Shown: one piece after another, positions 1-64,000 of the stretch
How positions within the stretch are numbered: the stretch's first letter is position 1
Layout: each line of letters starts with the position of its first letter
Source: Bacillota bacterium
Lineage (GTDB): Bacteria; Bacillota; Proteinivoracia; UBA4975; VEMY01
Assembly: GCA_009711825.1 (NCBI GenBank)
Contig: VEMY01000021.1
Span: 1 to 64,000 of the forward strand
Reading direction: 5' to 3'
Length of the DNA stretch: 64,000 bases
Notes under the pieces: model-generated
Database searches by the model: none
What the model was told of the DNA's origin: nothing
What the model saw: the letters and a program-made list of their open reading frames with translations, nothing else
Program-made: the position numbers and the translations under genes

Positions 1-1
1 C

Positions 2-217
2 GAATACTTCGCAAAGATTGGCCTAGTGCCTGCCTACTGGCTGTATTACACAAAACAGTATGGCTTCACAATTGAGGACTACATCAGGAGGATGAAGGAG
101 AAGCAGAGGAAGCACCATGCAAGGAAGGTCGAACGCGCAAAAGAAAAAGGCCGGGAGTATTACACTCCTGACCGAGTTCGTAAAATGGAATATGCCCAAA
201 GACTTGCAACGACTTAG
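2..217 (+). CDS. C-terminal end of group II intron-encoded protein (partial)
   Basis: An open frame enters from the left edge and ends with TAG at 215-217. The 71 visible residues are strongly basic (motifs such as KEKQRKHHARK) and end in QRLATT. I do not see reverse transcriptase catalytic motifs because those would lie upstream. The assignment as the tail of the intron maturase/reverse transcriptase rests on position: it stops just before domain V of the intron. A GTG at 26 could be mistaken for a start, but the frame is open to base 2 and no ribosome site precedes the GTG. It could also be a different intron-carried protein. Confidence 0.5.
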   Translation, partial: EYFAKIGLVPAYWLYYTKQYGFTIEDYIRRMKEKQRKHHARKVERAKEKGREYYTPDRVRKMEYAQRLATT

Positions 218-238
218 TTCAGGCCAAAACACATTGGT

Positions 239-271
239 AAGCCGTATGCCTTAGCAGGGCACGTGCGGTTT
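239..271 (+). ncRNA. Group II intron domain V hairpin
   Basis: AAGCCGTA pairs with the downstream GTGCGGTTT arm. A two-nucleotide CG bulge follows on the 3' side, then TGCC pairs with GGCA and closes a short loop. Length (33 nt), the AGC triad near the 5' end and the bulge match domain V. The loop (TTAGCA) is not the canonical GNRA tetraloop. Domain VI follows at about 274-308 (GAGGGGGTAGCC against GGTTACCC-TA-CTC), with the bulged A near the 3' side as the presumed branch point. Confidence 0.7.
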
Positions 272-301
272 GATGAGGGGGTAGCCATGAGAGTGGTTAC
301 C

Positions 302-511
302 CTACTCTATTGCCGTTTCTAGACGCTGAATCAGCAGGTCCAGGTCAACGTTTTTGCGGGAGCTGGCAATTTTCAAAGTGGCAAACTTAGCTACGGTTTT
401 CCGCATAACTGGATTCTGGAGTTCAGTAAACCCAAGCTCGGTAAAAACCGCTTCAGTCTCAGGATGGGCAGCTAGGATATCGCCGACCCTGGATTCCGGA
501 GTCAACTTCAT
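302..511 (-). CDS. DUF1858 domain protein
   Basis: A 69-residue protein that is essentially one DUF1858 domain: an N-terminal part on avoiding periods (VGDILAAHPETEAVFTELGF), a middle tLK-type segment and a C-terminal LLIQRLE. This family occurs in anaerobes as stand-alone proteins or fused to hybrid-cluster or redox proteins, and its function is not established. AGAAGGGGTG lies upstream of the ATG at 511. Its last two codons and its stop (302-310) lie inside the group II intron 3' end, so the native C-terminus was probably altered by the insertion. It lies 53 nt downstream of the lipoprotein gene on the same strand and may be co-transcribed with it. Confidence 0.75.
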   Translation of the reverse strand: MKLTPESRVGDILAAHPETEAVFTELGFTELQNPVMRKTVAKFATLKIASSRKNVDLDLLIQRLETAIE

Positions 512-564
512 CGTTTCAACACCCCTTCTCTATTGCTCTTGCTCGTTACGCCGCCGTTAACTAA

Positions 565-1083
565 TCACTGCGGGGAAAGCTCAATGGTGAAGTAACCTTG
601 GTCCTGGTAATACCAGGTTCTATAGCGGACAGGAGAAGTGAATTCGATGATAAACTCAAAATACAGTTCATCGGGAGAAAAACTACAGGTGATTATGCCA
701 ATCAATGGTGAACCAAGGGCATATTCCGCCAATTTCTGATCCCACTCTTTTTGTGCGCAGGCCTGGGCGTAAATTTGGATCGCCATTTTGTCTTGGGAAT
801 AGCGAATTTTGTAAGCGGGAAGACTTGCATTGTCTGTGGCTTTAAAATCGCCGATGTGGATAAACTCATTGCTGTTTCGGGTTTGTTCCCAACGGAAATC
901 ATCAACTCGCCCCACCCGCCCATGGGTGGAGGTAGGAATGCGTCGGTGGCTGCTGGTATAGTTTGTGTCGGTGGAAAACTCCGGCAAAGGACCGACCATC
1001 TGACCGTTATTGCCGTTGCATCCTGATAATAACTGGCAGATGCATACCAGAACGATTATAATAAACTTACCTATGTCACTCAC
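565..1083 (-). CDS. Putative lipoprotein, unknown function
   Basis: 172 residues. The N-terminus is a hydrophobic signal segment ending in a lipobox (LLSGC, Cys at about 22), so the mature protein is probably lipid-anchored on the outer face of the membrane. The rest is soluble with alternating strands; the last 60 residues (YFEFIIEFTSPVRYRTWYYQ) look like a beta-sandwich of the AMIN/bacterial-adhesin sort, but I cannot assign a family. It is divergent from trxB, with about 140 bp between them. The start at 1083 puts the hydrophobic segment right at the N-terminus, as expected for a lipoprotein. Confidence 0.6.
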   Translation of the reverse strand: MSDIGKFIIIVLVCICQLLSGCNGNNGQMVGPLPEFSTDTNYTSSHRRIPTSTHGRVGRVDDFRWEQTRNSNEFIHIGDFKATDNASLPAYKIRYSQDKMAIQIYAQACAQKEWDQKLAEYALGSPLIGIITCSFSPDELYFEFIIEFTSPVRYRTWYYQDQGYFTIELSPQ

Positions 1084-1162
1084 CCTTACCTGATTTTAGG
1101 GGAGAGTTCGTCATTATACTTATAATTTCCTGCTTTTCACCAGAAATATGGAAAAATAATCA

Positions 1163-1191
1163 TTGACACCCTGCGTATGTTCTGATAATAT
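1163..1191 (+). promoter_or_regulatory. Sigma-A type promoter of trxBA
   Basis: A perfect -35 TTGACA (1163-1168), a 17-nt spacer and a -10 TAATAT (1186-1191). The expected transcription start is around 1198, inside the palindrome at 1191-1209. Confidence 0.8.
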
Positions 1192-1209
1192 ATACCCTGT
1201 GGGGGTATA
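1191..1209 (+). promoter_or_regulatory. CsoR/CstR-type operator overlapping the trxBA -10
   Basis: TATACCC-TGTGG-GGGTATA: perfect 7-bp inverted arms around 5 bp. The arm sequence and spacing match the TACCC-N5-GGGTA operators recognised by CsoR-family regulators (copper-sensing CsoR, persulfide-sensing CstR). It touches the -10 box and ends directly before the GGAGGAG ribosome site, so a bound tetramer should block transcription. No csoR/cstR gene is in the window. Confidence 0.65.
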
Positions 1210-1220
1210 GGAGGAGTAAG

Positions 1221-2168
1221 ATGGTAACTGATAAACTTTATGACTTAATTATTGTCGGTGGCGGTCCGGCAGGTCTTGCCGCTGGTTTGTACGCCGGCCG
1301 GGCAATGATGGATTGTCTGATTTTGGAGGGACAGGGCCCCGGTGGTCAGGTTATGATGACTCACGAGATTGAGAATTATCCCGGGTTTATTGACCCTATT
1401 TCAGGTGGCAATTTGTCGGCTAATATGTACAGCCAGACGTTGCGGTTCGGTGTCGAGTTTGTGTCTCAGCCGGTGCGGGAGTTAAAGATCAATGACAAGA
1501 TTAAGACCGTGAGAACTTCTGAAGGTGCTTTTCAGGCAAAAGCCGTTATTATCGCCACAGGTGTTACCCCAAGACTGCTTTCTGTGCCGGGCGAGGCAGA
1601 ATATACTGGACGCGGTGTGTCCTATTGTGCAACCTGTGACGGCGCATTCTTCCGGGATAAGACGGTAGCAGTTGTCGGTGGCGGGGATACAGCAGTTAAA
1701 GAAGCGTTGTTTTTAACCAAATTCGCTAAAAAGGTCTATTTAATACATCGCCGGGACCAACTGCGGGCCGAGCCGGTACAGCGGCAGCGACTATTGGCCA
1801 GTCCTAAAATCGAGCCAATTTGGAATACCGTTGTCGGTAAAGTTCATGGGGATGGCAATCGGGTGACCGGGTTGAGCTTAAACAGCCAGCAAGGCGGCAG
1901 ACCGCCCCAGGCCTTGCATGTTGATGGCGTGTTTGTGTTTGTAGGTCGCCAGCCCATGGGTCCCATGGAGGGGACAGGGCTGATTGTTGACACAGATGGG
2001 TATATTAAAACTGATGAGGATATGCAGACTAATTTACCCGGTGTTTACGCTGTGGGCGACGTGCGCAGTAAACGTTGGCGCCAGATAGTTACTGCGGTTA
2101 GCGATGGCTGTATTGCTGCGCTAAGTGCCGCCGAATATATCGAAGAAAATTTCAGGGAGGAAGACTAA
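1221..2168 (+). CDS. trxB: Thioredoxin reductase
   Basis: 315 residues, the usual length. It uses NADPH and FAD to reduce thioredoxin in the cytoplasm. An FAD-binding GGGPAG is at 13-18, the redox-active CATC at 136-139 and the NADPH-binding GGGDTA at about 153-158. A C-terminal YAVGDVR completes the FAD site. GGAGGAG lies 6 nt before the ATG. The stop TAA overlaps the trxA start (TAATG), so the two are translationally coupled. The promoter carries a CsoR/CstR-like palindrome, which suggests control by copper or by reactive sulfur species. Confidence 0.95.
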   Translation: MVTDKLYDLIIVGGGPAGLAAGLYAGRAMMDCLILEGQGPGGQVMMTHEIENYPGFIDPISGGNLSANMYSQTLRFGVEFVSQPVRELKINDKIKTVRTSEGAFQAKAVIIATGVTPRLLSVPGEAEYTGRGVSYCATCDGAFFRDKTVAVVGGGDTAVKEALFLTKFAKKVYLIHRRDQLRAEPVQRQRLLASPKIEPIWNTVVGKVHGDGNRVTGLSLNSQQGGRPPQALHVDGVFVFVGRQPMGPMEGTGLIVDTDGYIKTDEDMQTNLPGVYAVGDVRSKRWRQIVTAVSDGCIAALSAAEYIEENFREED

Positions 2169-2485
2169 TGGTTAAATCAATTACTGCCGGAGAATTTAAG
2201 GATACGGTTTTGGCCTCGGAGCGCCCGGTTTTGGTGGATTTCTGGGCTGAATGGTGTGGTCCTTGTCGAATGGTAGCGCCGGTTGTGGAGCAGATTGCAG
2301 ATGAGCTGGCAGACCGTTTGGAAGTTGTAAAAGTTAATGTGGATGATGAGTCAACTGTGGCTGCCGAATACAACATTTTAAGCATTCCGACGTTGATGGT
2401 CTTTAAAAATGGTGAAGTAGTCGAGACAATTGTCGGATTTCAAGCGAAACCCGATTTAATGGCCAAAATCGAAAAACATCTTTAA
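2168..2485 (+). CDS. trxA: Thioredoxin
   Basis: 105 residues with the canonical active site WCGPC (29-33) and the cis-proline loop SIPTLMVF near residue 75. It is the general disulfide reductant of the cytoplasm and is recycled by the TrxB encoded just upstream (1-nt overlap). It is followed at once by a strong terminator, so trxBA forms a two-gene operon. Confidence 0.95.
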   Translation: MVKSITAGEFKDTVLASERPVLVDFWAEWCGPCRMVAPVVEQIADELADRLEVVKVNVDDESTVAAEYNILSIPTLMVFKNGEVVETIVGFQAKPDLMAKIEKHL

Positions 2486-2510
2486 AAACCGGCTCAGCCG
2501 GTTTTTTTTT
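2484..2510 (+). terminator. Rho-independent terminator of trxBA
   Basis: AAAAACCGGC-TCA-GCCGGTTTTT followed by a run of T. The stem begins at the trxA stop codon. Confidence 0.9.
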
Positions 2511-2567
2511 GACACTTTTCTCGCTCGGCGGCGTCCTACATATGAGAGGAAAAGGAGGTCGGGTTTA

Positions 2568-3418
2568 TTGACAAGAGTAAAAATAGTTGTTGATTCAGCG
2601 TTGGACATCCCTAATGCAGCACTAACTGAGTATGGGGTAGTGCAGGTTCCGGTTTTGGTGCACTGGCAAGGCAAGGAGTACAAAGACAAAGTAGATATGG
2701 CTCCCGATCAGATGTTTAAAAAGTTTGCCGAGGTGCCGGAGCTGCCAACAACTTCTCAACCGGCTTCCGGAGAGTTTGCCAGGGTTTATAAGCATTTGCT
2801 CCAGGGGGCGGATGTGATTCTGTCTTTTCACATTGCAGCTAGTTTAAGCGGCACTTATAATTCCGCGGTAGCTGGAGCAGAGATTGTTAAGAATCCGGCA
2901 ATCCAAGTATTTGACACAAATTCCGTTAGTATGGGCGGAGGACTGCAGGCTTTAACTGCGGCCAAGACTTTGGCGGCCGGGGGGACATGGCAAGAAGCTT
3001 TGGCATCAGCGGAGAAGGTGGAGGAACGGGTGATGATTCACCTGGTTCTTGATACTTTGAGCAATGTCTTAAAAGGAGGACGTACCCGTTTGGAAGCGAC
3101 CCTGGCTCACTATTAAATATTAAGCCGCTGTTAGAAGTCACGGATGGCAAGATATCTACTGCCGGTCGCAGCCGCAGCCGCAAACGTTCCCTGAGCCAGT
3201 TGTTGGAGACAGTTGTAGCCGGGTGCCCGGATTGGGATGGGCATGGCTTTGTGGCTGCTGTCGGGCAAGGGGGCGCCAGAGAAGAACAAGCCCAATTTGC
3301 GGAAGCGTTAAAAGCCCGGCTGCCCAGGGCGGAAGTTATGCTGTATGATATTGGGATTGCGATTGCGACCCATGGTGGCCCGGGGACGCTAGGTGTTTGT
3401 TATTTTTGTAATGCTTAA
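2568..3418 (+). pseudogene. DegV family protein, disrupted by one frameshift
   Basis: DegV proteins bind fatty acids (FakB-like) in the cytoplasm for phosphorylation by FakA. The frame from the TTG at 2568 (after AGGAGGTCGG) gives the N-terminal domain: VVDSALDIP, the TSQPASGEF loop and the S-x-GTYNSA fatty-acid contact. It stops at 3114-3116 right after LEATLAH. The -1 frame continues from 3110 with LLNIKPLLEV, a typical DegV second half, and ends at 3416-3418. Joining the frames gives about 283 residues, the normal family length. One base is therefore missing near 3108-3112, either a true mutation or a sequencing error. The C-terminal GGPGTLGVCYF motif is intact. Confidence 0.85.
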
Positions 3419-3432
3419 ACGGTGATGCCTTA

Positions 3433-3460
3433 AATGACCCTTTTGGGTCATTTTATTTTG
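3433..3460 (+). terminator. Rho-independent terminator after degV
   Basis: AATGACCC-TTTT-GGGTCATT followed by TTATTTTG. Confidence 0.85.
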
Positions 3461-3537
3461 TCCGGGAAGGAATTATCAGTGTTTTCTAGAAATAAGAGTG
3501 TGTGAAGTTTTCGTGCAAATCTTTCAGTTGAGGGGCA

Positions 3538-5115
3538 ATGTCCGTGAATGTTTTAAAAAGGATAATCTTTAAACTGCATAAAGATTTCTGGCAGGTTTTG
3601 ACGGTCTTGACAATCAGCTTAATTCTCATAATACTTACCTTCGGCTGGTATATTTCAATGAGTCGGTTCGAAACCAGCGTCCGACAGGAAATGCGCATGA
3701 TCACCGATGCGCTGGATCGGTTTATCGATACCATCGAGTTGAAGGTGCTTTCAATCAATCATTATCTGGACTTTTGTGATTATGACCCGGAGTTGATGAC
3801 AGAGTACGTTCAAGCTTTTAATGCCCGCAGTGACCATTTGATTGTAACCGGATTAACGTTGCCCTACACCGCAGAGATTATTTGGAGCGATCATGATTGT
3901 CAGGCGGCGGAACACACTTCGCTGCAGGAGCCGGCAACCAAATTCTTCAGTCATTCCGACGACTATTTGTTAATGGTTGTACCGCTGTTTGACCGAAATG
4001 GTCACTGTACTGGCTATCTTCACTGTCTTGTGTCTCTGGACTATATGCGTAGCTTTCTAAGGCCGGTTCCGCTAAATACTGATTTAGGGTTATGGATTAT
4101 AGACGCCAACGGCGAGCAGGTGCTCGGCACCAACACCAGGGCAGCCAACACGCTTTTTGAAGCCCAATTATTAGAGCAAATCGACGTTTCCCAGGGCGGT
4201 CTGCAAAGAATCAGTCACCTGGATGCCATTACTAACCGAAATCACTATTTCGCCACCGCCGGTCCCGGGGGAGCCGGGGCAATCGTATCGGCAATCAACC
4301 ATGTCAATTACTTAAACCGGGTAATTTCCCCCGGTCTCGGCAGTGAACTGGTAATCGGGCTGTTGGTGATGATGTTCGCCGGACTGGTTTGGCAGCATGT
4401 ACGCTATATGAAACTAAAGACGACTTGGGCCCTAAATCTAGAAGGGTTGCAACAGTTGGAGTCAATTTCCACTATGGGTAAAATGGCGGCAGCCCTTGCC
4501 CATGAGGTGAAAAATCCAATCACAGTCATTGACGGCTATTTGCACCTGTTAAAGGCCTTTCCTGAGCGCTATGCCAACACAAGAACTTTGGAGCTTGTCA
4601 AGCGGGAATTGAAACGAATTATGATTATTCTCAATGAATATCTTGCCTTGGGGCGTCAGCCGGACAGCGCAGTTGCTCAGGTTGATGTCAACGAAATTTT
4701 GGTCGATATTGTTTCGCTTATGGACTTATACACCTATAAAGACAATGTGACTCTGTATTCTGATTTGGAGCCGGTGCCCAGGTTGATGGTTGACGCCGAT
4801 AAATTGCGCCAGGTTTTTGTCAATCTTCTAAAGAACGCCATCGAATCGATTGAGGATGGAGGCACAGTGACGGTTGCTTCTAGGCGGTCTGAAGATGGGG
4901 GACTGCTGGTGACGATTACCGACACCGGTTCCGGGATTGATCCCTCCAATCTTCCCCGATTGGGCACGCCGTTTTTTACAACCAAAGATACGGGAACGGG
5001 CCTTGGTTTGGCCGTGAGTTACAAATATATTCACGAATTGGGTGGGAAAATTCAGGTGCGCAGCCAGCTTGGACGCGGAACAACATTTAAGATTTATTTA
5101 CCGGGCGATGAATAA
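3538..5115 (+). CDS. Membrane sensor histidine kinase (orphan)
   Basis: 525 residues. TM1 lies at about 15-37, an extracellular sensor of about 240 residues (double-Cache-like, inferred) follows, and TM2 is at about 280-300. The kinase core has an H-box AALAHEVKNP with His322, an N-box NLLKNAIESI, and G-boxes DTGSGI and GTGLGLAVS. No response regulator gene is adjacent, and a terminator follows directly. Clostridial orphan kinases of this shape often phosphorylate Spo0A, and the next gene is SpoIIP-like, so a role in starting sporulation is possible but only inferred. GAGGGG precedes the ATG closely; the GTG at 3544 is an alternative start. Confidence 0.85.
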   Translation: MSVNVLKRIIFKLHKDFWQVLTVLTISLILIILTFGWYISMSRFETSVRQEMRMITDALDRFIDTIELKVLSINHYLDFCDYDPELMTEYVQAFNARSDHLIVTGLTLPYTAEIIWSDHDCQAAEHTSLQEPATKFFSHSDDYLLMVVPLFDRNGHCTGYLHCLVSLDYMRSFLRPVPLNTDLGLWIIDANGEQVLGTNTRAANTLFEAQLLEQIDVSQGGLQRISHLDAITNRNHYFATAGPGGAGAIVSAINHVNYLNRVISPGLGSELVIGLLVMMFAGLVWQHVRYMKLKTTWALNLEGLQQLESISTMGKMAAALAHEVKNPITVIDGYLHLLKAFPERYANTRTLELVKRELKRIMIILNEYLALGRQPDSAVAQVDVNEILVDIVSLMDLYTYKDNVTLYSDLEPVPRLMVDADKLRQVFVNLLKNAIESIEDGGTVTVASRRSEDGGLLVTITDTGSGIDPSNLPRLGTPFFTTKDTGTGLGLAVSYKYIHELGGKIQVRSQLGRGTTFKIYLPGDE

Positions 5116-5126
5116 TCGCCTTTTTT
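5104..5126 (+). terminator. Terminator overlapping the kinase stop codon
   Basis: GGCGAT-loop-ATCGCC followed by TTTTTT. The stop codon lies in the loop. Confidence 0.8.
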
Positions 5127-5180
5127 GTTGGTTAATTTTCAGGTCACTGACAAAAATTATCTAATGAGGGAGGTTGGATT

Positions 5181-6440
5181 ATGGTCAAAGGATTGACGCT
5201 TGCAATCTGTATTCTTTTGTGTGTAAGCGGGCCAGCCCTGGCCACACCGGATTATGAGGTGGAGGAAGGTCGCTGGTTTACGCTTTATGACCAGGAGCAT
5301 AATGTTTTGCTGCGCACAGGAATCAGGATTCATGTTGGAGACCGATTTTTAGCTGCAGACAATACGATGTATGAAGTTTACCGAGTTGATTATTCCCGGC
5401 TGCGGGCGTGGGCGCAGCCGACGGCCAATCAACCATCGCTTGCAATACCAAGCCAACAAGCCGAGGAACAGGGCCTCCCCGGCACTGAGCATAACCATAT
5501 CGCGGTTTACCACACCCACAGTGGGGAATCTTATATTCCCAGCGATGGACTTGCCTCCACCGATCAACAACCGGGGGGTATATATGCTGTCGGGCGGGAG
5601 TTCAGCTTGCAGCTGGAGGATAATTCGATTGAGGTTACCCATAGCCAGGAAACCCATTTTCCATACAGCGGCTCATATCGTCGTTCCCGGGTAACCGCGC
5701 AAAACCTGATTGAGCAGGGTGTGGACGCAATTTTTGACGTGCACCGGGATGCTGCCCCTTGGGGGGAGTACTATGAAGAAATCGATGGCATGCAGATTAC
5801 CCAGGTGTTACTGGTGGTGGGAACCCAAAATCCGGCATACAGGGTAAATGAAGAATTTGCCTGGCAGTTGAAAGCTGTTTCCGACAGCCAGTGGCCGGAT
5901 TTGGTTAAAGGTGTTTTTTACGCCCGGGGTGATTACAATCAAGATTTGCATTCCCGGGCGTTATTGCTGGAGATTGGCGCTTATAACAATAACCGGGAAC
6001 ATGCTGAGGCAGGGGCCCGGAAATTTGCTGATATTGTTGATATAACTCTCTACGGTGAGCCGGAAGTGGCGCCGCTGCAGATGGAAAATGGCGGCGGCAA
6101 TGGAGGGGTTGAGCAGGATCCTCGGCTTCAGTCTACAACCGATCCCTCGGGGGCAACCCGGGGCGGTGTCCTCAAAGGCCTGTTTACATTGCTTGGCCTG
6201 GTGGGGTTTGGTGGCACGGCGTATATGTTTATTAGCTTGGGCAGTTGGCAAGGTGTTCGGGATAAGCTGGTGGACTTCTGGCATAATGAATTTCGTGATC
6301 TGACTGCCCGAATTCCCTGGGAAAAAGCTCGTACCTCCTATTTGCTTAAGCAATTGCAGGCGATTAGGTTGGCGCCACCGGAAGTGCCCGAAAAGGTTCG
6401 GGACTGGTGGGACAAAATCCGTCGGCGGGATAAAGTCTGA
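5181..6440 (+). CDS. Stage II sporulation protein P-like (SpoIIP domain)
   Basis: 419 residues. SpoIIP is a peptidoglycan amidase/endopeptidase that works with SpoIID and SpoIIM during engulfment of the forespore. A signal peptide (1-22, ending ALA) is followed by a SpoIIP domain with the family motifs YHTHSGESY (about 110-118), DVHRD (about 189) and LLLEIGAYNN (about 261). After the domain come a Gly-rich linker, a transmembrane helix (about 331-350) and a charged cytoplasmic tail of about 70 residues. Canonical SpoIIP has an N-terminal anchor, so this layout (cleaved N-terminus, C-terminal anchor) is unusual. GAGGGAGG precedes the start. Confidence 0.8.
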   Translation: MVKGLTLAICILLCVSGPALATPDYEVEEGRWFTLYDQEHNVLLRTGIRIHVGDRFLAADNTMYEVYRVDYSRLRAWAQPTANQPSLAIPSQQAEEQGLPGTEHNHIAVYHTHSGESYIPSDGLASTDQQPGGIYAVGREFSLQLEDNSIEVTHSQETHFPYSGSYRRSRVTAQNLIEQGVDAIFDVHRDAAPWGEYYEEIDGMQITQVLLVVGTQNPAYRVNEEFAWQLKAVSDSQWPDLVKGVFYARGDYNQDLHSRALLLEIGAYNNNREHAEAGARKFADIVDITLYGEPEVAPLQMENGGGNGGVEQDPRLQSTTDPSGATRGGVLKGLFTLLGLVGFGGTAYMFISLGSWQGVRDKLVDFWHNEFRDLTARIPWEKARTSYLLKQLQAIRLAPPEVPEKVRDWWDKIRRRDKV

Positions 6441-6493
6441 AACTTGACGCCTCTGTTGGGTTAAAGTAGCATTAGAGTCAGGGGGGGAATTGG

Positions 6494-7240
6494 ATGAAAA
6501 TCGTTGCTGATTTGCATGTGCATACTGTGGCCAGCGGCCATGCTTACAGTACTGTACTAGAGAACGTTCGGGCTGCTGCCGATAGCGGATTAGAGTTAAT
6601 TGCTATTACCGACCACGGCCCCTCAATGCAGGGAGGCCCCCATGTTTATCACTTTTCTAATCTGCGGGTACTGCCCCGGTCTATGTTTGGTGTGGAGATA
6701 CTGCGCGGGATTGAGGCGAATATCATCGATACCGACGGAGCAATCGACCTCCCGGAGCGATTTCAGAAGTATATGGACATAGTGCTGGCCGGTTTTCATG
6801 CCGAATGCTTCCGACCCGCCAGCGTGGAGGAAAATACACGGGCAATGGTCGGCGCTATTGCCGGCGGCCAGGTGGATGTAATCGTCCATCCCGGCAACCC
6901 CGCCTTTCTGATTGATCCCGAGACAGTTGCCCGGGCGGCGGCTGAAAATAATGTGGCCCTGGAGATTAATAACACTTCTTTGCAGGGAGCGGTGCGTAAA
7001 GGGAGTCGGGAGAATTGTTCCGAAATCGCCGCCTGGGTGGCCAAGTCTGGTGGCAAAATCAGTATCGGCAGTGACGCCCATTTTGCAACTCAGGTGGGCG
7101 AATTGAGCGGGGCCGTTGACCTGGCTCTGAAAGCAGGAATAAAGCCGGAGCAGGTACTGAATACATCCCCGGACTTAGTAAACAAATTTCTCCGGGACCG
7201 GGGAAGACGGACGAAGATCCAGCCGACTCCGGTGGTATAG
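6494..7240 (+). CDS. PHP-domain phosphoesterase (YcdX-like)
   Basis: 248 residues of the PHP metal-dependent phosphatase family. Metal-ligand motifs are visible: DLHVHTVASGHA at 5-16, ITDHGPSM, GIEANI, VHPGNP and a C-terminal IGSDAHF. It lacks polymerase or HisK-specific parts, so the substrate is unknown (YcdX-type enzymes hydrolyse phosphomonoesters). GGGGGG precedes the ATG at 6494. A hairpin separates it from a second PHP gene, so the two are related neighbours rather than a tight operon. Confidence 0.85.
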   Translation: MKIVADLHVHTVASGHAYSTVLENVRAAADSGLELIAITDHGPSMQGGPHVYHFSNLRVLPRSMFGVEILRGIEANIIDTDGAIDLPERFQKYMDIVLAGFHAECFRPASVEENTRAMVGAIAGGQVDVIVHPGNPAFLIDPETVARAAAENNVALEINNTSLQGAVRKGSRENCSEIAAWVAKSGGKISIGSDAHFATQVGELSGAVDLALKAGIKPEQVLNTSPDLVNKFLRDRGRRTKIQPTPVV

Positions 7241-7262
7241 CGACCGCCTGCGGGCGGTTTTA
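7241..7262 (+). terminator. Hairpin between the two PHP genes
   Basis: ACCGCC-TGCG-GGCGGTTTT. The T run is short, so it may be a partial terminator. Confidence 0.65.
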
Positions 7263-7299
7263 ACATAGCGGCCTTATCAAAAATCTGAAGGTGATAAAG

Positions 7300-8025
7300 A
7301 TGCGTCCGCTTGCCGATTATCACACCCATACCCGATGGAGCCATGCCAGCGGCAGCATTAACGAAAATGTTGCTGCCGCCAGGTCTCTGGGCCTACGGGA
7401 AGTTGGCATTGCCGAGCACGGCCCCAATTTACTATTTGTAGGTGTGCCACGCCGACGCTGGCGACGTCTCCAGGCGGCAGTGCGGAGCAACGCCGCCGAT
7501 GATCTGCGGGTGCTATTTAATATCGAGGCAAATGTGATCTCTGTGACTGGGAAATTAGATGTTCCCCGGGCGGTGACCGGTAACCTGGATAAATTGCTGG
7601 TGGGGCTTCATCCCCGGGTATGCCCGGCGGATCTTTCAAGTTGGTGGGCTTTTTACGGGCTCCGCTACCTGGCCTTGCTCAGCCGCAGCCAACGCCATAA
7701 ATTATGGGATATGTTTACACGGGCAATGGTCAATTGCGTAGAAACTAACTCTGTGGACATCATCACCCATCCTGGGTATGGGCTGCCAATTGACACTAAA
7801 GAACTTGCTTTGGCATGTGCCCGCCGGGGGACTTTGCTAGAGATTAACTGCCGGCATACTCAAAATACAGCCAGGGATCTTAAAATCGCTGCGGCAGTCA
7901 AAGATGTCCGATTTGTTCTGGGCAGCGATGCACATAAGCCGGAACAGGTGGGGAGATTCGGCCCCGGTCTGTCCCTTGCCCGCGAGCTGAGGATTGATTC
8001 GGAAAGAATAGTGAATATGGGTTAG
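7300..8025 (+). CDS. PHP-domain phosphoesterase, second copy
   Basis: About 241 residues, PHP family, with DYHTHTRWSHASG near the N-terminus, IAEHGPN, NIEANV, ITHPGYG and LGSDAHKPEQVG. It has an insertion in the middle (about 105-150, basic, with WWAFYGLRY) that the upstream paralogue lacks, so the two probably act on different substrates. GAAGGTG lies 7 nt before the ATG at 7300; the GTG at 7291 is an in-frame alternative. rapZ follows within 70 nt. Confidence 0.8.
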   Translation: MRPLADYHTHTRWSHASGSINENVAAARSLGLREVGIAEHGPNLLFVGVPRRRWRRLQAAVRSNAADDLRVLFNIEANVISVTGKLDVPRAVTGNLDKLLVGLHPRVCPADLSSWWAFYGLRYLALLSRSQRHKLWDMFTRAMVNCVETNSVDIITHPGYGLPIDTKELALACARRGTLLEINCRHTQNTARDLKIAAAVKDVRFVLGSDAHKPEQVGRFGPGLSLARELRIDSERIVNMG

Positions 8026-8088
8026 CAGGAAAAAGTTGCTTATCGGCGAAAGTTAAATTATAACGCCTGGTGGATGAGGGGTGAATTG

Positions 8089-8934
8089 ATGGATCTAGTA
8101 ATTGTTACAGGGATGTCCGGCGCTGGTAAGACTGTGGCGATGCACGCATTTGAAGATATGGGTTATTATTGTGTGGACAATCTGCCGCCACAATTATTGC
8201 CGAAATTCATCGAGCTGTGCGAACAATCAACCCGTGTAGAACGGGTGGCGGCTGTGGTGGATATCAGGGGGGGGCATTTCTTCGATCAAATGGAGGAGTT
8301 TGTCACCAGCTTGGCCCACCCTGCCCAGATTCTATTTCTGGAAGCAAACTCTGAAACACTGGTGCGGCGCTTTAAAGAAAGCAGGCGCGACCATCCATTG
8401 AGCGGCGGGGCCACCATCAGTCAGGGCATTGCCTTGGAGGGCAAGCGCTTGGAACCGCTGCGCTCCCGAGCTGATTACATCATTGACACCTCACGTATGT
8501 CGGCCGCAGACTTACGTAAAAAACTATTTTCTCTTTTCACCAGCAGCGGCCCGGGAAAAACTTTGAACATATCCGTGGTTTCCTTTGGATTTAAGTACGG
8601 TTTGCCTCTGGACGCAGATTTAGTATTTGATGTGCGCTTTTTGCCCAATCCCCATTATGAAGAGGCCTTGCGGGAGCTTACCGGTCAGCAGCAGGCGGTG
8701 CGGGATTATGTTCTCGGGTGGACAGTTACCCAGCAATTTATTAAAAAACTGAAAGATTTCCTGGAGTTTCTCATACCTTGTTATATAAAAGAGGGTAAAA
8801 CTCAGTTGACAGTGGCTATCGGATGCACCGGAGGCAAACACCGGTCAGTAACTTTGGCCAATTTGTTTTGCGCATTTTTGCAGGAACTGGGACAAAACGC
8901 CGTAGCTGTCCACAGGGATATTGAAAAGGATTAG
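8089..8934 (+). CDS. rapZ: RapZ/YvcJ nucleotide-binding protein
   Basis: 281 residues. P-loop protein of the RapZ/YvcJ family, which binds nucleotides and, in enterobacteria, the GlmZ sRNA to control amino-sugar synthesis; in Bacillus it affects competence. Walker A GMSGAGKT is at 8-15 and the C-terminal GCTGGKHRSV motif near 244. The start at 8089 is chosen because GAGGGGTG lies 6-7 nt upstream; the ATG at 8074 has no ribosome site. It begins the conserved rapZ-yvcK-whiA-HPr cluster; yvcK starts 11 nt after its stop. Confidence 0.92.
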   Translation: MDLVIVTGMSGAGKTVAMHAFEDMGYYCVDNLPPQLLPKFIELCEQSTRVERVAAVVDIRGGHFFDQMEEFVTSLAHPAQILFLEANSETLVRRFKESRRDHPLSGGATISQGIALEGKRLEPLRSRADYIIDTSRMSAADLRKKLFSLFTSSGPGKTLNISVVSFGFKYGLPLDADLVFDVRFLPNPHYEEALRELTGQQQAVRDYVLGWTVTQQFIKKLKDFLEFLIPCYIKEGKTQLTVAIGCTGGKHRSVTLANLFCAFLQELGQNAVAVHRDIEKD

Positions 8935-8945
8935 GAGGTGGCGGA

Positions 8946-10301
8946 TTGCGCTGGCTTATTAAACTCTTGTACCCGGGTTTGGGAATAAAGCGTTGGCTGC
9001 TCCTCTTTCTTTTGGGGTTTATCCTGATCATTGCCGGCTTTATGGCTATGGTATTTACAGTGCCCGGACTGTTCATGGCAATTGCTGAAATTCTTCTGAG
9101 CTTAGTCTCCATCACCGGCAATGCCAGTGTTTATGCAGTGCTGTTCCTGGGGATGGGATTGGGATTGATGGGGTACGCAGTAATCAAGCTAATCCGCACA
9201 TTGGTTGTTGGGCTTGCCCCCAGAAATGATAAGGTGGTTGATACCCTCTACCAGGCCCGCTATCTGCGCCGCGGACCCCGGGTGGTTGTTGTTGGCGGTG
9301 GCACTGGACTGTCAACGTTGCTCAGGGGCTTGAAATACTATACAAGTAACATTACCGCCGTCGTCACCGTTGCCGATGACGGTGGCAGCTCCGGCATTTT
9401 ACGAGGCGAGTTTGATATGCCACCACCGGGTGATATTCGCAACTGTCTTGTGGCGCTTGCTGATACTGAACCTTTGCTGGAGCGATTGTTTCAGTATCGG
9501 TTCGAGAACGGGAGCGGATTCGCCGGCCACAATTTCGGAAATCTGTTTCTGGCAGCGATGACAAAGATTATGGGCTTCAAGGGGGCGATCCGTGAAATTG
9601 GCAAGGTTTTAGCTGTTCGGGGCACTGTTCTGCCCGTTACCACTGATAATGTGCGCCTGCAGGCAATAACCGAGTCGGGCGAGGTAATTTGGGGTGAGTC
9701 AAAGATTGGAGCAAGTTCGACCCGAATCAAGGAGTTGCGCCTTGTCCCTGCCGACTGCCGGGTTTTGCCAGATGTTATCGAGGCGCTGGCTAACGCTGAT
9801 GCAGTCATTGTCGGCCCGGGCAGCCTCTACACCAGTATACTACCGAATTTGTTGGTTCCGGGGGTCAGCGAGGCAATTCGCAAGAGCAAGGCGCTGAAAT
9901 TTTATGTGTGCAACATCATGACCCAGCTGGGCGAAACCCGAGATTATACAGCGGCTGACCATTTGCAGGCTGTGCAGGAGCATGTGGGAGGCGGATTGTT
10001 TGGGTATGTGGTGGTAAATAATAAACCGCTGCCGGCAGATGTGCTTGCCCGTTATGCCCAGGAGGGGGCAGCGCCTGTGAAGATTGACAGGGAGCGTCTG
10101 CGCAGTCAACGCGTACGGATTATTGAGGATAACCTTGTTCATATAGACCATGTTGCCTGGCATAATCCGGAGAAACTTGCCCGGGCAATTGTAAGTCGTT
10201 TAGCTGCCGACCTGGAGCGGCCCAAGCGTTTGCTTGATCTGCTGTTATGGGAGTCCCGGGTCCAAAAAATGCAGGCATGGGAGGAGCGACAGAATGGCTA
10301 A
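8946..10301 (+). CDS. yvcK: YvcK/gluconeogenesis factor family protein
   Basis: 451 residues. The YvcK (CofD-like) domain starts at about residue 112 with VVVGGGTGLSTLLRG and continues with VADDGGSSG, GDIRNCLVAL and FAGHNFGN. YvcK binds UDP-sugars and affects cell-wall growth and gluconeogenic growth. The first about 90 residues hold two membrane helices (WLLLFLLGFILIIAGF and a second near 55-85), an extension common in Clostridia but absent from the Bacillus protein. The start is TTG at 8946 with AGGAGGTGGCGGA directly upstream. The end overlaps the next start (ATGGCTAA). Confidence 0.92.
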   Translation: MRWLIKLLYPGLGIKRWLLLFLLGFILIIAGFMAMVFTVPGLFMAIAEILLSLVSITGNASVYAVLFLGMGLGLMGYAVIKLIRTLVVGLAPRNDKVVDTLYQARYLRRGPRVVVVGGGTGLSTLLRGLKYYTSNITAVVTVADDGGSSGILRGEFDMPPPGDIRNCLVALADTEPLLERLFQYRFENGSGFAGHNFGNLFLAAMTKIMGFKGAIREIGKVLAVRGTVLPVTTDNVRLQAITESGEVIWGESKIGASSTRIKELRLVPADCRVLPDVIEALANADAVIVGPGSLYTSILPNLLVPGVSEAIRKSKALKFYVCNIMTQLGETRDYTAADHLQAVQEHVGGGLFGYVVVNNKPLPADVLARYAQEGAAPVKIDRERLRSQRVRIIEDNLVHIDHVAWHNPEKLARAIVSRLAADLERPKRLLDLLLWESRVQKMQAWEERQNG

Positions 10302-10998
10302 AGTTGATTGGCGGGCAATACCCTGGGGCGCCAGAGAAGTGTTTGTGTATATTCTGTTGTTGGTGGCAGCCCTGATTGCCTTGATTTTCCTCACCAGTCT
10401 ATTGGGCTTTTTATTGGTCCCGCTATCGCCAATGCTTGCTATATTGTTGGCGGCCCTGGCCCAGGGCGCGGTGATGGTTGCGCTCATTTTTCTGCCTCGG
10501 GGCGTCCGGGGAAAAGAGGCCTGGCGCAATCTCGGTCTAGGCGCCATTTCCCGAATTCCCTGGTTAAAGGGACTGGGCGGTGGACTGGGGCTGCTGGCCG
10601 CTTCCTGGCTCTATGGTTTAGTGGTGAGCCACTTTGTGGAAGAGGTTCCCACCCAGGCAATCATCGAGCAATTTATGGAGTTTCAAACCCTAAGCGGGAT
10701 GCTTGTTTTTGGCTTTTTAGTGGTTATACTGGCGCCCGTAACTGAAGAACTGGTCTTTCGGGGATTCATTTTTGGTGGCGTTCGAAACAATTTGGGTTTC
10801 TGGGGTGCGGCACTCTTCAGTTCACTGGCCTTTACAGTTATTCATCTCAGTTTCCATTGGGTTCCGTTTATCCAGATTCTGATTCTCGGGGTGGGGCTGG
10901 CCTGGCTGTATGAAGCAAGCCGCAATCTATTGGCGCCCATGCTTGCCCATGCCGTATACAATTTGGCGATTGCCATTTTGCTGGTCGTCAGCGGTTAG
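10294..10998 (+). CDS. CPBP family intramembrane protease
   Basis: 234 residues, mostly membrane-spanning (about 6-7 helices). The CPBP/CAAX-protease motifs are present: EELVFRG (about 151-157) and a later HLSFHW with a downstream HAVYNLA. These enzymes cleave inside membranes; in prokaryotes roles range from bacteriocin immunity to signal processing. The start at 10294 (GGAGGAGCGACAG before it) overlaps the end of yvcK by 8 nt, so it is translationally coupled. It is an addition to the usual rapZ-yvcK-whiA order; whiA starts 12 nt after its stop. Confidence 0.85.
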   Translation: MAKVDWRAIPWGAREVFVYILLLVAALIALIFLTSLLGFLLVPLSPMLAILLAALAQGAVMVALIFLPRGVRGKEAWRNLGLGAISRIPWLKGLGGGLGLLAASWLYGLVVSHFVEEVPTQAIIEQFMEFQTLSGMLVFGFLVVILAPVTEELVFRGFIFGGVRNNLGFWGAALFSSLAFTVIHLSFHWVPFIQILILGVGLAWLYEASRNLLAPMLAHAVYNLAIAILLVVSG

Positions 10999-11009
10999 GA
11001 GGTGGAGAA

Positions 11010-11948
11010 ATGTCCTTTGCCGCAAATATCAAGGGGGAATTGAGCCGGTTGCCGCTTCGGTCCGAGTGCTGTCGGCGTGCCGAGTTGGCGGCTTTGATTT
11101 TGATTAATGGCAATTTGCAGTTGAGCGCGGGCAACAGGATGTATTTGAATGTCGGCACTGAGCACGCCGCCATCGCCCGCCGGCTTTACAATATGTTTAA
11201 ACTGGAGTTCGAAATCCAGCCACGGATCCTGGTCCGGAAAAAAATACGCCTCCGTAAAAATCTCAGTTACCTAGTGCAAATAGATAATCAACAAAAGTCG
11301 CGGGCGGTGGTCGCGGCATTGGGTATCTTGGGAACTGATAACAGCTTAAAGGCCGATACCGACAGTAGGCTGGTTGTCAGACGGTGTTGTAAGCGTGCCT
11401 ATCTCCGTGGTTGTTTTATTGCTGGCGGGTCAGTCAGTAACCCTGAACATAGCGGTTATCATATGGAAATTGCCACCGAATATTCCCGGCAGGCATCTTT
11501 TATACAGACTTTGCTGGCGGAGTTTGGAATCAAGAGCGGCAACATTCAGCGCAAGCAGAATTTTGTTGTTTACATCAAGGATTCAGCGCAAATCGCCGAC
11601 TTGCTTAGTTTGATAGGCACTAATCAGGGCCGTCTGATTTTTGAAAACGCCAAGATATATAAGGATATCCGCAATAATGTCAACCGATTGGTGAATTGCG
11701 AGACGGCCAACCTCAACAAAACAGTTAATGCCGCCCAACGTCAGATCGCGTCCATTCGCCGTCTGGAGCAAACGGTGGGGCTGGATTCACTAAGCCCGGG
11801 ATTGCGTCTGGTAGCACGATTGCGGCTAGAGTTCCCAGAAGCGACGCTTGAAGAGTTAGGGGCGGCAGCAACCCCTCCCTTAAATAAATCTGCAGTCAAT
11901 TATCGTCTGCGACGATTGCAAAAACTGGCGGATGAAATTTTACCCTGA
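11010..11948 (+). CDS. whiA: WhiA DNA-binding protein
   Basis: 312 residues. WhiA has an N-terminal degenerate LAGLIDADG-like domain (LILINGNLQL, YLRGCFIAGGSVSNP) and a C-terminal helix-turn-helix (LEELGAAATPPLNKSAVNYR, about 279-298). In Actinobacteria it drives sporulation genes; in Bacillota it influences cell division and chromosome segregation. AGGAGGTGGAGAA precedes the ATG. It is followed by HPr after 70 nt that contain a likely own promoter (TATAAT at about 11967). Confidence 0.93.
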   Translation: MSFAANIKGELSRLPLRSECCRRAELAALILINGNLQLSAGNRMYLNVGTEHAAIARRLYNMFKLEFEIQPRILVRKKIRLRKNLSYLVQIDNQQKSRAVVAALGILGTDNSLKADTDSRLVVRRCCKRAYLRGCFIAGGSVSNPEHSGYHMEIATEYSRQASFIQTLLAEFGIKSGNIQRKQNFVVYIKDSAQIADLLSLIGTNQGRLIFENAKIYKDIRNNVNRLVNCETANLNKTVNAAQRQIASIRRLEQTVGLDSLSPGLRLVARLRLEFPEATLEELGAAATPPLNKSAVNYRLRRLQKLADEILP

Positions 11949-12018
11949 CGTACCGAAGATTTTATAGTATAATCTATTCTCAGAAGCAGATAAGGAATAA
12001 AGGAGGTTATCAACTATA

Positions 12019-12279
12019 ATGGTGGAGCGCAATGTAACAGTAACCAACAAAACGGGCCTGCATGCCCGCCCTGCGGCCATGTTTGTTCAAAAAGCAGGTC
12101 AGTTCGTTAGCGAAATTACCATTGTCAAAGGCGAGAAAGAAGTCAGTGCCAAGAGTATTATGGGCGTAATGTCTCTGGCCATCTCCCAGGGAACTGAAAT
12201 TACCATTCGTGCCAACGGCGACGATGCCCAGCAGGCAGTTGACGCTTTGGTTGAGTTGGTGGAAAGTTTTACTGAGTAG
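12019..12279 (+). CDS. ptsH: HPr-family phosphocarrier protein
   Basis: 86 residues. HPr carries phosphate from enzyme I to sugar-specific PTS enzymes. GLHARPA puts the catalytic His at 15 and AKSIMGVM puts the regulatory Ser at 46, so both PTS transfer and HPr-kinase/CcpA control are possible. In Bacillus the gene at this place is Crh, which lacks His15; here the His is kept, so HPr is the better name. AAAGGAGG precedes the ATG. No ptsI is nearby. Confidence 0.9.
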   Translation: MVERNVTVTNKTGLHARPAAMFVQKAGQFVSEITIVKGEKEVSAKSIMGVMSLAISQGTEITIRANGDDAQQAVDALVELVESFTE

Positions 12280-12280
12280 T

Positions 12281-12308
12281 CTTTAAGCCGGGGATTCCCC
12301 CGGCTTTC
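12281..12308 (+). terminator. Terminator after HPr gene
   Basis: AAGCCGGGG-ATTC-CCCCGGCTTT. Confidence 0.85.
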
Positions 12309-12390
12309 GACGTACGTCCCGGATTAGTTGTCAGCGGGTAAATTTTTGCGTAGAATTGAGGATAAGAACATACGGAAGCGGGTGAAGTAA

Positions 12391-13488
12391 ATGAACAGTG
12401 CGTTAAAGCTTTTGTCCCAGTGGTTGGCGGCGAACCAGTATTCATTTGCATTTGTCAACTCTACCCTGAATGTGTTTTATCTCAGCAATTTTTATTGTCA
12501 ACCCCATGAGCGGCTATTGGGGCTGCTGGTATTTCCCAGTGGTGAACCTGTCTTAGTCTGCCCTTTGATGGAAGTGGCCCGGGCGAAGAGCGAAGGTTGG
12601 ACTTATGAAATCATTGGCTACAATGATAGTGAGGACCCTTGGCAAAAAATTGCTGCAATTGTTGGCGACCGGGTTGGCCCTGAGCCGGTAATCGCTGTAG
12701 AGAAGGAGCAGTTGCCGCTGTTCCGGGCAGAGGCGCTGCAAAAAACTTTCCCCGGCTGCCGCTTTTCAGCAGTGGAAGCCAAGTTACGTGAACTGCGCAA
12801 TATCAAGAGTGACGGGGAAGTTCAAGTCCTGCGGGAAGCTGCCGCCCTGGCCGACAAAGCGGTGGAGATTGGAGTTGCCGCGCTGGCGGAGGGTAAAACC
12901 GAGATGGAAGTGGTTGCCGAAATCGAATACAATATGAAAAAATTAGGTGTAGCGAGGATGTCCTTCCCGACCATGGTTCTTTTTGGCGCCAAATCAGCCG
13001 AATCTCATGGTAGTCCCGGAGATACCCGTTTACAGGCCGGTGACTTGGTTCTGTTTGATTTGGGCGTGGTTCATAAAGGTTACTGCTCAGATATAACCCG
13101 GACTTTTGCGTTTAAATCGATTACTCCCGAGTTTGAAAAAATCTACGAAATCACTCTCAAGGCCAATGAGGCGGCAATTGCCGCCAGTGCTCCAGGAGTG
13201 CGGGTAGGCGATATTGACAAGGCGGCCCGGGAAGTAATCACTGCCGCCGGCTACGGTGAATACTTCACCCACCGGGTCGGACACGGTCTTGGCATCGATG
13301 TGCATGAATACCCCTCAATGAATGGTGAAAACGATGATCTTTTGGCCCTGGGTATGGCATATACAATTGAGCCCGGAATCTACCTGCCAGGTCGTGGCGG
13401 CGTGCGCATCGAAGACGATGTAGTTATCACCGCCGACGGATGTGAGACGCTGACCAAGTTCCCTAAGCATTTGCAGATTATCGGTTAA
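12391..13488 (+). CDS. M24 family Xaa-Pro aminopeptidase
   Basis: 365 residues. An N-terminal creatinase-like domain (1-130) is followed by the pita-bread M24 metallopeptidase domain. Metal ligands can be seen: Asp in VLFDLGVV and CSDITRTF, His in HRVGHGLGIDVHE, and Glu in YTIEPGIYLPG and GVRIEDDV. It removes N-terminal residues before proline from peptides in the cytoplasm. GAAGCGGGTGAAGTAA precedes the ATG. It is a single gene between the HPr terminator and the convergent arsR unit. Confidence 0.92.
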   Translation: MNSALKLLSQWLAANQYSFAFVNSTLNVFYLSNFYCQPHERLLGLLVFPSGEPVLVCPLMEVARAKSEGWTYEIIGYNDSEDPWQKIAAIVGDRVGPEPVIAVEKEQLPLFRAEALQKTFPGCRFSAVEAKLRELRNIKSDGEVQVLREAAALADKAVEIGVAALAEGKTEMEVVAEIEYNMKKLGVARMSFPTMVLFGAKSAESHGSPGDTRLQAGDLVLFDLGVVHKGYCSDITRTFAFKSITPEFEKIYEITLKANEAAIAASAPGVRVGDIDKAAREVITAAGYGEYFTHRVGHGLGIDVHEYPSMNGENDDLLALGMAYTIEPGIYLPGRGGVRIEDDVVITADGCETLTKFPKHLQIIG

Positions 13489-13686
13489 CAAAAAGAGACA
13501 GCCCAGTCGATGACTGGGCTGTATGGTGGCATAAACACATCTGCCGGCAACTTTCAGTTTGCACCCGGCCGGCTTTCGCTTGGCAACCGGTTCCCGTCTG
13601 TATTTCTGGGAAATTTCAATGTGGTTCAGGTGGTCTGCACGGGCAATCTGGTAGTAATCGGGGACCTGCGCTGCATCATAAAACAT
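13315..13686 (-). CDS. Hypothetical protein downstream of arsR (doubtful 3' end)
   Basis: The start at 13686 is supported by AGGAGGTGCAAGCAA directly before the ATG and by its place 17 nt after arsR on the same strand. About 65 N-terminal residues, with two Cys (AGCKLKVAGRCVY), look plausible. The frame then runs through the terminator hairpin at 13498-13522 and antisense to the M24 gene, which is unlikely for a functional C-terminus. The real product is either a short protein whose stop was lost or shifted, or the ORF is chance after a good ribosome site. No family recognised. Confidence 0.35.
   Translation of the reverse strand: MFYDAAQVPDYYQIARADHLNHIEISQKYRREPVAKRKPAGCKLKVAGRCVYATIQPSHRLGCLFLLTDNLQMLRELGQRLTSVGGDNYIVFDAHAATTWQVDSGLNCICHTQGQKIIVFTIH
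13498..13522 (-). terminator. Rho-independent terminator for the leftward arsR unit
   Basis: ACAGCCCAGTC / GACTGGGCTGT, 11-bp arms with a 3-nt loop. On the minus strand the stem is followed by CTCTTTTTG, so it serves mainly the leftward transcript. It may also act weakly on the M24 gene. Confidence 0.7.
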
Positions 13687-13703
13687 TTGCTTGCACCTCC
13701 TGC

Positions 13704-14018
13704 TTATTTGTGAATTAATTGAGAACTAAGCCAATGGGCAACGGCGGCCAGGTTATGATGTTCGGGAAAGTAGCAGACCCAGGTCCGGCGTTTTTCTTTG
13801 CGGACCAACCCGGCCTGTTCAAGAATTTTTAGATGGTGTGATACTGTTGGCTGGCTAAGCTTGGTGACATTGACAAGATCGCTTACGCAGCCGCCAAGTT
13901 CATGTTCGGATATATGTGTGCAACAAGATTGTTTGCCGGCCAGCAGCGCTTGAATGATAGCGAACCGGGTAGAATCACTAAGTACTGCCAGGCACTTTAA
14001 CATCTCCGCAGTTTTCAA
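13704..14018 (-). CDS. ArsR/SmtB family regulator
   Basis: 104 residues, winged-helix repressor. The recognition helix is LSQPTVSHHLKIL (about 55-67), followed by the wing KEKRRTWVCYF. A Cys-rich stretch near the N-terminus (KQSCCTHISEHELGGC) could bind metal or metalloid. The start is TTG at 14018, 8-9 nt after AGAGGTGA. It has its own strong promoter and is followed by a possible small gene. No metal transporter is adjacent, so the signal and targets are unknown. Confidence 0.88.
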   Translation of the reverse strand: MKTAEMLKCLAVLSDSTRFAIIQALLAGKQSCCTHISEHELGGCVSDLVNVTKLSQPTVSHHLKILEQAGLVRKEKRRTWVCYFPEHHNLAAVAHWLSSQLIHK

Positions 14019-14055
14019 GCGACATTCACCTCTGTAAATATTTATGTTTATCTAT

Positions 14056-14084
14056 ATTATACGCGAGAGCGGTTTCGTTGTCAA
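14056..14084 (-). promoter_or_regulatory. Sigma-A promoter of arsR
   Basis: On the minus strand: TTGACA (14084-14079), 17-nt spacer, TATAAT (14061-14056), both perfect. AT-rich sequence between it and the start (ATAGATAAACATAAATATT) could contain the ArsR autoregulatory site. Confidence 0.85.
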
Positions 14085-14147
14085 GAAAAGGATATCTGTT
14101 TTTCTAAGAGAAATATAATATAAATAACCAGTGGGGAGTGAGCCGCG

Positions 14148-15260
14148 GTGGAATGGCAACAGGTTCTGGAGTTTTGGCAAAACTATTTGCGTGAATACAC
14201 ATTTGCATTTGGCCTATTTTTAATTTTTTTTATCGGGGCTAAGCTGTTTTCGCGTTACATGGTGCGGGTGCTGTTGTTTTTCGCATCCCGGACCAAGACG
14301 GATTTTGATACCAGGGTAGTACAATCTTTCAAGGGGCCCTGCTTTTGGTTCATAAACAGTCTGGGCGTGTATTTCGCTGTCTTATACTTGCTTAACGCCC
14401 ATGAAAACATTGAATATCTGCCTTTGTTGAACACCCTATTCAGCACCGTTGTGATTATTGTGATAACGGCCGGTTTTTATAATCTAACCAGCACATCTTC
14501 AGATCTGTTCCTGAGGATTGGCAACAAATATGGTTTCGATAGAATTCTGCTGGCCTTTATCTCCAAGGTTTTGCGGATTGTGTTTATAGCCATCAGCGCT
14601 ACAATCATCGCCCAGCGCTGGGGATTTGATGTCAACGGCTTTATTGCCGGTCTCGGGATTGGCGGTCTTGCCTTCGCTCTGGCAGCCCAGGACGCGATAG
14701 CCAATGTCCTGGGGGGGATGGTGATTATCGCCGAAAAGCCGTTTAATATTGGTGATTGGATACTGACGCCCGAGGTTGAAGGGACCGTTGAAGATATAAC
14801 CTTTCGCAGCACAAAGGTGCGCACTTTTGCCCAGGCATTGGTTACGGTGCCCAACAAGGCAATGGCCAATCAGCCCATCACAAATTGGAGCCAGATGGGG
14901 CGGCGGCGGATAACCTTTAATCTTGGCGTGACCTATTCCACACCCAGGGAAAAACTGCAGACAGTGGTCACTAAAATTAAGCAAATGTTAGTCGGCCATA
15001 AAGATATTCATCCCGAGACGATTTTTGTAAACTTCGATGCCTTTAAAGACAGCAGTCTCGACATATTTATTTACTGTTTCAGCAAGACAACCAATTGGGG
15101 AGAATTTCTTAAGGTCAAAGAAGATGTCAATTTCCGCATCATGGAGATACTGGAGCAGGAGGGAGTAAGTGTTGCCTTCCCATCCCGAACCGTCTATTTG
15201 GAGCCGGACAGGGGGAGGCCGGACAGGGGGACAGGTCCTGTGTCCGGGGAAGCTGAGTAA
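14148..15260 (+). CDS. MscS-family mechanosensitive ion channel
   Basis: 370 residues. Several N-terminal helices precede the pore-lining helix with the small-residue pattern GLGIGGLAFALAAQDAIANVLGG (about 165-187), then the MscS beta domain (GDWILTPEVEGTVEDI, VPNKAMANQPITNW) and a C-terminal mixed domain. It releases solutes on hypo-osmotic shock. The start is GTG at 14148. The last 20 residues contain a repeated DRGRPDRG segment. Confidence 0.92.
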   Translation: MEWQQVLEFWQNYLREYTFAFGLFLIFFIGAKLFSRYMVRVLLFFASRTKTDFDTRVVQSFKGPCFWFINSLGVYFAVLYLLNAHENIEYLPLLNTLFSTVVIIVITAGFYNLTSTSSDLFLRIGNKYGFDRILLAFISKVLRIVFIAISATIIAQRWGFDVNGFIAGLGIGGLAFALAAQDAIANVLGGMVIIAEKPFNIGDWILTPEVEGTVEDITFRSTKVRTFAQALVTVPNKAMANQPITNWSQMGRRRITFNLGVTYSTPREKLQTVVTKIKQMLVGHKDIHPETIFVNFDAFKDSSLDIFIYCFSKTTNWGEFLKVKEDVNFRIMEILEQEGVSVAFPSRTVYLEPDRGRPDRGTGPVSGEAE

Positions 15261-15267
15261 TCCGAGT

Positions 15268-15312
15268 GACATTTAGCCAGGAGCGGTTCAATTAGAACCT
15301 CGTTCCTGGCTA
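15268..15312 (+). terminator. Terminator after the MscS gene
   Basis: ATTTAGCCAGGA and TCCTGGCTAAAT form the arms of a long hairpin. The following AT-rich sequence meets the rpmE terminator from the other side. Confidence 0.75.
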
Positions 15313-15323
15313 AATTTATAAAA

Positions 15324-15351
15324 AAATATCCGTCCAGTGACGGATATTAAC
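15324..15351 (-). terminator. Rho-independent terminator of rpmE
   Basis: On the minus strand AATATCCGTC-ACTG-GACGGATATT followed by TTTTTAT. Confidence 0.85.
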
Positions 15352-15544
15352 GATTGTATTTGCGGTTGAATTTTTCCACCCGGCCGGCAGAGTCAACGAT
15401 TTTTTGCACACCGGTGTAGAAAGGATGGCATTTGGAGCAAATATCCACACGGATATTTTCCTTTGTAGAGCCGGTTTCGTATTCTGCGCCGCATGCACAG
15501 GTTGCGGTGACTTTGTGATATTTGGGATGAATATCTTTTTTCAT
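15347..15544 (-). CDS. rpmE: 50S ribosomal protein L31
   Basis: 65 residues. The zinc-binding Cys set of the C+ type L31 is present: CACG (16-19) and CSKC (about 36-39) followed by HPFYTG. It sits on the outside of the large subunit and stores zinc in C+ forms. A zinc-free paralogue is not in the window. AGGGAGGTATAACAGC precedes the ATG. It is a monocistronic leftward gene. Confidence 0.95.
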
Positions 15545-15750
15545 GCTGTTATACCTCCCTCCAGCGCATAATTATTCTAGCATATCTAGAGTCTGGATTC
15601 AAAAAACTATACCCAACGACTATTTTTGCAGATGCAAAATATAAAGTCAAGCATTATCTACTAATGTGGTATTGTTTGTTAACGGAGTGTGGGAAGGAAT
15701 TAGCTGGGTTTAAGCGAATATATATGTATCACAGTACGGGAGGTGCAGCA

Positions 15751-17124
15751 ATGCGACTGGAATACAATCTAGAACTCAAGCAAACGCAGAAACTGCTAAT
15801 GACACCCCAGCTGCGGCAGGCAATCAAGTTGCTGCAACTACCGGTTTTGGAGCTTACCGCTTATCTGGACGATCAATATATGGAAAACCCCCTTTTGGAA
15901 ATTGAGGACACGGAGGAGGACAATGGCGAGCAGGAGCAACAGGTGGATGAACAGTTGTTTGACCTGGACTGGGAGCAGTATTTTCAGGACCGGGACACCG
16001 GTGAGCCCCTGGCCGCGGATAAACAAAATAAATTTGAACTGGTTACCGGCAATGAGTATACCTTGCAGCAGCGCCTCCATCAGCAATTAAGTCTTGTCAA
16101 CTTGGACCCGGAAACTGCCCGGATCGCCCGTTATATCGTCAACAATTTGGATGACAGTGGTTACCTTAATATATGTTGCGAGGAAGTGGCTGCAATTTTG
16201 CAAGTAGAGCCGGCAGCTGTAGATGCCGCCCTGGCAGTAGTGCAGGGGCTTGAGCCCGCCGGTATTGGCGCCCGTGATCTCCAGGAGTGTCTGCTTCTCC
16301 AGCTAAAATCACGGGACGACATACCCCCATGCACCCGGGAGATTATCAATGATTACCTGCCTGTTGTGGCGAAAGGCAAGATTCCACTTTTAGCAGAGGC
16401 CCTGGATGTTACGCCGGCGGTGATTCAAAAAGCGGTGGACTTTATTAAAACACTAGACCCGAAGCCGGGGCAGAGTGTCACCAGTGAGCGGGATGCCGGG
16501 CATATCGTTCCAGATATCACCGTCTTGGATGTAGGTGGCAAATGGATGGTGATGGTTAACGACAGCTACACACCGCGACTGCGAATCAATCCTTTTTATC
16601 AGCGGTTGCTCAAGGCGGCGGATTCGGATGAAACCAAACGCTTTTTGCGGGACAAACTTAATTCGGCGTTATGGCTGCTGAAAGCGGTGGAGCAAAGACG
16701 CTCTACGCTGCACAAGATTACCGAATTTATTATAGAGTATCAACAGGACTTTTTTGAAAAAGGGGTTAAATTTTTACGCCCCCTGCGCTTGCGGGATGTG
16801 GCAGAAGCCGTTGAGGTCCATGAATCCACAGTCAGTCGGGCGATTAACGGCAAATATGTGCAGACTCCCCGGGGATTGTATGAGTTGAAGTATTTCTTCT
16901 CGGTCAATCTTGAAACCAGTGATGGAGGTGGCACCTCCAGCACCGGCGCCAAGAAAGAATTGCAGGATTTGGTGGAACAAGAGGACCCGACCCGACCTCT
17001 GACCGACCAGCAATTGTCTGAGAAATTGAAAGAGCGGGGGATACGTATTTCCCGCCGCACTGTTGCCAAATACCGGGAAGAACTGGGAATTGCCAGTTCA
17101 ACTTTACGAAAACGTTGGGATTAA
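15751..17124 (+). CDS. rpoN: RNA polymerase sigma-54 factor
   Basis: 457 residues. The N-terminal Gln/Leu-rich activator-interacting region (LKQTQKLLMTPQLRQAIKLL) is followed by an acidic region, the core-binding domain, the HTH (HESTVSRAINGKYVQTPRG) and the C-terminal RpoN box region (SRRTVAKYREELGI). It directs transcription from -24/-12 promoters with enhancer-binding activators, none of which is in the window. The start at 15751 has GGGAGGTGCAGCA before it; the longer frame from 15664 lacks a ribosome site. Its place before the cggR-gap operon is common in Clostridia. Confidence 0.95.
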   Translation: MRLEYNLELKQTQKLLMTPQLRQAIKLLQLPVLELTAYLDDQYMENPLLEIEDTEEDNGEQEQQVDEQLFDLDWEQYFQDRDTGEPLAADKQNKFELVTGNEYTLQQRLHQQLSLVNLDPETARIARYIVNNLDDSGYLNICCEEVAAILQVEPAAVDAALAVVQGLEPAGIGARDLQECLLLQLKSRDDIPPCTREIINDYLPVVAKGKIPLLAEALDVTPAVIQKAVDFIKTLDPKPGQSVTSERDAGHIVPDITVLDVGGKWMVMVNDSYTPRLRINPFYQRLLKAADSDETKRFLRDKLNSALWLLKAVEQRRSTLHKITEFIIEYQQDFFEKGVKFLRPLRLRDVAEAVEVHESTVSRAINGKYVQTPRGLYELKYFFSVNLETSDGGGTSSTGAKKELQDLVEQEDPTRPLTDQQLSEKLKERGIRISRRTVAKYREELGIASSTLRKRWD

Positions 17125-17153
17125 GGAGCGGCTGTCGCTCCTTTCAATTTTTG
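17122..17153 (+). terminator. Terminator after rpoN
   Basis: AAGGAGCG-GCTGT-CGCTCCTTT followed by CAATTTTT. It ends just before the next gene's ribosome site. Confidence 0.75.
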
Positions 17154-17170
17154 AGGAGGGATTACATGTC

Positions 17171-17632
17171 ATGTTTCCAGTGATGCGTCGTTCGGATCTG
17201 GAGTTGCCCCGGGAGAAGCTGCTGACACTGCTGGCTGACGCCGATTGGATATCGGTCGCGTTTAACTCCCCTTTGGGGTATCCATACATAACAGCGGTTA
17301 ACCACGTTATTTTTAAGGAAAGGGTATATTTTCATTGTGCTTCTGAGGGGTTCAAATTGGACTGTCTTGAACAAGACCAGCGGGTCTGTCTGCAGGCTGT
17401 TGTCGCCGCGGAAATTATTGCTGAGGAATATACTACCCGTTATTTAAGTGTCACAGCTTTTGGCCGGGCACGCCTGTTGGAGTCCAAAGAAGAAAAACGG
17501 TTGGTTCTGATTGAACTGATGAAGCGGTTTGCGCCTTCTGTAATGCCAGAATGTATTTCACAAGATCACGGCGGGCTGAGTGTTGTGGAGGTTGTAGTCG
17601 ACCACGTCACTGGCAAGGGGCGCTGGCGGTGA
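17171..17632 (+). CDS. Pyridoxamine 5'-phosphate oxidase-like flavoprotein
   Basis: 153 residues, split-barrel FMN-binding family. Typical pieces are WISVAFNSPLGYPYITAVNHVIF, VYFHCASEGFKLD and SVTAFGRARLLE. Members of this size with the HCA-x-EG-x-K motif resemble nitroimidazole-resistance (NimA-like) proteins; the true substrate is unknown. The ATG at 17171 follows GAGGAGGG at about 10 nt. Its 3' end overlaps the convergent flavoprotein gene by 26 nt. Confidence 0.8.
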   Translation: MFPVMRRSDLELPREKLLTLLADADWISVAFNSPLGYPYITAVNHVIFKERVYFHCASEGFKLDCLEQDQRVCLQAVVAAEIIAEEYTTRYLSVTAFGRARLLESKEEKRLVLIELMKRFAPSVMPECISQDHGGLSVVEVVVDHVTGKGRWR

Positions 17633-18806
17633 TGGCGCTGCCAGCTAGCCAACCGGTTGCAAAGGCGGCATGGAGGTTGAAGCCCCCGGTATGCCCGTGG
17701 TAATCCAGGACTTCCCCCGCCAGGAATAGGCCGGAAACAATTTTAGATTCCATGGTCCGGGGATTGACTTCCCGCAAGTGCACTCCCCCCTGGGTGACCA
17801 TTGCTTTGTCCATGCCCAAAGTGCTGACGGCTTCCAACCGGCAATCCTTCAGGTTGCCGGCTAGTTTTTGCAGAGTCGATGTGGCCAGTCCCTTAACGGG
17901 AGTATCGGGGGCCAGTTGCTGGGCCAGTTTTCGGGGCAGGAGTTCGCCCAGGGCGTTGACAACGGTTTTCTCCGCATGTTTTTGCATGTGACGGCAAATT
18001 GTGTCTGTGCCCAGATCCGGTAGCAAATCCAGGGAGATGATAATCGTTTGCCGGCGGGATAGGCCTTGAGCGACAGCCCAACTGTTGTCCAAAATAGCTG
18101 GTCCGCTGAGACCAAAATGAGTAAAAAGTACATTGCCTCGGCTATTTGCGGCAACTTTGCCGCCAATCAGAACCGAGACATCAATATTTCGCAGGCTGGT
18201 TCCAGAAACCATCGCCGGCCAACCCTCCTGGGTTCGGATTGGCACCAGTGCTGGCTGTGGCGGGCGGACGGTATGTCCCAGTCGTGCCAGCAGCGGCCAG
18301 CAACTTCCGTTGCTGCCTGTCTGGGGCCAGCTCACGCCTCCAGGAGCAAGGATTAGCCGCTTGCATTGAATTGGTGCATCGTTGATTTTTACCTGGACTA
18401 TCTTCCCGTCCACACAGTTGATATCTGTGAGTTTGGCTTGGTAATGGAAATCTGCTCCCTTGTCGGCGAGGAACTGACAAAGCCTGTCTGCCAGGTCGCG
18501 ACCATTGAGTTGACTAGGGTAACATTTGCCGTTGTCTTCGCTATGTATATTGATTCCCAGTTCGGCCATCTCCGCCTGCAGGGCATAAAAATCAAACTGT
18601 GTAAGGGCAGGACGGAGAAACTTGGTATCCATCAGCCCATTGAGCAAGTCACCGCTGTTGGTGAGGTTGCAGCGACCGCCGCCGCTGACTGCCAACTTGT
18701 TCCCTACTTTGGACTGGTGTTCAAAGATTTGCGGTTTGCCCCCTGCCCGGGAGATTGCCATGGCGGCAAAGAGGCCGGCAGCGCCGGCGCCAATTATCAT
18801 CGTCAT
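17607..18806 (-). CDS. HI0933/YhiN-family FAD-dependent oxidoreductase
   Basis: 399 residues. An N-terminal Rossmann FAD motif GAGAAGLFAAMAI (6-18) is followed by GNKLAVSGGGRCNLTN, the hallmark of this family, then LAPGGVSWPQTGSNG, and a C-terminal GLFLAGEVLDYHGHTGGFNLHAAFATG. Family members are annotated as aminoacetone oxidase or BaiN-like reductases, but the physiological substrate is generally unknown. It is transcribed away from cggR and converges on the upstream flavoprotein gene. Confidence 0.88.
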   Translation of the reverse strand: MTMIIGAGAAGLFAAMAISRAGGKPQIFEHQSKVGNKLAVSGGGRCNLTNSGDLLNGLMDTKFLRPALTQFDFYALQAEMAELGINIHSEDNGKCYPSQLNGRDLADRLCQFLADKGADFHYQAKLTDINCVDGKIVQVKINDAPIQCKRLILAPGGVSWPQTGSNGSCWPLLARLGHTVRPPQPALVPIRTQEGWPAMVSGTSLRNIDVSVLIGGKVAANSRGNVLFTHFGLSGPAILDNSWAVAQGLSRRQTIIISLDLLPDLGTDTICRHMQKHAEKTVVNALGELLPRKLAQQLAPDTPVKGLATSTLQKLAGNLKDCRLEAVSTLGMDKAMVTQGGVHLREVNPRTMESKIVSGLFLAGEVLDYHGHTGGFNLHAAFATGWLAGSAITASAPCQ

Positions 18807-18897
18807 TTTTCTTCCAGCCCTTCTATATAGCTTGATTCCTCGATTTATTATACAATCTCTTCGTATGTAAACGCCAGCACCAATAATAAGTTAGGGG

Positions 18898-18926
18898 TTG
18901 TTGGTGATGGCAAGTAATGCTATAAT
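18898..18926 (+). promoter_or_regulatory. Promoter of the cggR-gap operon
   Basis: TTGTTG (18898-18903), 17 nt, perfect TATAAT (18921-18926). Confidence 0.75.
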
Positions 18927-18952
18927 TAATCCAGATATTTTTTTGCCCCTGC

Positions 18953-18987
18953 TGGGACGAAAAATGCCTGGCGGGACACTTTGCGAC
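18953..18987 (+). promoter_or_regulatory. CggR operator (tandem half-sites)
   Basis: Two direct repeats: TGGGAC-N6-TGCC then CGGGAC-N6-CGAC, starting 19 bp apart. The Bacillus subtilis CggR operator has the form CGGGAC-N6-TGTC twice, 20 bp apart and downstream of the transcription start. The position here (about 20 bp after the expected start, before the cggR ATG) is the same, which supports autoregulation relieved by fructose-1,6-bisphosphate. Confidence 0.8.
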
Positions 18988-19002
18988 CCGGGGGGGTGCT
19001 CT

Positions 19003-20022
19003 ATGGATCAGTTTATTGATGTCCAAAAGGCCATCGCTCCTGAATTGCAGACAGTGATTCAGCGTCGCTATATGGTCTTGCGGGCGATTGCCCAGCTCGC
19101 GCCGGTAGGGCGGCGTACTCTAGCTGATGTACTCAAAATCGGTGAACGCGTTATCCGCACCGAAGTGGATGTCCTTAAGGTGCTGGGGCTGGTTGAGGCC
19201 GGCATCGGCGGCGTTGTTCTCAGTAAACGCGGCGAGGATGTTTTCCTGGCGCTGACCCCTTATGTCAAGGAAGTTCTGGGCCTGCCACGACTGGAAGAAC
19301 TGGTGGGTGATGCCTTGGGCATAGAACGGGTGATTATTGTCCCCGGAGACAGCAATCGTGACCCACTGGTCCGACGGGAATTGGGGCGTGCGGCAGCCCG
19401 TCTGCTTCAAAAAGAGCTAAAGAACGATGATGTGGTGGCGATTACCGGTGGAACCACAATGGCATATGTGGCGGAAATGGCTCGCACCAGTCGGCAAAAG
19501 GTAACTGTTGTCCCGGGAAGAGGCGCCCTTGGGGAGCGGGTAGAAATCCAGGCCAATACAATTGCTGCCCAACTTGCCCAGGCCCTGGGCGGGAAGTACA
19601 AATTGTTGCATGCGCCTGACAATCTCAGCCCTCAAGCCATGGAGGAGTTGGCCAGGGATCAACGAATCGCCGAGGTTTTGGAGTTAATTAGAAACGCTTC
19701 TGTGCTCATCCATGGTATTGGCGATGCCCAAGAAATGGCGCGGCGTCGGGATACGCGTCGAGAGCAGCTGGCCCGGTTAGAGGATTTGGGGGCGGTTGCC
19801 GAGGCTTTCGGTTACTATTTCAACGCTCAGGGAGAAATTGTCTGGCAGGTTAACAGTATCGGTTTGCGGCTCAGTGACCTTGTCGGCATTAATATGATTA
19901 TCGCGGTTGCTGGCGGCGCCGACAAGGCCCGGGCAATTCGGGCAGTGGCGGCCCACCACCGGCAGCATATCCTGATAACTGATCAAGGCGCCGCCGACGC
20001 GCTATTAAATCTCTCCCGTTAA
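19003..20022 (+). CDS. cggR: Central glycolytic genes regulator (SorC/DeoR family)
   Basis: 339 residues from the ATG at 19003. An N-terminal HTH (VGRRTLADVLKIGERVIRTEVDVL) precedes a SorC-type sugar-phosphate-binding domain (VVAITGGTTMAYVAEM, VVPGRGALGERVEIQANTIAAQLA). It represses the glycolytic operon when FBP is low. A longer frame from 18898 would read through the promoter and operator, so 19003 is the better start. It is the first gene of cggR-gap-pgk-tpi-gpmI-eno. Confidence 0.93.
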   Translation: MDQFIDVQKAIAPELQTVIQRRYMVLRAIAQLAPVGRRTLADVLKIGERVIRTEVDVLKVLGLVEAGIGGVVLSKRGEDVFLALTPYVKEVLGLPRLEELVGDALGIERVIIVPGDSNRDPLVRRELGRAAARLLQKELKNDDVVAITGGTTMAYVAEMARTSRQKVTVVPGRGALGERVEIQANTIAAQLAQALGGKYKLLHAPDNLSPQAMEELARDQRIAEVLELIRNASVLIHGIGDAQEMARRRDTRREQLARLEDLGAVAEAFGYYFNAQGEIVWQVNSIGLRLSDLVGINMIIAVAGGADKARAIRAVAAHHRQHILITDQGAADALLNLSR

Positions 20023-20026
20023 TCTG

Positions 20027-20050
20027 TGCAATACCCGCTTTTTGGGTATT
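20027..20050 (+). promoter_or_regulatory. Stem-loop between cggR and gap
   Basis: AATACCC-GCTTTTT-GGGTATT. In B. subtilis, processing between cggR and gapA leaves a stem-loop that stabilises the gapA mRNA. The same place and simple stem here suggest a similar role, or a leaky terminator. Confidence 0.55.
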
Positions 20051-20069
20051 AATATTATTACATGAATAG

Positions 20070-21090
<1,021 letters not shown>

Positions 21091-21092
<2 letters not shown>

Positions 21093-21111
21093 GGCGCTGT
21101 GAAAGCGCCCT
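21091..21111 (+). promoter_or_regulatory. Intercistronic hairpin gap/pgk
   Basis: AGGGCGCT-GTGAA-AGCGCCCT without a T run. It probably modulates mRNA stability rather than ending transcription. Confidence 0.5.
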
Positions 21112-21133
21112 TGGGTTCGATGGAGGTGGAGAA

Positions 21134-22321
21134 ATGAAGTGTAAATCAATCCGTAACCTTGATGTCGGGGGTAAGCGGGTGTTGATGCGGGTAGATTTTA
21201 ATGTTCCGATGTCCAACGGCGAAATTGCTGACGATACCCGGATTCGGGCGGCACTTCCTACGATTGAACATCTGCGCAAGCAAGGCGCCCGGCTTATCTT
21301 GGTGACACATCTGGGGCGGCCCAAAGGAACGGTCAAGGAAGAATTGCGCCTGGGGCCGGTGGCAAAACGGTTGGGTGAGCTGCTTGAAACCCCAGTCAGT
21401 AAGCTGGACAGTAGTGTCGGTTCAGAGGTTCAGGCTGCAGTGGCTCAACTGCCCGAGGGCGGCGTGCTTCTGTTGGAAAATATTCGCTTTTACCCTGGCG
21501 AAGAAAAGAATGACCCTGATTTTGCAAAAGATCTGGCTTCTGTGGCGGATGTATATGTCAATGACGCCTTCGGTACTGCCCATCGCGCCCATGCCAGCAC
21601 TGTCGGCGTGGCCGCCCATCTACCAGCTTATGCTGGATTGTTGATGGAAAAAGAAATTGAGATGTTAGGTGGCGTGCTTAGCGCTCCCCGGAGTCCGTTT
21701 GTGGCGATTATTGGCGGAGCCAAGGTTTCGGATAAAATCGGCGTCATCAGAAATCTGCTGGACAAAGCGGATACACTGATTATCGGCGGCGGTATGGCCA
21801 ATACCTTCCTCGCTGCCCAAGGAATTGAAATGGGCGCTTCCAAGGTTGAAGCAGATAAACTGGAGCTTGCCCGGGATTTGTTGGCTGAGGCTGGGGAAAA
21901 AAGTGTCAAATTCTTGCTGCCAGCGGACCTGCTGGTAGCAGATCAGTTTTCTGCCGAAGCTGCCCGACAAATTGTCAGCGCTGAACAGGGGGTTCCTGAT
22001 GAGTGGATGGCCCTTGATATTGGTCCCCTGGCCAGGAGACGGTTTGCTGAGGTGGTTAAGGAAGCTGCCACAGTGGTCTGGAACGGTCCCATGGGTGTGT
22101 TTGAGTTTGATGCCTTTGCCCATGGCACAGAGGCCGTTGCCCAGGCATTGGTCGATAGCAAAGCTTTTTCTGTGGTCGGTGGCGGCGATTCCGCCGCTGC
22201 GCTGGAGAAATTAGGCAAGACTGATGCAGTGAATCATATTTCTACCGGTGGCGGCGCCAGCCTGGAGTTCCTAGAGGGAAAATCACTGCCGGGGATTACG
22301 ATTTTGTTGGAGGGACAGTAA
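21134..22321 (+). CDS. pgk: Phosphoglycerate kinase
   Basis: 395 residues, full length. It makes ATP from 1,3-bisphosphoglycerate. [12 protein letters not shown] near the N-terminus, THLGRPKG, and the nucleotide-binding [12 protein letters not shown] and [13 protein letters not shown] are all present. GGAGGTGGAGAA precedes the ATG. The stop overlaps the tpiA start (TAATG). Confidence 0.96.
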
Positions 22322-23072
22322 TGAACAGACGCCCGGTTATAGCTGGTAACTGGAAAATGAATGTCACCGCCGGTGAAGCAGAGTCTCTATTGAATCAATT
22401 GAAAGCAGAACTTGCCGCCGTAGGTGATGTGGAAATTATTGTTTGCCCGTCGTTTACAACCTTGGCTGTGGCCTGCCAACGCCTGGCTGGCACCGGAATC
22501 AATGTTGGCGCCCAGAATATGCATTGGGAAGCAGAGGGCGCCTATACTGGAGAAGTATCCGGTCCCATGCTTAGCGATTTGGGATGCGGTTATGTAATTC
22601 TTGGACATTCGGAGCGCCGCGCGTATTTTGGCGAAAGCGACGGAGATGTTAATAAAAAATTGTTTGTTGCCTTGAAACATAAACTGACACCAATTGTTTG
22701 CGTAGGGGAAACCTTGACCGAAAAAGAAGCAGGACGGACGGAAGCGGTTTGTGAACAACAAATTCGTGGTTCGCTGGCCAATTTGACGCCTGGTGATTTA
22801 GAGCAGATAATAATCGCTTATGAGCCGGTATGGGCAATCGGTACCGGCCGCACAGCGACTCCCGGTGACGCCCAGGCAGTGATCGGTTTTATCCGGAATT
22901 TATTGCGCACTGATTTTGGTTCAGCTGCGGATAAAGTGCGTATTCTATATGGTGGCAGTGTTAAACCAGATAATATTGCCGGCCTGATGGCAGAAGCGGA
23001 TATTGACGGCGGCCTTGTTGGCGGCGCCAGTCTCGACCCGGCCGGATTTGCCCAAATTGTCAAGTATAAGGA

Positions 23073-23076
<4 letters not shown>
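22321..23076 (+). CDS. tpiA: Triosephosphate isomerase
   Basis: 251 residues. It interconverts DHAP and GAP. The N-terminal AGNWKMN, the catalytic His in ILGHSERR, the catalytic Glu in AYEPVWAIGTG and the phosphate loop GGSVKPDN and VGGASL are present. It is coupled by 1-nt overlap to pgk and by 4 nt to gpmI. Confidence 0.96.
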
Positions 23077-25858
<2,782 letters not shown>

Positions 25859-25863
25859 TTCTG

Positions 25864-25897
25864 CTGCAGGGGCAATCAACGCCCCTGCAGTTGTGTT
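25864..25897 (+). terminator. Terminator of the glycolytic operon
   Basis: CTGCAGGGGC-AATCAAC-GCCCCTGCAG followed by TTGTGTTTT. Confidence 0.85.
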
Positions 25898-25919
25898 TTG
25901 GCCAGGCCTGTGATAAAAT
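25891..25919 (+). promoter_or_regulatory. Probable secG promoter
   Basis: TTGTGT (25891-25896), 17 nt, TAAAAT (25914-25919). The -35 overlaps the T run of the eno terminator. Confidence 0.5.
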
Positions 25920-25955
25920 ACCTTGTGGTCTTATAGAATTTGGGAGGTGGCATTG

Positions 25956-26189
25956 GTGGAGAACATTATTCTAAAATTGCTGCATGTGGTTCTGGCCATC
26001 GGCGTTATTGTCGGTGTCTTGATGCAATCCGGTAAAAGTGCTGGTTTGTCTGGCGCAGTAGGCGGTGGCGCTGCCGAGTCCTTTTTTGGTAAGAAAAAGG
26101 GTTTGGAAGAAAAGTTGTCCCGCGTTACCACATTCGTGGCAATTTTGTTTATGGTTAGTTCAATCATTCTTGCCTTTATAGTTAGTTAA
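25956..26189 (+). CDS. secG: SecG preprotein translocase subunit
   Basis: 77 residues with two membrane helices (LKLLHVVLAIGVIVGVLMQ and VTTFVAILFMVSSIILAFIV) and the conserved SGLSGAVGGGAAESFFG loop between them. It assists the SecYE channel. The start is GTG at 25956 with GGGAGGTGGCATTG before it. A secG upstream of rnr and smpB is a common Bacillota order; here the pyrophosphatase and other genes are inserted between them. Confidence 0.92.
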   Translation: MENIILKLLHVVLAIGVIVGVLMQSGKSAGLSGAVGGGAAESFFGKKKGLEEKLSRVTTFVAILFMVSSIILAFIVS

Positions 26190-26260
26190 TGCCCTTTACG
26201 CCCTTCGAGGGCGTTGGGGGTATCTTTTTGATATCACACAAAGTCAGGAGGAATTAACAT

Positions 26261-28291
26261 ATGGAGCCCTTGCTATATCTTGTTCCTGTGCTGGGCGTGG
26301 TTGCCCTTGTCTATGCCTATGTTTTAACCCAGCGGATATCCAAAGCTGAGGTCGGTACCGAACGGATGCAGGAATTGGCCAAAGCTATCAACGAAGGGGC
26401 TATGGCCTTTTTAAATCGTGAATATCGTAGCTTGGTTTTGTTCGTGATTGTTGTTGCCATCGGTCTGGTTTTTGCCATCGGCCTTGCGCAGCAGGATTAC
26501 CTGGTTGGTTTCTATACTTCAATTTCATTCCTTGTGGGAGCGTTTTTCTCTGGTCTGGCCGGTAATATCGGTATGCGAATTGCGACCAAGGCCAACGCCA
26601 GAACCGCCCACGCTGCCCGCTCGGGCCTGAACCCGGCCCTATCCATCGCGTTTTCCGGTGGTGCTGTTATGGGTATGGCTGTTGTTGGTATGGGCTTGTT
26701 GGGAGTTGGCGTGCTCTACATAGTGTTCAGAGAGCCTGCCATCGTCAACGGTTTTGCCCTTGGCGCCAGTTCCATCGCGCTCTTTGGTCGAGTAGGTGGC
26801 GGTATCTACACCAAGGCCGCCGATGTAGGCGCCGACCTGGTTGGTAAAGTAGAAGCGGGTATTCCCGAAGATGACCCCCGTAACCCGGCAGTTATCGCTG
26901 ATAATGTTGGCGACAACGTTGGCGATGTGGCGGGAATGGGCGCCGATCTCTTCGAATCATTTGTTGGTTCAATCATCGCAGCGATGACGCTGGCTGTTGT
27001 GGCATTCGTCAATGAGCCCGGCCCGGTTCTCCTGCCCATGATGTTGGCCGGCATGGGGATTATCGCTTCGATCACCGGGACCTTTTTTGTCAAAGTGAAA
27101 GAAGGAAAGAGTCCCAGCGCTGCTTTGGATCGAGGCACCTTGGTCAGCGGCGGTTTGCTCCTGGTGGCAGCATTTTTCCTGAATAACTGGCTCACTGGTT
27201 CGATTGGTTTCTTCTATGCAATTGTTGCCGGGTTTCTGGCCGGGTATGTTATCGGTCGGATTACTGAATATTACACTTCCGCCGATTTCAAACCGGTTCA
27301 GGGGATTGCCAACAGCTCTAAGACAGGTCCGGCTACCAATATCATCAGCGGCCTGGCGGTTGGAATGCGCAGCACCATGCTGCCGATCATTGTCATCGCA
27401 GTGGCGATTTTAGCTGCTTTCAATCTGGCGGCCGACGGAAACACCGCCTATGGTTTATACGGCATTGCCTTGGCTGCCGTGGGCATGCTGGCTACAGCCG
27501 GTATGACAATCTCTGTGGATGCATACGGTCCAATTGCTGATAACGCCGGTGGAATCGCAGAAATGGCAGAGCTGCCTGAATCTGTTCGCGAGGTTACCGA
27601 TAAACTGGACGCCTTGGGCAACACCACTGCTGCTATTGGCAAGGGTTTTGCAATCGGTTCGGCAGCGTTGACGGCGCTTGCCCTGTTCTCTGCTTATACT
27701 CAGGCAGTCAATCTGGACACTATCGACCTTACTTCCGCTTCGGTAATCGCGGGGCTCTTGATTGGTGGCATGTTGCCCTTCCTGTTCTCTGCAATTACCA
27801 TGGAAGCTGTGGGTAAGGCCGCGTTTCAAATGATCGAAGAAGTGCGGCGTCAATTCAAGGAAATCCCCGGTATCATGGAAGGCAAGGCTCGCCCCGATTA
27901 CGCCCGTTGTGTTGATATCAGCACTGCAGCTGCGATTAGGGAAATGGTTTTGCCTGGGCTGTTGGCCGTGGTGGTACCTTTGGGCATCGGTATTGTCCTT
28001 GGACCCGAGGCCCTGGGCGGCCTGTTGGCCGGCGCCTTGGTCAGTGGTGTTTTGATGGCTATTTTCATGGCCAATGCCGGTGGCGCCTGGGATAACGCCA
28101 AAAAGTATGTTGAAGGCGGCGCTTATGGCGGCAAGGGCACCGATGTGCATGCGGCGACCGTAGTCGGCGATACCGTCGGCGATCCTTTGAAGGATACTTC
28201 CGGGCCGTCAATCAATATTTTGATTAAGTTGATGACCATTGTTTCTTTGGTGTTTGCGCCACTCTTCCTGTATATTGCTGATAAATTCTAA
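26261..28291 (+). CDS. hppA: Membrane-bound ion-translocating pyrophosphatase
   Basis: 676 residues, about 16 helices. It couples PPi hydrolysis to H+ and/or Na+ pumping. The substrate motifs [27 protein letters not shown] and [20 protein letters not shown], and the C-terminal [15 protein letters not shown], are intact. [10 protein letters not shown] has Ala where K+-independent enzymes have Lys, so a K+-dependent type is inferred; the pumped ion cannot be fixed from reading alone. AGTCAGGAGGAATTAACAT precedes the ATG. Confidence 0.94.
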
Positions 28292-28295
28292 TGAT

Positions 28296-28325
28296 CCCCC
28301 CGGATGTCAATCCGGGGGTTTTTCA
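28296..28325 (+). terminator. Terminator after the pyrophosphatase
   Basis: CCCCCGGAT-GTCA-ATCCGGGGG followed by TTTTT. Confidence 0.9.
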
Positions 28326-28350
28326 ATTCAGTTAAAACTGGGTCGTTCTA

Positions 28351-28379
28351 TTGTCTAAACTTCTCTGCCGGGGTATAAT
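28351..28379 (+). promoter_or_regulatory. Promoter of the esterase-GNAT-MATE group
   Basis: TTGTCT (28351-28356), 17 nt, TATAAT (28374-28379), 22 bp before the start codon. Confidence 0.7.
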
Positions 28380-28401
28380 TATTTGAAGAGGAGGAATGGA
28401 C

Positions 28402-29154
28402 ATGTATGTCGCCGGACATCTGTTGGCGCCCTACCTCTTGCAGGGAGGGAAAACCGGCTGCCTGTTGATTCATGGCTTCAGCGGTTCACCGCTGAATATG
28501 CGACCCCTGGGGGAATACCTAGCCAATCATGGGTATACCGTGCGCGGAATGGTTTTGCCCGGCCACTGTACAGAGCCAAAATCTATGGTTCGTTATACGT
28601 GGCAAGATTGGCTGGCCGCGGTGGAAGCAGAAGCGACTGCTCTGGCCAAGAGCTGTTCTCATCTCTGGCTAATTGGGTTCTCTATGGGTGGGGTTTTGGC
28701 TGGAATTGCCGCCGGACATTTGCCGGTGGCGGGCTATGTCAGTATTGCGGCGCCAATTTGGCCCCGTGCCCGACTCACCCATTGGGCTTTTATTCTGAAA
28801 CACTTTCGCCGTTATGTCTCTATGGGCAGCAGACGCGAATTTGAGCTGCCATCCTGGCGTTATGATATGGCACCGGTCTCCAGTGTAGACCAGCTAATGC
28901 GCATGATTCGAACTTTTCGCCGGGAACTGCCGCAGGTGAAGGTGCCTGCCCTGGTTGTTCAGGGGGATAATGACAAAACCATCATGCCCAAAAGCGCTTC
29001 ATACATCTACGAGAACTTGGGGTCCCGGTGCAAACAGATTATGTGGATACCGGGCGGCGGTCATCTTTTACTAGTTGACAAGCAGCGTGCAGAAGTTTGT
29101 GCAGGGGTCGAAAGATTCATACGCAATCAAATGGGAGGTCTGGAAGATGATTGA
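28402..29154 (+). CDS. Alpha/beta hydrolase, carboxylesterase/monoacylglycerol lipase type
   Basis: About 250 residues. The oxyanion-side LIHGFSGSPLNMRPLG, the nucleophile elbow GFSMGGVLAG (Ser near 97), the acid Asp in VVQGDNDKTI and the catalytic His in IPGGGHLLLVD form a complete triad. It fits the Est30-like thermostable carboxylesterases of Bacillota. AGGAGG is 7 nt from the ATG at 28402, better than the ATG at 28396. It overlaps the next gene by 8 nt. Confidence 0.88.
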   Translation: MYVAGHLLAPYLLQGGKTGCLLIHGFSGSPLNMRPLGEYLANHGYTVRGMVLPGHCTEPKSMVRYTWQDWLAAVEAEATALAKSCSHLWLIGFSMGGVLAGIAAGHLPVAGYVSIAAPIWPRARLTHWAFILKHFRRYVSMGSRREFELPSWRYDMAPVSSVDQLMRMIRTFRRELPQVKVPALVVQGDNDKTIMPKSASYIYENLGSRCKQIMWIPGGGHLLLVDKQRAEVCAGVERFIRNQMGGLEDD

Positions 29155-30028
29155 AATTACCCGCGCCGGCGATAACGACCGGCAGATTGTCGAAGAGATT
29201 GGCAAACACTATGACCCGAGTTTTATTAATCACGTCTACAACACCTGGGAGGAACGCGGAGGTCTGTACATAGCCCGCCGGGAAGGTCGCACCGTCGGTT
29301 TTTGCGGGCTTGTATTTCCTGCTCCAACCGAAGCACAGATACTGGGGATTCGGTTGCTTCCGGATTTTCAACGGGAGGATGTCGGTCGCCAATTTGTTAT
29401 CGGGTTGATACAGGTTGCCCAGGAAAAGGGTTGCAATACAGTGCGGATGTTGACTTCCACAGAGAACTGGGAGACCCAGGCAGCTTTGCAGCGCAATTTA
29501 AACTTTGTCCGTCGCGGAACCTGGGCCGTGGCATACAGGGAAGAGATGCGGTCTGAGCTTTGCGACTCCCGCCAATCCCTTGAGCCGGCATCACCTGAAA
29601 TTCTAGATGATATCTGGCAATACTTGCAATACAGCATGACCTACCGGCATAGCGAAGGCCTAATCTTTAACAATGGCTATACGTACCGGCAATTTTCCAA
29701 GGCCTATTTAAATCAGTTGTTGGAACAGGGCCGGGTGTATGCATGTGATTCCGGCGGGGTAATCACCGGTGTGATTATCGCCCACTGCCAAGACGATACT
29801 ATGCATCTGCATTATGTAGACGCCCAGCCAACTGTGGTTAAGGACTTGTTGCTTGGAATTCTCGCCCGGCACTGTGAATGCAAATGCAATTACCTGACAG
29901 CGGCTGTACCTACTGACTCGTACCGGGAGATTCGTCCGCTCTTGGAGCAGGTTGTCAAAGAGCATGCGCCTGATTATTGGTTGGTTATGGAAAAGGAAGT
30001 TTCTCCCCTGGCCTTGCCCCGGGACTGA
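29147..30028 (+). CDS. GNAT N-acetyltransferase with two GNAT-like halves
   Basis: About 293 residues. The N-terminal half is a recognisable GNAT fold (GFCGLVFPAPTEAQILGIRLLPDFQREDVGRQFV, acetyl-CoA loop around DFQREDVGR). The C-terminal half (about 160-290) has a similar strand pattern and may be a second, degenerate GNAT domain (inferred). The substrate is unknown. The start at 29147 has GGGAGGTCTGGAAG before it and overlaps the esterase stop. Confidence 0.75.
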   Translation: MIEITRAGDNDRQIVEEIGKHYDPSFINHVYNTWEERGGLYIARREGRTVGFCGLVFPAPTEAQILGIRLLPDFQREDVGRQFVIGLIQVAQEKGCNTVRMLTSTENWETQAALQRNLNFVRRGTWAVAYREEMRSELCDSRQSLEPASPEILDDIWQYLQYSMTYRHSEGLIFNNGYTYRQFSKAYLNQLLEQGRVYACDSGGVITGVIIAHCQDDTMHLHYVDAQPTVVKDLLLGILARHCECKCNYLTAAVPTDSYREIRPLLEQVVKEHAPDYWLVMEKEVSPLALPRD

Positions 30029-30068
30029 TTGTCCCGGGTTGTTTTCTTCTATATACGCAGAAAGAGTG

Positions 30069-31460
30069 ATGCAGATGTCTGAAGCAACTGAACAGCAGCG
30101 GTTGTTGGGGTTGAATCCCGCATCGCTGTACAAGGATATTTGGAAATTATCCTGGCCGGTTATGCTGGGTACTGGTTTGCATATGGGGTTCAATTTGGCC
30201 GATGTGGCTTGGATCAGCCGCCTCGGCGCCCTGCAGGTGGCAATTCCCGCTTTGGCGGGTTCTGTTTTATGGCTGTTTATGTCCCTTTCAGAGGCCATTA
30301 GCATCGGCACTGTAGCGATGATTTCACGCTTTGAAGGGGCAGGAAAACGAGGTTTGATGTCCCATGTGGTTATTCATAGTTTTTGGCTGTCTCTAGCCAT
30401 GGCGGCAGTTGTTGGCGGTTTAGGCGTAATTTTCGCCGAGCCGTTGCTTTTGCTGTTTACCGACGATTTAGTCACACTTGCGGGAGCGGTACCCTATATG
30501 CAGATAACCGCCGCCGGCCTTGTTTTTACTTTTGCTACGGTATCCATCAGCGCCAGTCTCAATGGCATTGGCGATACGAAGACTCCGATGCTGGTGATGA
30601 TGGGCACCAATGCTTTGAATATTATTCTTGACCCGCTTTTTATTTTTGGCTGGTTGGGGTTTCCCGCTCTGGGGGTACAGGGTGCTGCCTGGGCAACATT
30701 CATATCCAACGCAATATCGGTAGTTATCCTCTTGTTCCTGCTTTTCCGTCGTCGGGAATTAAATGTTCGTTCACTGTTGGCGCCCTTTAACTTTTCGATT
30801 GTCAACAATATACTTGGAATCGGGATTCCAGCTTGTCTCCAATCGGCCGCCCGCTCTGCTACCGGCACTGTTATGTTCTGGTTGGTGATGAACGGGTACG
30901 GACCAGCGGCCGGTGCGGCCTTTGGGGCCGGTCAGCGGATAGTAGGGCTGATTTTTGTGTTTCTCAGCGGACTCAGTGTGGCTGCAACTACGTTGATTGG
31001 TCAGATCCTTGGGTTGGGAGACAAAAGTCTTGCTATGCTGGCATCTCGACGCTTAATTATTCTCGGTATCTGGGTGCAAGTGGCTATCGGTTTTGCCTAT
31101 ATAGTGTTGGCTTCGCCGGTCACGCGTTTATTGTTGGCTGATGACCCCCAGGCGCTGGCATCCGGAATCAGCTATGTGCGAATTATTGGTATCGGGCTGA
31201 TGTTGGGTGCCAGCACAGGTGTCGTTGGCGGCGTTTTCAAAGGCGCCGGCTATACAATGCCGACATTTGTAGCGGGCACTGTTGCCAACTGGTTGATTAA
31301 AATACCGATTGCCATGGCTGGCAGTCTCTGGCTCAATTGGCCGGTGGAAGCCATATGGTGGGCGATTTCGCTCTCCGTTGTGGTAGAATGGTGGTTGCTT
31401 TTCGTTTGGCTGCGCCGTGGCAGCTGGCTTGAACGGGAAATTGTTGTTCAAAGTGCTTAA
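30069..31460 (+). CDS. MATE family efflux transporter
   Basis: About 463 residues with 12 predicted helices in two repeats; each repeat starts with a WPVMLGTGL/GIGIPACLQSAARS-type segment. MATE proteins export cationic drugs using Na+ or H+ gradients. Start ATG at 30069 (30075 also in frame) after a weak AAAGAG. Co-directional with the esterase and GNAT genes, 40 nt after the latter. Confidence 0.88.
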   Translation: MQMSEATEQQRLLGLNPASLYKDIWKLSWPVMLGTGLHMGFNLADVAWISRLGALQVAIPALAGSVLWLFMSLSEAISIGTVAMISRFEGAGKRGLMSHVVIHSFWLSLAMAAVVGGLGVIFAEPLLLLFTDDLVTLAGAVPYMQITAAGLVFTFATVSISASLNGIGDTKTPMLVMMGTNALNIILDPLFIFGWLGFPALGVQGAAWATFISNAISVVILLFLLFRRRELNVRSLLAPFNFSIVNNILGIGIPACLQSAARSATGTVMFWLVMNGYGPAAGAAFGAGQRIVGLIFVFLSGLSVAATTLIGQILGLGDKSLAMLASRRLIILGIWVQVAIGFAYIVLASPVTRLLLADDPQALASGISYVRIIGIGLMLGASTGVVGGVFKGAGYTMPTFVAGTVANWLIKIPIAMAGSLWLNWPVEAIWWAISLSVVVEWWLLFVWLRRGSWLEREIVVQSA

Positions 31461-31469
31461 ATACCCGGT

Positions 31470-31499
31470 TTGCGCGCCGGTGGAAAAATATGTTACAAT
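31470..31499 (+). promoter_or_regulatory. Probable promoter of the HD-domain gene
   Basis: TTGCGC (31470-31475), 18 nt, TACAAT (31494-31499), about 20 bp before the ATG. Confidence 0.5.
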
Positions 31500-31519
31500 G
31501 GCGACCAAGGAGGTTTGAC

Positions 31520-32074
31520 ATGGAACGAGCTCAAGCGCTAGCGCATCTTAAGAAACATGTAAAAAACAAGAACCTGCTGAAACACATGTATGCTGTGGAA
31601 GCAGTTATGCGAGTCTTGGCCCGGAAGCTGGGGGGCGACGAGGAAAAGTGGGCCTTGGCAGGATTGCTGCATGACATCGATTACGACCAAACCGCAGACA
31701 AACCGGAAGAACACAGTCTTGTAGGAGCCCAGTTGCTGACGGACCTTGGCGTCGATGCGGATATTGCCCAAGCTGTCCGTGTGCATAATGACATCCATGG
31801 ACTACCCCGCCAGTCACTTCTGGACAGCGCACTGTATGTTTCCGATCCGCTTACGGGACTGATTGTCGCGGCGGCCTTGATCCATCCGGACAAAAAATTG
31901 GCAGCCATCAACACCGAATTTATTCTCAATCGGTTTGGGGAAAAGCAGTTTGCCAGAGGCGCAAACCGGGAGCAGATCGCTAGATGCAAGGAAGAGTTGG
32001 GGATTGAACTGGAGGAGTTTGTCAGTTTAGCCCACAACGCAATGCTCTCAATCAGCGACCAGCTGGGATTGTAA
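31520..32074 (+). CDS. HD/HDIG-domain phosphohydrolase
   Basis: 184 residues. The HD metal-binding pattern is visible: HMYAVEAVM, GLLHDIDYDQT, EEHSLVGAQLL and VRVHNDIHG. The substrate is unknown; proteins of this size are annotated HDIG-domain hydrolases. AAGGAGGTTTGAC directly precedes the ATG at 31520. Terminator hairpin follows. Confidence 0.85.
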   Translation: MERAQALAHLKKHVKNKNLLKHMYAVEAVMRVLARKLGGDEEKWALAGLLHDIDYDQTADKPEEHSLVGAQLLTDLGVDADIAQAVRVHNDIHGLPRQSLLDSALYVSDPLTGLIVAAALIHPDKKLAAINTEFILNRFGEKQFARGANREQIARCKEELGIELEEFVSLAHNAMLSISDQLGL

Positions 32075-32082
32075 ATATTAAA

Positions 32083-32104
32083 GAGGGCTGAGTGATCAGC
32101 CCTC
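32083..32104. terminator. Hairpin between the convergent HD and M1-like genes
   Basis: GAGGGCTGA-GTGA-TCAGCCCTC without a long T run; probably serves both strands. Confidence 0.6.
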
Positions 32105-32108
32105 GTGC

Positions 32109-33638
32109 TTATACAGTGTATTTCGTTGTCTTTGCCCAATTCAACAGCTTGCGCTGGGGGTCAATTTCAATCTCGGTGACCCTTGACGGGCTGCTGATCA
32201 AAAACGGTTCGTTGCTGATTGTAAATTTCTTCAGTTCTTTGGAGCCGTCTTCGGAAATCAGTTGCATTTCCACCTCATTCTGCCAGCGAAGCTTGCCTCT
32301 GTTTACCAGCGAAAAAACCAGCTGCCACTGACCGTTTTCATCAGTAAATGTGCGGGGCGCGTCAAGTTCTAGTATCAGCTTTCTTGACGAAACTACCCAT
32401 TCATGATAGAGATGGTCAAAATTTGTTCCGGCCTTTTGCGCCAGCAGGGAGAAAAAGACTTTGGCTTCAGGCGCTGTTCTGTCATGCTGGGAAAAGACTT
32501 CTTGGATCAAAGGATAAAATTGATTGCCCAGGGCACAATGCACTATACGCATTAACCAACTGCCTTTGCTCAGCAACCAATCGGGAAGTGAGGGAAAGCG
32601 GCTGCAGGCTGAGTGAATTGACCCAGCGTATTTAGCGTTCAGCTTTGCTTCAGCCATTATCTGATTGCGAACTTCAACGCCATACTCCGCTTCAACCAGC
32701 ATCCAACTGGTGTATTCAGCTAGGGCTGTGAGATACCAGGTATCGGCCGGGTTCTGACTGGGCAATGCTGCTTCCAGCCATCGCCTGCCCAGTTCCCGGG
32801 CGGCCATTCGAAATAAAACGATTTGCTTTTCCCGGGTGTTTTTTTCGGTGGTCTCCCGGGCAAGCAAGCCAGAGCTGATTGTATTAAGCTGAGTGGAAAC
32901 ATGCGCTTCTGGTCGCTCTTGCTCTATAATAATCAGGGTGCATTCTCCGGCGGGATGCTCACCCAGCAACTGCTTGAGGTGTTCGACTATTTTCTCGCCG
33001 GAATTGGCCAGTGAGCGCGCTTGATTTACCAGAGGACGGGGATAATAAACTGCAAGCCCCTTTCGCTCGGTCCGGTTGAACTGCCCAGCGACAATGTGCA
33101 ACCCGCTGCCGGGGACGCCGCTCGCCCAATGCGTCTGATAGCGGGTATCAAGGCGTTTCTCCTCGGCCATGTTGCCGGTTGCAATAATCCGCATCGGACC
33201 GGGCGTTATGACTGTAATATTTGCTGTGTATTTCTGTATTCCGGGCACAGCCGGGTACCAATTGCTTTCGGGAGGAAGCTCACAGAGCTCGGTGTTTATG
33301 CAACCTCGGGAATCAGAGGGTTTCAGCGCGCCGGTATATGTAAACGTAAGCGTTAGCTTTTCTCCGATGTCCGCTTTTCTGGGAAGCTTGATTTTCAGCA
33401 GATTCTGTTGTCCTGAAAGCTTACGTTTTTTAAAAATAAGGGGCAGTCCAAGATAACAAACGGTCTCCACTTCACAGAAGTCACCCAGCACAAAGTAGAA
33501 ATCTGAACAATTCTTTTCCGCTGTCAGCAATACCGATGCATGGCAGCGCAAGCGCCCGGTGGGGGGAGAAAAAGTGATTTCAATTTCATAATGACTGATT
33601 TGTTGTGTAAAACTATTGTTGGCGGTAAATAACGACAT
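32109..33638 (-). CDS. M1-aminopeptidase-like protein lacking the zinc site
   Basis: 509 residues. The N-terminal 170 residues resemble the saddle-shaped beta domain of M1 peptidases (HYEIEITFSPPTGRLRCHASVLL, then YTGALKPSD and ESNWYPAVPG). The helical middle aligns by pattern with the gluzincin domain, but where HExxH is expected there is AARELGRRW (about 280-288), and the downstream NEG-type Glu region reads LTALAEYTSWMLVE. The zinc ligands are missing, so it should be a pseudo-peptidase, perhaps a binding or scaffold protein. No signal peptide is seen. AGGGGGTATTATT precedes the ATG. Divergent from rnr. Confidence 0.65.
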   Translation of the reverse strand: MSLFTANNSFTQQISHYEIEITFSPPTGRLRCHASVLLTAEKNCSDFYFVLGDFCEVETVCYLGLPLIFKKRKLSGQQNLLKIKLPRKADIGEKLTLTFTYTGALKPSDSRGCINTELCELPPESNWYPAVPGIQKYTANITVITPGPMRIIATGNMAEEKRLDTRYQTHWASGVPGSGLHIVAGQFNRTERKGLAVYYPRPLVNQARSLANSGEKIVEHLKQLLGEHPAGECTLIIIEQERPEAHVSTQLNTISSGLLARETTEKNTREKQIVLFRMAARELGRRWLEAALPSQNPADTWYLTALAEYTSWMLVEAEYGVEVRNQIMAEAKLNAKYAGSIHSACSRFPSLPDWLLSKGSWLMRIVHCALGNQFYPLIQEVFSQHDRTAPEAKVFFSLLAQKAGTNFDHLYHEWVVSSRKLILELDAPRTFTDENGQWQLVFSLVNRGKLRWQNEVEMQLISEDGSKELKKFTISNEPFLISSPSRVTEIEIDPQRKLLNWAKTTKYTV

Positions 33639-33728
33639 AATAATACCCCCTGTAAAATTGCTACTTTTTACATAGTTCGCTTAAGCATGTTTTTTTCCTT
33701 CGTAATAATCATAAAAAGAGGTGAAATT

Positions 33729-35834
33729 TTGAAAGAAAAAATTTTAGAGTTTATGCGTAAAAATGCATATAAGCCGTTGACCCATCCGGAGTTAATCGCT
33801 GCCTTTGATATAAAAGATTCAGAGAGCAACAAGTTTGTACAATTGCTCAATGAAATGGAACGTACTGGCGAGGTCATTCGTACCCGTTGGGACCGTTATG
33901 GGGTTCCTGAGCGCATGAATCTTATCGTTGGACGTTTGCAAGGACATGCCAAAGGTTTTGGATTTGTGATACCCGATCAGCCTGATACAGAAGATTTATA
34001 TATCAATGCCGCTGATACCAACGGTGCTCTTCATAATGACCGGGTTGTTGCGAGATTGCATTCCAAGCGCTCCGGCTCCCGTGCCGAGGGTGAAATAATC
34101 CGTATTCTGGAGCGGGCCAACTCAACCGTTGTCGGCACGTTCGAGAAAGGCAAAAAATTCGGATTCGTCCGCCCCGATGATAAACGGATTGGACAGGATA
34201 TCTTCGTAGCAAAGGAAGATTTCAGCGGCGCAGCCGATCAGGAAAAAGTGGTTATTGAGATTACCAGCTGGCCGGAAGGGCGGCGCAATGCCGAAGGGCG
34301 GATTATTCAACGCCTGGGCCATAAGGACACGCCGGGTACCGACATCTTGTCAATTATTTATAAGCATCGCCTGCCTCTGGAGTTTCCCCAAGAAGTTCTG
34401 GACGAGGCGGAGCAGGTCCCTGAGATAATTGCAGATAAAGATTTGGTCGGACGCACAGATTTTCGTGACCAGCAAATCGTTACTATTGACGGCGAAGATG
34501 CCAAGGATTTGGATGACGCTGTCAGTGTTACAAAATTGCCCGAGGGCTACCGCCTGGGAGTGCATATTGCAGACGTTTCTCACTATGTTCGCCCCGGCAG
34601 TAAAATAGACAAAGAAGCGGAAGCCCGGGGAACCAGTGTCTATTTGGTGGACCGAGTGATTCCAATGCTGCCCGAGAAACTCTCCAACGGCATTTGCAGT
34701 CTAAATCCACGACAGGACCGACTAACCGTCAGTCTGATCATGGATATCGACAGCTCCGGTAATGTGATTAATTACGAGCTGTGCAAGGGCGTTATCCGCA
34801 CTGCAGAACGTATGACCTATACAGCGATTTATAAGATTCTCAAAGAGGAAGACCCGGAGTTAATCACTAAGTACCAGCCGCTGGTGGAACAATTCAGACT
34901 GATGGAGGAACTGGCGTTACTTTTGGGGCAACGTCGGGAAAAGCGAGGCGCCATTGATTTTGACTTTACTGAATCAAAAGTGGAAATTGGCGATAATGGT
35001 CAGCCGGTTGCAATTGTCCCCCGGCCGCGCACAATTGCCGAGCGTATCATCGAAGAGTTTATGTTGATTGCCAATGAAACCGTGGCGGAACACTTTCAAC
35101 ATCTAGGGAAACCCTTTATCTACCGTAACCACGAGAAGCCGGCAGGTGAAAAGATTCAGGAACTGAATGAGTTCGTGCATAATTTTGGCTATCACATCAA
35201 GGGATCGTATGATGATATCCACCCTAAGGCGCTGCAACAGCTTCTGCGCAATGTTGAAGGTCAACCGCATCAGCGGCTTATCAACACAATTACATTGCGG
35301 TCAATGAAGCAGGCCCGGTATGCCGACAAAAATATTGGTCATTTCGGCCTTTCGGCAAAGTTCTATACCCACTTTACATCGCCGATCCGGCGCTACCCCG
35401 ACTTGCTCGTCCATCGGTTCATTAGCTATTATCTGGGGGTGCAGCCTTCTAAGGCAGGACGCATCCAGATCAAAAAGCTGCATGAACTGGCAGACCATTG
35501 TTCCAGGCGGGAGCGCCAGGCAGAAGAAGCTGAACGGGAAACAGTGGACATGAAAAAGGTCGAGTACATGGAGCAATATTTGGGCGAGGCCTTTGACGGG
35601 ATAATTTCTGGAGTCACAGCCTTTGGTCTATTTGTGGAGTTGAAAAACAGCGTAGAGGGGTTTGTGCATATAAGCAATATGCATGATGATTACTATCACT
35701 TTAATGAAAAACTCTACAGCTTGATTGGCGAACGCAAGCGCAAGGTATACCGACTTGCGGACCCGGTGAAGGTGAAGCTGATTAAAGTTAATAAGGAGGA
35801 GCGGACTTTAGACTTTCTGCTCTTAAATAGTTAA
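33729..35834 (+). CDS. rnr: Ribonuclease R
   Basis: 701 residues. It is a 3'-5' exoribonuclease that degrades structured RNA and, with tmRNA/SmpB, non-stop mRNAs. The order is N-terminal winged helix, cold-shock domains (GRLQGHAKGFGFV, GKKFGFVRPDD), the RNB catalytic domain with DAKDLDDAVSV and FTSPIRRYPDLLVHR, and a C-terminal S1 domain (GIISGVTAFGLFVEL). The start is TTG at 33729 after AGAGGTGAAATT; no Lys-rich tail is present. smpB follows after a 570-bp gap. Confidence 0.95.
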   Translation: MKEKILEFMRKNAYKPLTHPELIAAFDIKDSESNKFVQLLNEMERTGEVIRTRWDRYGVPERMNLIVGRLQGHAKGFGFVIPDQPDTEDLYINAADTNGALHNDRVVARLHSKRSGSRAEGEIIRILERANSTVVGTFEKGKKFGFVRPDDKRIGQDIFVAKEDFSGAADQEKVVIEITSWPEGRRNAEGRIIQRLGHKDTPGTDILSIIYKHRLPLEFPQEVLDEAEQVPEIIADKDLVGRTDFRDQQIVTIDGEDAKDLDDAVSVTKLPEGYRLGVHIADVSHYVRPGSKIDKEAEARGTSVYLVDRVIPMLPEKLSNGICSLNPRQDRLTVSLIMDIDSSGNVINYELCKGVIRTAERMTYTAIYKILKEEDPELITKYQPLVEQFRLMEELALLLGQRREKRGAIDFDFTESKVEIGDNGQPVAIVPRPRTIAERIIEEFMLIANETVAEHFQHLGKPFIYRNHEKPAGEKIQELNEFVHNFGYHIKGSYDDIHPKALQQLLRNVEGQPHQRLINTITLRSMKQARYADKNIGHFGLSAKFYTHFTSPIRRYPDLLVHRFISYYLGVQPSKAGRIQIKKLHELADHCSRRERQAEEAERETVDMKKVEYMEQYLGEAFDGIISGVTAFGLFVELKNSVEGFVHISNMHDDYYHFNEKLYSLIGERKRKVYRLADPVKVKLIKVNKEERTLDFLLLNS

Positions 35835-35854
35835 GCGGCCGGGCGGCCGCTTAA
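35831..35854. terminator. Palindromic hairpin at the rnr end
   Basis: TTAAGCGGCC-GGGC-GGCCGCTTAA, 10-bp perfect arms that include the rnr stop codon. No T run on the plus side, so termination would be weak. Confidence 0.55.
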
Positions 35855-36060
35855 CTATCTGATAGGAGGTTTAATTTTTTTAGTTGTGTTTGCCCAACCC
35901 ATTCCCTTTCCAGGACATGAGTATGTTCGGTACCCAAATAAATTCTTGATTCATCCCTGCTAATATTCTCGAGAGTATCTGGAACAAATACTGGTATGGT
36001 GTTGCTTAAATCGTTGGCGATATTTTTCGTTGTGCTGGAGAGTATTTGCTTGCGGATACA
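35851..36060 (-). pseudogene. Possible ORF remnant between rnr and smpB
   Basis: On the minus strand a 69-codon open frame runs from a stop-bounded position at about 36060 to TAA at 35851. It has no ATG/GTG/TTG with a ribosome site, yet its composition looks protein-like (VFVPDTLENISRDESRIYLG and a charged tail). It may be the 3' remnant of a gene whose front part was lost. No family recognised. Apart from this, I see nothing in 35855-36284. Confidence 0.3.
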
Positions 36061-36284
36061 TTACTGTGTTGTTAGTTTAGCATTTGATTGAAATGACTGT
36101 TTTTGTGTTAGAATCAGGGATGTATCTCTGGAGCAGCTGTTTAGCCCTCCCAGAGTCTGTTTTCAGTTATCATGGCATCCCTCCCGTTGCTTGTTACTAC
36201 AATATGCTGACAGCGAGAATTTTTTTTGGGGGTAATTATGTTACATTTTTGTTACAAGAAAAGCAAAAATATCCCAAAATCATA

Positions 36285-36313
36285 TTGACCGTCCTGGGTA
36301 AGTGTGCTAAACT
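36285..36313 (+). promoter_or_regulatory. smpB promoter
   Basis: TTGACC (36285-36290), 17 nt, TAAACT (36308-36313). Confidence 0.65.
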
Positions 36314-36351
36314 AAAAGTGCCCAATGTTATACCCATTAACCCTTTACCCG

Positions 36352-36377
36352 GACACACGGTCACCCAGCCGTGTGTC
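36352..36377 (+). promoter_or_regulatory. Hairpin in the smpB leader
   Basis: GACACACGG-TCACCCAG-CCGTGTGTC, a perfect 9-bp stem, about 27 nt before the smpB ATG and before a T8 run (36396-36403). Could be a translation or transcription control element. Confidence 0.5.
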
Positions 36378-36403
36378 TCCCAATTTAAGAGGTGGTTTTT
36401 TTT

Positions 36404-36865
36404 ATGGATGAAATTAAGGTAATTGCCGAAAATCGTAAAGCCAGGCATGATTATCATATTGAAGATACACTTGAAGCCGGCATCGCGTTACAGGGGACAG
36501 AAGTAAAATCTGTACGTGGTCGGAAAGTAAATATACGGGATAGTTTTGCCCGGGTGGAGAATAACGAAGTATACTTGCATAGCATGCACATCAGCCCTTA
36601 TGAACAGGGCAATCGGTTTAATCACGATCCCCTGCGCACCCGTAAATTATTATTGCACAAGTCGGAGATTAAGCGTCTGATTGGCGTCAGCAGGGAAAAG
36701 GGCTATGCCCTGATTCCATTACGGCTGTACTTTCGCCGTGGACGGGTCAAGGTTGAGCTGGCGGTAGCCCGGGGCAAGAAGCTATATGACAAGCGCCAGG
36801 ATCTTGCGGAGCGTTCTGCAAAACGGGAAATGGAACGTGCCTTTCGGGACAACCAGAAATATTAG
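36404..36865 (+). CDS. smpB: SmpB, tmRNA-binding protein
   Basis: 153 residues. It binds tmRNA and places it in stalled ribosomes. An OB-fold core ([34 protein letters not shown]) is followed by the KLLLHKSEI and C-terminal [22 protein letters not shown] tail that enters the mRNA channel. The ATG at 36404 follows AAGAGGTGG and a T8 run; a longer start at 36392 would overlap the ribosome site. Its RNA partner ssrA lies 4.8 kb downstream. Confidence 0.96.
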
Positions 36866-36867
36866 AG

Positions 36868-36892
36868 CAGCCGTTCACGGCTGTTTTTCATT
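36868..36892 (+). terminator. Terminator after smpB
   Basis: AGCAGCCGT-TC-ACGGCTGTTTTTC. Confidence 0.8.
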
Positions 36893-36941
36893 TGTAGTAA
36901 CGGCTTCATTTTGTTACTATATCAGAGAAAGGAGGATTTCT

Positions 36942-37898
36942 ATGGAATATCGCAAACTAGGTAAAGCAGGAGTGAAGCTCAGTGCCATCGGCCTCGGCAG
37001 TTGGCTTACGTACGGCGGCACTGTTGAGGACCAAACCGCCGAGGCTTGTATCGACAAGGCGTATGCATCGGGTATCAACTTTTTTGACACTGCCAATGTA
37101 TACCGTCATGGAGAAGCGGAGGTTGTGGTCGGCAGGGCGTTAAAAAAATATCCCCGGGATTCATTTGTCCTGGCCACTAAAGCTTTCTGGCCCATGGGAG
37201 ATGGACCAAATGACCGCGGGTTATCCCGTAAGCATATTTTTGAGCAGGTCCATGCATCATTGAAGCGCTTACAGGTCGATTATATCGACCTCTGGCAGTG
37301 CCACCGCTTTGACCCGGAAACACCAATAGAAGAAACCCTTCGGGCGATTGACGATTTGATTACTCAGGGGAAAATTCTTTACGCTGGTGTCAGCGAGTGG
37401 TCAGCGCTTCAGATTCAACAGGCGCTGCATCTAGCCAGAAAATACAATCTTGATCCAATTGTCTCCAACCAGCCCCAGTACAGCATGCTGGAGCGTTATA
37501 TTGAACCGGAAATCATTCCCCTGTGCGAAAGGGAAGGTGTTGGCCAGGTGGTCTGGTCTCCACTGGCGCAGGGCGTGCTTACAGGAAAATATAAACCGGG
37601 TCAGCAGCCACCGGTTGGCAGCAGGGCCGCTGAAGGAAAAGTCAGCAGTTCTTTTGCCAAGCTGCTGACGGATACTAATTTGAAGAAGGTCCAAGAACTG
37701 CAAAGCGTTGCCAACAGTCTGGACTGTTCATTGCCGCAGCTGGCGCTGGCGTGGATTCTGCGACAGCCCAATGTCACCAGTTGTATCATTGGCGCCAGCC
37801 GTCCTGAGCAAATTGAAGAAAATATCGGGGCTTTACAGGTCAAGCTCACTGACGATACCCTCACTGAGATAGAGGAAATCCTGTCCGGAGATGCTTAG
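36942..37898 (+). CDS. Aldo/keto reductase
   Basis: 318 residues, (beta/alpha)8 barrel, of the Kv-beta/YghZ-like subgroup. The catalytic tetrad is visible: Asp in NFFDTANVYRHG, Tyr just after, Lys in LATKAFWP and His in DLWQCHRFD. NADPH-binding segments VWSPLAQGVLTGKY and IIGASRPEQIEENI are near the C-terminus. The substrate is unknown. AAAGGAGGATTTCT precedes the ATG at 36942. The stop overlaps a small downstream ORF. Confidence 0.92.
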   Translation: MEYRKLGKAGVKLSAIGLGSWLTYGGTVEDQTAEACIDKAYASGINFFDTANVYRHGEAEVVVGRALKKYPRDSFVLATKAFWPMGDGPNDRGLSRKHIFEQVHASLKRLQVDYIDLWQCHRFDPETPIEETLRAIDDLITQGKILYAGVSEWSALQIQQALHLARKYNLDPIVSNQPQYSMLERYIEPEIIPLCEREGVGQVVWSPLAQGVLTGKYKPGQQPPVGSRAAEGKVSSSFAKLLTDTNLKKVQELQSVANSLDCSLPQLALAWILRQPNVTSCIIGASRPEQIEENIGALQVKLTDDTLTEIEEILSGDA

Positions 37899-38058
37899 TC
37901 TCAAGGAAAAAACACTGATTATCAAATTGTTGAAAAGAGAGCGCCGGCGCTTGTTTGTTTCCGCGGAAACCAGGGCGGTTGTTAAGTCCGCCCTGGCGAA
38001 GCTGGAACAGAATATGCGGAATATCAAAGTCAATAAATTGGACAAGGAGCGCTGGTAG
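37891..38058 (+). CDS. Small basic protein overlapping the reductase stop
   Basis: 55 residues, starting MLSLKEKTLIIKLLKRE and ending NKLDKERW; helical and very basic. The ATG at 37891 overlaps the last codons of the reductase, with a GGAG touching it and a GAGGA 14 nt upstream, so initiation would rely on coupling. The next gene begins 2 nt after its stop, with AAGGAG inside its end. Function unknown. Confidence 0.55.
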   Translation: MLSLKEKTLIIKLLKRERRRLFVSAETRAVVKSALAKLEQNMRNIKVNKLDKERW

Positions 38059-38060
38059 CA

Positions 38061-38333
38061 ATGCTGAACTTCTTTGCACTGGTTGTGGCCGCGGTTACAG
38101 TTTTCTGGTTTGATCGTGCTGAGAAAGGCGGGTTTTCTGATAATCTGCTCTACTTTGTTTTGGGAATAGTCCCCTTGCGTTTTGCGGGCTGGCTGCTTCC
38201 GCTGGGACTACCCACCGCGCTGATGTTAATACTTGCCCGGGCACAGAACAAAAAACAGAAACTCGCCTTTGTGCTGGTTGGCGCTCTTGTCGGCTGGTAT
38301 GTTTTTACTTACCTCCGGCCACCCGGCGCCTGA
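38061..38333 (+). CDS. Small membrane protein, unknown function
   Basis: 90 residues with two or three hydrophobic segments (LNFFALVVAAVTVFWF, LLYFVLGIVPLRFAGWLLPLG, LAFVLVGALVGWYVFTYL). AAGGAGCGCTGGTAGCA precedes the ATG. It forms a short group with the 55-residue protein and the reductase. No family recognised. Confidence 0.65.
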   Translation: MLNFFALVVAAVTVFWFDRAEKGGFSDNLLYFVLGIVPLRFAGWLLPLGLPTALMLILARAQNKKQKLAFVLVGALVGWYVFTYLRPPGA

Positions 38334-38341
38334 CCAATTTA

Positions 38342-38368
38342 AATAAAACCGGTACGGTGTACCGGCTT
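38342..38368. terminator. Bidirectional hairpin terminator
   Basis: AAAACCGGTAC-GGT-GTACCGGCTTAA between convergent small membrane protein genes. Confidence 0.65.
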
Positions 38369-38609
38369 AATAGAGCACGTTCAATGAGGTCAGGAACCAT
38401 GTTCCCAGCAAGGCAAAGCCTAGGAATAATAACACGCCTAGTAATACCGAGATGTCCAGATAATAGTGTTTAGTCCGCTGCTTGCGAAAGATAGCGGCAA
38501 TTAGCAAAATACCTGCTGCAATGAGTGATACTAATAGAAACACAATAAGTAATCTGAGACCGCCCGAACTGGCGGCAGGATAAGCGGTTAATAGTAATAG
38601 TGAATACAC
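38367..38609 (-). CDS. Small membrane protein, unknown function
   Basis: 80 residues, GTG start at 38609 after CAGGGGGTG. Two helices (LLIVFLLVSLIAAGILLIAAIF and LDISVLLGVLLFLGFALLGTWFL) joined by a basic KQRTKHYY loop. No family recognised. Divergent from the hemolysin III gene. Confidence 0.6.
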   Translation of the reverse strand: MYSLLLLTAYPAASSGGLRLLIVFLLVSLIAAGILLIAAIFRKQRTKHYYLDISVLLGVLLFLGFALLGTWFLTSLNVLY

Positions 38610-38688
38610 ACAGACACCCCCTGTAAAAGTTTATTCCCGTTTTGAATAATAAATTACCGGGACATGCAGGGGTATGAGGGGGAATAAT

Positions 38689-39336
38689 ATGAAGCTAGCT
38701 TTGAAAGACCCTATTAGCGGTTTGACCCATTTTGTGGGGGCGTTGTTGGCCGTTGCGGGTTTAGTGCTGCTTGTTGTCTTCGGCTATATGGAGGGAACGG
38801 CTTGGCATGTAGTGTCCTTTGCAATCTTTGGCGCCAGCATGATTTTACTTTACACCGCCAGTACTCTCTACCATTGGCTGCCCCTGGGAGAGAAAGGTAG
38901 TGCCATCATGCGCCGGATTGACCATATGATGATTTATGTGTTGATTGCCGGGACTTATACGCCGGTATGTCTGGTGGCAATAAGGGGCGGTTGGGGATGG
39001 AGCTTGTTCGGCAGCATTTGGGGGTTGGCAATTGCCGGGATTGTGCTGAAGATTTTTTGGCTGGACGCCCCGCGCTGGCTTGCGACCTCTTTCTATCTGT
39101 TCATGGGCTGGTTGGCCGTCGTCGCCTTTTATCCTCTGATTCATTCTGTTCCCATCGGCGGCATCTTCTGGCTTGTATTTGGAGGTATTCTATACAGCAT
39201 CGGCGCAGTGATTTACGCCGTGAAAAAGCCTAACCTACATCGTCATTTCGGGTTCCATGAAATATTTCATCTGTTTGTGATGGCCGGTAGTTTCAGCCAC
39301 TTTCTGTTGATGTGGCGCTACATCCTCAAATTATAA
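38689..39336 (+). CDS. Hemolysin III family (PAQR-like) membrane protein
   Basis: 215 residues, seven helices. The family's metal-binding pattern is present: TLYHWLP (about 64-70), DHMMIYVLIAGTYTP and a C-terminal HFGFHEIFHLFVMAGSFSHF. PAQR-type proteins are thought to be zinc-dependent membrane hydrolases; the bacterial role is unclear. GAGGGGGAATAAT precedes the ATG at 38689, better than the ATG at 38674. A strong bidirectional terminator follows. Confidence 0.9.
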   Translation: MKLALKDPISGLTHFVGALLAVAGLVLLVVFGYMEGTAWHVVSFAIFGASMILLYTASTLYHWLPLGEKGSAIMRRIDHMMIYVLIAGTYTPVCLVAIRGGWGWSLFGSIWGLAIAGIVLKIFWLDAPRWLATSFYLFMGWLAVVAFYPLIHSVPIGGIFWLVFGGILYSIGAVIYAVKKPNLHRHFGFHEIFHLFVMAGSFSHFLLMWRYILKL

Positions 39337-39337
39337 A

Positions 39338-39359
39338 ATAGGCGCCTGCAGGCGCCTAT
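39338..39359. terminator. Bidirectional terminator hemolysin III/EamA
   Basis: ATAGGCGCC-TGCA-GGCGCCTAT between convergent genes; the stem includes the EamA stop codon. Confidence 0.75.
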
Positions 39360-40276
39360 GCACTTTTTGTGGTTTGTTTCCGGAAGCGGGAAGCTGCGTG
39401 CCGGTTGGTGCCCCAAACTCCTGCAAGGATGGCAACGGCGCCAAGGGCATGGTACCAGTAAAATGCCTCGCCTCTAAACAATACCCCGGCGGTGATTGCA
39501 ATGACAGTTACTAAATTGGCAAAGACTGAGCTTTGGGCCGCTGTGAGCTTACTGAGGCTAAAGTTAATCAGGAAGAAAGCAAGCACAGAGGAAAGGCCGC
39601 CAAGATAGAGAACTGCTGGCCAGATTAGTGGTAACGGTGTTAAGTATGCCGATAAATTGCCCCCGATAAGATGCTGGATGATTGCTATGGTGTTAAATGT
39701 AACAGCGCCAATCAACATCATCACCCATGTTATTTGAACAGGTGTATATTTTGCTGAAGCGCGTCTGGATGTTATGTTGTAGCAGGCGCCGGCTAAGACC
39801 GCGCCCAATAGGGCAAGGGTTCCCAGCGGATTGGCATCAACATTACTTTGGTTGTCCATGGTTGTTATGAAGATCACGCCGGCAACCGATGTGAGGATAA
39901 ACAAGGTTTGGATGCGGCTGGGGCGTTCCCCTAGGAATGTGGCGGCAAGAATCGCTACAAAGATGGGGATTACTGCAATCATCATGCCGGCATAGGAAGC
40001 GGAAGTGAGCAGCACGCCGGTGGTCTCAGCGGAAAAATAGATCAGGGGTTGAAAAATGGCCAGGGGCAGCAAGTCTTTGTAAATTTGCGGCGGGGTCGAA
40101 ATCTTAATGAGACCCGTCAAGCGCAAAAGCGTGAAAAAGGTGATTGCCATCGCGAAGCGCAGACCGAGAAGATGAAAAGGGGCAAGATGTTCCAGAGCGC
40201 CCCGGGTGAACATGAACGATAAACCAAAAATACTGGCGAAGCCAATGCCCGCCAGATATGGCGCATATTGTTTCAT
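39356..40276 (-). CDS. EamA/DMT family transporter
   Basis: 306 residues, ten helices in two EamA repeats (repeat 1 ending near GVIFITTM, repeat 2 starting at about 150). Drug/metabolite exporter superfamily; substrate unknown. The ATG at 40276 has AAAGGATGGACTGCT upstream; the longer frame to 40351 lies in the shared promoter region with the divergent GNAT gene. Confidence 0.87.
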   Translation of the reverse strand: MKQYAPYLAGIGFASIFGLSFMFTRGALEHLAPFHLLGLRFAMAITFFTLLRLTGLIKISTPPQIYKDLLPLAIFQPLIYFSAETTGVLLTSASYAGMMIAVIPIFVAILAATFLGERPSRIQTLFILTSVAGVIFITTMDNQSNVDANPLGTLALLGAVLAGACYNITSRRASAKYTPVQITWVMMLIGAVTFNTIAIIQHLIGGNLSAYLTPLPLIWPAVLYLGGLSSVLAFFLINFSLSKLTAAQSSVFANLVTVIAITAGVLFRGEAFYWYHALGAVAILAGVWGTNRHAASRFRKQTTKSA

Positions 40277-40350
40277 AGCAGTCCATCCTTTATAATAGTG
40301 TCGATAAAAGTATACACCAGACTCAAGATACTGGGAAGGGAAGAAGTGCA

Positions 40351-41091
40351 ATGAATTATTTGGATTTTAACGAAATCAACAATTGGTTGTCACAGGAACC
40401 GGAATTAACATATACGTTACGACAGCAATTGTTCTTTGAACAACTGGGAACCGGAACAAAGATTCTTTATCGCCCCAACGCATTGGTAATGACAGATTGG
40501 GCGCTGCGTTTCTATGGTGAAGCGGACGACCTCGATCAGCTCTTGGCCCAGCTGCCATCCCAGAAAAAATATCATTTTTTTGGGGTCCCTGTGGACAACC
40601 TTCCGCAAGTCGAAAAACATTTTCAGGATATCGAAATTGAAGAGGATTGTGGCGTCTACACATTGGTAAAAGAAGATTTTGCTGCCCACCAGGTTGAGAC
40701 CCTGGACAGTCTCACCCAGGCTGATGCCGAATTTGTCAATGAGCATTGGACCTACCGTTCCGATGATAGTCTGCCTTTTTTTCAGGACATCATCAACCGT
40801 TTTCCCAGCAGTGCCATTCGGGTGGATGGCCAGTTGGCCGGTTGGTCGGTATGTTATAATGCGACCGATGACTTTGTTAATCTGGGTTCGCTGAAAGTAC
40901 TGCCCCAGTATAGAAAACGGGGTTTTGGACGCAAACTGGCTTTAGACCTTGCAGCGAAGGTCCTGGAAACAGGCAAAATACCGCTTGTCCATATTCTCGA
41001 TGACAATATCGCATCTCGAACGTTATCCACCGGTATTGGATTTAAATTGCATCCTAAAAAAATTTTTTGGGGTGTTGGCATAAAGCGGTAG
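40351..41091 (+). CDS. GNAT family acetyltransferase
   Basis: 246 residues. The GNAT fold is in the C-terminal half, with the acetyl-CoA loop QYRKRGFGRKLALDLAAKV (about 186-204) and preceding strand NLGSLKVLP. The N-terminal half matches the layout of glycine-N-acyltransferase-like (GLYAT-type) proteins. Substrate unknown. AAGGGAAGAAGTGCA precedes the ATG. Confidence 0.78.
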   Translation: MNYLDFNEINNWLSQEPELTYTLRQQLFFEQLGTGTKILYRPNALVMTDWALRFYGEADDLDQLLAQLPSQKKYHFFGVPVDNLPQVEKHFQDIEIEEDCGVYTLVKEDFAAHQVETLDSLTQADAEFVNEHWTYRSDDSLPFFQDIINRFPSSAIRVDGQLAGWSVCYNATDDFVNLGSLKVLPQYRKRGFGRKLALDLAAKVLETGKIPLVHILDDNIASRTLSTGIGFKLHPKKIFWGVGIKR

Positions 41092-41163
41092 CATAATTTT
41101 TATGGAATCGAATAAACTATATCAGTACGGAGATACTGCGCTAGCCCTTGGGCCGGCTGCAGT

Positions 41164-41192
41164 TGGCCCGCCGGCTTGTTCCGGCGGGTCTT
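41164..41192. terminator. Bidirectional terminator
   Basis: CCCGCCGG-CTTGTT-CCGGCGGG between the convergent GNAT and SpoIIM-like genes. Confidence 0.75.
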
Positions 41193-41571
41193 AGCGTACC
41201 CAGGCAATAATCGGGTATGGAGTTATATGAACTTCAATGAAAGCAGCGACGACGATAAGGGCGGCGGCGATCGGTAGCAATGGCCGCCAAACTTGTCGGT
41301 GCTCCACCACTCTGCTGCCTACGAAACAAGCAAGCGCTAAACCTGTGAGCTCAAATATGCCATGGGGTATAACATAGGCAAGAGTAAGACTGATGCCTAT
41401 TTCGTTGACTGCGGCGCCAACACCTAAACCGATGCCTAACAAATGTGTCAAGAATACTAACCAAGGCGCAATAAAGGCAAATTGACGGCCTGCCAGCCGA
41501 AGCACAATAATGCCCGCTGTAGAATACACCAGTAAAACTACCCAGTTATTGAGAATCACATCAATAGTCAC
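41191..41571 (-). CDS. SpoIIM/DUF95-like membrane protein, short form
   Basis: 126 residues, GTG start at 41571 after GGGGAGGAATACTG. Three or four helices and the conserved PHGIFELTGLALA motif of the SpoIIM/DUF95 family, followed by a C-terminal helix. Family members are usually about 180-210 residues; the N-terminal helix and loop are missing, so this is either a short paralogue or a truncated copy. SpoIIM anchors the SpoIIP/SpoIID engulfment complex; a link to the SpoIIP-like gene at 5181 is only a thought. Confidence 0.7.
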   Translation of the reverse strand: MTIDVILNNWVVLLVYSTAGIIVLRLAGRQFAFIAPWLVFLTHLLGIGLGVGAAVNEIGISLTLAYVIPHGIFELTGLALACFVGSRVVEHRQVWRPLLPIAAALIVVAAFIEVHITPYPIIAWVR

Positions 41572-41651
41572 CAGTATTCCTCCCCTATAAGTTTAAGGAG
41601 AAATACCTACTGGATATTCTGGAAAAATAATCTAACAGTTTATACTTGATT

Positions 41652-41680
41652 TTGATTTTCCGTCAAAAAGATGTTATAAT
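41652..41680 (+). promoter_or_regulatory. Promoter of tmRNA
   Basis: TTGATT (41652-41657), 17 nt, perfect TATAAT (41675-41680). The start would be about 25 nt before the mature 5' end, so a precursor is trimmed (RNase P). Confidence 0.75.
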
Positions 41681-41712
41681 AATTGTCCAGGCCATTTAGC
41701 CTGCTTGAATCC

Positions 41713-42064
41713 GGGGGCGTACTGGATTCGACGGGGGTTTGAAATGGCAGAAGGAGCGAGCCGAGGGCCAGGGCCTCGTTAAAAACTGGAAACGGCTTTA
41801 ACTGCCAACGATAACTACGCTTTCGCTGCTTAGATAAAGCAGCCGTCCTGTCTGTCTCCTGTCTGCGGGGACTGATAAGGGCGACGCTAATGCAGGCTAC
41901 CAACAACACCTGTCTCCGGTGTTTGCGGGAAATTTAGGGAGACTTGTCGAAGCGGATTCGGTCCCTGGAAGCCGCGGCTGACGAAACTAATGCAGGGACT
42001 GCGCTCGGAGATACTTCTGTTGTTTGACCTTCGGACGCGGGTTCGACTCCCGCCGCCTCCACCA
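41713..42064 (+). ncRNA. ssrA: tmRNA (transfer-messenger RNA)
   Basis: 352 nt. The 5' end GGGGGCG pairs with CGCCTCC before the encoded ACCA end to make the acceptor stem; GGATTCGACGGG follows, as in other tmRNAs. The tag frame is at 41804-41833: GCC resume codon then AACGATAAC... to TAG, giving the tag ANDNYAFAA. The T arm GGGTTCGACTCCC is intact. It rescues stalled ribosomes with SmpB, and RNase R degrades the faulty mRNA; both are encoded upstream. A prophage begins at its 3' end. Confidence 0.96.
42040..42064 (+). other. Presumed phage attachment site (tmRNA 3' end)
   Basis: The T-arm/acceptor part of ssrA is a classic integration target, and phage genes begin directly downstream. The core length cannot be set because the second att copy is outside the window. 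Inference from position. Confidence 0.5.
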
Positions 42065-42136
42065 ATCAGTTCAAATCCGAACCTTTTTGTTACTGATAAA
42101 GTGTTTGGTGTAGTTATAATGGCTAAGTAAACACGT

Positions 42137-42175
42137 AAAGCCCTCCTCCGTAACTGGAAGAGGGCTTTTTCTTTA
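42137..42175 (+). terminator. Terminator downstream of tmRNA / left bound of cargo cassette
   Basis: AAAGCCCTCC ... GAGGGCTTTTTCTTTA: good stem and T run on the plus strand. It shares its first 10 nt and its tail pattern with the hairpin at 43641-43685. Confidence 0.8.
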
Positions 42176-42255
42176 ATCCTTTATATATTCTTGTCCAATC
42201 GTTGCAGGCATTGCGCTAACTAGTAACTTCCTGGGACTGGCACACCATTGGTAAT

Positions 42256-42699
42256 CTAATCTTTACACTTTGACACAGATCTAAGCAGCGACAAAGAAAT
42301 ATCCAGAGCTCTGTATGCTGAAATAATTGCAACAGTAAAGATAAAAACCCAAATAAGACTAAAAAGAGACCCGTTTGGAAGTTTTATAGCTTGCAATCCT
42401 ACCGAAACAATAATAAGTAAGAACAGCAACCTGATTGAACCCCAAATATAACCCAGCACAGGTTCAAGCTTTCCTATTTCTTTCATAAATGATACTGCCT
42501 TGCTTTGTGTGGTCAACAGAATACCAGCTAAAGTCCCTAAAAAGCCTATAAAAATGGCTGCCACGGTTGTTATCTCAGATAAAAAAACCGTTATTATATT
42601 CGTGCTAAGATTAAAAAAATAAGAACACATCGCCGAGATGGACGCAAATATCCAGGGATACCACTTTTCCCAGATCGCTTCAGTTTTACCTGAGATCAC
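42256..42699 (-). CDS. Four-helix membrane protein of the prophage cargo cassette
   Basis: 147 residues, GTG start at 42699 after GAGGAGGTGCTGTTGA. Four hydrophobic segments at about 14-32, 35-63, 82-105 and 113-132, with short charged termini (NH2-MISGKTEAIWEK and CKD-COOH). No family recognised. It starts 27 nt after the soluble 283-aa gene and is surely co-transcribed with it. It lies next to the attachment site, outside the lysis unit, where lysogenic-conversion and defence genes are often found. Not a typical holin: too large and not beside the amidase. Confidence 0.7.
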   Translation of the reverse strand: MISGKTEAIWEKWYPWIFASISAMCSYFFNLSTNIITVFLSEITTVAAIFIGFLGTLAGILLTTQSKAVSFMKEIGKLEPVLGYIWGSIRLLFLLIIVSVGLQAIKLPNGSLFSLIWVFIFTVAIISAYRALDISLSLLRSVSKCKD

Positions 42700-42726
42700 T
42701 CAACAGCACCTCCTCTACGGGTATGA

Positions 42727-43578
42727 TTACCCTGCGTGGTAATAAGCCATATCTTCTTGTTTGGCAAGATAAGCCAGTTTTACCGCTTCTTCTAAGGAAT
42801 GCATTTTTAATTCACGGTCCTCTAGCGACACATCAATAACAACCTTTAACCTGTCTTTAAGAAGGTCAAGCGGATACAAAACATCGTCATCATTTTCTCT
42901 TCCTGAAACCACTAATCTTTCAATGGTTTGTTCCTCTCGAGGTATGCTTCTTATCTTTGCGAAAATATTATTAAGTATATCATGAGTATGTCTAGTTCGC
43001 CCCATACTTAACGTAACTGTAATAGATTTAGCATTGTAATCGCCAGCCATTTGACTTGCTGATTTAAGAGATGTGTGTTCATATGCTTCTGGTGAACGAG
43101 GTTGTACAACCTTAAGCAGTATGTTGGTGATTGAATTAAACCTGTTCAATTTTGCGATTGTATCCCTTGCTAAGTACATATTTGCTTCAAGTGTTTGCCC
43201 CGTTACTGTTTGAACTAAATGCAAAAAGCTCCCGATTCTCATGCCGTTGTTATTGCGCTGAATAACAAGTGTGTTATTTTCTGGCGCAAATAGAAAAGAT
43301 GTGAGGCTTGCAACACCTTCATCATCGGCAAGACCTAATGGCTGGATGCCGGGGTTGTTAATTTTCGCTTTGGGTGGCAACGCAATAGCATTAACGAGCG
43401 CTCCTGTCCCAATGTGGTACCCGTCTTCATCTACCGTATAATTTTCCAATCTGATTTTGTATCGTCTGTAGGTAACAGTAGATTGACTTCTCGATAATCG
43501 CTGAAACACATTTCCAATGTCCGCTCCGTTTGGTGAAACTAGCTGAAAAAATTCAAAGGTAACAGCTTTTGAACTCAA
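42727..43578 (-). CDS. Soluble protein of the prophage cargo cassette, unknown function
   Basis: 283 residues, TTG start at 43578 after AGGAGGGGGTTAC. The N-terminal half is beta-rich (VTFEFFQLVSP, then FLFAPENNTLVIQRN), the C-terminal half is mixed with a charged IFAKIRSIPREEQTIERLVV. The N-terminal pattern recalls DUF6731-like proteins that occur near phages and defence genes, but I cannot confirm this by reading. No catalytic motif stands out. Paired with a downstream four-helix membrane protein, it resembles the soluble-sensor plus membrane-effector layout of several anti-phage systems (inference only). Confidence 0.65.
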   Translation of the reverse strand: MSSKAVTFEFFQLVSPNGADIGNVFQRLSRSQSTVTYRRYKIRLENYTVDEDGYHIGTGALVNAIALPPKAKINNPGIQPLGLADDEGVASLTSFLFAPENNTLVIQRNNNGMRIGSFLHLVQTVTGQTLEANMYLARDTIAKLNRFNSITNILLKVVQPRSPEAYEHTSLKSASQMAGDYNAKSITVTLSMGRTRHTHDILNNIFAKIRSIPREEQTIERLVVSGRENDDDVLYPLDLLKDRLKVVIDVSLEDRELKMHSLEEAVKLAYLAKQEDMAYYHAG

Positions 43579-43640
43579 GTAACCCCCTCCTTTGTTAAAA
43601 TATTCGTCATAAATGAAATAATTTCCTTCTTATTAAGAAA

Positions 43641-43685
43641 AAAGCCCTCCCGCGCGGTTAAAAGCGAGAGAGGGCCTTTTCTTTA
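43641..43685. terminator. Terminator of the lysis unit / right bound of cargo cassette
   Basis: AAAGCCCTCC ... GAGGGCCTTTTCTTTA. T runs on both sides make it bidirectional. On the minus strand it ends the lysis transcript at the stop codon of the gene at 43683-44000. Confidence 0.8.
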
Positions 43686-44000
43686 GCTATGCTCTTTACT
43701 TAGTTCCTGGCGTTCAGCCCACTTTACAAGCTCGTTAAAAACCTTTTGGACGATTGCCCCGAAAGCATCTTCGCTGATGAAAAATCTAAGCCAACCAGGC
43801 ATATACTTATATCCATTTTTCTTAACCCATACGGCTTTATCTTTTCCGGATACAAGAACCTTTGCCTGGGCCTGTTCTTCAGCTACAAAGATTAGGCTGA
43901 CAATCTTTTTCTTGAGTGACTGCCAATCTAGAATTGCCCAAACGATTCCGGCGATGAAGAGAACCAGCAATCCCCACCAGTTCAATACAAACTCCAACAT
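43683..44000 (-). CDS. Putative phage holin-like protein with one membrane helix
   Basis: 105 residues. An N-terminal helix (VLNWWGLLVLFIAGIVWAIL) is followed by a basic, helical cytoplasmic part (KKKIVSLIFVAEEQAQ ... KWAERQELSKEHS). It lies right behind the BhlA-like holin and the amidase, so a lysis role is likely. AAAGGAGGAAAATTAA precedes the ATG. Exact family uncertain. Confidence 0.6.
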   Translation of the reverse strand: MLEFVLNWWGLLVLFIAGIVWAILDWQSLKKKIVSLIFVAEEQAQAKVLVSGKDKAVWVKKNGYKYMPGWLRFFISEDAFGAIVQKVFNELVKWAERQELSKEHS

Positions 44001-44192
44001 TTAATTTTCCTCCTTTCCAACCATTTTGCAGGCGTCGGTGTAATCAATGTTGTTCTGCTTGGCAACAACAACTGTCAGCACAGTAACGGTTTTTTCCAGG
44101 CTCCGGATTGCAGGCTCCAGTTTCGTCAACAGATAGAAAGTGATAACGATCGGGAATCCCACTGTGCCCAGGGCGTTCATCCATGGGTCCAT
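44001..44192 (-). CDS. BhlA/UviB-type holin-like protein
   Basis: 63 residues with an N-terminal helix (LGTVGFPIVITFYLLTKLE) and a short amphipathic tail with an AKQNN segment, as in BhlA/UviB proteins. It should permeabilise the membrane to release the amidase. The ATG at 44192 has AAAGGACGTGGCCAG before it; a TTG at 44213 is less likely. Confidence 0.75.
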   Translation of the reverse strand: MDPWMNALGTVGFPIVITFYLLTKLEPAIRSLEKTVTVLTVVVAKQNNIDYTDACKMVGKEEN

Positions 44193-44214
44193 CTGGCCAC
44201 GTCCTTTCAGCAAC

Positions 44215-45246
44215 TTACTGCTTAATCAAGTCCTTTACATGCATCGCGGCCGTTACAGCTTTATCAAGGCCAATTACTACGCGATCCCCCCGCACCTCAA
44301 TCACATCGTAAACAGTGGTATACACAAAAGCGGCCAAACCTCCGCCAGTGTAGGTCTTGGCCCCTTTTTTGACTCTTACTTTGTCTCCAACCCGCATTTC
44401 TTCGGGCTTCGCTTTGCCAGGCGTAGCAGGCTTGCCCGCCTTGGTAGTGATATAGACTTCATAGCCATCAGCTTTTAGCTTCTTGGCCAAGTTATCAGCG
44501 TTAGATTTAACGGCAAAAGCCCCGGTCTGGACTCGATACAGCAGCCCGCTTTTGACCATATACGCATCGTAGCCGTCGGCTTTTAGCCGATGAAACATGC
44601 TGTCGGCATTGGCCTTGACCGCGAAGGCTCCTACCTGGACGCGGAAGAGCTTGTCCCCATCCTCACCCGGCGCAACATACCTAACATCAAGGATGCCACA
44701 GATCACTTCTGCCTGAGCTTCTGCGAGAGCTTGGAGATTGCTTTCCTGCTTCAGCCACGCCTCATCTTGCCTGTTGTCATGGAACCCGGACTCAGCGATA
44801 AAAACATGCTTGCATCCCACAGCTACAGCATTCCTAATCACGCCATACCAATCAAGATTCGGCTGGCTGTCAGAATACCGGCGGGTTTTGGGGCCCCGGT
44901 CATTATTATCCATGAGTTTGGCAGCTGTTGCAGACAAAGCGGCTGCATGCTTCCTGTCACCTGGACGTTGCAGAGAATAGAACACTTCGCAGCCCCGAAC
45001 GCTGCCGTTGAAGGCGTTCGAGTGTTCGCTGATGAAGAGATCGTAACCCCTGGCGGCTTTCCCGCGGTTGGCCACAGTCGGGTTTTCGTTCTCTTTACGA
45101 GTCAAACCAACCTTAACACCAGAACGCTCCAAGGCGGCTTTAAGGTGATTGCTCAGCGCCCACATACCTTGGTACTCGTAGTATCCGGTAGGGCCCCGGT
45201 TTGCGCTTCCGGGACCGTGTCCGGGGTCAATCATTACCTTTGCCAC
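44215..45246 (-). CDS. Endolysin: N-acetylmuramoyl-L-alanine amidase with two SPOR repeats
   Basis: 343 residues. The Amidase_3 catalytic domain (1-185) has VMIDPGHG, the Glu in GYYEYQGMW, FISEHSNAF and IAESGFHDN as zinc/catalytic residues. Two tandem SPOR repeats follow (FRVQVGAFAVKANADSM and YRVQTGAFAVKSNADNL), then a C-terminal SH3-like domain (GDKVRVKKGAKTYTGG). SPOR repeats bind denuded glycan, so the enzyme may favour septal wall. GTG start at 45246 after AAAGGAGAGGATAACA. Confidence 0.93.
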   Translation of the reverse strand: MAKVMIDPGHGPGSANRGPTGYYEYQGMWALSNHLKAALERSGVKVGLTRKENENPTVANRGKAARGYDLFISEHSNAFNGSVRGCEVFYSLQRPGDRKHAAALSATAAKLMDNNDRGPKTRRYSDSQPNLDWYGVIRNAVAVGCKHVFIAESGFHDNRQDEAWLKQESNLQALAEAQAEVICGILDVRYVAPGEDGDKLFRVQVGAFAVKANADSMFHRLKADGYDAYMVKSGLLYRVQTGAFAVKSNADNLAKKLKADGYEVYITTKAGKPATPGKAKPEEMRVGDKVRVKKGAKTYTGGGLAAFVYTTVYDVIEVRGDRVVIGLDKAVTAAMHVKDLIKQ

Positions 45247-45733
45247 TGTTATCCTCTCCTTTATCTTTGTTTTGGCCGTCCTTAGCATTGGCCTTCAGAT
45301 TGCCGTCCGGTTTGGGTTTTACCGGCACTTGCCTCCGGGGCTTTGGCTCCTCGGGGATAGGCTTATCCTGATCCGGCTGATCCTGCTTTTTTTCGATTTC
45401 GTGGGAGTTTGGTTCAATAGGCACTTGTCTCCGAGAATCAGGTTTGCCGTTGGACTTAGGCTTATCCTGATCCGGCTGCTCCTTTTTCTGCGCCTGCAGT
45501 TGACTGAGCGCCCTGGCGTGCTTCCTGTCCTCAGAAACCTGCCGGGCACTATCTTGCAGACGTAGCCCGGTGTGCATCAGTACTTCTGCCTGCACTGCCG
45601 GGTCAACATCCTTAAACTCGTAACACAATGCGCCCAAGCGTTTACGAAACACATCAATAGCTTCATAAGGGTCAACCCAGCGGGACTCTTGATTCGCCTC
45701 GTCAGGCTTCGGTTTTGGTTCTGCTTTAGCCAT
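45227..45733 (-). CDS. Phage protein with Pro/Lys-rich repeats
   Basis: 168 residues. The N-terminal 80 residues are an ordered helical part (YEAIDVFRKRLGALCYEF, then VQAEVLMHTGLRLQ). The C-terminal half is low complexity with two copies of a QPDQDKP...RRQVP unit, ending in Lys/Asp-rich sequence. It sits between the tail fibre and the endolysin. Function unknown; a tail or host-contact role is a guess. GAGGAGGGATAAC precedes the ATG at 45733. Its 3' end overlaps the amidase start by 20 nt. Confidence 0.65.
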   Translation of the reverse strand: MAKAEPKPKPDEANQESRWVDPYEAIDVFRKRLGALCYEFKDVDPAVQAEVLMHTGLRLQDSARQVSEDRKHARALSQLQAQKKEQPDQDKPKSNGKPDSRRQVPIEPNSHEIEKKQDQPDQDKPIPEEPKPRRQVPVKPKPDGNLKANAKDGQNKDKGEDNSGKGND

Positions 45734-45734
45734 G

Positions 45735-45923
45735 TTATCCCTCCTCGATAATGACAGTGTTGTTTTCGGTCCGGACCACAAAGTTACGCGGCAATTCCTG
45801 GCCGTGGTCGTTTATAAATTCTTGCTCGGCCTCGGATATATCCGCATCCAGTTCGGCCAATCGCTCCTGGGTTTGCTCTCGGATTTTTCGGAGCTCCTGG
45901 ATTCTTAGTGCTGCTTCTAACAT
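45735..45923 (-). CDS. Small coiled-coil phage protein
   Basis: 62 residues, predicted long helix (LRKIREQTQERLAELDADI) then a short strand region (FVVRTENNTVIIEEG). AAGGAGGGAATAAA precedes the ATG. Small coiled-coil proteins at this place, after the tail fibre, are common in siphoviruses; function unknown. Confidence 0.65.
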   Translation of the reverse strand: MLEAALRIQELRKIREQTQERLAELDADISEAEQEFINDHGQELPRNFVVRTENNTVIIEEG

Positions 45924-45935
45924 TTTATTCCCTCC

Positions 45936-48617
45936 TTATCCGGCTGCCTGCATCCGAGTGATGATTCCGCCGCGAACATCCACCGTCCAATAGCCACCTT
46001 GCAGGTTGCGTAAAAATACAGCCGATGTGTTTGTTACCCCTTGATAACTCCCATACCTAAACCCGCCGTCGGCCTGAACATATGAGTTAAACAGCCCTGC
46101 GCCTCGTCCTCGAATCATGCTGTTCGCGTCGATTGAATAGCCTGGATAAGCACTTCGTCCGAGTCCAATTCCACTATTAAACTCAACGGACCTATCCGGA
46201 TGATGAATCTCCGTCCATCCCCCCGATGAATACATACGTATTTGACCCGGGTTGTTGGGGTCGTCTCCATGGTAAAGATACATATATGAACCGCCACTCC
46301 CCCACTCGGATGCGTGTAGCATCACATAACGCCTACCGGTTGTCCGGACGACCCGTAGGGATGCGGCCATGTCCGTCTCATTCCAATAAGGCAGTATTAT
46401 GCTCCGGTTGCTGTTCAGCTCCATGTCTCCGACCGCTAGGTCTCCGGCAAATTGCACATCTCCGCTGCCTGGCCAAAACCGAATAGTGGGGGATGCTGTT
46501 CCCTCTCTCATAAAGATATAGTCCGACCTGTCCAGTCGCATATTCAGGGAACCTTCTCCGTTAAGGTAGCCGATGTTGTCGATACTATTCCCAGACATAT
46601 CCAGTCGTCCGCGGATTTCTACGTTTTGGTTGTCTAAAACTCTTAGTGCGACCGACCCGCCACCATAAAGGATAGTCTGTCCTGGGTTAGTTGTGTCGTC
46701 CGGACCATAGATATTGACTCCTCCGCTGTCCGGACTTACGCCGGAACCAGCGTTCCCTTTTAACATCAAGACTTGGCGGTTGGCTGTATTGAGTGTCCGG
46801 ATTTCTGCTCGTTCGGCTGAACCAAAGTAGGGGAACCGTATAGCTCCTCGCTCCCACATCAGTAGGCCCGAGGGGTTGAACTCCGTGACAGCCACCCCTT
46901 CCCCGTCATACATGGTTAAAAACGGGAGGTCTCCATCATCGCCCATGTGAAGATGCGCGCCCTGGGTGTCGCCAGCCCAAAGCTGGTCAAACATCCCATT
47001 CATCCCGGCAATTGTTAGCCCATAAATAACCGGACTGTAAATTTCCCGCCCATTGATAAACGAACCGCCAGGCAAGTCGCCATCAGCCAGAGAATTCAAT
47101 AAAGCCTGGGCACTGCTGAACGCTGCTCCAGCTTCTTGCTCAGCGAAGTCCTTTGCAGACTGTTCCGCGTTAGCTATCTGCCCAGTAATATATGGACCGG
47201 CGCTTCCTACTTGAATCCAGTCAGCATGAATACCTGTAACCGCCAGCGTTTTGGCAACCATCCCTCCGCCTACAGTCACACCATACTGCCAAGATGGATT
47301 CCCACCTTGCCAGCCTTGATCAGTCCAAGCGAAGCCATCTGCGGAATACTTCCAGATGTTCTGGCTGTTCTCCAGCTCTGCTACGTCATGGATATATTTG
47401 ATAGCTGCGCCGCTCTCCTGGGGGACTATAGTCTCGTAATAGCCTAGAGAGTTAGCCATGAGTTGGTTGAGCTGCAGGGTTGTTTGTTCTACTGCAGACG
47501 CCTGGCGCTCCGCTTCCACATGAGCGACTGTCTGAAGAACACGCTTTTGGCTACTAGTGAAAGGGGCACCGGTAGCGTAGCCCCGAACTGTCTCTGTCTC
47601 GCCTTTGCCGTCTATTTGGCTGTTGCCATTGAGAGTATAGGTATGGTTCGTGATGACGCTGCTTAGTTCGTCGCCATCGGCATCAATGAGTTTGGTAATA
47701 ACGTCGCCCGGCCAAAGATGCGGGTATCCCAACACTGAGAAAGAGTAGGGCCGGTATTTGAACCCGCCTATCTTGTTATACAGGGCCGATAGAATGGCTT
47801 CGTAGTTCTCTTGAAGCAACGGGTTATCCTCAATAACCAGCGCATAATCGTCGGTGCCGGCGACATAGTCAATATCTTCTTCATCACCCTCCGCCGGAGC
47901 CCGGTAAACTATACCGGTTATCTCAACATCCTCTTCGGCCAACTCATAATCGAACCGGTCTTCCGGCCCAATCTCCAGATCATCACTTTGGTTATCGCCA
48001 TACCAGCTGAGCTGCAGACGGCCCAGGTGATCTATCCAGGCGTTACACCCAGCCAGCTCAGCCACCCAGCTGACAATATGGTGGTAGGTGAAGTCATCGC
48101 CCTCAGGCTTTTGAGTTACAACGTAATCATCATTGTCAAAGCTCTGGGTGTAGAGCGTGACATTGCACCGGGCGCAGGCGTCCACCAGGATCTGCTGCAA
48201 AGTGGCAGGGAAGGGCAGTGTGGAGTTGTATGGCCGGTTGAAGCGGGCCATATCATCCAGTGCCCTGATTTGCATTGTGGTCAGCTTCCCCGGGCGCTCA
48301 TCTACCGTAAATATACCGGTCTGGAGAGGTTCCCCCCCGATGTCTAGGACAACAGTTAGCCTGGCGCCCTCCCAGCGGATGCTGTTCCATTGGCCGTCCT
48401 GGTTGTCCAGAGTAAACTTTAGCTCAGAGGTGTAGGCGCAACCTATCTCTAAGCTGTCACTACTTGTCCAGCCACGCTCAATGGATAGAGAGTTTTGAAT
48501 CAGGTCTCCGGTCTCGATTATCACCTGGCTACCCTCGGTCGGGTCAACGGTGATTGTAACACCAAGCGCACCAACGTTTTCTAGATGCTCTCTTTGGCTA
48601 CTGCTTAAGTTCTGCAT
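45936..48617 (-). CDS. Phage tail-tip/receptor-binding protein
   Basis: 893 residues from the ATG at 48617. The N-terminal about 370 residues resemble the distal-tail/tail-associated (Tal/gp27-like) hub (IETGDLIQNSLSIERGW, YRPYSFSVLGYPHLWPGDVI). A helical connector and SPASM-like GINGMFDQ segment follow. The C-terminal about 300 residues hold at least two similar repeats, each with an R..NRQVLML/R..RRYVMLH strand, a Gly/Ser loop and a D(D)P/TTNPGQ strand, ending with a short TVDVRGGIITRMQAAG. It probably combines hub and fibre. The ATG at 48746 is ruled out by lack of a ribosome site. Confidence 0.8.
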   Translation of the reverse strand: MQNLSSSQREHLENVGALGVTITVDPTEGSQVIIETGDLIQNSLSIERGWTSSDSLEIGCAYTSELKFTLDNQDGQWNSIRWEGARLTVVLDIGGEPLQTGIFTVDERPGKLTTMQIRALDDMARFNRPYNSTLPFPATLQQILVDACARCNVTLYTQSFDNDDYVVTQKPEGDDFTYHHIVSWVAELAGCNAWIDHLGRLQLSWYGDNQSDDLEIGPEDRFDYELAEEDVEITGIVYRAPAEGDEEDIDYVAGTDDYALVIEDNPLLQENYEAILSALYNKIGGFKYRPYSFSVLGYPHLWPGDVITKLIDADGDELSSVITNHTYTLNGNSQIDGKGETETVRGYATGAPFTSSQKRVLQTVAHVEAERQASAVEQTTLQLNQLMANSLGYYETIVPQESGAAIKYIHDVAELENSQNIWKYSADGFAWTDQGWQGGNPSWQYGVTVGGGMVAKTLAVTGIHADWIQVGSAGPYITGQIANAEQSAKDFAEQEAGAAFSSAQALLNSLADGDLPGGSFINGREIYSPVIYGLTIAGMNGMFDQLWAGDTQGAHLHMGDDGDLPFLTMYDGEGVAVTEFNPSGLLMWERGAIRFPYFGSAERAEIRTLNTANRQVLMLKGNAGSGVSPDSGGVNIYGPDDTTNPGQTILYGGGSVALRVLDNQNVEIRGRLDMSGNSIDNIGYLNGEGSLNMRLDRSDYIFMREGTASPTIRFWPGSGDVQFAGDLAVGDMELNSNRSIILPYWNETDMAASLRVVRTTGRRYVMLHASEWGSGGSYMYLYHGDDPNNPGQIRMYSSGGWTEIHHPDRSVEFNSGIGLGRSAYPGYSIDANSMIRGRGAGLFNSYVQADGGFRYGSYQGVTNTSAVFLRNLQGGYWTVDVRGGIITRMQAAG

Positions 48618-48637
48618 GGTATCACCTTCTTTACGGG

Positions 48638-49045
48638 TTAGGGGGTAGCTTGAATGACACCGAAAACGATTTTCTCCCAGGCTGCTTCTTTGAGATTGTA
48701 AAGCGGGCTGTTCCTGTCTCCAACATAGAAATGACGGGTTTGCCAAAGGCCTGACCTTGCGTCCAGGTATTCTATGAGTAGGTATTCCGGGTAGAATGCC
48801 TGAAGAATCGCGGCAGCTTCAGCAGGCGAGACCATCACCCATTCAAGATCCAGCCTCGCAATGGAACCGATGCGTTTCTTAGCCTGTTTACCCGTCTCAG
48901 TCCGGCCAGCGTCCGGCGCCGACAAATCGGCTTCTGACCACTCGTATTTGTTTGGCTGTAGAAACTCAGTGACAGCAGGTCCAGTGGCGTTCCCACGGAA
49001 GTTAGCAGGGGTGATGCTACGAATCGGCTTATATTGCTCGCTCAA
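48638..49045 (-). CDS. Phage distal tail protein, DUF6711-like
   Basis: 135 residues, TTG start at 49045 after GGGGGTGTAAGCT. It is beta-rich and sits between the tape measure and the tail-tip protein, the place of the distal tail/DUF6711-type protein in many Bacillota siphophages. The family call rests mostly on size and position; RLDLEWVMVSPAEAAAIL is the clearest segment. Confidence 0.6.
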   Translation of the reverse strand: MSEQYKPIRSITPANFRGNATGPAVTEFLQPNKYEWSEADLSAPDAGRTETGKQAKKRIGSIARLDLEWVMVSPAEAAAILQAFYPEYLLIEYLDARSGLWQTRHFYVGDRNSPLYNLKEAAWEKIVFGVIQATP

Positions 49046-49048
49046 AGC

Positions 49049-51196
49049 TTACACCCCCACCATTACGGTCTTACCCGCCTTTATGTTGCGGCGTTTGGCT
49101 TCGTCCACGATAAACTCAAACAGCTTCTTGCCATCTACGTACAACGGGAAAATCCAAGTGCCGCCGCCATCTTCTGCACCGCCGCCGCCGGAGGCCTTGG
49201 CTTCGTCAATCTTCTGAGCTAAGATTTCTGCCCAGCCGGAATCGCGTTCAAGCGGGATTACAACTTCTTCCTGGTTGGTCTCGCCGATTGCAGCGATAGT
49301 CGGCCCTGTAACATGGGCGCCGTCAGCCAGGGCAGGTATTTTTGGGATGTTTAGTGAGAGGGTAGGTATTTTTACTCCCGGAATCTTGTTCAGCCCCTTA
49401 ATCAGGACATTAAACGGAGCGAGCACGCCCTTCATAAGCAAGTTAAGACCACCGGTAACAATGTTGATCAAGCCCGTGAAGGCGTTTACGATTCCTTTCA
49501 GGACATTGACTAAAACCTTACCAAAGCCAATAAAAAAGTTTCTGAAGCCTTCAGATTTGTTCCATAAAACAATAAACCCGGCAACTAGAAGCGCAATCGC
49601 GGCGACAACTAGTCCTATGGGGTTTGCGCTAAGCGCTGCATTCCAAAGCCATTGCGCGGCTGTAAGGATTTTGATGGTTGCGTACGCGCTCAGCAGTATG
49701 GCAACCAATGAGCCTACAACTACCACGTTATCTGACATCCAACCTCCGATGACGGACAGCACAATGGCCAAATCATTAAGCACTTCGAGTATTACTCCGC
49801 CAGTCCAAGAAGCAATAGGTCCAAGAAAATTTTTTAGGAACCATGCCCCACCAATCATGAAACCTTCAACCAGCGGACTTAGAAAATCCAAAGCTCCTGC
49901 CAGTAAGTTTAAAAAAACAGGCGCAGCGTTATTGATAGTCCATGCGCCAAAAGGCACCAGGACATTATCAAAAAGCCACAGGGCGCCGGCACCGATGTTT
50001 TCACCCAAAGGGGTGAGAGAGGTTTTTAGGTTTGCCCAGGATTCCTTGATGTTCGTGAAATCAAAAAGCCCCGTAAAGTATTTGAGGGACTTCTCAAGCT
50101 TGCCGGTATTTACCTCCGGAGCGTCCATCTCAGGCAGTTCAGGCATGGGGATGGAGTCAAAGGGAGAGGGGCCAAACAAGCCCGCTCCGGCAGACACTGC
50201 ACCAGCACCTGTGTCGGGCGTGCCGACAATGTTCAGTTCATCGAAACCTGCCAGCCCTTTCAGGGCTTTCTGCTGTTTCTCCATCGCCTTGGTTGTATCA
50301 TCTATTGCATCCCCTAAGGCCACCTGGCCCGATGCAGCATTCGCAGTGGCTGGTACTATATTACCGGCCAAATCCAAACCTAAAAGGTTAGCCAAGGCCC
50401 TAAAGGCAGCGGTCGCAGCATGCACAATACGTCCTAAGGCGTTTATCACAGGCTGCAGCCCTGCGGTTACCAACATGCCCGCGTAGCTGGTCATGTCTCT
50501 AAACGCTTGCCCAAGTCTCGGCAAGCTCATGCCGGCAATATGGGTCACGCTGTCTCCGTACTGACTCTGGGCCTGTTCTAAGATTGCAAGCGTCCGGATC
50601 TGCTGTTGCTGCTGATACGTTAGTTGGTTCCAGCTCTTATCGCCGGCAATCTTTCTAAAGGCATTCGTTGTCTGGAGCATCGCCACATTTGCATAGATTC
50701 CGAGAGATTCAATGGCCTGGGTATTACCAAGGATCCCTGAACGAATACGTTCCCCGACATCTTCCATGGTGCGTCCTGTCTTGGATGCCACAACTGCAGT
50801 TGCCTCCATCATGGCGATAGTCACCTTGGCATTTTCGTTTGTATCCCGGGTCATGGATTTGAACAGGTTACCATAGGTCATGGCATATTCATAAGCCGTT
50901 GATTCGGCCATACCAAAGGAGCGAGATGTGTTGCTGGCCCAGTGTTCCACATACTTGACAGAGTCCAGGAACAGCTCATTGGTGCGCTGCACAGCGTTTC
51001 TCATGCCCCGATAGGTGTTCATGAGCGAGACAAGGCCGGCGACACCAACGGAAATACCGGCCAAGCCTGCAGCTGTTTTCACTAGTCGGGAAAGACCACC
51101 ATTCAGACGGGAGATGCCACCTTGTGCCTGTTTTAATCCGCGGTTGAGTTGTGTAGTATCCGCGGAGAATTTTACGCTGACATCTTTAAGTGCCAC
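49049..51196 (-). CDS. Phage tail tape measure protein
   Basis: 715 residues. It sets tail length and helps DNA injection. The N-terminus has the KFSADTTQLNRGLKQAQGGIS segment typical of tape measures, a long helical body, several hydrophobic segments at about 435-560 (FMIGGAWFLKNFLGPIASW, VVAAIALLVAGFIVLW) and a C-terminal APFNVLIKGLNKIPGVKIP region. The GTG at 51196 has AGGAGGCGGCAC before it and lies in the end of the upstream chaperone frame. Confidence 0.9.
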   Translation of the reverse strand: MALKDVSVKFSADTTQLNRGLKQAQGGISRLNGGLSRLVKTAAGLAGISVGVAGLVSLMNTYRGMRNAVQRTNELFLDSVKYVEHWASNTSRSFGMAESTAYEYAMTYGNLFKSMTRDTNENAKVTIAMMEATAVVASKTGRTMEDVGERIRSGILGNTQAIESLGIYANVAMLQTTNAFRKIAGDKSWNQLTYQQQQQIRTLAILEQAQSQYGDSVTHIAGMSLPRLGQAFRDMTSYAGMLVTAGLQPVINALGRIVHAATAAFRALANLLGLDLAGNIVPATANAASGQVALGDAIDDTTKAMEKQQKALKGLAGFDELNIVGTPDTGAGAVSAGAGLFGPSPFDSIPMPELPEMDAPEVNTGKLEKSLKYFTGLFDFTNIKESWANLKTSLTPLGENIGAGALWLFDNVLVPFGAWTINNAAPVFLNLLAGALDFLSPLVEGFMIGGAWFLKNFLGPIASWTGGVILEVLNDLAIVLSVIGGWMSDNVVVVGSLVAILLSAYATIKILTAAQWLWNAALSANPIGLVVAAIALLVAGFIVLWNKSEGFRNFFIGFGKVLVNVLKGIVNAFTGLINIVTGGLNLLMKGVLAPFNVLIKGLNKIPGVKIPTLSLNIPKIPALADGAHVTGPTIAAIGETNQEEVVIPLERDSGWAEILAQKIDEAKASGGGGAEDGGGTWIFPLYVDGKKLFEFIVDEAKRRNIKAGKTVMVGV

Positions 51197-51886
51197 CGTG
51201 CCGCCTCCTTTCAGCAGCCTTCGCGGCCGCCTCAAATTTTTCTTTGCTAACCTTAGGCGCTTTCACTGACTCTTTGTCCTTAAGGTAGTTATTAAGCTTG
51301 CGGAGCTTTCCATTAAAGGCCGCGCCCGCGAAGGCGCCGGTCTGCCATGCAGTGGCAACCCGTTCCCGTTCTGCAGCATTTTGTTTTCGATTGTAAGCCT
51401 TTATGCAGTGGTTGAATTCCCACAATTCAAGCTCCCATAATTCTGCAGGCATGATGCCAATAAAGAAAGCATCCTCTACCAGCTGGGTCCAGTTTATTCC
51501 TCGTCCAGCTCCACAATCGGGAGCCCCAGCAGCTCCCTGAGCTCGTTTTTTTTCGCATCGGGGATCTCGGTTTTTTGTATTTGGCGTTCCATTTCCTCAG
51601 GTGTGCCGCTGAACATGAGGTGAGCAATGAGTTCGCCAACTGCCATTTGCAGTCTGGCAACTCCCCACACTTCTTCTAGATCCCTACAGAAATCGCGGTA
51701 GCCATCTTTATCGCCAGGATACTTGCCCGCAGCTACTGCCAAGAGCTTCATAAGCTCCTCAGTTGTGGCTGTGTCCAGGTTGCTAAACATTTGGTTCAGG
51801 GACAGGTTGAATACCCGTTCAATCTTTTTAGCAATACCAAGGTTGGTTTTTAGTTCGTGGCTGTTGTCGCCAATTGCAATAATCAT
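51186..51886 (-). CDS. Tail assembly chaperone long form (gpGT-like, -1 frameshift product)
   Basis: The first 114 codons are those of the short chaperone. At the slippery site A AAA AAC (51551-51545) ribosomes shift -1, and the new frame is open from 51545 to the stop at 51186, adding 119 residues (about 233 total). The added part contains INWTQLVEDAFFIGI and ELWELELWEFNHCIKAYN, typical of the T part of these fusions. The T part alone has no good start, which also favours the fusion. It binds the tape measure and tail tube during assembly. The frame relation is exactly -1. Confidence 0.85.
51494..51886 (-). CDS. Tail assembly chaperone short form (gpG-like)
   Basis: 130 residues, starting MIIAIGDNSHELKTN. 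Made when no frameshift occurs at 51551-51545; ends at TAA 51494. Helical, acidic C-terminus. It lies between the tail tube gene and the tape measure, the conserved place for these chaperones. Confidence 0.85.
   Translation of the reverse strand: MIIAIGDNSHELKTNLGIAKKIERVFNLSLNQMFSNLDTATTEELMKLLAVAAGKYPGDKDGYRDFCRDLEEVWGVARLQMAVGELIAHLMFSGTPEEMERQIQKTEIPDAKKNELRELLGLPIVELDEE
51519..51551 (-). promoter_or_regulatory. Programmed -1 frameshift signal
   Basis: On the minus strand, in zero frame AAA AAA AAC: slippery heptamer A AAA AAC at 51551-51545. It is followed after about 10 nt by a hairpin GGGAGC-TGCTGGG-GCTCCC. Heptamer, phase, open -1 frame and stimulator are all present. Confidence 0.85.
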
Positions 51887-51889
51887 CTT

Positions 51890-52303
51890 CTAAACCTCCA
51901 CAGGCAGAGTAAGTTCTGCGTCACCAGTGCCGGTTAAACTGATAGAAATATCTGCCTTACCATCAGCGTCATCACTGATACTTAACGATTCAATGTAGGC
52001 TGTTCCTGATAAGAACAACTCCGACGTAATATAAAAATACGCCTCCACGGGTGTGCCGTTGTTATATGCGTCAAGCAGCTTCTTTTGGCCGCTGTCATCG
52101 GCAAAATCAGCACTGCCGTCAGCAGAGGCAGACCATGATTTTAGGCCAGGTTTATTCTCCGCAGACGTTTGACCAAAATGTCTGGCCTCGACCATGGTTT
52201 TGGTCAGCTCCACACTCCAAGTGCTCATGCTAGCGATATCCTCGATATCGCCAGTGCCTTCTTTTATGGCAACTTTGCCTGTAACTCCTGTATACCATGC
52301 CAT
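51890..52303 (-). CDS. Phage major tail (tube) protein
   Basis: 137 residues, beta-rich, starting MAWYTGVTGKVAIKEGT and with the GTAYIESLSISDDADGKADI strand typical of small tail tube proteins. GGAGGTACTAGCA precedes the ATG. It polymerises around the tape measure. Upstream of the chaperone pair as expected. Confidence 0.85.
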   Translation of the reverse strand: MAWYTGVTGKVAIKEGTGDIEDIASMSTWSVELTKTMVEARHFGQTSAENKPGLKSWSASADGSADFADDSGQKKLLDAYNNGTPVEAYFYITSELFLSGTAYIESLSISDDADGKADISISLTGTGDAELTLPVEV

Positions 52304-52305
52304 TG

Positions 52306-52647
52306 CTAGTACCTCCTAACAGTAAAGTTCACCGTATATTCACGGCGTTTTTTCTCGTCCTGACCGATGTCCAGAATAGGGGTGCTCTGGGTTGAGCTTA
52401 TGACATCATCTGAATATCGGCCTAGAATAGCAGCAACCGCCTCTGCCTTGGCATAAGCGGATGCAGAATCGATGTCGCGGCACCTGGCCTGGACACCATG
52501 AGTTATATGCATACCGCCGAAGTAATGTACCGGCGGCGTTGGTTCATACTCAAACAGGGCTATGCACCCATCCGGGGCATCTGGCAAGACACCCAAGACA
52601 ACATCCGGCATTCCGAGCACCGCGAAAACATGATCTAAAATGTTCAT
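52306..52647 (-). CDS. Phage tail terminator / minor capsid protein
   Basis: 113 residues, directly before the tail tube gene (2-nt gap) and overlapping the upstream gene by ATGA. Pattern (HYFGGMHITHGVQARCRD, then YSDDVISSTQSTPILDIG) fits the minor capsid/tail terminator family that caps the tail at the head-proximal end. Confidence 0.7.
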   Translation of the reverse strand: MNILDHVFAVLGMPDVVLGVLPDAPDGCIALFEYEPTPPVHYFGGMHITHGVQARCRDIDSASAYAKAEAVAAILGRYSDDVISSTQSTPILDIGQDEKKRREYTVNFTVRRY

Positions 52648-53132
52648 CGCAGTATATCCGTCACAATCCGCTGTACGCGCCTGATGTAGCGGGGCAGACG
52701 CTGCTCAAACGGCTGTTCCAGGTATTTAGCTTGCCCGCCCGCAACCATGTTGATCGTTCTGCCGGCATTTTTGCCGGTCATGATTTTGTGGCCGTCTGTG
52801 CGATCATGGCGAAGAGTTAAATCTTCATGCTGGCGTAAAGCATAGGGGAGGGAGTAGCTAACCTCTCCCTGAATGTGTAAGCCTGGACTAGGGTAGCCGC
52901 CAGCCGGCTGTTGGTCTTTAAAAACAGTAGCTCTCTGCACCTGCCCATGGCAATTGTTCCGCAAATCCCCGGATTCGATAGGGGCCGCCTTGGCGCTGGC
53001 CGCGGATAAATCTAGAATACACTCTGTAACAGCCTTAGCCGTTTCATGAGGGCTACGGGCCAGAGCTTTTTTTATCTGCCTGTCCAACTCTTTGCTATGC
53101 ATCTCCACCTTGATAAATCCCGGTTTAGCCAT
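52644..53132 (-). CDS. HK97 gp10-like neck protein
   Basis: 162 residues, starting MAKPGFIKVEMHSKEL. An N-terminal amphipathic helix with LARSPHETAKAVTECILD, then AAPIESGDLRNNCHG, the APVDTGxLR-like motif of HK97-gp10/tail completion proteins. Overlaps both neighbours by 1-4 nt. Confidence 0.8.
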   Translation of the reverse strand: MAKPGFIKVEMHSKELDRQIKKALARSPHETAKAVTECILDLSAASAKAAPIESGDLRNNCHGQVQRATVFKDQQPAGGYPSPGLHIQGEVSYSLPYALRQHEDLTLRHDRTDGHKIMTGKNAGRTINMVAGGQAKYLEQPFEQRLPRYIRRVQRIVTDILR

Positions 53133-53416
53133 CAGACCACCGCCTTAAAGCCCATGATTCTGCCGCCCAACATCGCCCATTCCTCCACCAGCTGAACCAG
53201 ACGCCCGTCTAAGAGATCCCCCGGGACAACAGCATCCCGGACATAATAAACATAGTCAGCTTTAATAACCTGCTTGTCCGGAGTGCGGATCTCCTGGGTT
53301 TTTACTTGGCACCGGCAGGAGATACTAACAGGGGGGCCGTATACCGGTTCCCCCCGGTTATTCGTGTCAGTTTGAGGCTTATGGATTGCCGTAGCTGTTA
53401 AATAGCCGGTCAGCAT
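53132..53416 (-). CDS. Phage head-tail joining (head closure) protein
   Basis: 94 residues, beta-rich, with RCQVKTQEIRTPD and YYVRDAVVPGDLLDGR. Size and place (between the connector and the gp10-like protein) match head-closure or minor capsid proteins. Overlaps the upstream gene by 7 nt and the downstream one by 1 nt. Confidence 0.65.
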   Translation of the reverse strand: MLTGYLTATAIHKPQTDTNNRGEPVYGPPVSISCRCQVKTQEIRTPDKQVIKADYVYYVRDAVVPGDLLDGRLVQLVEEWAMLGGRIMGFKAVV

Positions 53417-53895
53417 GTAGCATACCCCCCGGACAAGTAGGAAGAGAGTAGAGCCTTTGTCTTAGGGCAGAGGAGGGCAGATTTGCGGGCACCTGTGCTT
53501 TCGTAGCTTTCGGATAGATCGCCCAGGCTAAAGCCAGTAACGCCCTGATCCTGCAGCTCTTGCCGCTTCGAGGTCTCCGCCTGCGTATCATCATCACTCA
53601 TCCAGAGGGCCAGTTCAATCTGAGCTGCCAGGACTTTCTTAGGCGGCTCCAGTAGCTGCCCATATTGAAAGGGGAGACGAGGGAAGGCCAGCTCCTGGTC
53701 TCGTATAGCCTTCCGTCCCTGAAAAGGTAGCTGCTCCATTTCAGCGCATGCATTTAGGAGCAAGACTTCCTTATCCGCCTCATCTAAGGCAACCCATCGT
53801 TGCCGGTCTTTGCTATTACTCCGGTAATGGCCGGTGACATACTCGTCTGCCTGAGCTACAGTAACATAACTATTCTTCCCCTGCTCCAACGTCAT
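53410..53895 (-). CDS. Phage head-tail connector/adaptor (DnaT-like family)
   Basis: 161 residues with helical YVTVAQADEYVTGHY, NACAEMEQLPFQGRKA, ELAFPRLPF and VLAAQIELALWM segments typical of adaptor proteins (annotated DnaT-like or gp6-type). GAAGGAGGAAAAACCCA precedes the ATG. It binds below the portal. Confidence 0.75.
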   Translation of the reverse strand: MTLEQGKNSYVTVAQADEYVTGHYRSNSKDRQRWVALDEADKEVLLLNACAEMEQLPFQGRKAIRDQELAFPRLPFQYGQLLEPPKKVLAAQIELALWMSDDDTQAETSKRQELQDQGVTGFSLGDLSESYESTGARKSALLCPKTKALLSSYLSGGYATC

Positions 53896-54058
53896 TGGGT
53901 TTTTCCTCCTTCACAGGCTCAGACTTCTTTTCATCTGAAGCCTTCTTGCCGGCCCGCTTTCTGTACGGCTCCCAGGCTGTCGAGCGTTTAAAGGTTTCTG
54001 CCGCTATTGGGTCAACGGGGTTCACAATGGTTCCGGTGTGCTTATGCTGGTATTTCAT
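53870..54058 (-). CDS. Small phage protein after the major capsid gene
   Basis: 62 residues. The N-terminus MKYQHKHTGTIVNPVDP is followed by a Lys/Glu-rich tail. Starts at the major capsid stop and overlaps the connector start. Short proteins like this are common after capsid genes; function unknown. Confidence 0.65.
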   Translation of the reverse strand: MKYQHKHTGTIVNPVDPIAAETFKRSTAWEPYRKRAGKKASDEKKSEPVKEEKPNDVGAGEE

Positions 54059-54912
54059 TAGCCCTCGCCGCCTCCCTCAGCTACGATCTTGAAGAGTAGG
54101 TCAGGAGTGAGCGCCTTCACACCGTAGTTGTAGAACAACTGGACAGCGTAGTCGTTAGACAGCTGGATTTTCTCGGGGTCAGTGTACGGATAGGTGACCA
54201 CGGGCAGCGCAACGGCGCCCCGGGCCATGGCAATGGCTTGCACATCCGCGGGCAGGTAGATGCTGCTGTAGACCCTGACGCCGTGGAACATGGCAAACTC
54301 TTCGGCAGCCGTATCCACATTAGATGCGGGTAGGCTGTCCAGGGAAGTCCGCAATTCTCCGTAGAAGGCGGGGGAGGCAATGATGCTGATTAGGTTACGC
54401 GGAACGCCAGTAACGTAATCATTTTTGACAGTTTCAAGCGTCTGAATCAACGCCTCAACCCTGGCCGCAATTGTGCTGCCGGCCGGCTCAGCGGCGGTTG
54501 CAGCAGCAGCGGCGGCGGTGAAGAATGCAGTTTCCAAATCAGTGGTCGTGGTGTCGATGTGATTAGCTGCCCTGCGGGCCATAATAGAGGTGACGCCGAA
54601 GGTATCCAGGTCAAACTTTGCAACCTCTTCAACGATCTCTTTTTTCTGGTCCAGGTTTACAGTGACGGGCGGCGCAGTGATTGCATCGCCTTTGCCGGCA
54701 GTCCGCGCAGTACCGTAGTTTTTCGCCTGTGCGTTGACGAATCTGCGGAACTCCACAGAGCCGGTTGCAGGGTTACCGCGATACAAATCGCTTTTAAGGA
54801 ACCCAGACAGAGTCTCCTTACGGACTCCGTCAATGACTATGCCGTAGATTTCGGCCAGATCAGCCTTTGTATCTACAGCTTGCAGCAGGGAAATAGCCTT
54901 GGTTCTTGCCAA
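54058..54912 (-). CDS. Major capsid protein
   Basis: 284 residues, HK97-fold type by pattern: N-terminal helix, NPATGSVEFRRFVNAQAK, LDQKKEIVEEVAKFDLDTF, a central Ala-rich helix and the C-terminal VVTYPYTDPEKIQLSNDYAVQLFYNYGVK. The start is TTG at 54912 after GGAGATGATTTAA, unusual for so abundant a protein. Scaffold gene lies directly upstream. Confidence 0.9.
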   Translation of the reverse strand: MARTKAISLLQAVDTKADLAEIYGIVIDGVRKETLSGFLKSDLYRGNPATGSVEFRRFVNAQAKNYGTARTAGKGDAITAPPVTVNLDQKKEIVEEVAKFDLDTFGVTSIMARRAANHIDTTTTDLETAFFTAAAAAATAAEPAGSTIAARVEALIQTLETVKNDYVTGVPRNLISIIASPAFYGELRTSLDSLPASNVDTAAEEFAMFHGVRVYSSIYLPADVQAIAMARGAVALPVVTYPYTDPEKIQLSNDYAVQLFYNYGVKALTPDLLFKIVAEGGGEG

Positions 54913-54924
54913 TTAAATCATCTC

Positions 54925-55491
54925 CTAAAATGAAATTACTCCCTTCGGGAGCGGGTTTGAAGTTGTTTGCTCACCAGGTGCAGGGTTTCCCCCGGCGCCC
55001 GGGACATCTGTCTTAGGCTCAACGAAAGCCCATTTTTCCTTTTCCTTCAGTTCTTTCAGCTGGTCATCCACTCCTATCAGGTTCTCACCATCCAGACTGA
55101 TTTTGGATTGATCCAGCAGCGCCTTGACAGCCTTGGTGTTGATGGCACCCTCTTTCAATAACCGGTTCTCCAGCTGATAGTCAAGCTGAGCGGCTTTCAA
55201 CTTAGCGTCAAAATCTGCTTGAGCGTCTGTATTGGCCTTTTGAAGCTTTGCGATTTCAGCCTTTAGGTTTTCATTATCGCCAGCAGACTTTTTCAGGGTT
55301 TCCAACTGGGTGTCACGATCCTTAAGTTGGCCCTCAAGATTCTTTTTGGCGGTTTCAAGAGATGTAAACTTCTCTTTGCCAATATAGTCGCCACTGGCCA
55401 AGTTGGCGAGTTTTACTTTGTCATTGCCTTTAAGCTTTTCGGTAACCTTGTTATACAGCTCTTCGCCAAGATGTTCTTTTAAGAAATCCAT
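54925..55491 (-). CDS. Phage scaffold protein (GP20 type)
   Basis: 188 residues. N-terminal FLKEHLGEELYNKVTEKL, then a long coiled coil (about 45-120), GAINTKAVKALLDQSKI and a flexible C-terminus ending PLPKGVISF. Matches GP20-type scaffolds that guide capsid assembly. GAAAGGAGCATC precedes the ATG. Confidence 0.9.
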   Translation of the reverse strand: MDFLKEHLGEELYNKVTEKLKGNDKVKLANLASGDYIGKEKFTSLETAKKNLEGQLKDRDTQLETLKKSAGDNENLKAEIAKLQKANTDAQADFDAKLKAAQLDYQLENRLLKEGAINTKAVKALLDQSKISLDGENLIGVDDQLKELKEKEKWAFVEPKTDVPGAGGNPAPGEQTTSNPLPKGVISF

Positions 55492-55626
55492 GATGCTCCT
55501 TTCCTGTCCCGTAGATTTAGTTTAATCGCCGGTCTACTCCGGCCGCGGGACCTTGCATTTTAAGCCCGGCAAGGTAGGGCAATTTAGGTAACAAAAATAA
55601 GCCTTTTACCGTCATGCTTAGGACGA

Positions 55627-55800
55627 TTATTCAGATTCAAAGGTTACGTTAATTTCCTCGAACAGCTCCTGTCGCACCTCCTTGGGAATCTTATCGTTGG
55701 TAAGCACTTTGCCCAACAGCTCCAAAAGCCGTTGGAAATGCCAAGTGTCTTTCATGGATACATTGACACTCAATCCCCGTAATCCTTGTTTATCCTCCAC
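55627..55800 (-). CDS. Small phage protein between MuF module and scaffold
   Basis: 57 residues, GTG start at 55800 after AGGAGGTGAAGAT (an ATG at 55818 would lack a ribosome site). Sequence LSVNVSMKDTWHFQRLLELL then IPKEVRQELFEEINVTF. Function unknown. It could belong with the 46-residue ORF upstream. Confidence 0.6.
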   Translation of the reverse strand: MEDKQGLRGLSVNVSMKDTWHFQRLLELLGKVLTNDKIPKEVRQELFEEINVTFESE

Positions 55801-55851
55801 ATCTTCACCTCCTGGCATAAAAATAGCGCTTAGCGAAAGCTCACTTAGCGC

Positions 55852-55992
55852 CTAATCATCAGGTTGTTTGTGTTTTTGCTCCAACTCTGCGTCGTAGTCT
55901 TCTATTCTCTTTATGAAACCATCAAAAGTTTCTCCTGGACGGGGCCCCTCATCCGCCAAGTCGTTGATAAAGTGAGGTTTTTTGTTTGTCAT
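55852..55992 (-). CDS. 46-residue acidic protein overlapping the MuF-JAMM gene (candidate immunity/partner)
   Basis: Starts MTNKKPHFINDLADEG, then a helix (ETFDGFIKRIEDYDAEL) and a tail ending KQPDD. The ATG overlaps the stop of the MuF-JAMM gene (ATGA), and GGAGGGAATTGCC lies directly before it. Tight coupling to a gene with an enzyme-like C-terminal domain suggests a partner, antitoxin or immunity role, by analogy with MuF toxin systems. No family recognised. Confidence 0.6.
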   Translation of the reverse strand: MTNKKPHFINDLADEGPRPGETFDGFIKRIEDYDAELEQKHKQPDD

Positions 55993-57623
55993 GGCAATTC
56001 CCTCCTATAACGCCAACCAAAATGATTGCATAACTCCTCAATGATTTTATGCGATCGCTCCTTCCAGGGAGTAACCCCGCTATGCTTAGGACCTATTGAG
56101 GCATACTGATAATTTACCTCACGGTAGCGTACCCGTCGACCGCTGCCCACTGCAGCACTATATATTGTGCCATCATGAGCCTGCACTCCCATAAATTTTA
56201 TTGATGGAAAGACATTGAGAACCTCTAGGTCACTACCAGAAAAACTAGAGCTACCTGGATGGTTATGCACAAATATTATACTATTTTTCGGAGAATTCTG
56301 CAATGCGTCCACATCAATGGCAGCACTATTCGACGTCCCGCCTATAGCAAATAGGTTATCCCCGGTTTTGATATTAATCGCGATTGCTTTTTCATTTCCT
56401 GTGCCTAAACCATGCTTGAGTGCTTCCTCATGTGCACGCATCAGATAGTGGATTTCAAGCATATCGGCATCTGGGTATATTTTAGCCAGGCTGTCTTTAG
56501 ATATTACAATGCCATTAAGTTCAACACGATCATATTTTGGGTTGGCCGCTCTATATGTTTTTTCAAGGCGCTCCCAGTTTGCACCTGCTGTGTTTTTCAT
56601 TCGCCGAAACGCAACATAACCCTTCGGGGCATGGTCACCTAGACGAGCTTTATACCGCTCATATTGATATAGGTCTTGCCTGGCCTGGCGATGCTGCGCC
56701 TGCTGGTTTTTATAGAGCTCCACCTCCTGGCGGCTCCGGGTATCCTTCATTGGTTGGTTACTCTTGACGGTAGCCGCCTCAAGCTCTTCTGGTGTTTGCA
56801 GGCTCTCAATGAACGGCACGATGACATGCCGGCAATTAGGGTGAACATTGTGGTAGCCACTACTAAAAGCAACGGAAAGGGGAGGGAAGCGAGGGTCATC
56901 GCCGCTAATACTATATACCCTCCCTTGAAGAGGGGCACAGATTTCACAGGTGGGGTAATGGGTGGACATCTCAACCAGATCGTAGCCATTTTCTATAAGC
57001 TGGTTCTCTCGAGCGATGTTCCCGGCTTCACGGGTTGTAGACCGAGCGACCATGTTAGCGTAAACATCCAGAGGCACCTGATAAGCCCCCGGCCCCTGAC
57101 CATACTGGACTGTCATAAAGCCTTCGGCCTGCAGTTTCTCAATCAGCCGGTTCTTCATGTCTATGGTGGTAGCGCCGGCCGCAACCTTTTCGCCACTGGT
57201 CAGTAGCCCGGACGCCCGTAGGGCCTCATCTCGAGCAGTATCAACATAACGCATTACCTGGCGCCCAACTTGAGCAAGTCCCTGGTCGACGTGATATTGC
57301 ATTTCCCTGGCGATGCCGTAGACTGCATCAGTGTGAATATCGGCCCACATTTCTGGCCTGTTCATCAGGAGATTGTTTCGAGTAAAATAGCTATAGATAT
57401 CTTTAAGGCCTTGCTCGTACTCCCGGGGGATGCCGGTATCTACAAACTTAGAAGACGCCCGCTTTAGAAGCTCTAACTCCCGGTTAAGGTGCTGCAAGAC
57501 AGTGTTGGAATAGGTCTTGGTACCTACACCAGGATAGTTGACTATGGTATCGAAAAGCCGGTCCCTGGCCGTTAGATAAAGTTTAGCCAGGTTATCCAGC
57601 TCTTTTTGTGTCAGCCTATTCAT
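55989..57623 (-). CDS. Phage minor capsid (MuF-like) protein fused to a C-terminal JAMM/JAB domain
   Basis: 544 residues. The N-terminal about 290 residues are a minor-capsid-2/MuF-type domain that binds the portal, with the Cys/His set YPTCEICAPL ... HPNCRHVIVPF. After a Gln/Arg-rich linker (about 300-350), residues about 390-500 form a JAMM metalloprotease-like domain: Glu at about 411 (GNEKAIAINI), HNHPG at 453-457 and SGSD at 462-465, fitting E...HxHP-x5-S-x2-D. The C-terminus (KERSHKIIEELCNHFGW) is an extra helix. The start at 57623 overlaps the portal end by 8 nt. Compare polymorphic MuF toxins of temperate phages; it could also be a virion processing enzyme. Confidence 0.8.
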   Translation of the reverse strand: MNRLTQKELDNLAKLYLTARDRLFDTIVNYPGVGTKTYSNTVLQHLNRELELLKRASSKFVDTGIPREYEQGLKDIYSYFTRNNLLMNRPEMWADIHTDAVYGIAREMQYHVDQGLAQVGRQVMRYVDTARDEALRASGLLTSGEKVAAGATTIDMKNRLIEKLQAEGFMTVQYGQGPGAYQVPLDVYANMVARSTTREAGNIARENQLIENGYDLVEMSTHYPTCEICAPLQGRVYSISGDDPRFPPLSVAFSSGYHNVHPNCRHVIVPFIESLQTPEELEAATVKSNQPMKDTRSRQEVELYKNQQAQHRQARQDLYQYERYKARLGDHAPKGYVAFRRMKNTAGANWERLEKTYRAANPKYDRVELNGIVISKDSLAKIYPDADMLEIHYLMRAHEEALKHGLGTGNEKAIAINIKTGDNLFAIGGTSNSAAIDVDALQNSPKNSIIFVHNHPGSSSFSGSDLEVLNVFPSIKFMGVQAHDGTIYSAAVGSGRRVRYREVNYQYASIGPKHSGVTPWKERSHKIIEELCNHFGWRYRRELP

Positions 57624-59010
57624 CGCCTGCCCCGGGGCCATCCCCGGACGTCCCTGCGTTTTGATCAACAACGCCAAGGGGGAACGGACTGGAGGCCGCC
57701 TGTTCTTGGCGCATTTGCTCCAGTTCTGCCTCAACCTCTTCATCGGTAAGGCCACGACGCTTGAGGGCGCTATACTGGCTCATTATTGCTTTGCCGCCAG
57801 TTGCGGTAGTCAGGGTGTTGACTTCTTCCACCTCATCATCAGGCAGACCATCATTCCAAGTTATACTCAGTGTATCGTAGTCCACTGAGATGCCGTTAAC
57901 TTTGGCCAGGAGGGCAACAACCTGCTTTACTGCTGCCGCATTTATAGCCGTCAGCCGGGCAGCCTTAATTCTAGGCGATACCATCCGCAACTTAAGGGCA
58001 GTACCGCTTGAAGCCTCACCCCCGCCACCACCCTCAGCAAAAGCCTGGCCCATCTCGGTTAGGGTATAAAGCTGCTGAAATAGCAAGTCAAGCTCTTTAA
58101 AATTCGCCTCTAAGTTACCGTCCCAGGTAATATAAGAGACGTCTGGATCATCTGTCTTGTTGCGCTGAAAATAGTTGCCGAGGTTCAGAAAATACATGCC
58201 TGTGCGCTCATCATACTCTAAAGCGGATGAGGGTCCGGACATAGACGGTTCAGAGTGCTTGTCCAGGATCGTATCTGCGCAATGAAGCCGCCACATAATT
58301 TTGGCGACAATACTGTTAATGATCGCGTAATCATCAATGCCATATATGTCTCCGCTGTGGGTGACATTGGTCAGCACCTGGACGGCGAAGTCATCAAGGT
58401 TCGTCCGTTCTACCTTCTGGCTTTTAAGTTTCCCGATTTCACCGTTATCCGCCCTGTAACCATAGATCCGCTGCTCTATCTTTCCTTTCTCGTGGACCTC
58501 AACGTAAAGCTCTGTCATGTTACCATCTTTGTCTGGAGTAATCGGATAGGCAATGACATGCTGAATTATAGTTTTGAGGTCACTTGGGTCTACGATAGGA
58601 AACCAGTAAAGAGGAGAGACTTGGGTTAGCCGCTTACCAATCAACTTGAATACTCCGTTACCGTAGCGGCTGACATCTATAAAGCCTTCATACAGCCTTG
58701 TATGCCACTGCAGCTGGTCAAGCAATCTCTCCAGCTTGTCAGTATCATCCTCGGTCTCCAGGGTAGGCGGTTCGCCACAAATAAAATCAGCAGTCTTCTT
58801 GCTTAAGAGTTGCTGATAGTTTATGACAGTTTCTGCCTGGTGGTCGTTTTTCTTGTGTCTTCGGGCCAGTTCCCGAAACACATCTTCCCAGACCTTAGGA
58901 TGTTGAGACAAAAAAAGCTGCTCATGCAGCCGATAACGTTCTATGCGCTTCTTTTCGCTGGGTGGGGGATATGTTGCCCCCTCGTTCAACCAATTCAAGT
59001 TAGTAAGCAT
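57616..59010 (-). CDS. Phage portal protein (SPP1 gp6-like)
   Basis: 464 residues. Motifs of SPP1-type portals: KKTADFICGEPP, YPITPDKDGNMTELYVEV, LDKHSEPSMSGPS and a helical C-terminal crown with ALKLRMVSPRIKAARL. Forms the dodecameric DNA gate of the capsid. AGGGGGATTATT precedes the ATG at 59010. Confidence 0.92.
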   Translation of the reverse strand: MLTNLNWLNEGATYPPPSEKKRIERYRLHEQLFLSQHPKVWEDVFRELARRHKKNDHQAETVINYQQLLSKKTADFICGEPPTLETEDDTDKLERLLDQLQWHTRLYEGFIDVSRYGNGVFKLIGKRLTQVSPLYWFPIVDPSDLKTIIQHVIAYPITPDKDGNMTELYVEVHEKGKIEQRIYGYRADNGEIGKLKSQKVERTNLDDFAVQVLTNVTHSGDIYGIDDYAIINSIVAKIMWRLHCADTILDKHSEPSMSGPSSALEYDERTGMYFLNLGNYFQRNKTDDPDVSYITWDGNLEANFKELDLLFQQLYTLTEMGQAFAEGGGGGEASSGTALKLRMVSPRIKAARLTAINAAAVKQVVALLAKVNGISVDYDTLSITWNDGLPDDEVEEVNTLTTATGGKAIMSQYSALKRRGLTDEEVEAELEQMRQEQAASSPFPLGVVDQNAGTSGDGPGAGDE

Positions 59011-59020
59011 AATAATCCCC

Positions 59021-60238
59021 CTAATGTTTGACATTAACCCACTGGCCGCCAGGCCGGCGTACCAGCTCCAGCCCATAGCGCATGGCGTCTATGTTGTGGT
59101 CAAAGGTATCTATAGGCTTATTGATGTATTCGCCTGTCTTTTTGTCTTTCTGCCAAGTATAGTTCTCCAACTCCTCAATTAAACCGGTGCAACGTTCGTC
59201 AACAATAAGTTCATGCCGCAAAATGAAATCTATGCCGTGCATGACGCTGTCTTTACCCTTGGCTGCTGGCCGCAATCGCCAAAGGCCCATACTCCTGAGC
59301 TCATCAACACTCTTTGGCTCTGCGCTATCGGCAACAATAGTCTCTTTAGCAAGACCAAGGTCACATATCGTCTGGTATATTTGCTCATTTGTCATACCCT
59401 TGCGACTGTAATCCCCAGTCACGAAGATTTTGTTCCCAGAAGCGTCATAACGGCCCCAGGTTAGCGCGGTAGGGTCATTGGTATACCCAAAGTCCAGGCC
59501 TGTCCACAACGGCAAATTAGCGACTTCTGAGGGACTTATTAGGCGCTTTGTGAATACCGGGAACACGAGTTTATCCAGCGTTGCAAACTCACCTAAAGCA
59601 TAAATGCGGTAGTAAGCCGGAGAGGTGTTTTTTAGGTGTTCCAGCTCCTGAACGTAAGCGGGGGGGAGGTGAAGGTTATCATGGTAGGCGCTATGCGCTA
59701 TTACTGTGTCAGGCTGCTCCTGCTCAAAGAAGTATTTAAAAACCCAGTTAGCTTTGCTGACCGGGTTAAACATCAGGTGAATTTGGTTGTGCGGCCGCTT
59801 GGAGCGAAGCCGTAGGTTCAACTGGGTGAAGTCATCCTGGGTGAGCTCCGTTGCTTCCTCAATGACAATATCGTCAACCCCGGTAATGGACTTGATTTTC
59901 TCCCTATCATCTAGGCCCTTAAAAATGAACTGGCTGCCATTTACCAGGGTAATGGTCATGTCTGTCTTGTTTACCGCCCGGACTACAGGCCGAATATTGC
60001 TCAGCTGGTCCAGAAACAGCGTCCAGATGCTTTCCCGAATAGTAGTGCCAACTTTTCGGACCACCAGGATACGGCGCCTAAGTCGGCATGCCTTGAGAAT
60101 CGTCTTCTGGGTGACAAAGTGGGACTTCCCGCTGCCGGCACCTCCATATTCGACGTTGATTCTGTGGCTGTAGTCAAAAAGTCTGGAGCGGAAAGAGGGG
60201 TTGATCGCTCGATCTATCCCGGTAAGTTTAATCGCCAT
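59021..60238 (-). CDS. terL: Terminase large subunit (PBSX family)
   Basis: 405 residues. ATPase domain with Walker A GGAGSGKSH (about 34-42) and Walker B DDIVIEEATEL, then the nuclease domain with GLDFGYTNDPTAL, ADSAEP and HNIDAMRYGL as metal-binding acidic sites. Packages DNA into the capsid with TerS. The start at 60238 overlaps the end of terS. Confidence 0.93.
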   Translation of the reverse strand: MAIKLTGIDRAINPSFRSRLFDYSHRINVEYGGAGSGKSHFVTQKTILKACRLRRRILVVRKVGTTIRESIWTLFLDQLSNIRPVVRAVNKTDMTITLVNGSQFIFKGLDDREKIKSITGVDDIVIEEATELTQDDFTQLNLRLRSKRPHNQIHLMFNPVSKANWVFKYFFEQEQPDTVIAHSAYHDNLHLPPAYVQELEHLKNTSPAYYRIYALGEFATLDKLVFPVFTKRLISPSEVANLPLWTGLDFGYTNDPTALTWGRYDASGNKIFVTGDYSRKGMTNEQIYQTICDLGLAKETIVADSAEPKSVDELRSMGLWRLRPAAKGKDSVMHGIDFILRHELIVDERCTGLIEELENYTWQKDKKTGEYINKPIDTFDHNIDAMRYGLELVRRPGGQWVNVKH

Positions 60239-60728
60239 CAGGATCCCCACCAAAGTCGAGAACTATATCAGTGGTGATATCCAGTTTATCATTAAACATA
60301 CCTAGGTGACGGCCAAGAAGCTCCAGAGCTTTCAGCTTATCAGCTATTTTAACCTCAATGCCGTTGGCGCCTTCCTTAATCGCAATGATAGCAGCTCGCA
60401 TATCTGCAGGGATATCACGGGTGGATTTGATTTTTACCCGGTGACCATCTACCTCCGCATAGTTGATTATATCGCTAAAGGCCATTCTCGCGATTTCGTT
60501 AATTACTTTGTCCTGAGATATTTCAATTCGCTTCTCGCGGGCCTTCATGCGCTGCCGAAGGTATTCCTGCACATGTGGTTTCTTCAGGAGCCTGGTGGCG
60601 TTCACAGCGGCGGTGGCCTCGTTTTTGACGCTTGTATATACTTGCATGTATGCCCTGGTCTGATGCATCTCTGGATCAGCCAGGAGGGCGTCAACAAACT
60701 GTTTCTGTTTTTCTGAAATTCGGGCCAT
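60228..60728 (-). CDS. terS: Terminase small subunit
   Basis: 166 residues. N-terminal HTH (EKQKQFVDALLADPEMHQTRAYM, then VNATRLLKKPHVQEYL), an oligomerisation coiled part and a C-terminal KIADKLKALELLGRHLGMF typical of PBSX/terminase_2 small subunits. Recognises the pac site. AGGTGGTGATC precedes the ATG at 60728. Confidence 0.9.
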   Translation of the reverse strand: MARISEKQKQFVDALLADPEMHQTRAYMQVYTSVKNEATAAVNATRLLKKPHVQEYLRQRMKAREKRIEISQDKVINEIARMAFSDIINYAEVDGHRVKIKSTRDIPADMRAAIIAIKEGANGIEVKIADKLKALELLGRHLGMFNDKLDITTDIVLDFGGDPDGD

Positions 60729-60771
60729 GATCACCACCTCACTTTGGGAAAAAGAAAAAGAGCCTTATGGC

Positions 60772-60972
60772 TCATAAACCTCGTGGACGCCTAAAAGTGC
60801 CGGAGTTTTTGGCCTGCAGTTGGTCAATTAATCGAGCGAATTCGGGCCCCTCTAGTTGTTTAAGGATTCTTTTGTTGTTCAGTTCAATAGCTTCTGCAAT
60901 CAATTCAGGTGTTAGTTCCGCCTGCCTTAACACGGCTAAAAGTTCTGATTTGGGCAGTCCAATGTTCAGCAA
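60772..60972 (-). CDS. Small phage protein upstream of terS
   Basis: 66 residues, TTG start at 60972 after GGGGGAGATTTAC. Helical (LLAVLRQAELTPELIAEAI) with a basic tail ending RRPRGL. No family recognised; possibly DNA-associated. Confidence 0.55.
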   Translation of the reverse strand: MLNIGLPKSELLAVLRQAELTPELIAEAIELNNKRILKQLEGPEFARLIDQLQAKNSGTFRRPRGL

Positions 60973-61062
60973 GTAAATCTCCCCCTTTAATATTTATTTC
61001 GACATGTGAGGAGGGAACACCTGCTATTTACAGAACATTAATGCAAAAGGGGGTGAGAGGCC

Positions 61063-61272
61063 ATGAACTGGATTCCAGTAAGCTCTTCTAACTTAGCTGC
61101 TGTGGCTTATGACGTTTCAACTCAGACCTTATATATACATTTCCACAGTAGCGGAACGTATGCTTACTACGATGTACCGCAGAGTGTCTACCATGGATTG
61201 ATGAATGCAGCATCACACGGCGAATATCATGCCGCATTCATCAAAAATAGTTACCGATACCGCAAACTCTAA
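61063..61272 (+). CDS. KTSC-domain protein on the opposite strand
   Basis: 69 residues. Matches the KTSC domain: VSSSNLAAVAYDVSTQTLYI, then GTYAYYDVPQSVYHGLM and a Lys/Arg end. The role of KTSC is not established; it is found in phages. AAGGGGGTGAGAGGCC precedes the ATG. It is the only clear rightward gene in the prophage part, and its end overlaps the convergent BC1881-like gene by 4 nt. Confidence 0.8.
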   Translation: MNWIPVSSSNLAAVAYDVSTQTLYIHFHSSGTYAYYDVPQSVYHGLMNAASHGEYHAAFIKNSYRYRKL

Positions 61273-61430
61273 TCTTGGTTGATTAAAATAACGGCTGGCC
61301 CCTGGAAGATTTGCTCAGAGGTTTCAGTCGTTATTTTAGCTTCTTGGTATGGTTCTAAGGTGATAGCTTGGACTCCAAGGCGGTTGATAAGCTCATTTGT
61401 TAACTCCTTCGTGCTCACTTGTTTTAACAT
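61269..61430 (-). CDS. BC1881-like small phage protein
   Basis: 53 residues, MLKQVSTKELTNELINRLGV then an EPYQEAKI and GPAVILINQD end. This resembles the BC1881 family of phage proteins (recalled pattern, not searched). AAAGGGGGATATCC precedes the ATG at 61430. Tandem AT-rich repeats lie directly upstream. Confidence 0.65.
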   Translation of the reverse strand: MLKQVSTKELTNELINRLGVQAITLEPYQEAKITTETSEQIFQGPAVILINQD

Positions 61431-61454
61431 GGATATCCCCCTTTCGCCGTATAC

Positions 61455-61487
61455 TTTATATTATCCTGTAGTAAGGTTTATATTATC
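61455..61487 (-). repeat. Tandem 11-nt AT-rich repeat upstream of the BC1881-like gene
   Basis: On the minus strand GATAATATAAA occurs twice with a 22-bp period (61487-61477 and 61465-61455). Each copy is a -10-like element or half-site. Position before a gene suggests a regulator binding site or overlapping promoters. Confidence 0.55.
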
Positions 61488-61648
61488 TGCAGCCCCGCCA
61501 TGGTACGCATTGCTAGGAGGCGCGGCGGGGCCTGATCATCAACGGGCAATAGAAAACGCCCAGCGTCGACGCCAGGCGTCTCTATGCCATATAACAAGGA
61601 GGAGGAGGCGGATAGCTGGCCAACTATCCACGCTATCATAATAACACA

Positions 61649-62053
61649 TCAAAAGCGGACATTTTCGGACATCTTTTTCTCAGCCCAGCGATAGAGTCGT
61701 CGGGCATGGCGTTCAGAGTAATTCACTCGCCTGCTGATCTGCCGCCAAGGCAAGGCTTCTACTAACCGCATATGTACAATTGCCCTCTGCTTGGGTGGCA
61801 AGTTCTCGAGAATCGGTTCCACCCGGCGCAGCTTTTCCTCCAGAGATATTATTCGAGTCCGAAGCTCCCGCTCCAGCTCATCTAGCTTTGCCATCTTGGC
61901 CGCAAGTTTGTCGTGTTCTATCCAGCTGGCGCCAGGGCGAGTGGAGGGGAGGGGGGTCATACGTTCCATCGCACTGCGTAGCCTGGCAATCCGCTCCTGG
62001 AGGTTGTGAATTTTGATAGTGTCTACCCGGACGCTTTCTAGCAGGTGAAACAT
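61649..62053 (-). CDS. Sigma-70 region-4-like phage late regulator
   Basis: 134 residues. An N-terminal coiled coil (about 8-90) precedes a C-terminal HTH with LPPKQRAIVHMRLVEALPWRQI and YSERHARRLYRWAEKKM, as in phage ArpU/RinA-like and DUF1492-type regulators of late genes. It lies just upstream of the packaging genes on the same strand, which fits control of the late operon. GAGGGGTAATC precedes the ATG at 62053. Confidence 0.8.
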   Translation of the reverse strand: MFHLLESVRVDTIKIHNLQERIARLRSAMERMTPLPSTRPGASWIEHDKLAAKMAKLDELERELRTRIISLEEKLRRVEPILENLPPKQRAIVHMRLVEALPWRQISRRVNYSERHARRLYRWAEKKMSENVRF

Positions 62054-62099
62054 GATTACCCCTCCCAGTGTCAAATTCGCAAACGCCTGCGATTTTTGC

Positions 62100-62231
62100 T
62101 TACGGTCGCTCCCAATGGCTCTGCGCATCCAATGGAATCCACCGACCTTCACATTCGGGACATTGCCAGGACACTTGTTCAGGAGTCCAGGCTAAAATAA
62201 CGTTGCAGAAGGGACATTCCGGGGTTTTCAT
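62100..62231 (-). CDS. 43-residue zinc-ribbon protein
   Basis: Starts MKTPECPFCNVILAW and has a second pair CPECEG, so two CxxC knuckles about 18 residues apart form a zinc ribbon. It ends SHWERP. The ATG overlaps the stop of the upstream ORF (TAATG). Possibly DNA- or RNA-binding; function unknown. Confidence 0.65.
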   Translation of the reverse strand: MKTPECPFCNVILAWTPEQVSWQCPECEGRWIPLDAQSHWERP

Positions 62232-62413
62232 TACCGAGGCTCCTGAATTTTTAGTTCGGTTACCGGCTGTCGAAGACCGAAGGTGGCATTGACGTAGTCA
62301 ATAATATAGGCCACGGCGTCACGGTGATGGATTACTTTCCGGGGCTGTTCATCTTCAAGCATACGACGTAAATTCCAGTACAGCTGAGAAGACATTTGAT
62401 AGATCATCGCCAC
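62231..62413 (-). CDS. Small phage protein, unknown function
   Basis: 60 residues from GTG at 62413 (an ATG at 62407 is in frame). Helical (SSQLYWNLRRMLEDEQ, then HRDAVAYIIDYVNATFGL). Overlaps the 36-residue membrane protein upstream and the zinc ribbon downstream, so it is in a coupled small-gene string. Confidence 0.55.
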   Translation of the reverse strand: MAMIYQMSSQLYWNLRRMLEDEQPRKVIHHRDAVAYIIDYVNATFGLRQPVTELKIQEPR

Positions 62414-62514
62414 AACTCAATCCCTTGGGTAACCAGTAGCCAGGCATACAAAGAAGTCAAGGCGATAGCGATAATCACAGACCATGCCGCCTGAGTTTTC
62501 AGTTTATTAGCCAT
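62404..62514 (-). CDS. 36-residue single-helix membrane protein
   Basis: MANKLKTQAAWSVIIAIALT, then a second part of the same helix ending LWR. AGGAGGCTAACA precedes the ATG at 62514, a strong ribosome site. Its end overlaps the next ORF by 10 nt. Function unknown; small phage membrane peptides can modulate lysis or exclusion. Confidence 0.6.
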   Translation of the reverse strand: MANKLKTQAAWSVIIAIALTSLYAWLLVTQGIELWR

Positions 62515-62734
62515 TGTTAGCCTCCTGACAGGTTTTGCACTTTACGTAAAGGTGACAGTTTCGGCTATCTTCACATCCATTGCACGCAGGCTCAAGTGCC
62601 TCTGGCTCATTCGGAAATAGGGTGCATATAGGTTTTCCGTTTTTCAAATGGGCCATAAATTGGCAAGGCAGTCCGTTAGAAGTGAAAAAACAAAAGCGCC
62701 CCTCAGGTATAGAAACTTCAATTGCCCGCTTCAT
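62507..62734 (-). CDS. Small Cys-rich phage protein
   Basis: 75 residues with eight Cys, including CNGCEDSRNC and VKCKTC, plus an N-terminal pair (RFCFFTSNGLPC). Probably zinc-binding; the C-terminal set could be a treble-clef or ribbon. GGGGAGGTGAAAAC precedes the ATG. Function unknown. Confidence 0.7.
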   Translation of the reverse strand: MKRAIEVSIPEGRFCFFTSNGLPCQFMAHLKNGKPICTLFPNEPEALEPACNGCEDSRNCHLYVKCKTCQEANNG

Positions 62735-63489
62735 GTTTTCACCTCCCCGTAAGCCTGGATCACTCGTTTGACGTACCTGTGTTCGTCTGACCTATTCTCC
62801 TTAAGCCACTTCCGGGCACCACCACTCCCGCGATTGTAAGCAAGCAACCCTTTCTGGGTATCCCCACCGAATTCTGCAATACCTGTCCGCAGATAATAAG
62901 TGGCGAACTGTATGTTCATCTGCGCGTCTTGTAGTTGAGACGGCTCAAAGTCTGCATACCCCAAACGGCCCGCAATCCACCTGCCGGTACCAGGCATGAC
63001 TTGCATCATGCCATATTCACCGCTACCACCCCTGACAACCGGCCGGCAATCGCTTTCAACTACCGCCACAGACAACAGCAGGTAGGGGTCTATGTCCGCA
63101 GCCACTGCCTGGGTAACGATTGCCCGGCTAATATCATCAGCCTGATCTGGACCCAAAGTGCTGTTAACCTCTCGGATGATATCCGCTATTTCGCTTATTA
63201 ATCTTTGGAGCTCTTTGCGATCATAGGGCCCATATGCAACAACCTCTAAAGTTTCGGCAGCTTGAGTCAGCACGGATATTACAGCTGCTTGCTGCTCCTC
63301 ATAGGCGGCTATTAGGCCACCCTGATCAGCTATAACTTGCTCCTGTGCATCAATGTGCTCTTGAAGCTCAACGGCATGGGCATAGAGCTTGTCCCCTTGT
63401 CGCTCAGCTTCAACCAGTGCCGATGCTAGAAAAACAACCACAAAACATACCAGGGTTACCCACAACCCGTTAAATAACTTTTCACGCAT
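62731..63489 (-). CDS. Membrane-anchored lytic transglycosylase (SLT domain)
   Basis: 252 residues. N-terminal signal anchor (LWVTLVCFVVVFLASALV), a coiled coil (about 28-80), a linker, and an SLT domain with the catalytic Glu in VAVVESDC, GMMQVMPGTGRW and LLAYNRGSGG. Cleaves peptidoglycan glycan strands. It is encoded far from the holin/endolysin unit, between replication and packaging genes, so a role in DNA entry or a host-surface effect is as likely as lysis. AGAGGTGAATT precedes the ATG. Confidence 0.85.
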   Translation of the reverse strand: MREKLFNGLWVTLVCFVVVFLASALVEAERQGDKLYAHAVELQEHIDAQEQVIADQGGLIAAYEEQQAAVISVLTQAAETLEVVAYGPYDRKELQRLISEIADIIREVNSTLGPDQADDISRAIVTQAVAADIDPYLLLSVAVVESDCRPVVRGGSGEYGMMQVMPGTGRWIAGRLGYADFEPSQLQDAQMNIQFATYYLRTGIAEFGGDTQKGLLAYNRGSGGARKWLKENRSDEHRYVKRVIQAYGEVKT

Positions 63490-63492
63490 AAT

Positions 63493-64000
63493 TCACCTCT
63501 CCAATCTATCGAGTCGGGCTTTGACTGCAGCTAACAACGCGTCTTGCCCGGCTGTTTTTGTGTCCAGTGCTAGCATCACCTGTTCATCCATAGTTCCCTC
63601 AGAAACCAGGTGATGGACTATAACGTTATGTTGCTGGCCCTGCCTATCCAACCTGGCATTGGCCTGTTGGTATAGTTCCAGGCTCCATGTTAGCCCAAAC
63701 CAAATAATGGTGTGGCCTCCTGCCTGGAGGTTGAGGCCGTGGCCGGCAGAGGCTGGGTGGGCTAGTAGCAGCGGAATGTCACCAGCGTTCCAGGCATGTA
63801 TTTCAGCTGCACTTTCCAGAGTCTTAGCCCCTGGGAAGCGCTGCTTTATTCTGTCTAAATCGTGCCGATAGTTATAAAACACTAGCACCGGTTTACCGTT
63901 AGCGGCTTCAATCAGATCGGCCAGGGCCTCCAATTTAACTTGGTGAATCTCCTGGACGCCGCCATGCTCATCATAAACAGCTCCGTTAGCCAACTGCAGC
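63493..64000 (-). CDS. SNF2-type helicase, C-terminal part (cut by window edge)
   Basis: About 169 visible residues, open to the right edge. Helicase motifs of the C-terminal RecA lobe are present: VLVFYNYRHDLDRI, LLLAHPASAGHGLNLQ (motif V) and QANARLDRQGQ (motif VI). This matches phage DEAD/SNF2-like helicases that sit next to VRR-NUC and primase genes in the replication module. Its 3' end is 4 nt before the transglycosylase start. Confidence 0.85.
   Translation of the reverse strand, partial: LQLANGAVYDEHGGVQEIHQVKLEALADLIEAANGKPVLVFYNYRHDLDRIKQRFPGAKTLESAAEIHAWNAGDIPLLLAHPASAGHGLNLQAGGHTIIWFGLTWSLELYQQANARLDRQGQQHNVIVHHLVSEGTMDEQVMLALDTKTAGQDALLAAVKARLDRLER

Follow-up and report, generated by a model that had tools for sequence, protein, structure and literature searches.

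A conserved palindrome at the trxBA promoter is the predicted operator of a CsoR-family repressor lacking the copper-ligand histidine

The thioredoxin operon trxBA of the bacterium studied here starts behind a palindrome that we predict to be the operator of the genome's single CsoR-family repressor, a cysteine-based sensor that would repress trxBA and that most likely responds to a thiol signal; we put the probability of this reading at roughly 0.8. It is carried by the identity of the operator, the set of genes that share it, the presence of a single regulator, the loss of the copper-ligand histidine in that regulator and its linkage to thioredoxin genes, all of which were read from sequence. 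The features of the operon, numbered along the window (the whole 64-kb stretch of DNA that was analysed), and the regulator gene are as follows:

1163-1168, plus strand: -35 box TTGACA of the trxBA promoter, from the sequence
1186-1191, plus strand: -10 hexamer TAATAT of the trxBA promoter, with a 17-base spacer from the -35 box, from the sequence
1191-1209, no strand assigned: predicted CsoR/CstR-family operator TATACCC-TGTGG-GGGTATA, from pattern search and conservation
1209-1214, plus strand: Shine-Dalgarno sequence AGGAGG of trxB, from the sequence
1221-2168, plus strand: trxB, thioredoxin-disulfide reductase, 315 aa (TIGR01292, 366 bits against a cut-off of 343)
2168-2485, plus strand: trxA, thioredoxin, 105 aa (TIGR01068, 132 bits against a cut-off of 96.8)
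2487-2510, plus strand: probable intrinsic terminator AACCGGCTCAGCCGGTT-T(7+), end of the trxBA unit, read by eye
Contig C10, 164973-165269, minus strand: CsoR/CstR-family regulator, 99 aa (PF02583)

With its TTGACA box, 17-base spacer and TAATAT hexamer, the trxBA promoter is a good one by its sequence. The original prediction had placed a perfect palindrome TATACCC-N5-GGGTATA in the range 1163-1209, overlapping the -10 region and ending at the trxB ribosome site. The palindrome is indeed present, with two perfectly matching 7-base arms around a 5-base centre, and shares one base with each neighbour, its first base being the last T of the -10 hexamer and its last base the first of the Shine-Dalgarno sequence, ahead of the trxB ATG at 1221; the range as given covers promoter and operator together, 1163 being the start of the -35 box, while the palindrome itself occupies 1191-1209. 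Judged from the position of the -10 hexamer, transcription is predicted to start inside the palindrome, at about 1197-1199. The start of trxA overlaps the trxB stop (TAATG), and both genes were identified with NCBIfam models, above the curated cut-offs. The copZA operator of B. subtilis reads TACCC-N5-GGGTA. CsoR/CstR-family operators have been described as pseudo-palindromes whose arms are TAC/GTA and which contain at least four G or C in a row (PMC10318464), a description that fits the trxB palindrome TATACCCTGTGGGGGTATA with its TAC/GTA arms and its run of five G. Downstream of trxBA, a DegV-like gene (window 2568-3420) stops at 3116, and the same protein apparently continues in another frame to about 3418, which seems to reflect a frameshift or a sequencing error.

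The original prediction looked to further copies of the palindrome and to a CsoR-family gene in the genome, and both are there. Within the window, the trxB palindrome is the only match with fewer than three mismatches. A search of the genome (3.09 Mb, 77 contigs) with the 19-mer pattern returned three exact copies and one with a single mismatch, where base composition leads one to expect 0.011 exact copies, or 0.49 if one mismatch is allowed; the reversed pattern, used as a control on the same genome, gave no exact and no one-mismatch match. The exact copies precede ccdA-tlpA (C11), trxBA, and a zinc-ribbon gene with RIC behind it (C38), and the one-mismatch copy precedes the gene of a NapH-like 4Fe-4S protein (C68). 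By eye, all four are promoter sites, a few tens of bases from a start codon and behind a -10-like hexamer. A symmetric variant, CATACCC...GGGTATG, with two mismatches, precedes a HesB-like gene (C39), and at four of these five sites the palindrome abuts the -10 hexamer. A CopZ-like HMA gene adjoins the ccdA site.

Matches with two mismatches, ten in the genome against 9.8 expected and eleven in the control, are at chance level, so that it is the neighbouring genes and the orthologs, and not the count, that speak for the weaker sites. We kept the HesB-like site, a permease site (two mismatches) and a copA site (three), since orthologs elsewhere carry the site. The permease site, CATACCATGTGGGGGTATA, precedes two ArsP-like permease genes and then a CoA-disulfide reductase gene (451 bits, just under the cut-off of 458), and the copA site, CATACCCCCCAGCGGTATG, lies 33 bases before the start. 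The other two-mismatch matches that we inspected fall within or next to unrelated genes and were dropped, as was an exact TACCCN5GGGTA at C30:4890, which is inside a coding region.

The HesB/IscA-like gene (L152:926-1195, G000 C39) is a selenoprotein gene with a TGA at codon 31 (VAAGUGGPQ); the genome encodes tRNA-Sec (75 bits), and the stem that follows the TGA is not unusual in its stability. The TGA codon is conserved in order mates, and in Oceanirhabdus, Gracilibacter and a Peptococcaceae genome the operator is likewise followed by related TGA-containing genes (further loci of this group are L064, L074, L078, L177, L191 and L222). The gene behind the one-mismatch operator (L153:2113-3498, G000 C68) is a single open reading frame that joins the NapH-like membrane 4Fe-4S part to two further domains, G5 and peptidase M23, in an odd fusion. 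The small ArsP_1-like permease genes form a pair before the CoA-disulfide reductase gene (L154:2435-3447, G000 C9), the first of them also lies behind the operator in G010, G011 and G012, and their substrate is possibly a sulfur species.

Conservation was assessed in a class sample of 13 genomes, eight of the same order and five of another family. The palindrome stands directly before the ortholog of the window's trxB in all 13, without mismatch in the eight genomes of the order and with one or two mismatches in the five others. Aligning the eight trxB promoters from the order shows 100% conservation at the 14 positions of the arms, compared to 82% for the centre and 52% for the flanks; TTGAC(A) is equally far from the operator in each of the eight, and the abutment on the -10 hexamer is retained as well. 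In the other family the palindrome lies approximately 11 bases downstream of the -10 hexamer, not abutting it, indicating that operator and promoter were shifted relative to each other while the operator was retained. Second trxB-like paralogs, 13 of which were checked, have no such site, the best match showing three mismatches in one case and five to seven in the others. Of the 13 class genomes, at least 11 have the site, with zero to three mismatches, at the copA promoter; it was not found in G003 and G005, where the gene starts are incomplete. Seven of the eight order genomes have the ccdA site, G005 being the one for which it is not shown, and HesB-like genes have it in G000, G001, G005 and G007. 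By these counts, trxBA is the best conserved target.

Whose operator this is can be judged from its occurrence elsewhere. An open scan of 84,980 genomes, in which GGAGG had to follow the palindrome at a distance of at most two bases, gave 98 matching stretches; we read 80 of them, identifying the genes from their open reading frames. The next gene belongs to the csoR family in about 24 of the 80 loci and encodes a copper-type P-type ATPase (copA-type) in about 22; a streptococcal rhodanese gene follows in five and a HesB-like gene with an in-frame TGA in three, and the remaining named targets are trxB (three loci), ccdA (two) and small HMA proteins (two). The csoR promoters of relatives also carry the site, in G025 as a 19-mer identical to that of the window. 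G021, G034 and G035, all at least 94% complete, have neither csoR nor the site, and in the incomplete genomes G028 and G030 sites are present with no csoR found. Given the targets in the open scan, the csoR promoters of relatives and the lack of the site in well-assembled genomes without csoR, the assignment of the palindrome to the CsoR/CstR family, as the original prediction had it, is well supported at the sequence level. The order's own csoR promoter has a degenerate version, ATTACCGGGGGAGGGTATC/T, with four to five mismatches, which is conserved and overlaps the Shine-Dalgarno sequence, making autoregulation there uncertain.

The genome encodes exactly one PF02583 (CsoR/CstR-family) protein (97.3 bits against a cut-off of 22.8, E=1.7e-27), and each of the eight order genomes likewise has a single such gene. 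Aligned with the solved CsoR 4m1p (3.6e-17), the regulator has a Tyr opposite the His of 4m1p. At the Cu(I)-ligand positions, 83 of 107 aligned family members have Cys-His-Cys; the regulators of the order have Cys-Tyr-Cys (seven of eight) or Cys-Phe-Cys (one), so that the copper-ligand His is absent from all of them. Both family cysteines are kept, and an additional Cys replaces the Tyr that usually stands before the first, yielding a fingerprint C-C...Y/F...C in all eight genomes. By sequence, the order's regulator thus lacks the Cys-His-Cys ligand set of copper-type CsoR and has a dithiol without a His ligand, as in CstR, whose references read CNC, with Asn at the His position, where the regulator of the window genome reads CYC. 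In a tree of 105 rows and 89 columns, in which many forks are unresolved, the sequences of the order group together in a single clade (98% SH-aLRT), with G018, G022 and a Clostridiaceae sequence nearby; the CstR of S. pneumoniae, the only CstR structure reference in this comparison, lies apart from it with weak support.

The neighbourhood of the regulator gene follows a conserved pattern, tcdA/aspS - csoR - X - rarA, in which X is rseC in the order, a thioredoxin gene in 17 of the nearest relatives from other families and a thioredoxin reductase gene in G111; G321, G277 and G361 have the order csoR-rseC-trxA. Among eight csoR neighbours checked with profiles, six thioredoxins and one reductase scored above the cut-offs, while the rseC-like protein of G321 gave no profile match. 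The operator, with at most three mismatches, is found before csoR in 18 of 23 csoR-thioredoxin-type loci versus 0.9% of shuffled stretches, a contrast that its formal probability overstates, as these loci are partly related. Since csoR-trxA operons with the operator occur in other families and the operator stands at trxBA in the class, the tie between the CsoR-family repressor and thioredoxin is old, in cis there and in trans on trxBA here. The csoR-trxA and csoR-rseC-trxA operons, at their conserved place before rarA (L118, L135 and L336-L357, in other clostridial families), are apparently undescribed; among openly available papers, we found no report of a CsoR-thioredoxin operon.

Binding, repression and the nature of the signal we infer from this arrangement. 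A tetrameric repressor would cover the -10/+1 region of the trxBA promoter and block RNA polymerase, repression by exclusion being suggested by the position of the operator. Modification of the cysteine pair (C35 of one subunit and C64 of its neighbour), together with the extra C34, would release the repressor from DNA, and trxBA would then be made together with the rest of the regulon, namely ccdA-tlpA, zinc-ribbon/RIC, the HesB-like selenoprotein, the NapH-like protein, the permeases with CoA-disulfide reductase, and copA. It is conceivable that the thioredoxin thus produced reduces the modified sensor, closing a feedback loop. The signal is most likely thiol chemistry, be it sulfane sulfur, persulfide or disulfide stress: every regulator of the order has Tyr or Phe in place of the copper-ligand His, the targets are thiol, Fe-S and CoA-disulfide functions, and both family cysteines are kept and one is added. 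The CoA-disulfide reductase operon carries a two-mismatch site, and a CoA-persulfide reductase is regulated by CstR in E. faecalis (PMC9405070).

The original prediction had left copper and persulfide sensing side by side; its assignment to the CsoR family is upheld, and the features that bear on the signal point both ways: the regulator lacks the His, like CstR, yet does not group with the lone CstR structure, and copA is in its regulon. The same operator and repressor could thus respond to Cu(I), held by a cysteine-only site (C34, C35 and C64'), with trxBA, Fe-S repair and copA forming a copper-stress regulon. We regard this as a serious alternative, albeit a less probable one, as copA is among the targets and as those class mates whose single regulator is of the Cys-His-Cys type have the site before a similar set of genes (trxB, NapH-like and copA). 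The frequency of the site at copA promoters in the class and the CopZ-like HMA gene beside the ccdA site point in the same direction, and the extra Cys next to C35 could substitute for the lost ligand. However, that ligand is missing from every regulator of the order, in which the Tyr before the first Cys of copper types is a Cys, and copA is the only copper gene as such among the targets in the genome itself, the rest being thiol, Fe-S and CoA-disulfide functions.

Explanations that dispense with a CsoR-family repressor fare considerably worse. An Rrf2/IscR- or CymR-like protein, several of which are encoded in the genome, is a very improbable owner of the palindrome: Fe-S targets such as RIC, HesB-like and NapH-like would suit an IscR-type regulator, and Rrf2 proteins occur in all 41 genomes examined, but being present everywhere they do not track the motif, which the open scan finds mainly before csoR, copA and streptococcal rhodanese genes and which also sits in the csoR promoters of relatives. 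The three nearly complete genomes with neither csoR nor the site do have Rrf2 proteins, and this family was rejected. We give even less credence to an RNA element or a chance palindrome. A perfect inverted repeat beside a Shine-Dalgarno sequence could fold into a hairpin of the 5' leader, but as transcription is predicted to start inside the palindrome, transcripts in the order would lack part of the left arm; chance is excluded by the three exact copies against the 0.011 expected, and by the recurrence of the palindrome at unrelated genes in a fixed relation to the -10 hexamer.

The control of the thioredoxin system in strict anaerobes is little known. An operator at trxB across a whole class, together with csoR-trxA operons in many clostridial families, would provide it with a specific regulator and a set of targets; thiol homeostasis would then be a core function of the CsoR family, beyond metal export or sulfide detoxification, and the sensing of copper and sulfur would be joined to the main thiol-repair system in many anaerobic bacteria. 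Regulators with and without His on the same operator would constitute a natural series for the interconversion of copper and persulfide sensing. More tentatively, one may imagine a thioredoxin-linked CsoR branch across clostridia that senses both sulfane sulfur and Cu(I) by cysteines alone and makes its own re-reducing thioredoxin, with copper export, thioredoxin and Fe-S repair in one regulon, an idea that we consider possible rather than probable.

As far as our literature check reached, the kind of system is known; what is new is its set of targets, the loss of the His and the long-standing tie to thioredoxin. The CsoR regulon inferred for gut Firmicutes, comprising csoR, copA, HMA and DsbD_2/DUF2318 proteins (PMC4938975), resembles the present one in its CsoR-family operator and in its csoR, copA, HMA and DsbD_2-domain membrane protein targets. 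All its regulators have Cys-His-Cys, however, and it includes no thioredoxin gene, the word thioredoxin being absent from that paper, whereas the present regulon has trxBA as its best conserved target and a regulator that has lost the His. The target of CstR in S. aureus is one cst-type operon (PMC5480029), and in E. faecalis CstR controls a CoA-persulfide reductase and rhodaneses (PMC9405070). Like the CstR of these species and of streptococci, the regulator described here has two reactive cysteines without a His; the identical palindrome stands before streptococcal rhodanese genes, and a probable CoA-disulfide/persulfide reductase would be among its targets, as in CstR systems. Unlike CstR, it falls outside the CstR branch of the tree (with weak support), has an extra Cys and has copA and trxBA among its targets as well. 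TTHA1953 of Thermus thermophilus, which controls sulfur oxidation genes through a different operator, TACNNTACNNNNGTANNGTA (PMC10318464), is similar in belonging to the CsoR family, in its cysteine-dependent DNA binding, in its dispersed sulfur-related regulon and in the position of csoR far from the targets; it differs in that its operator has no G/C runs and in that its targets are those of sulfur oxidation.
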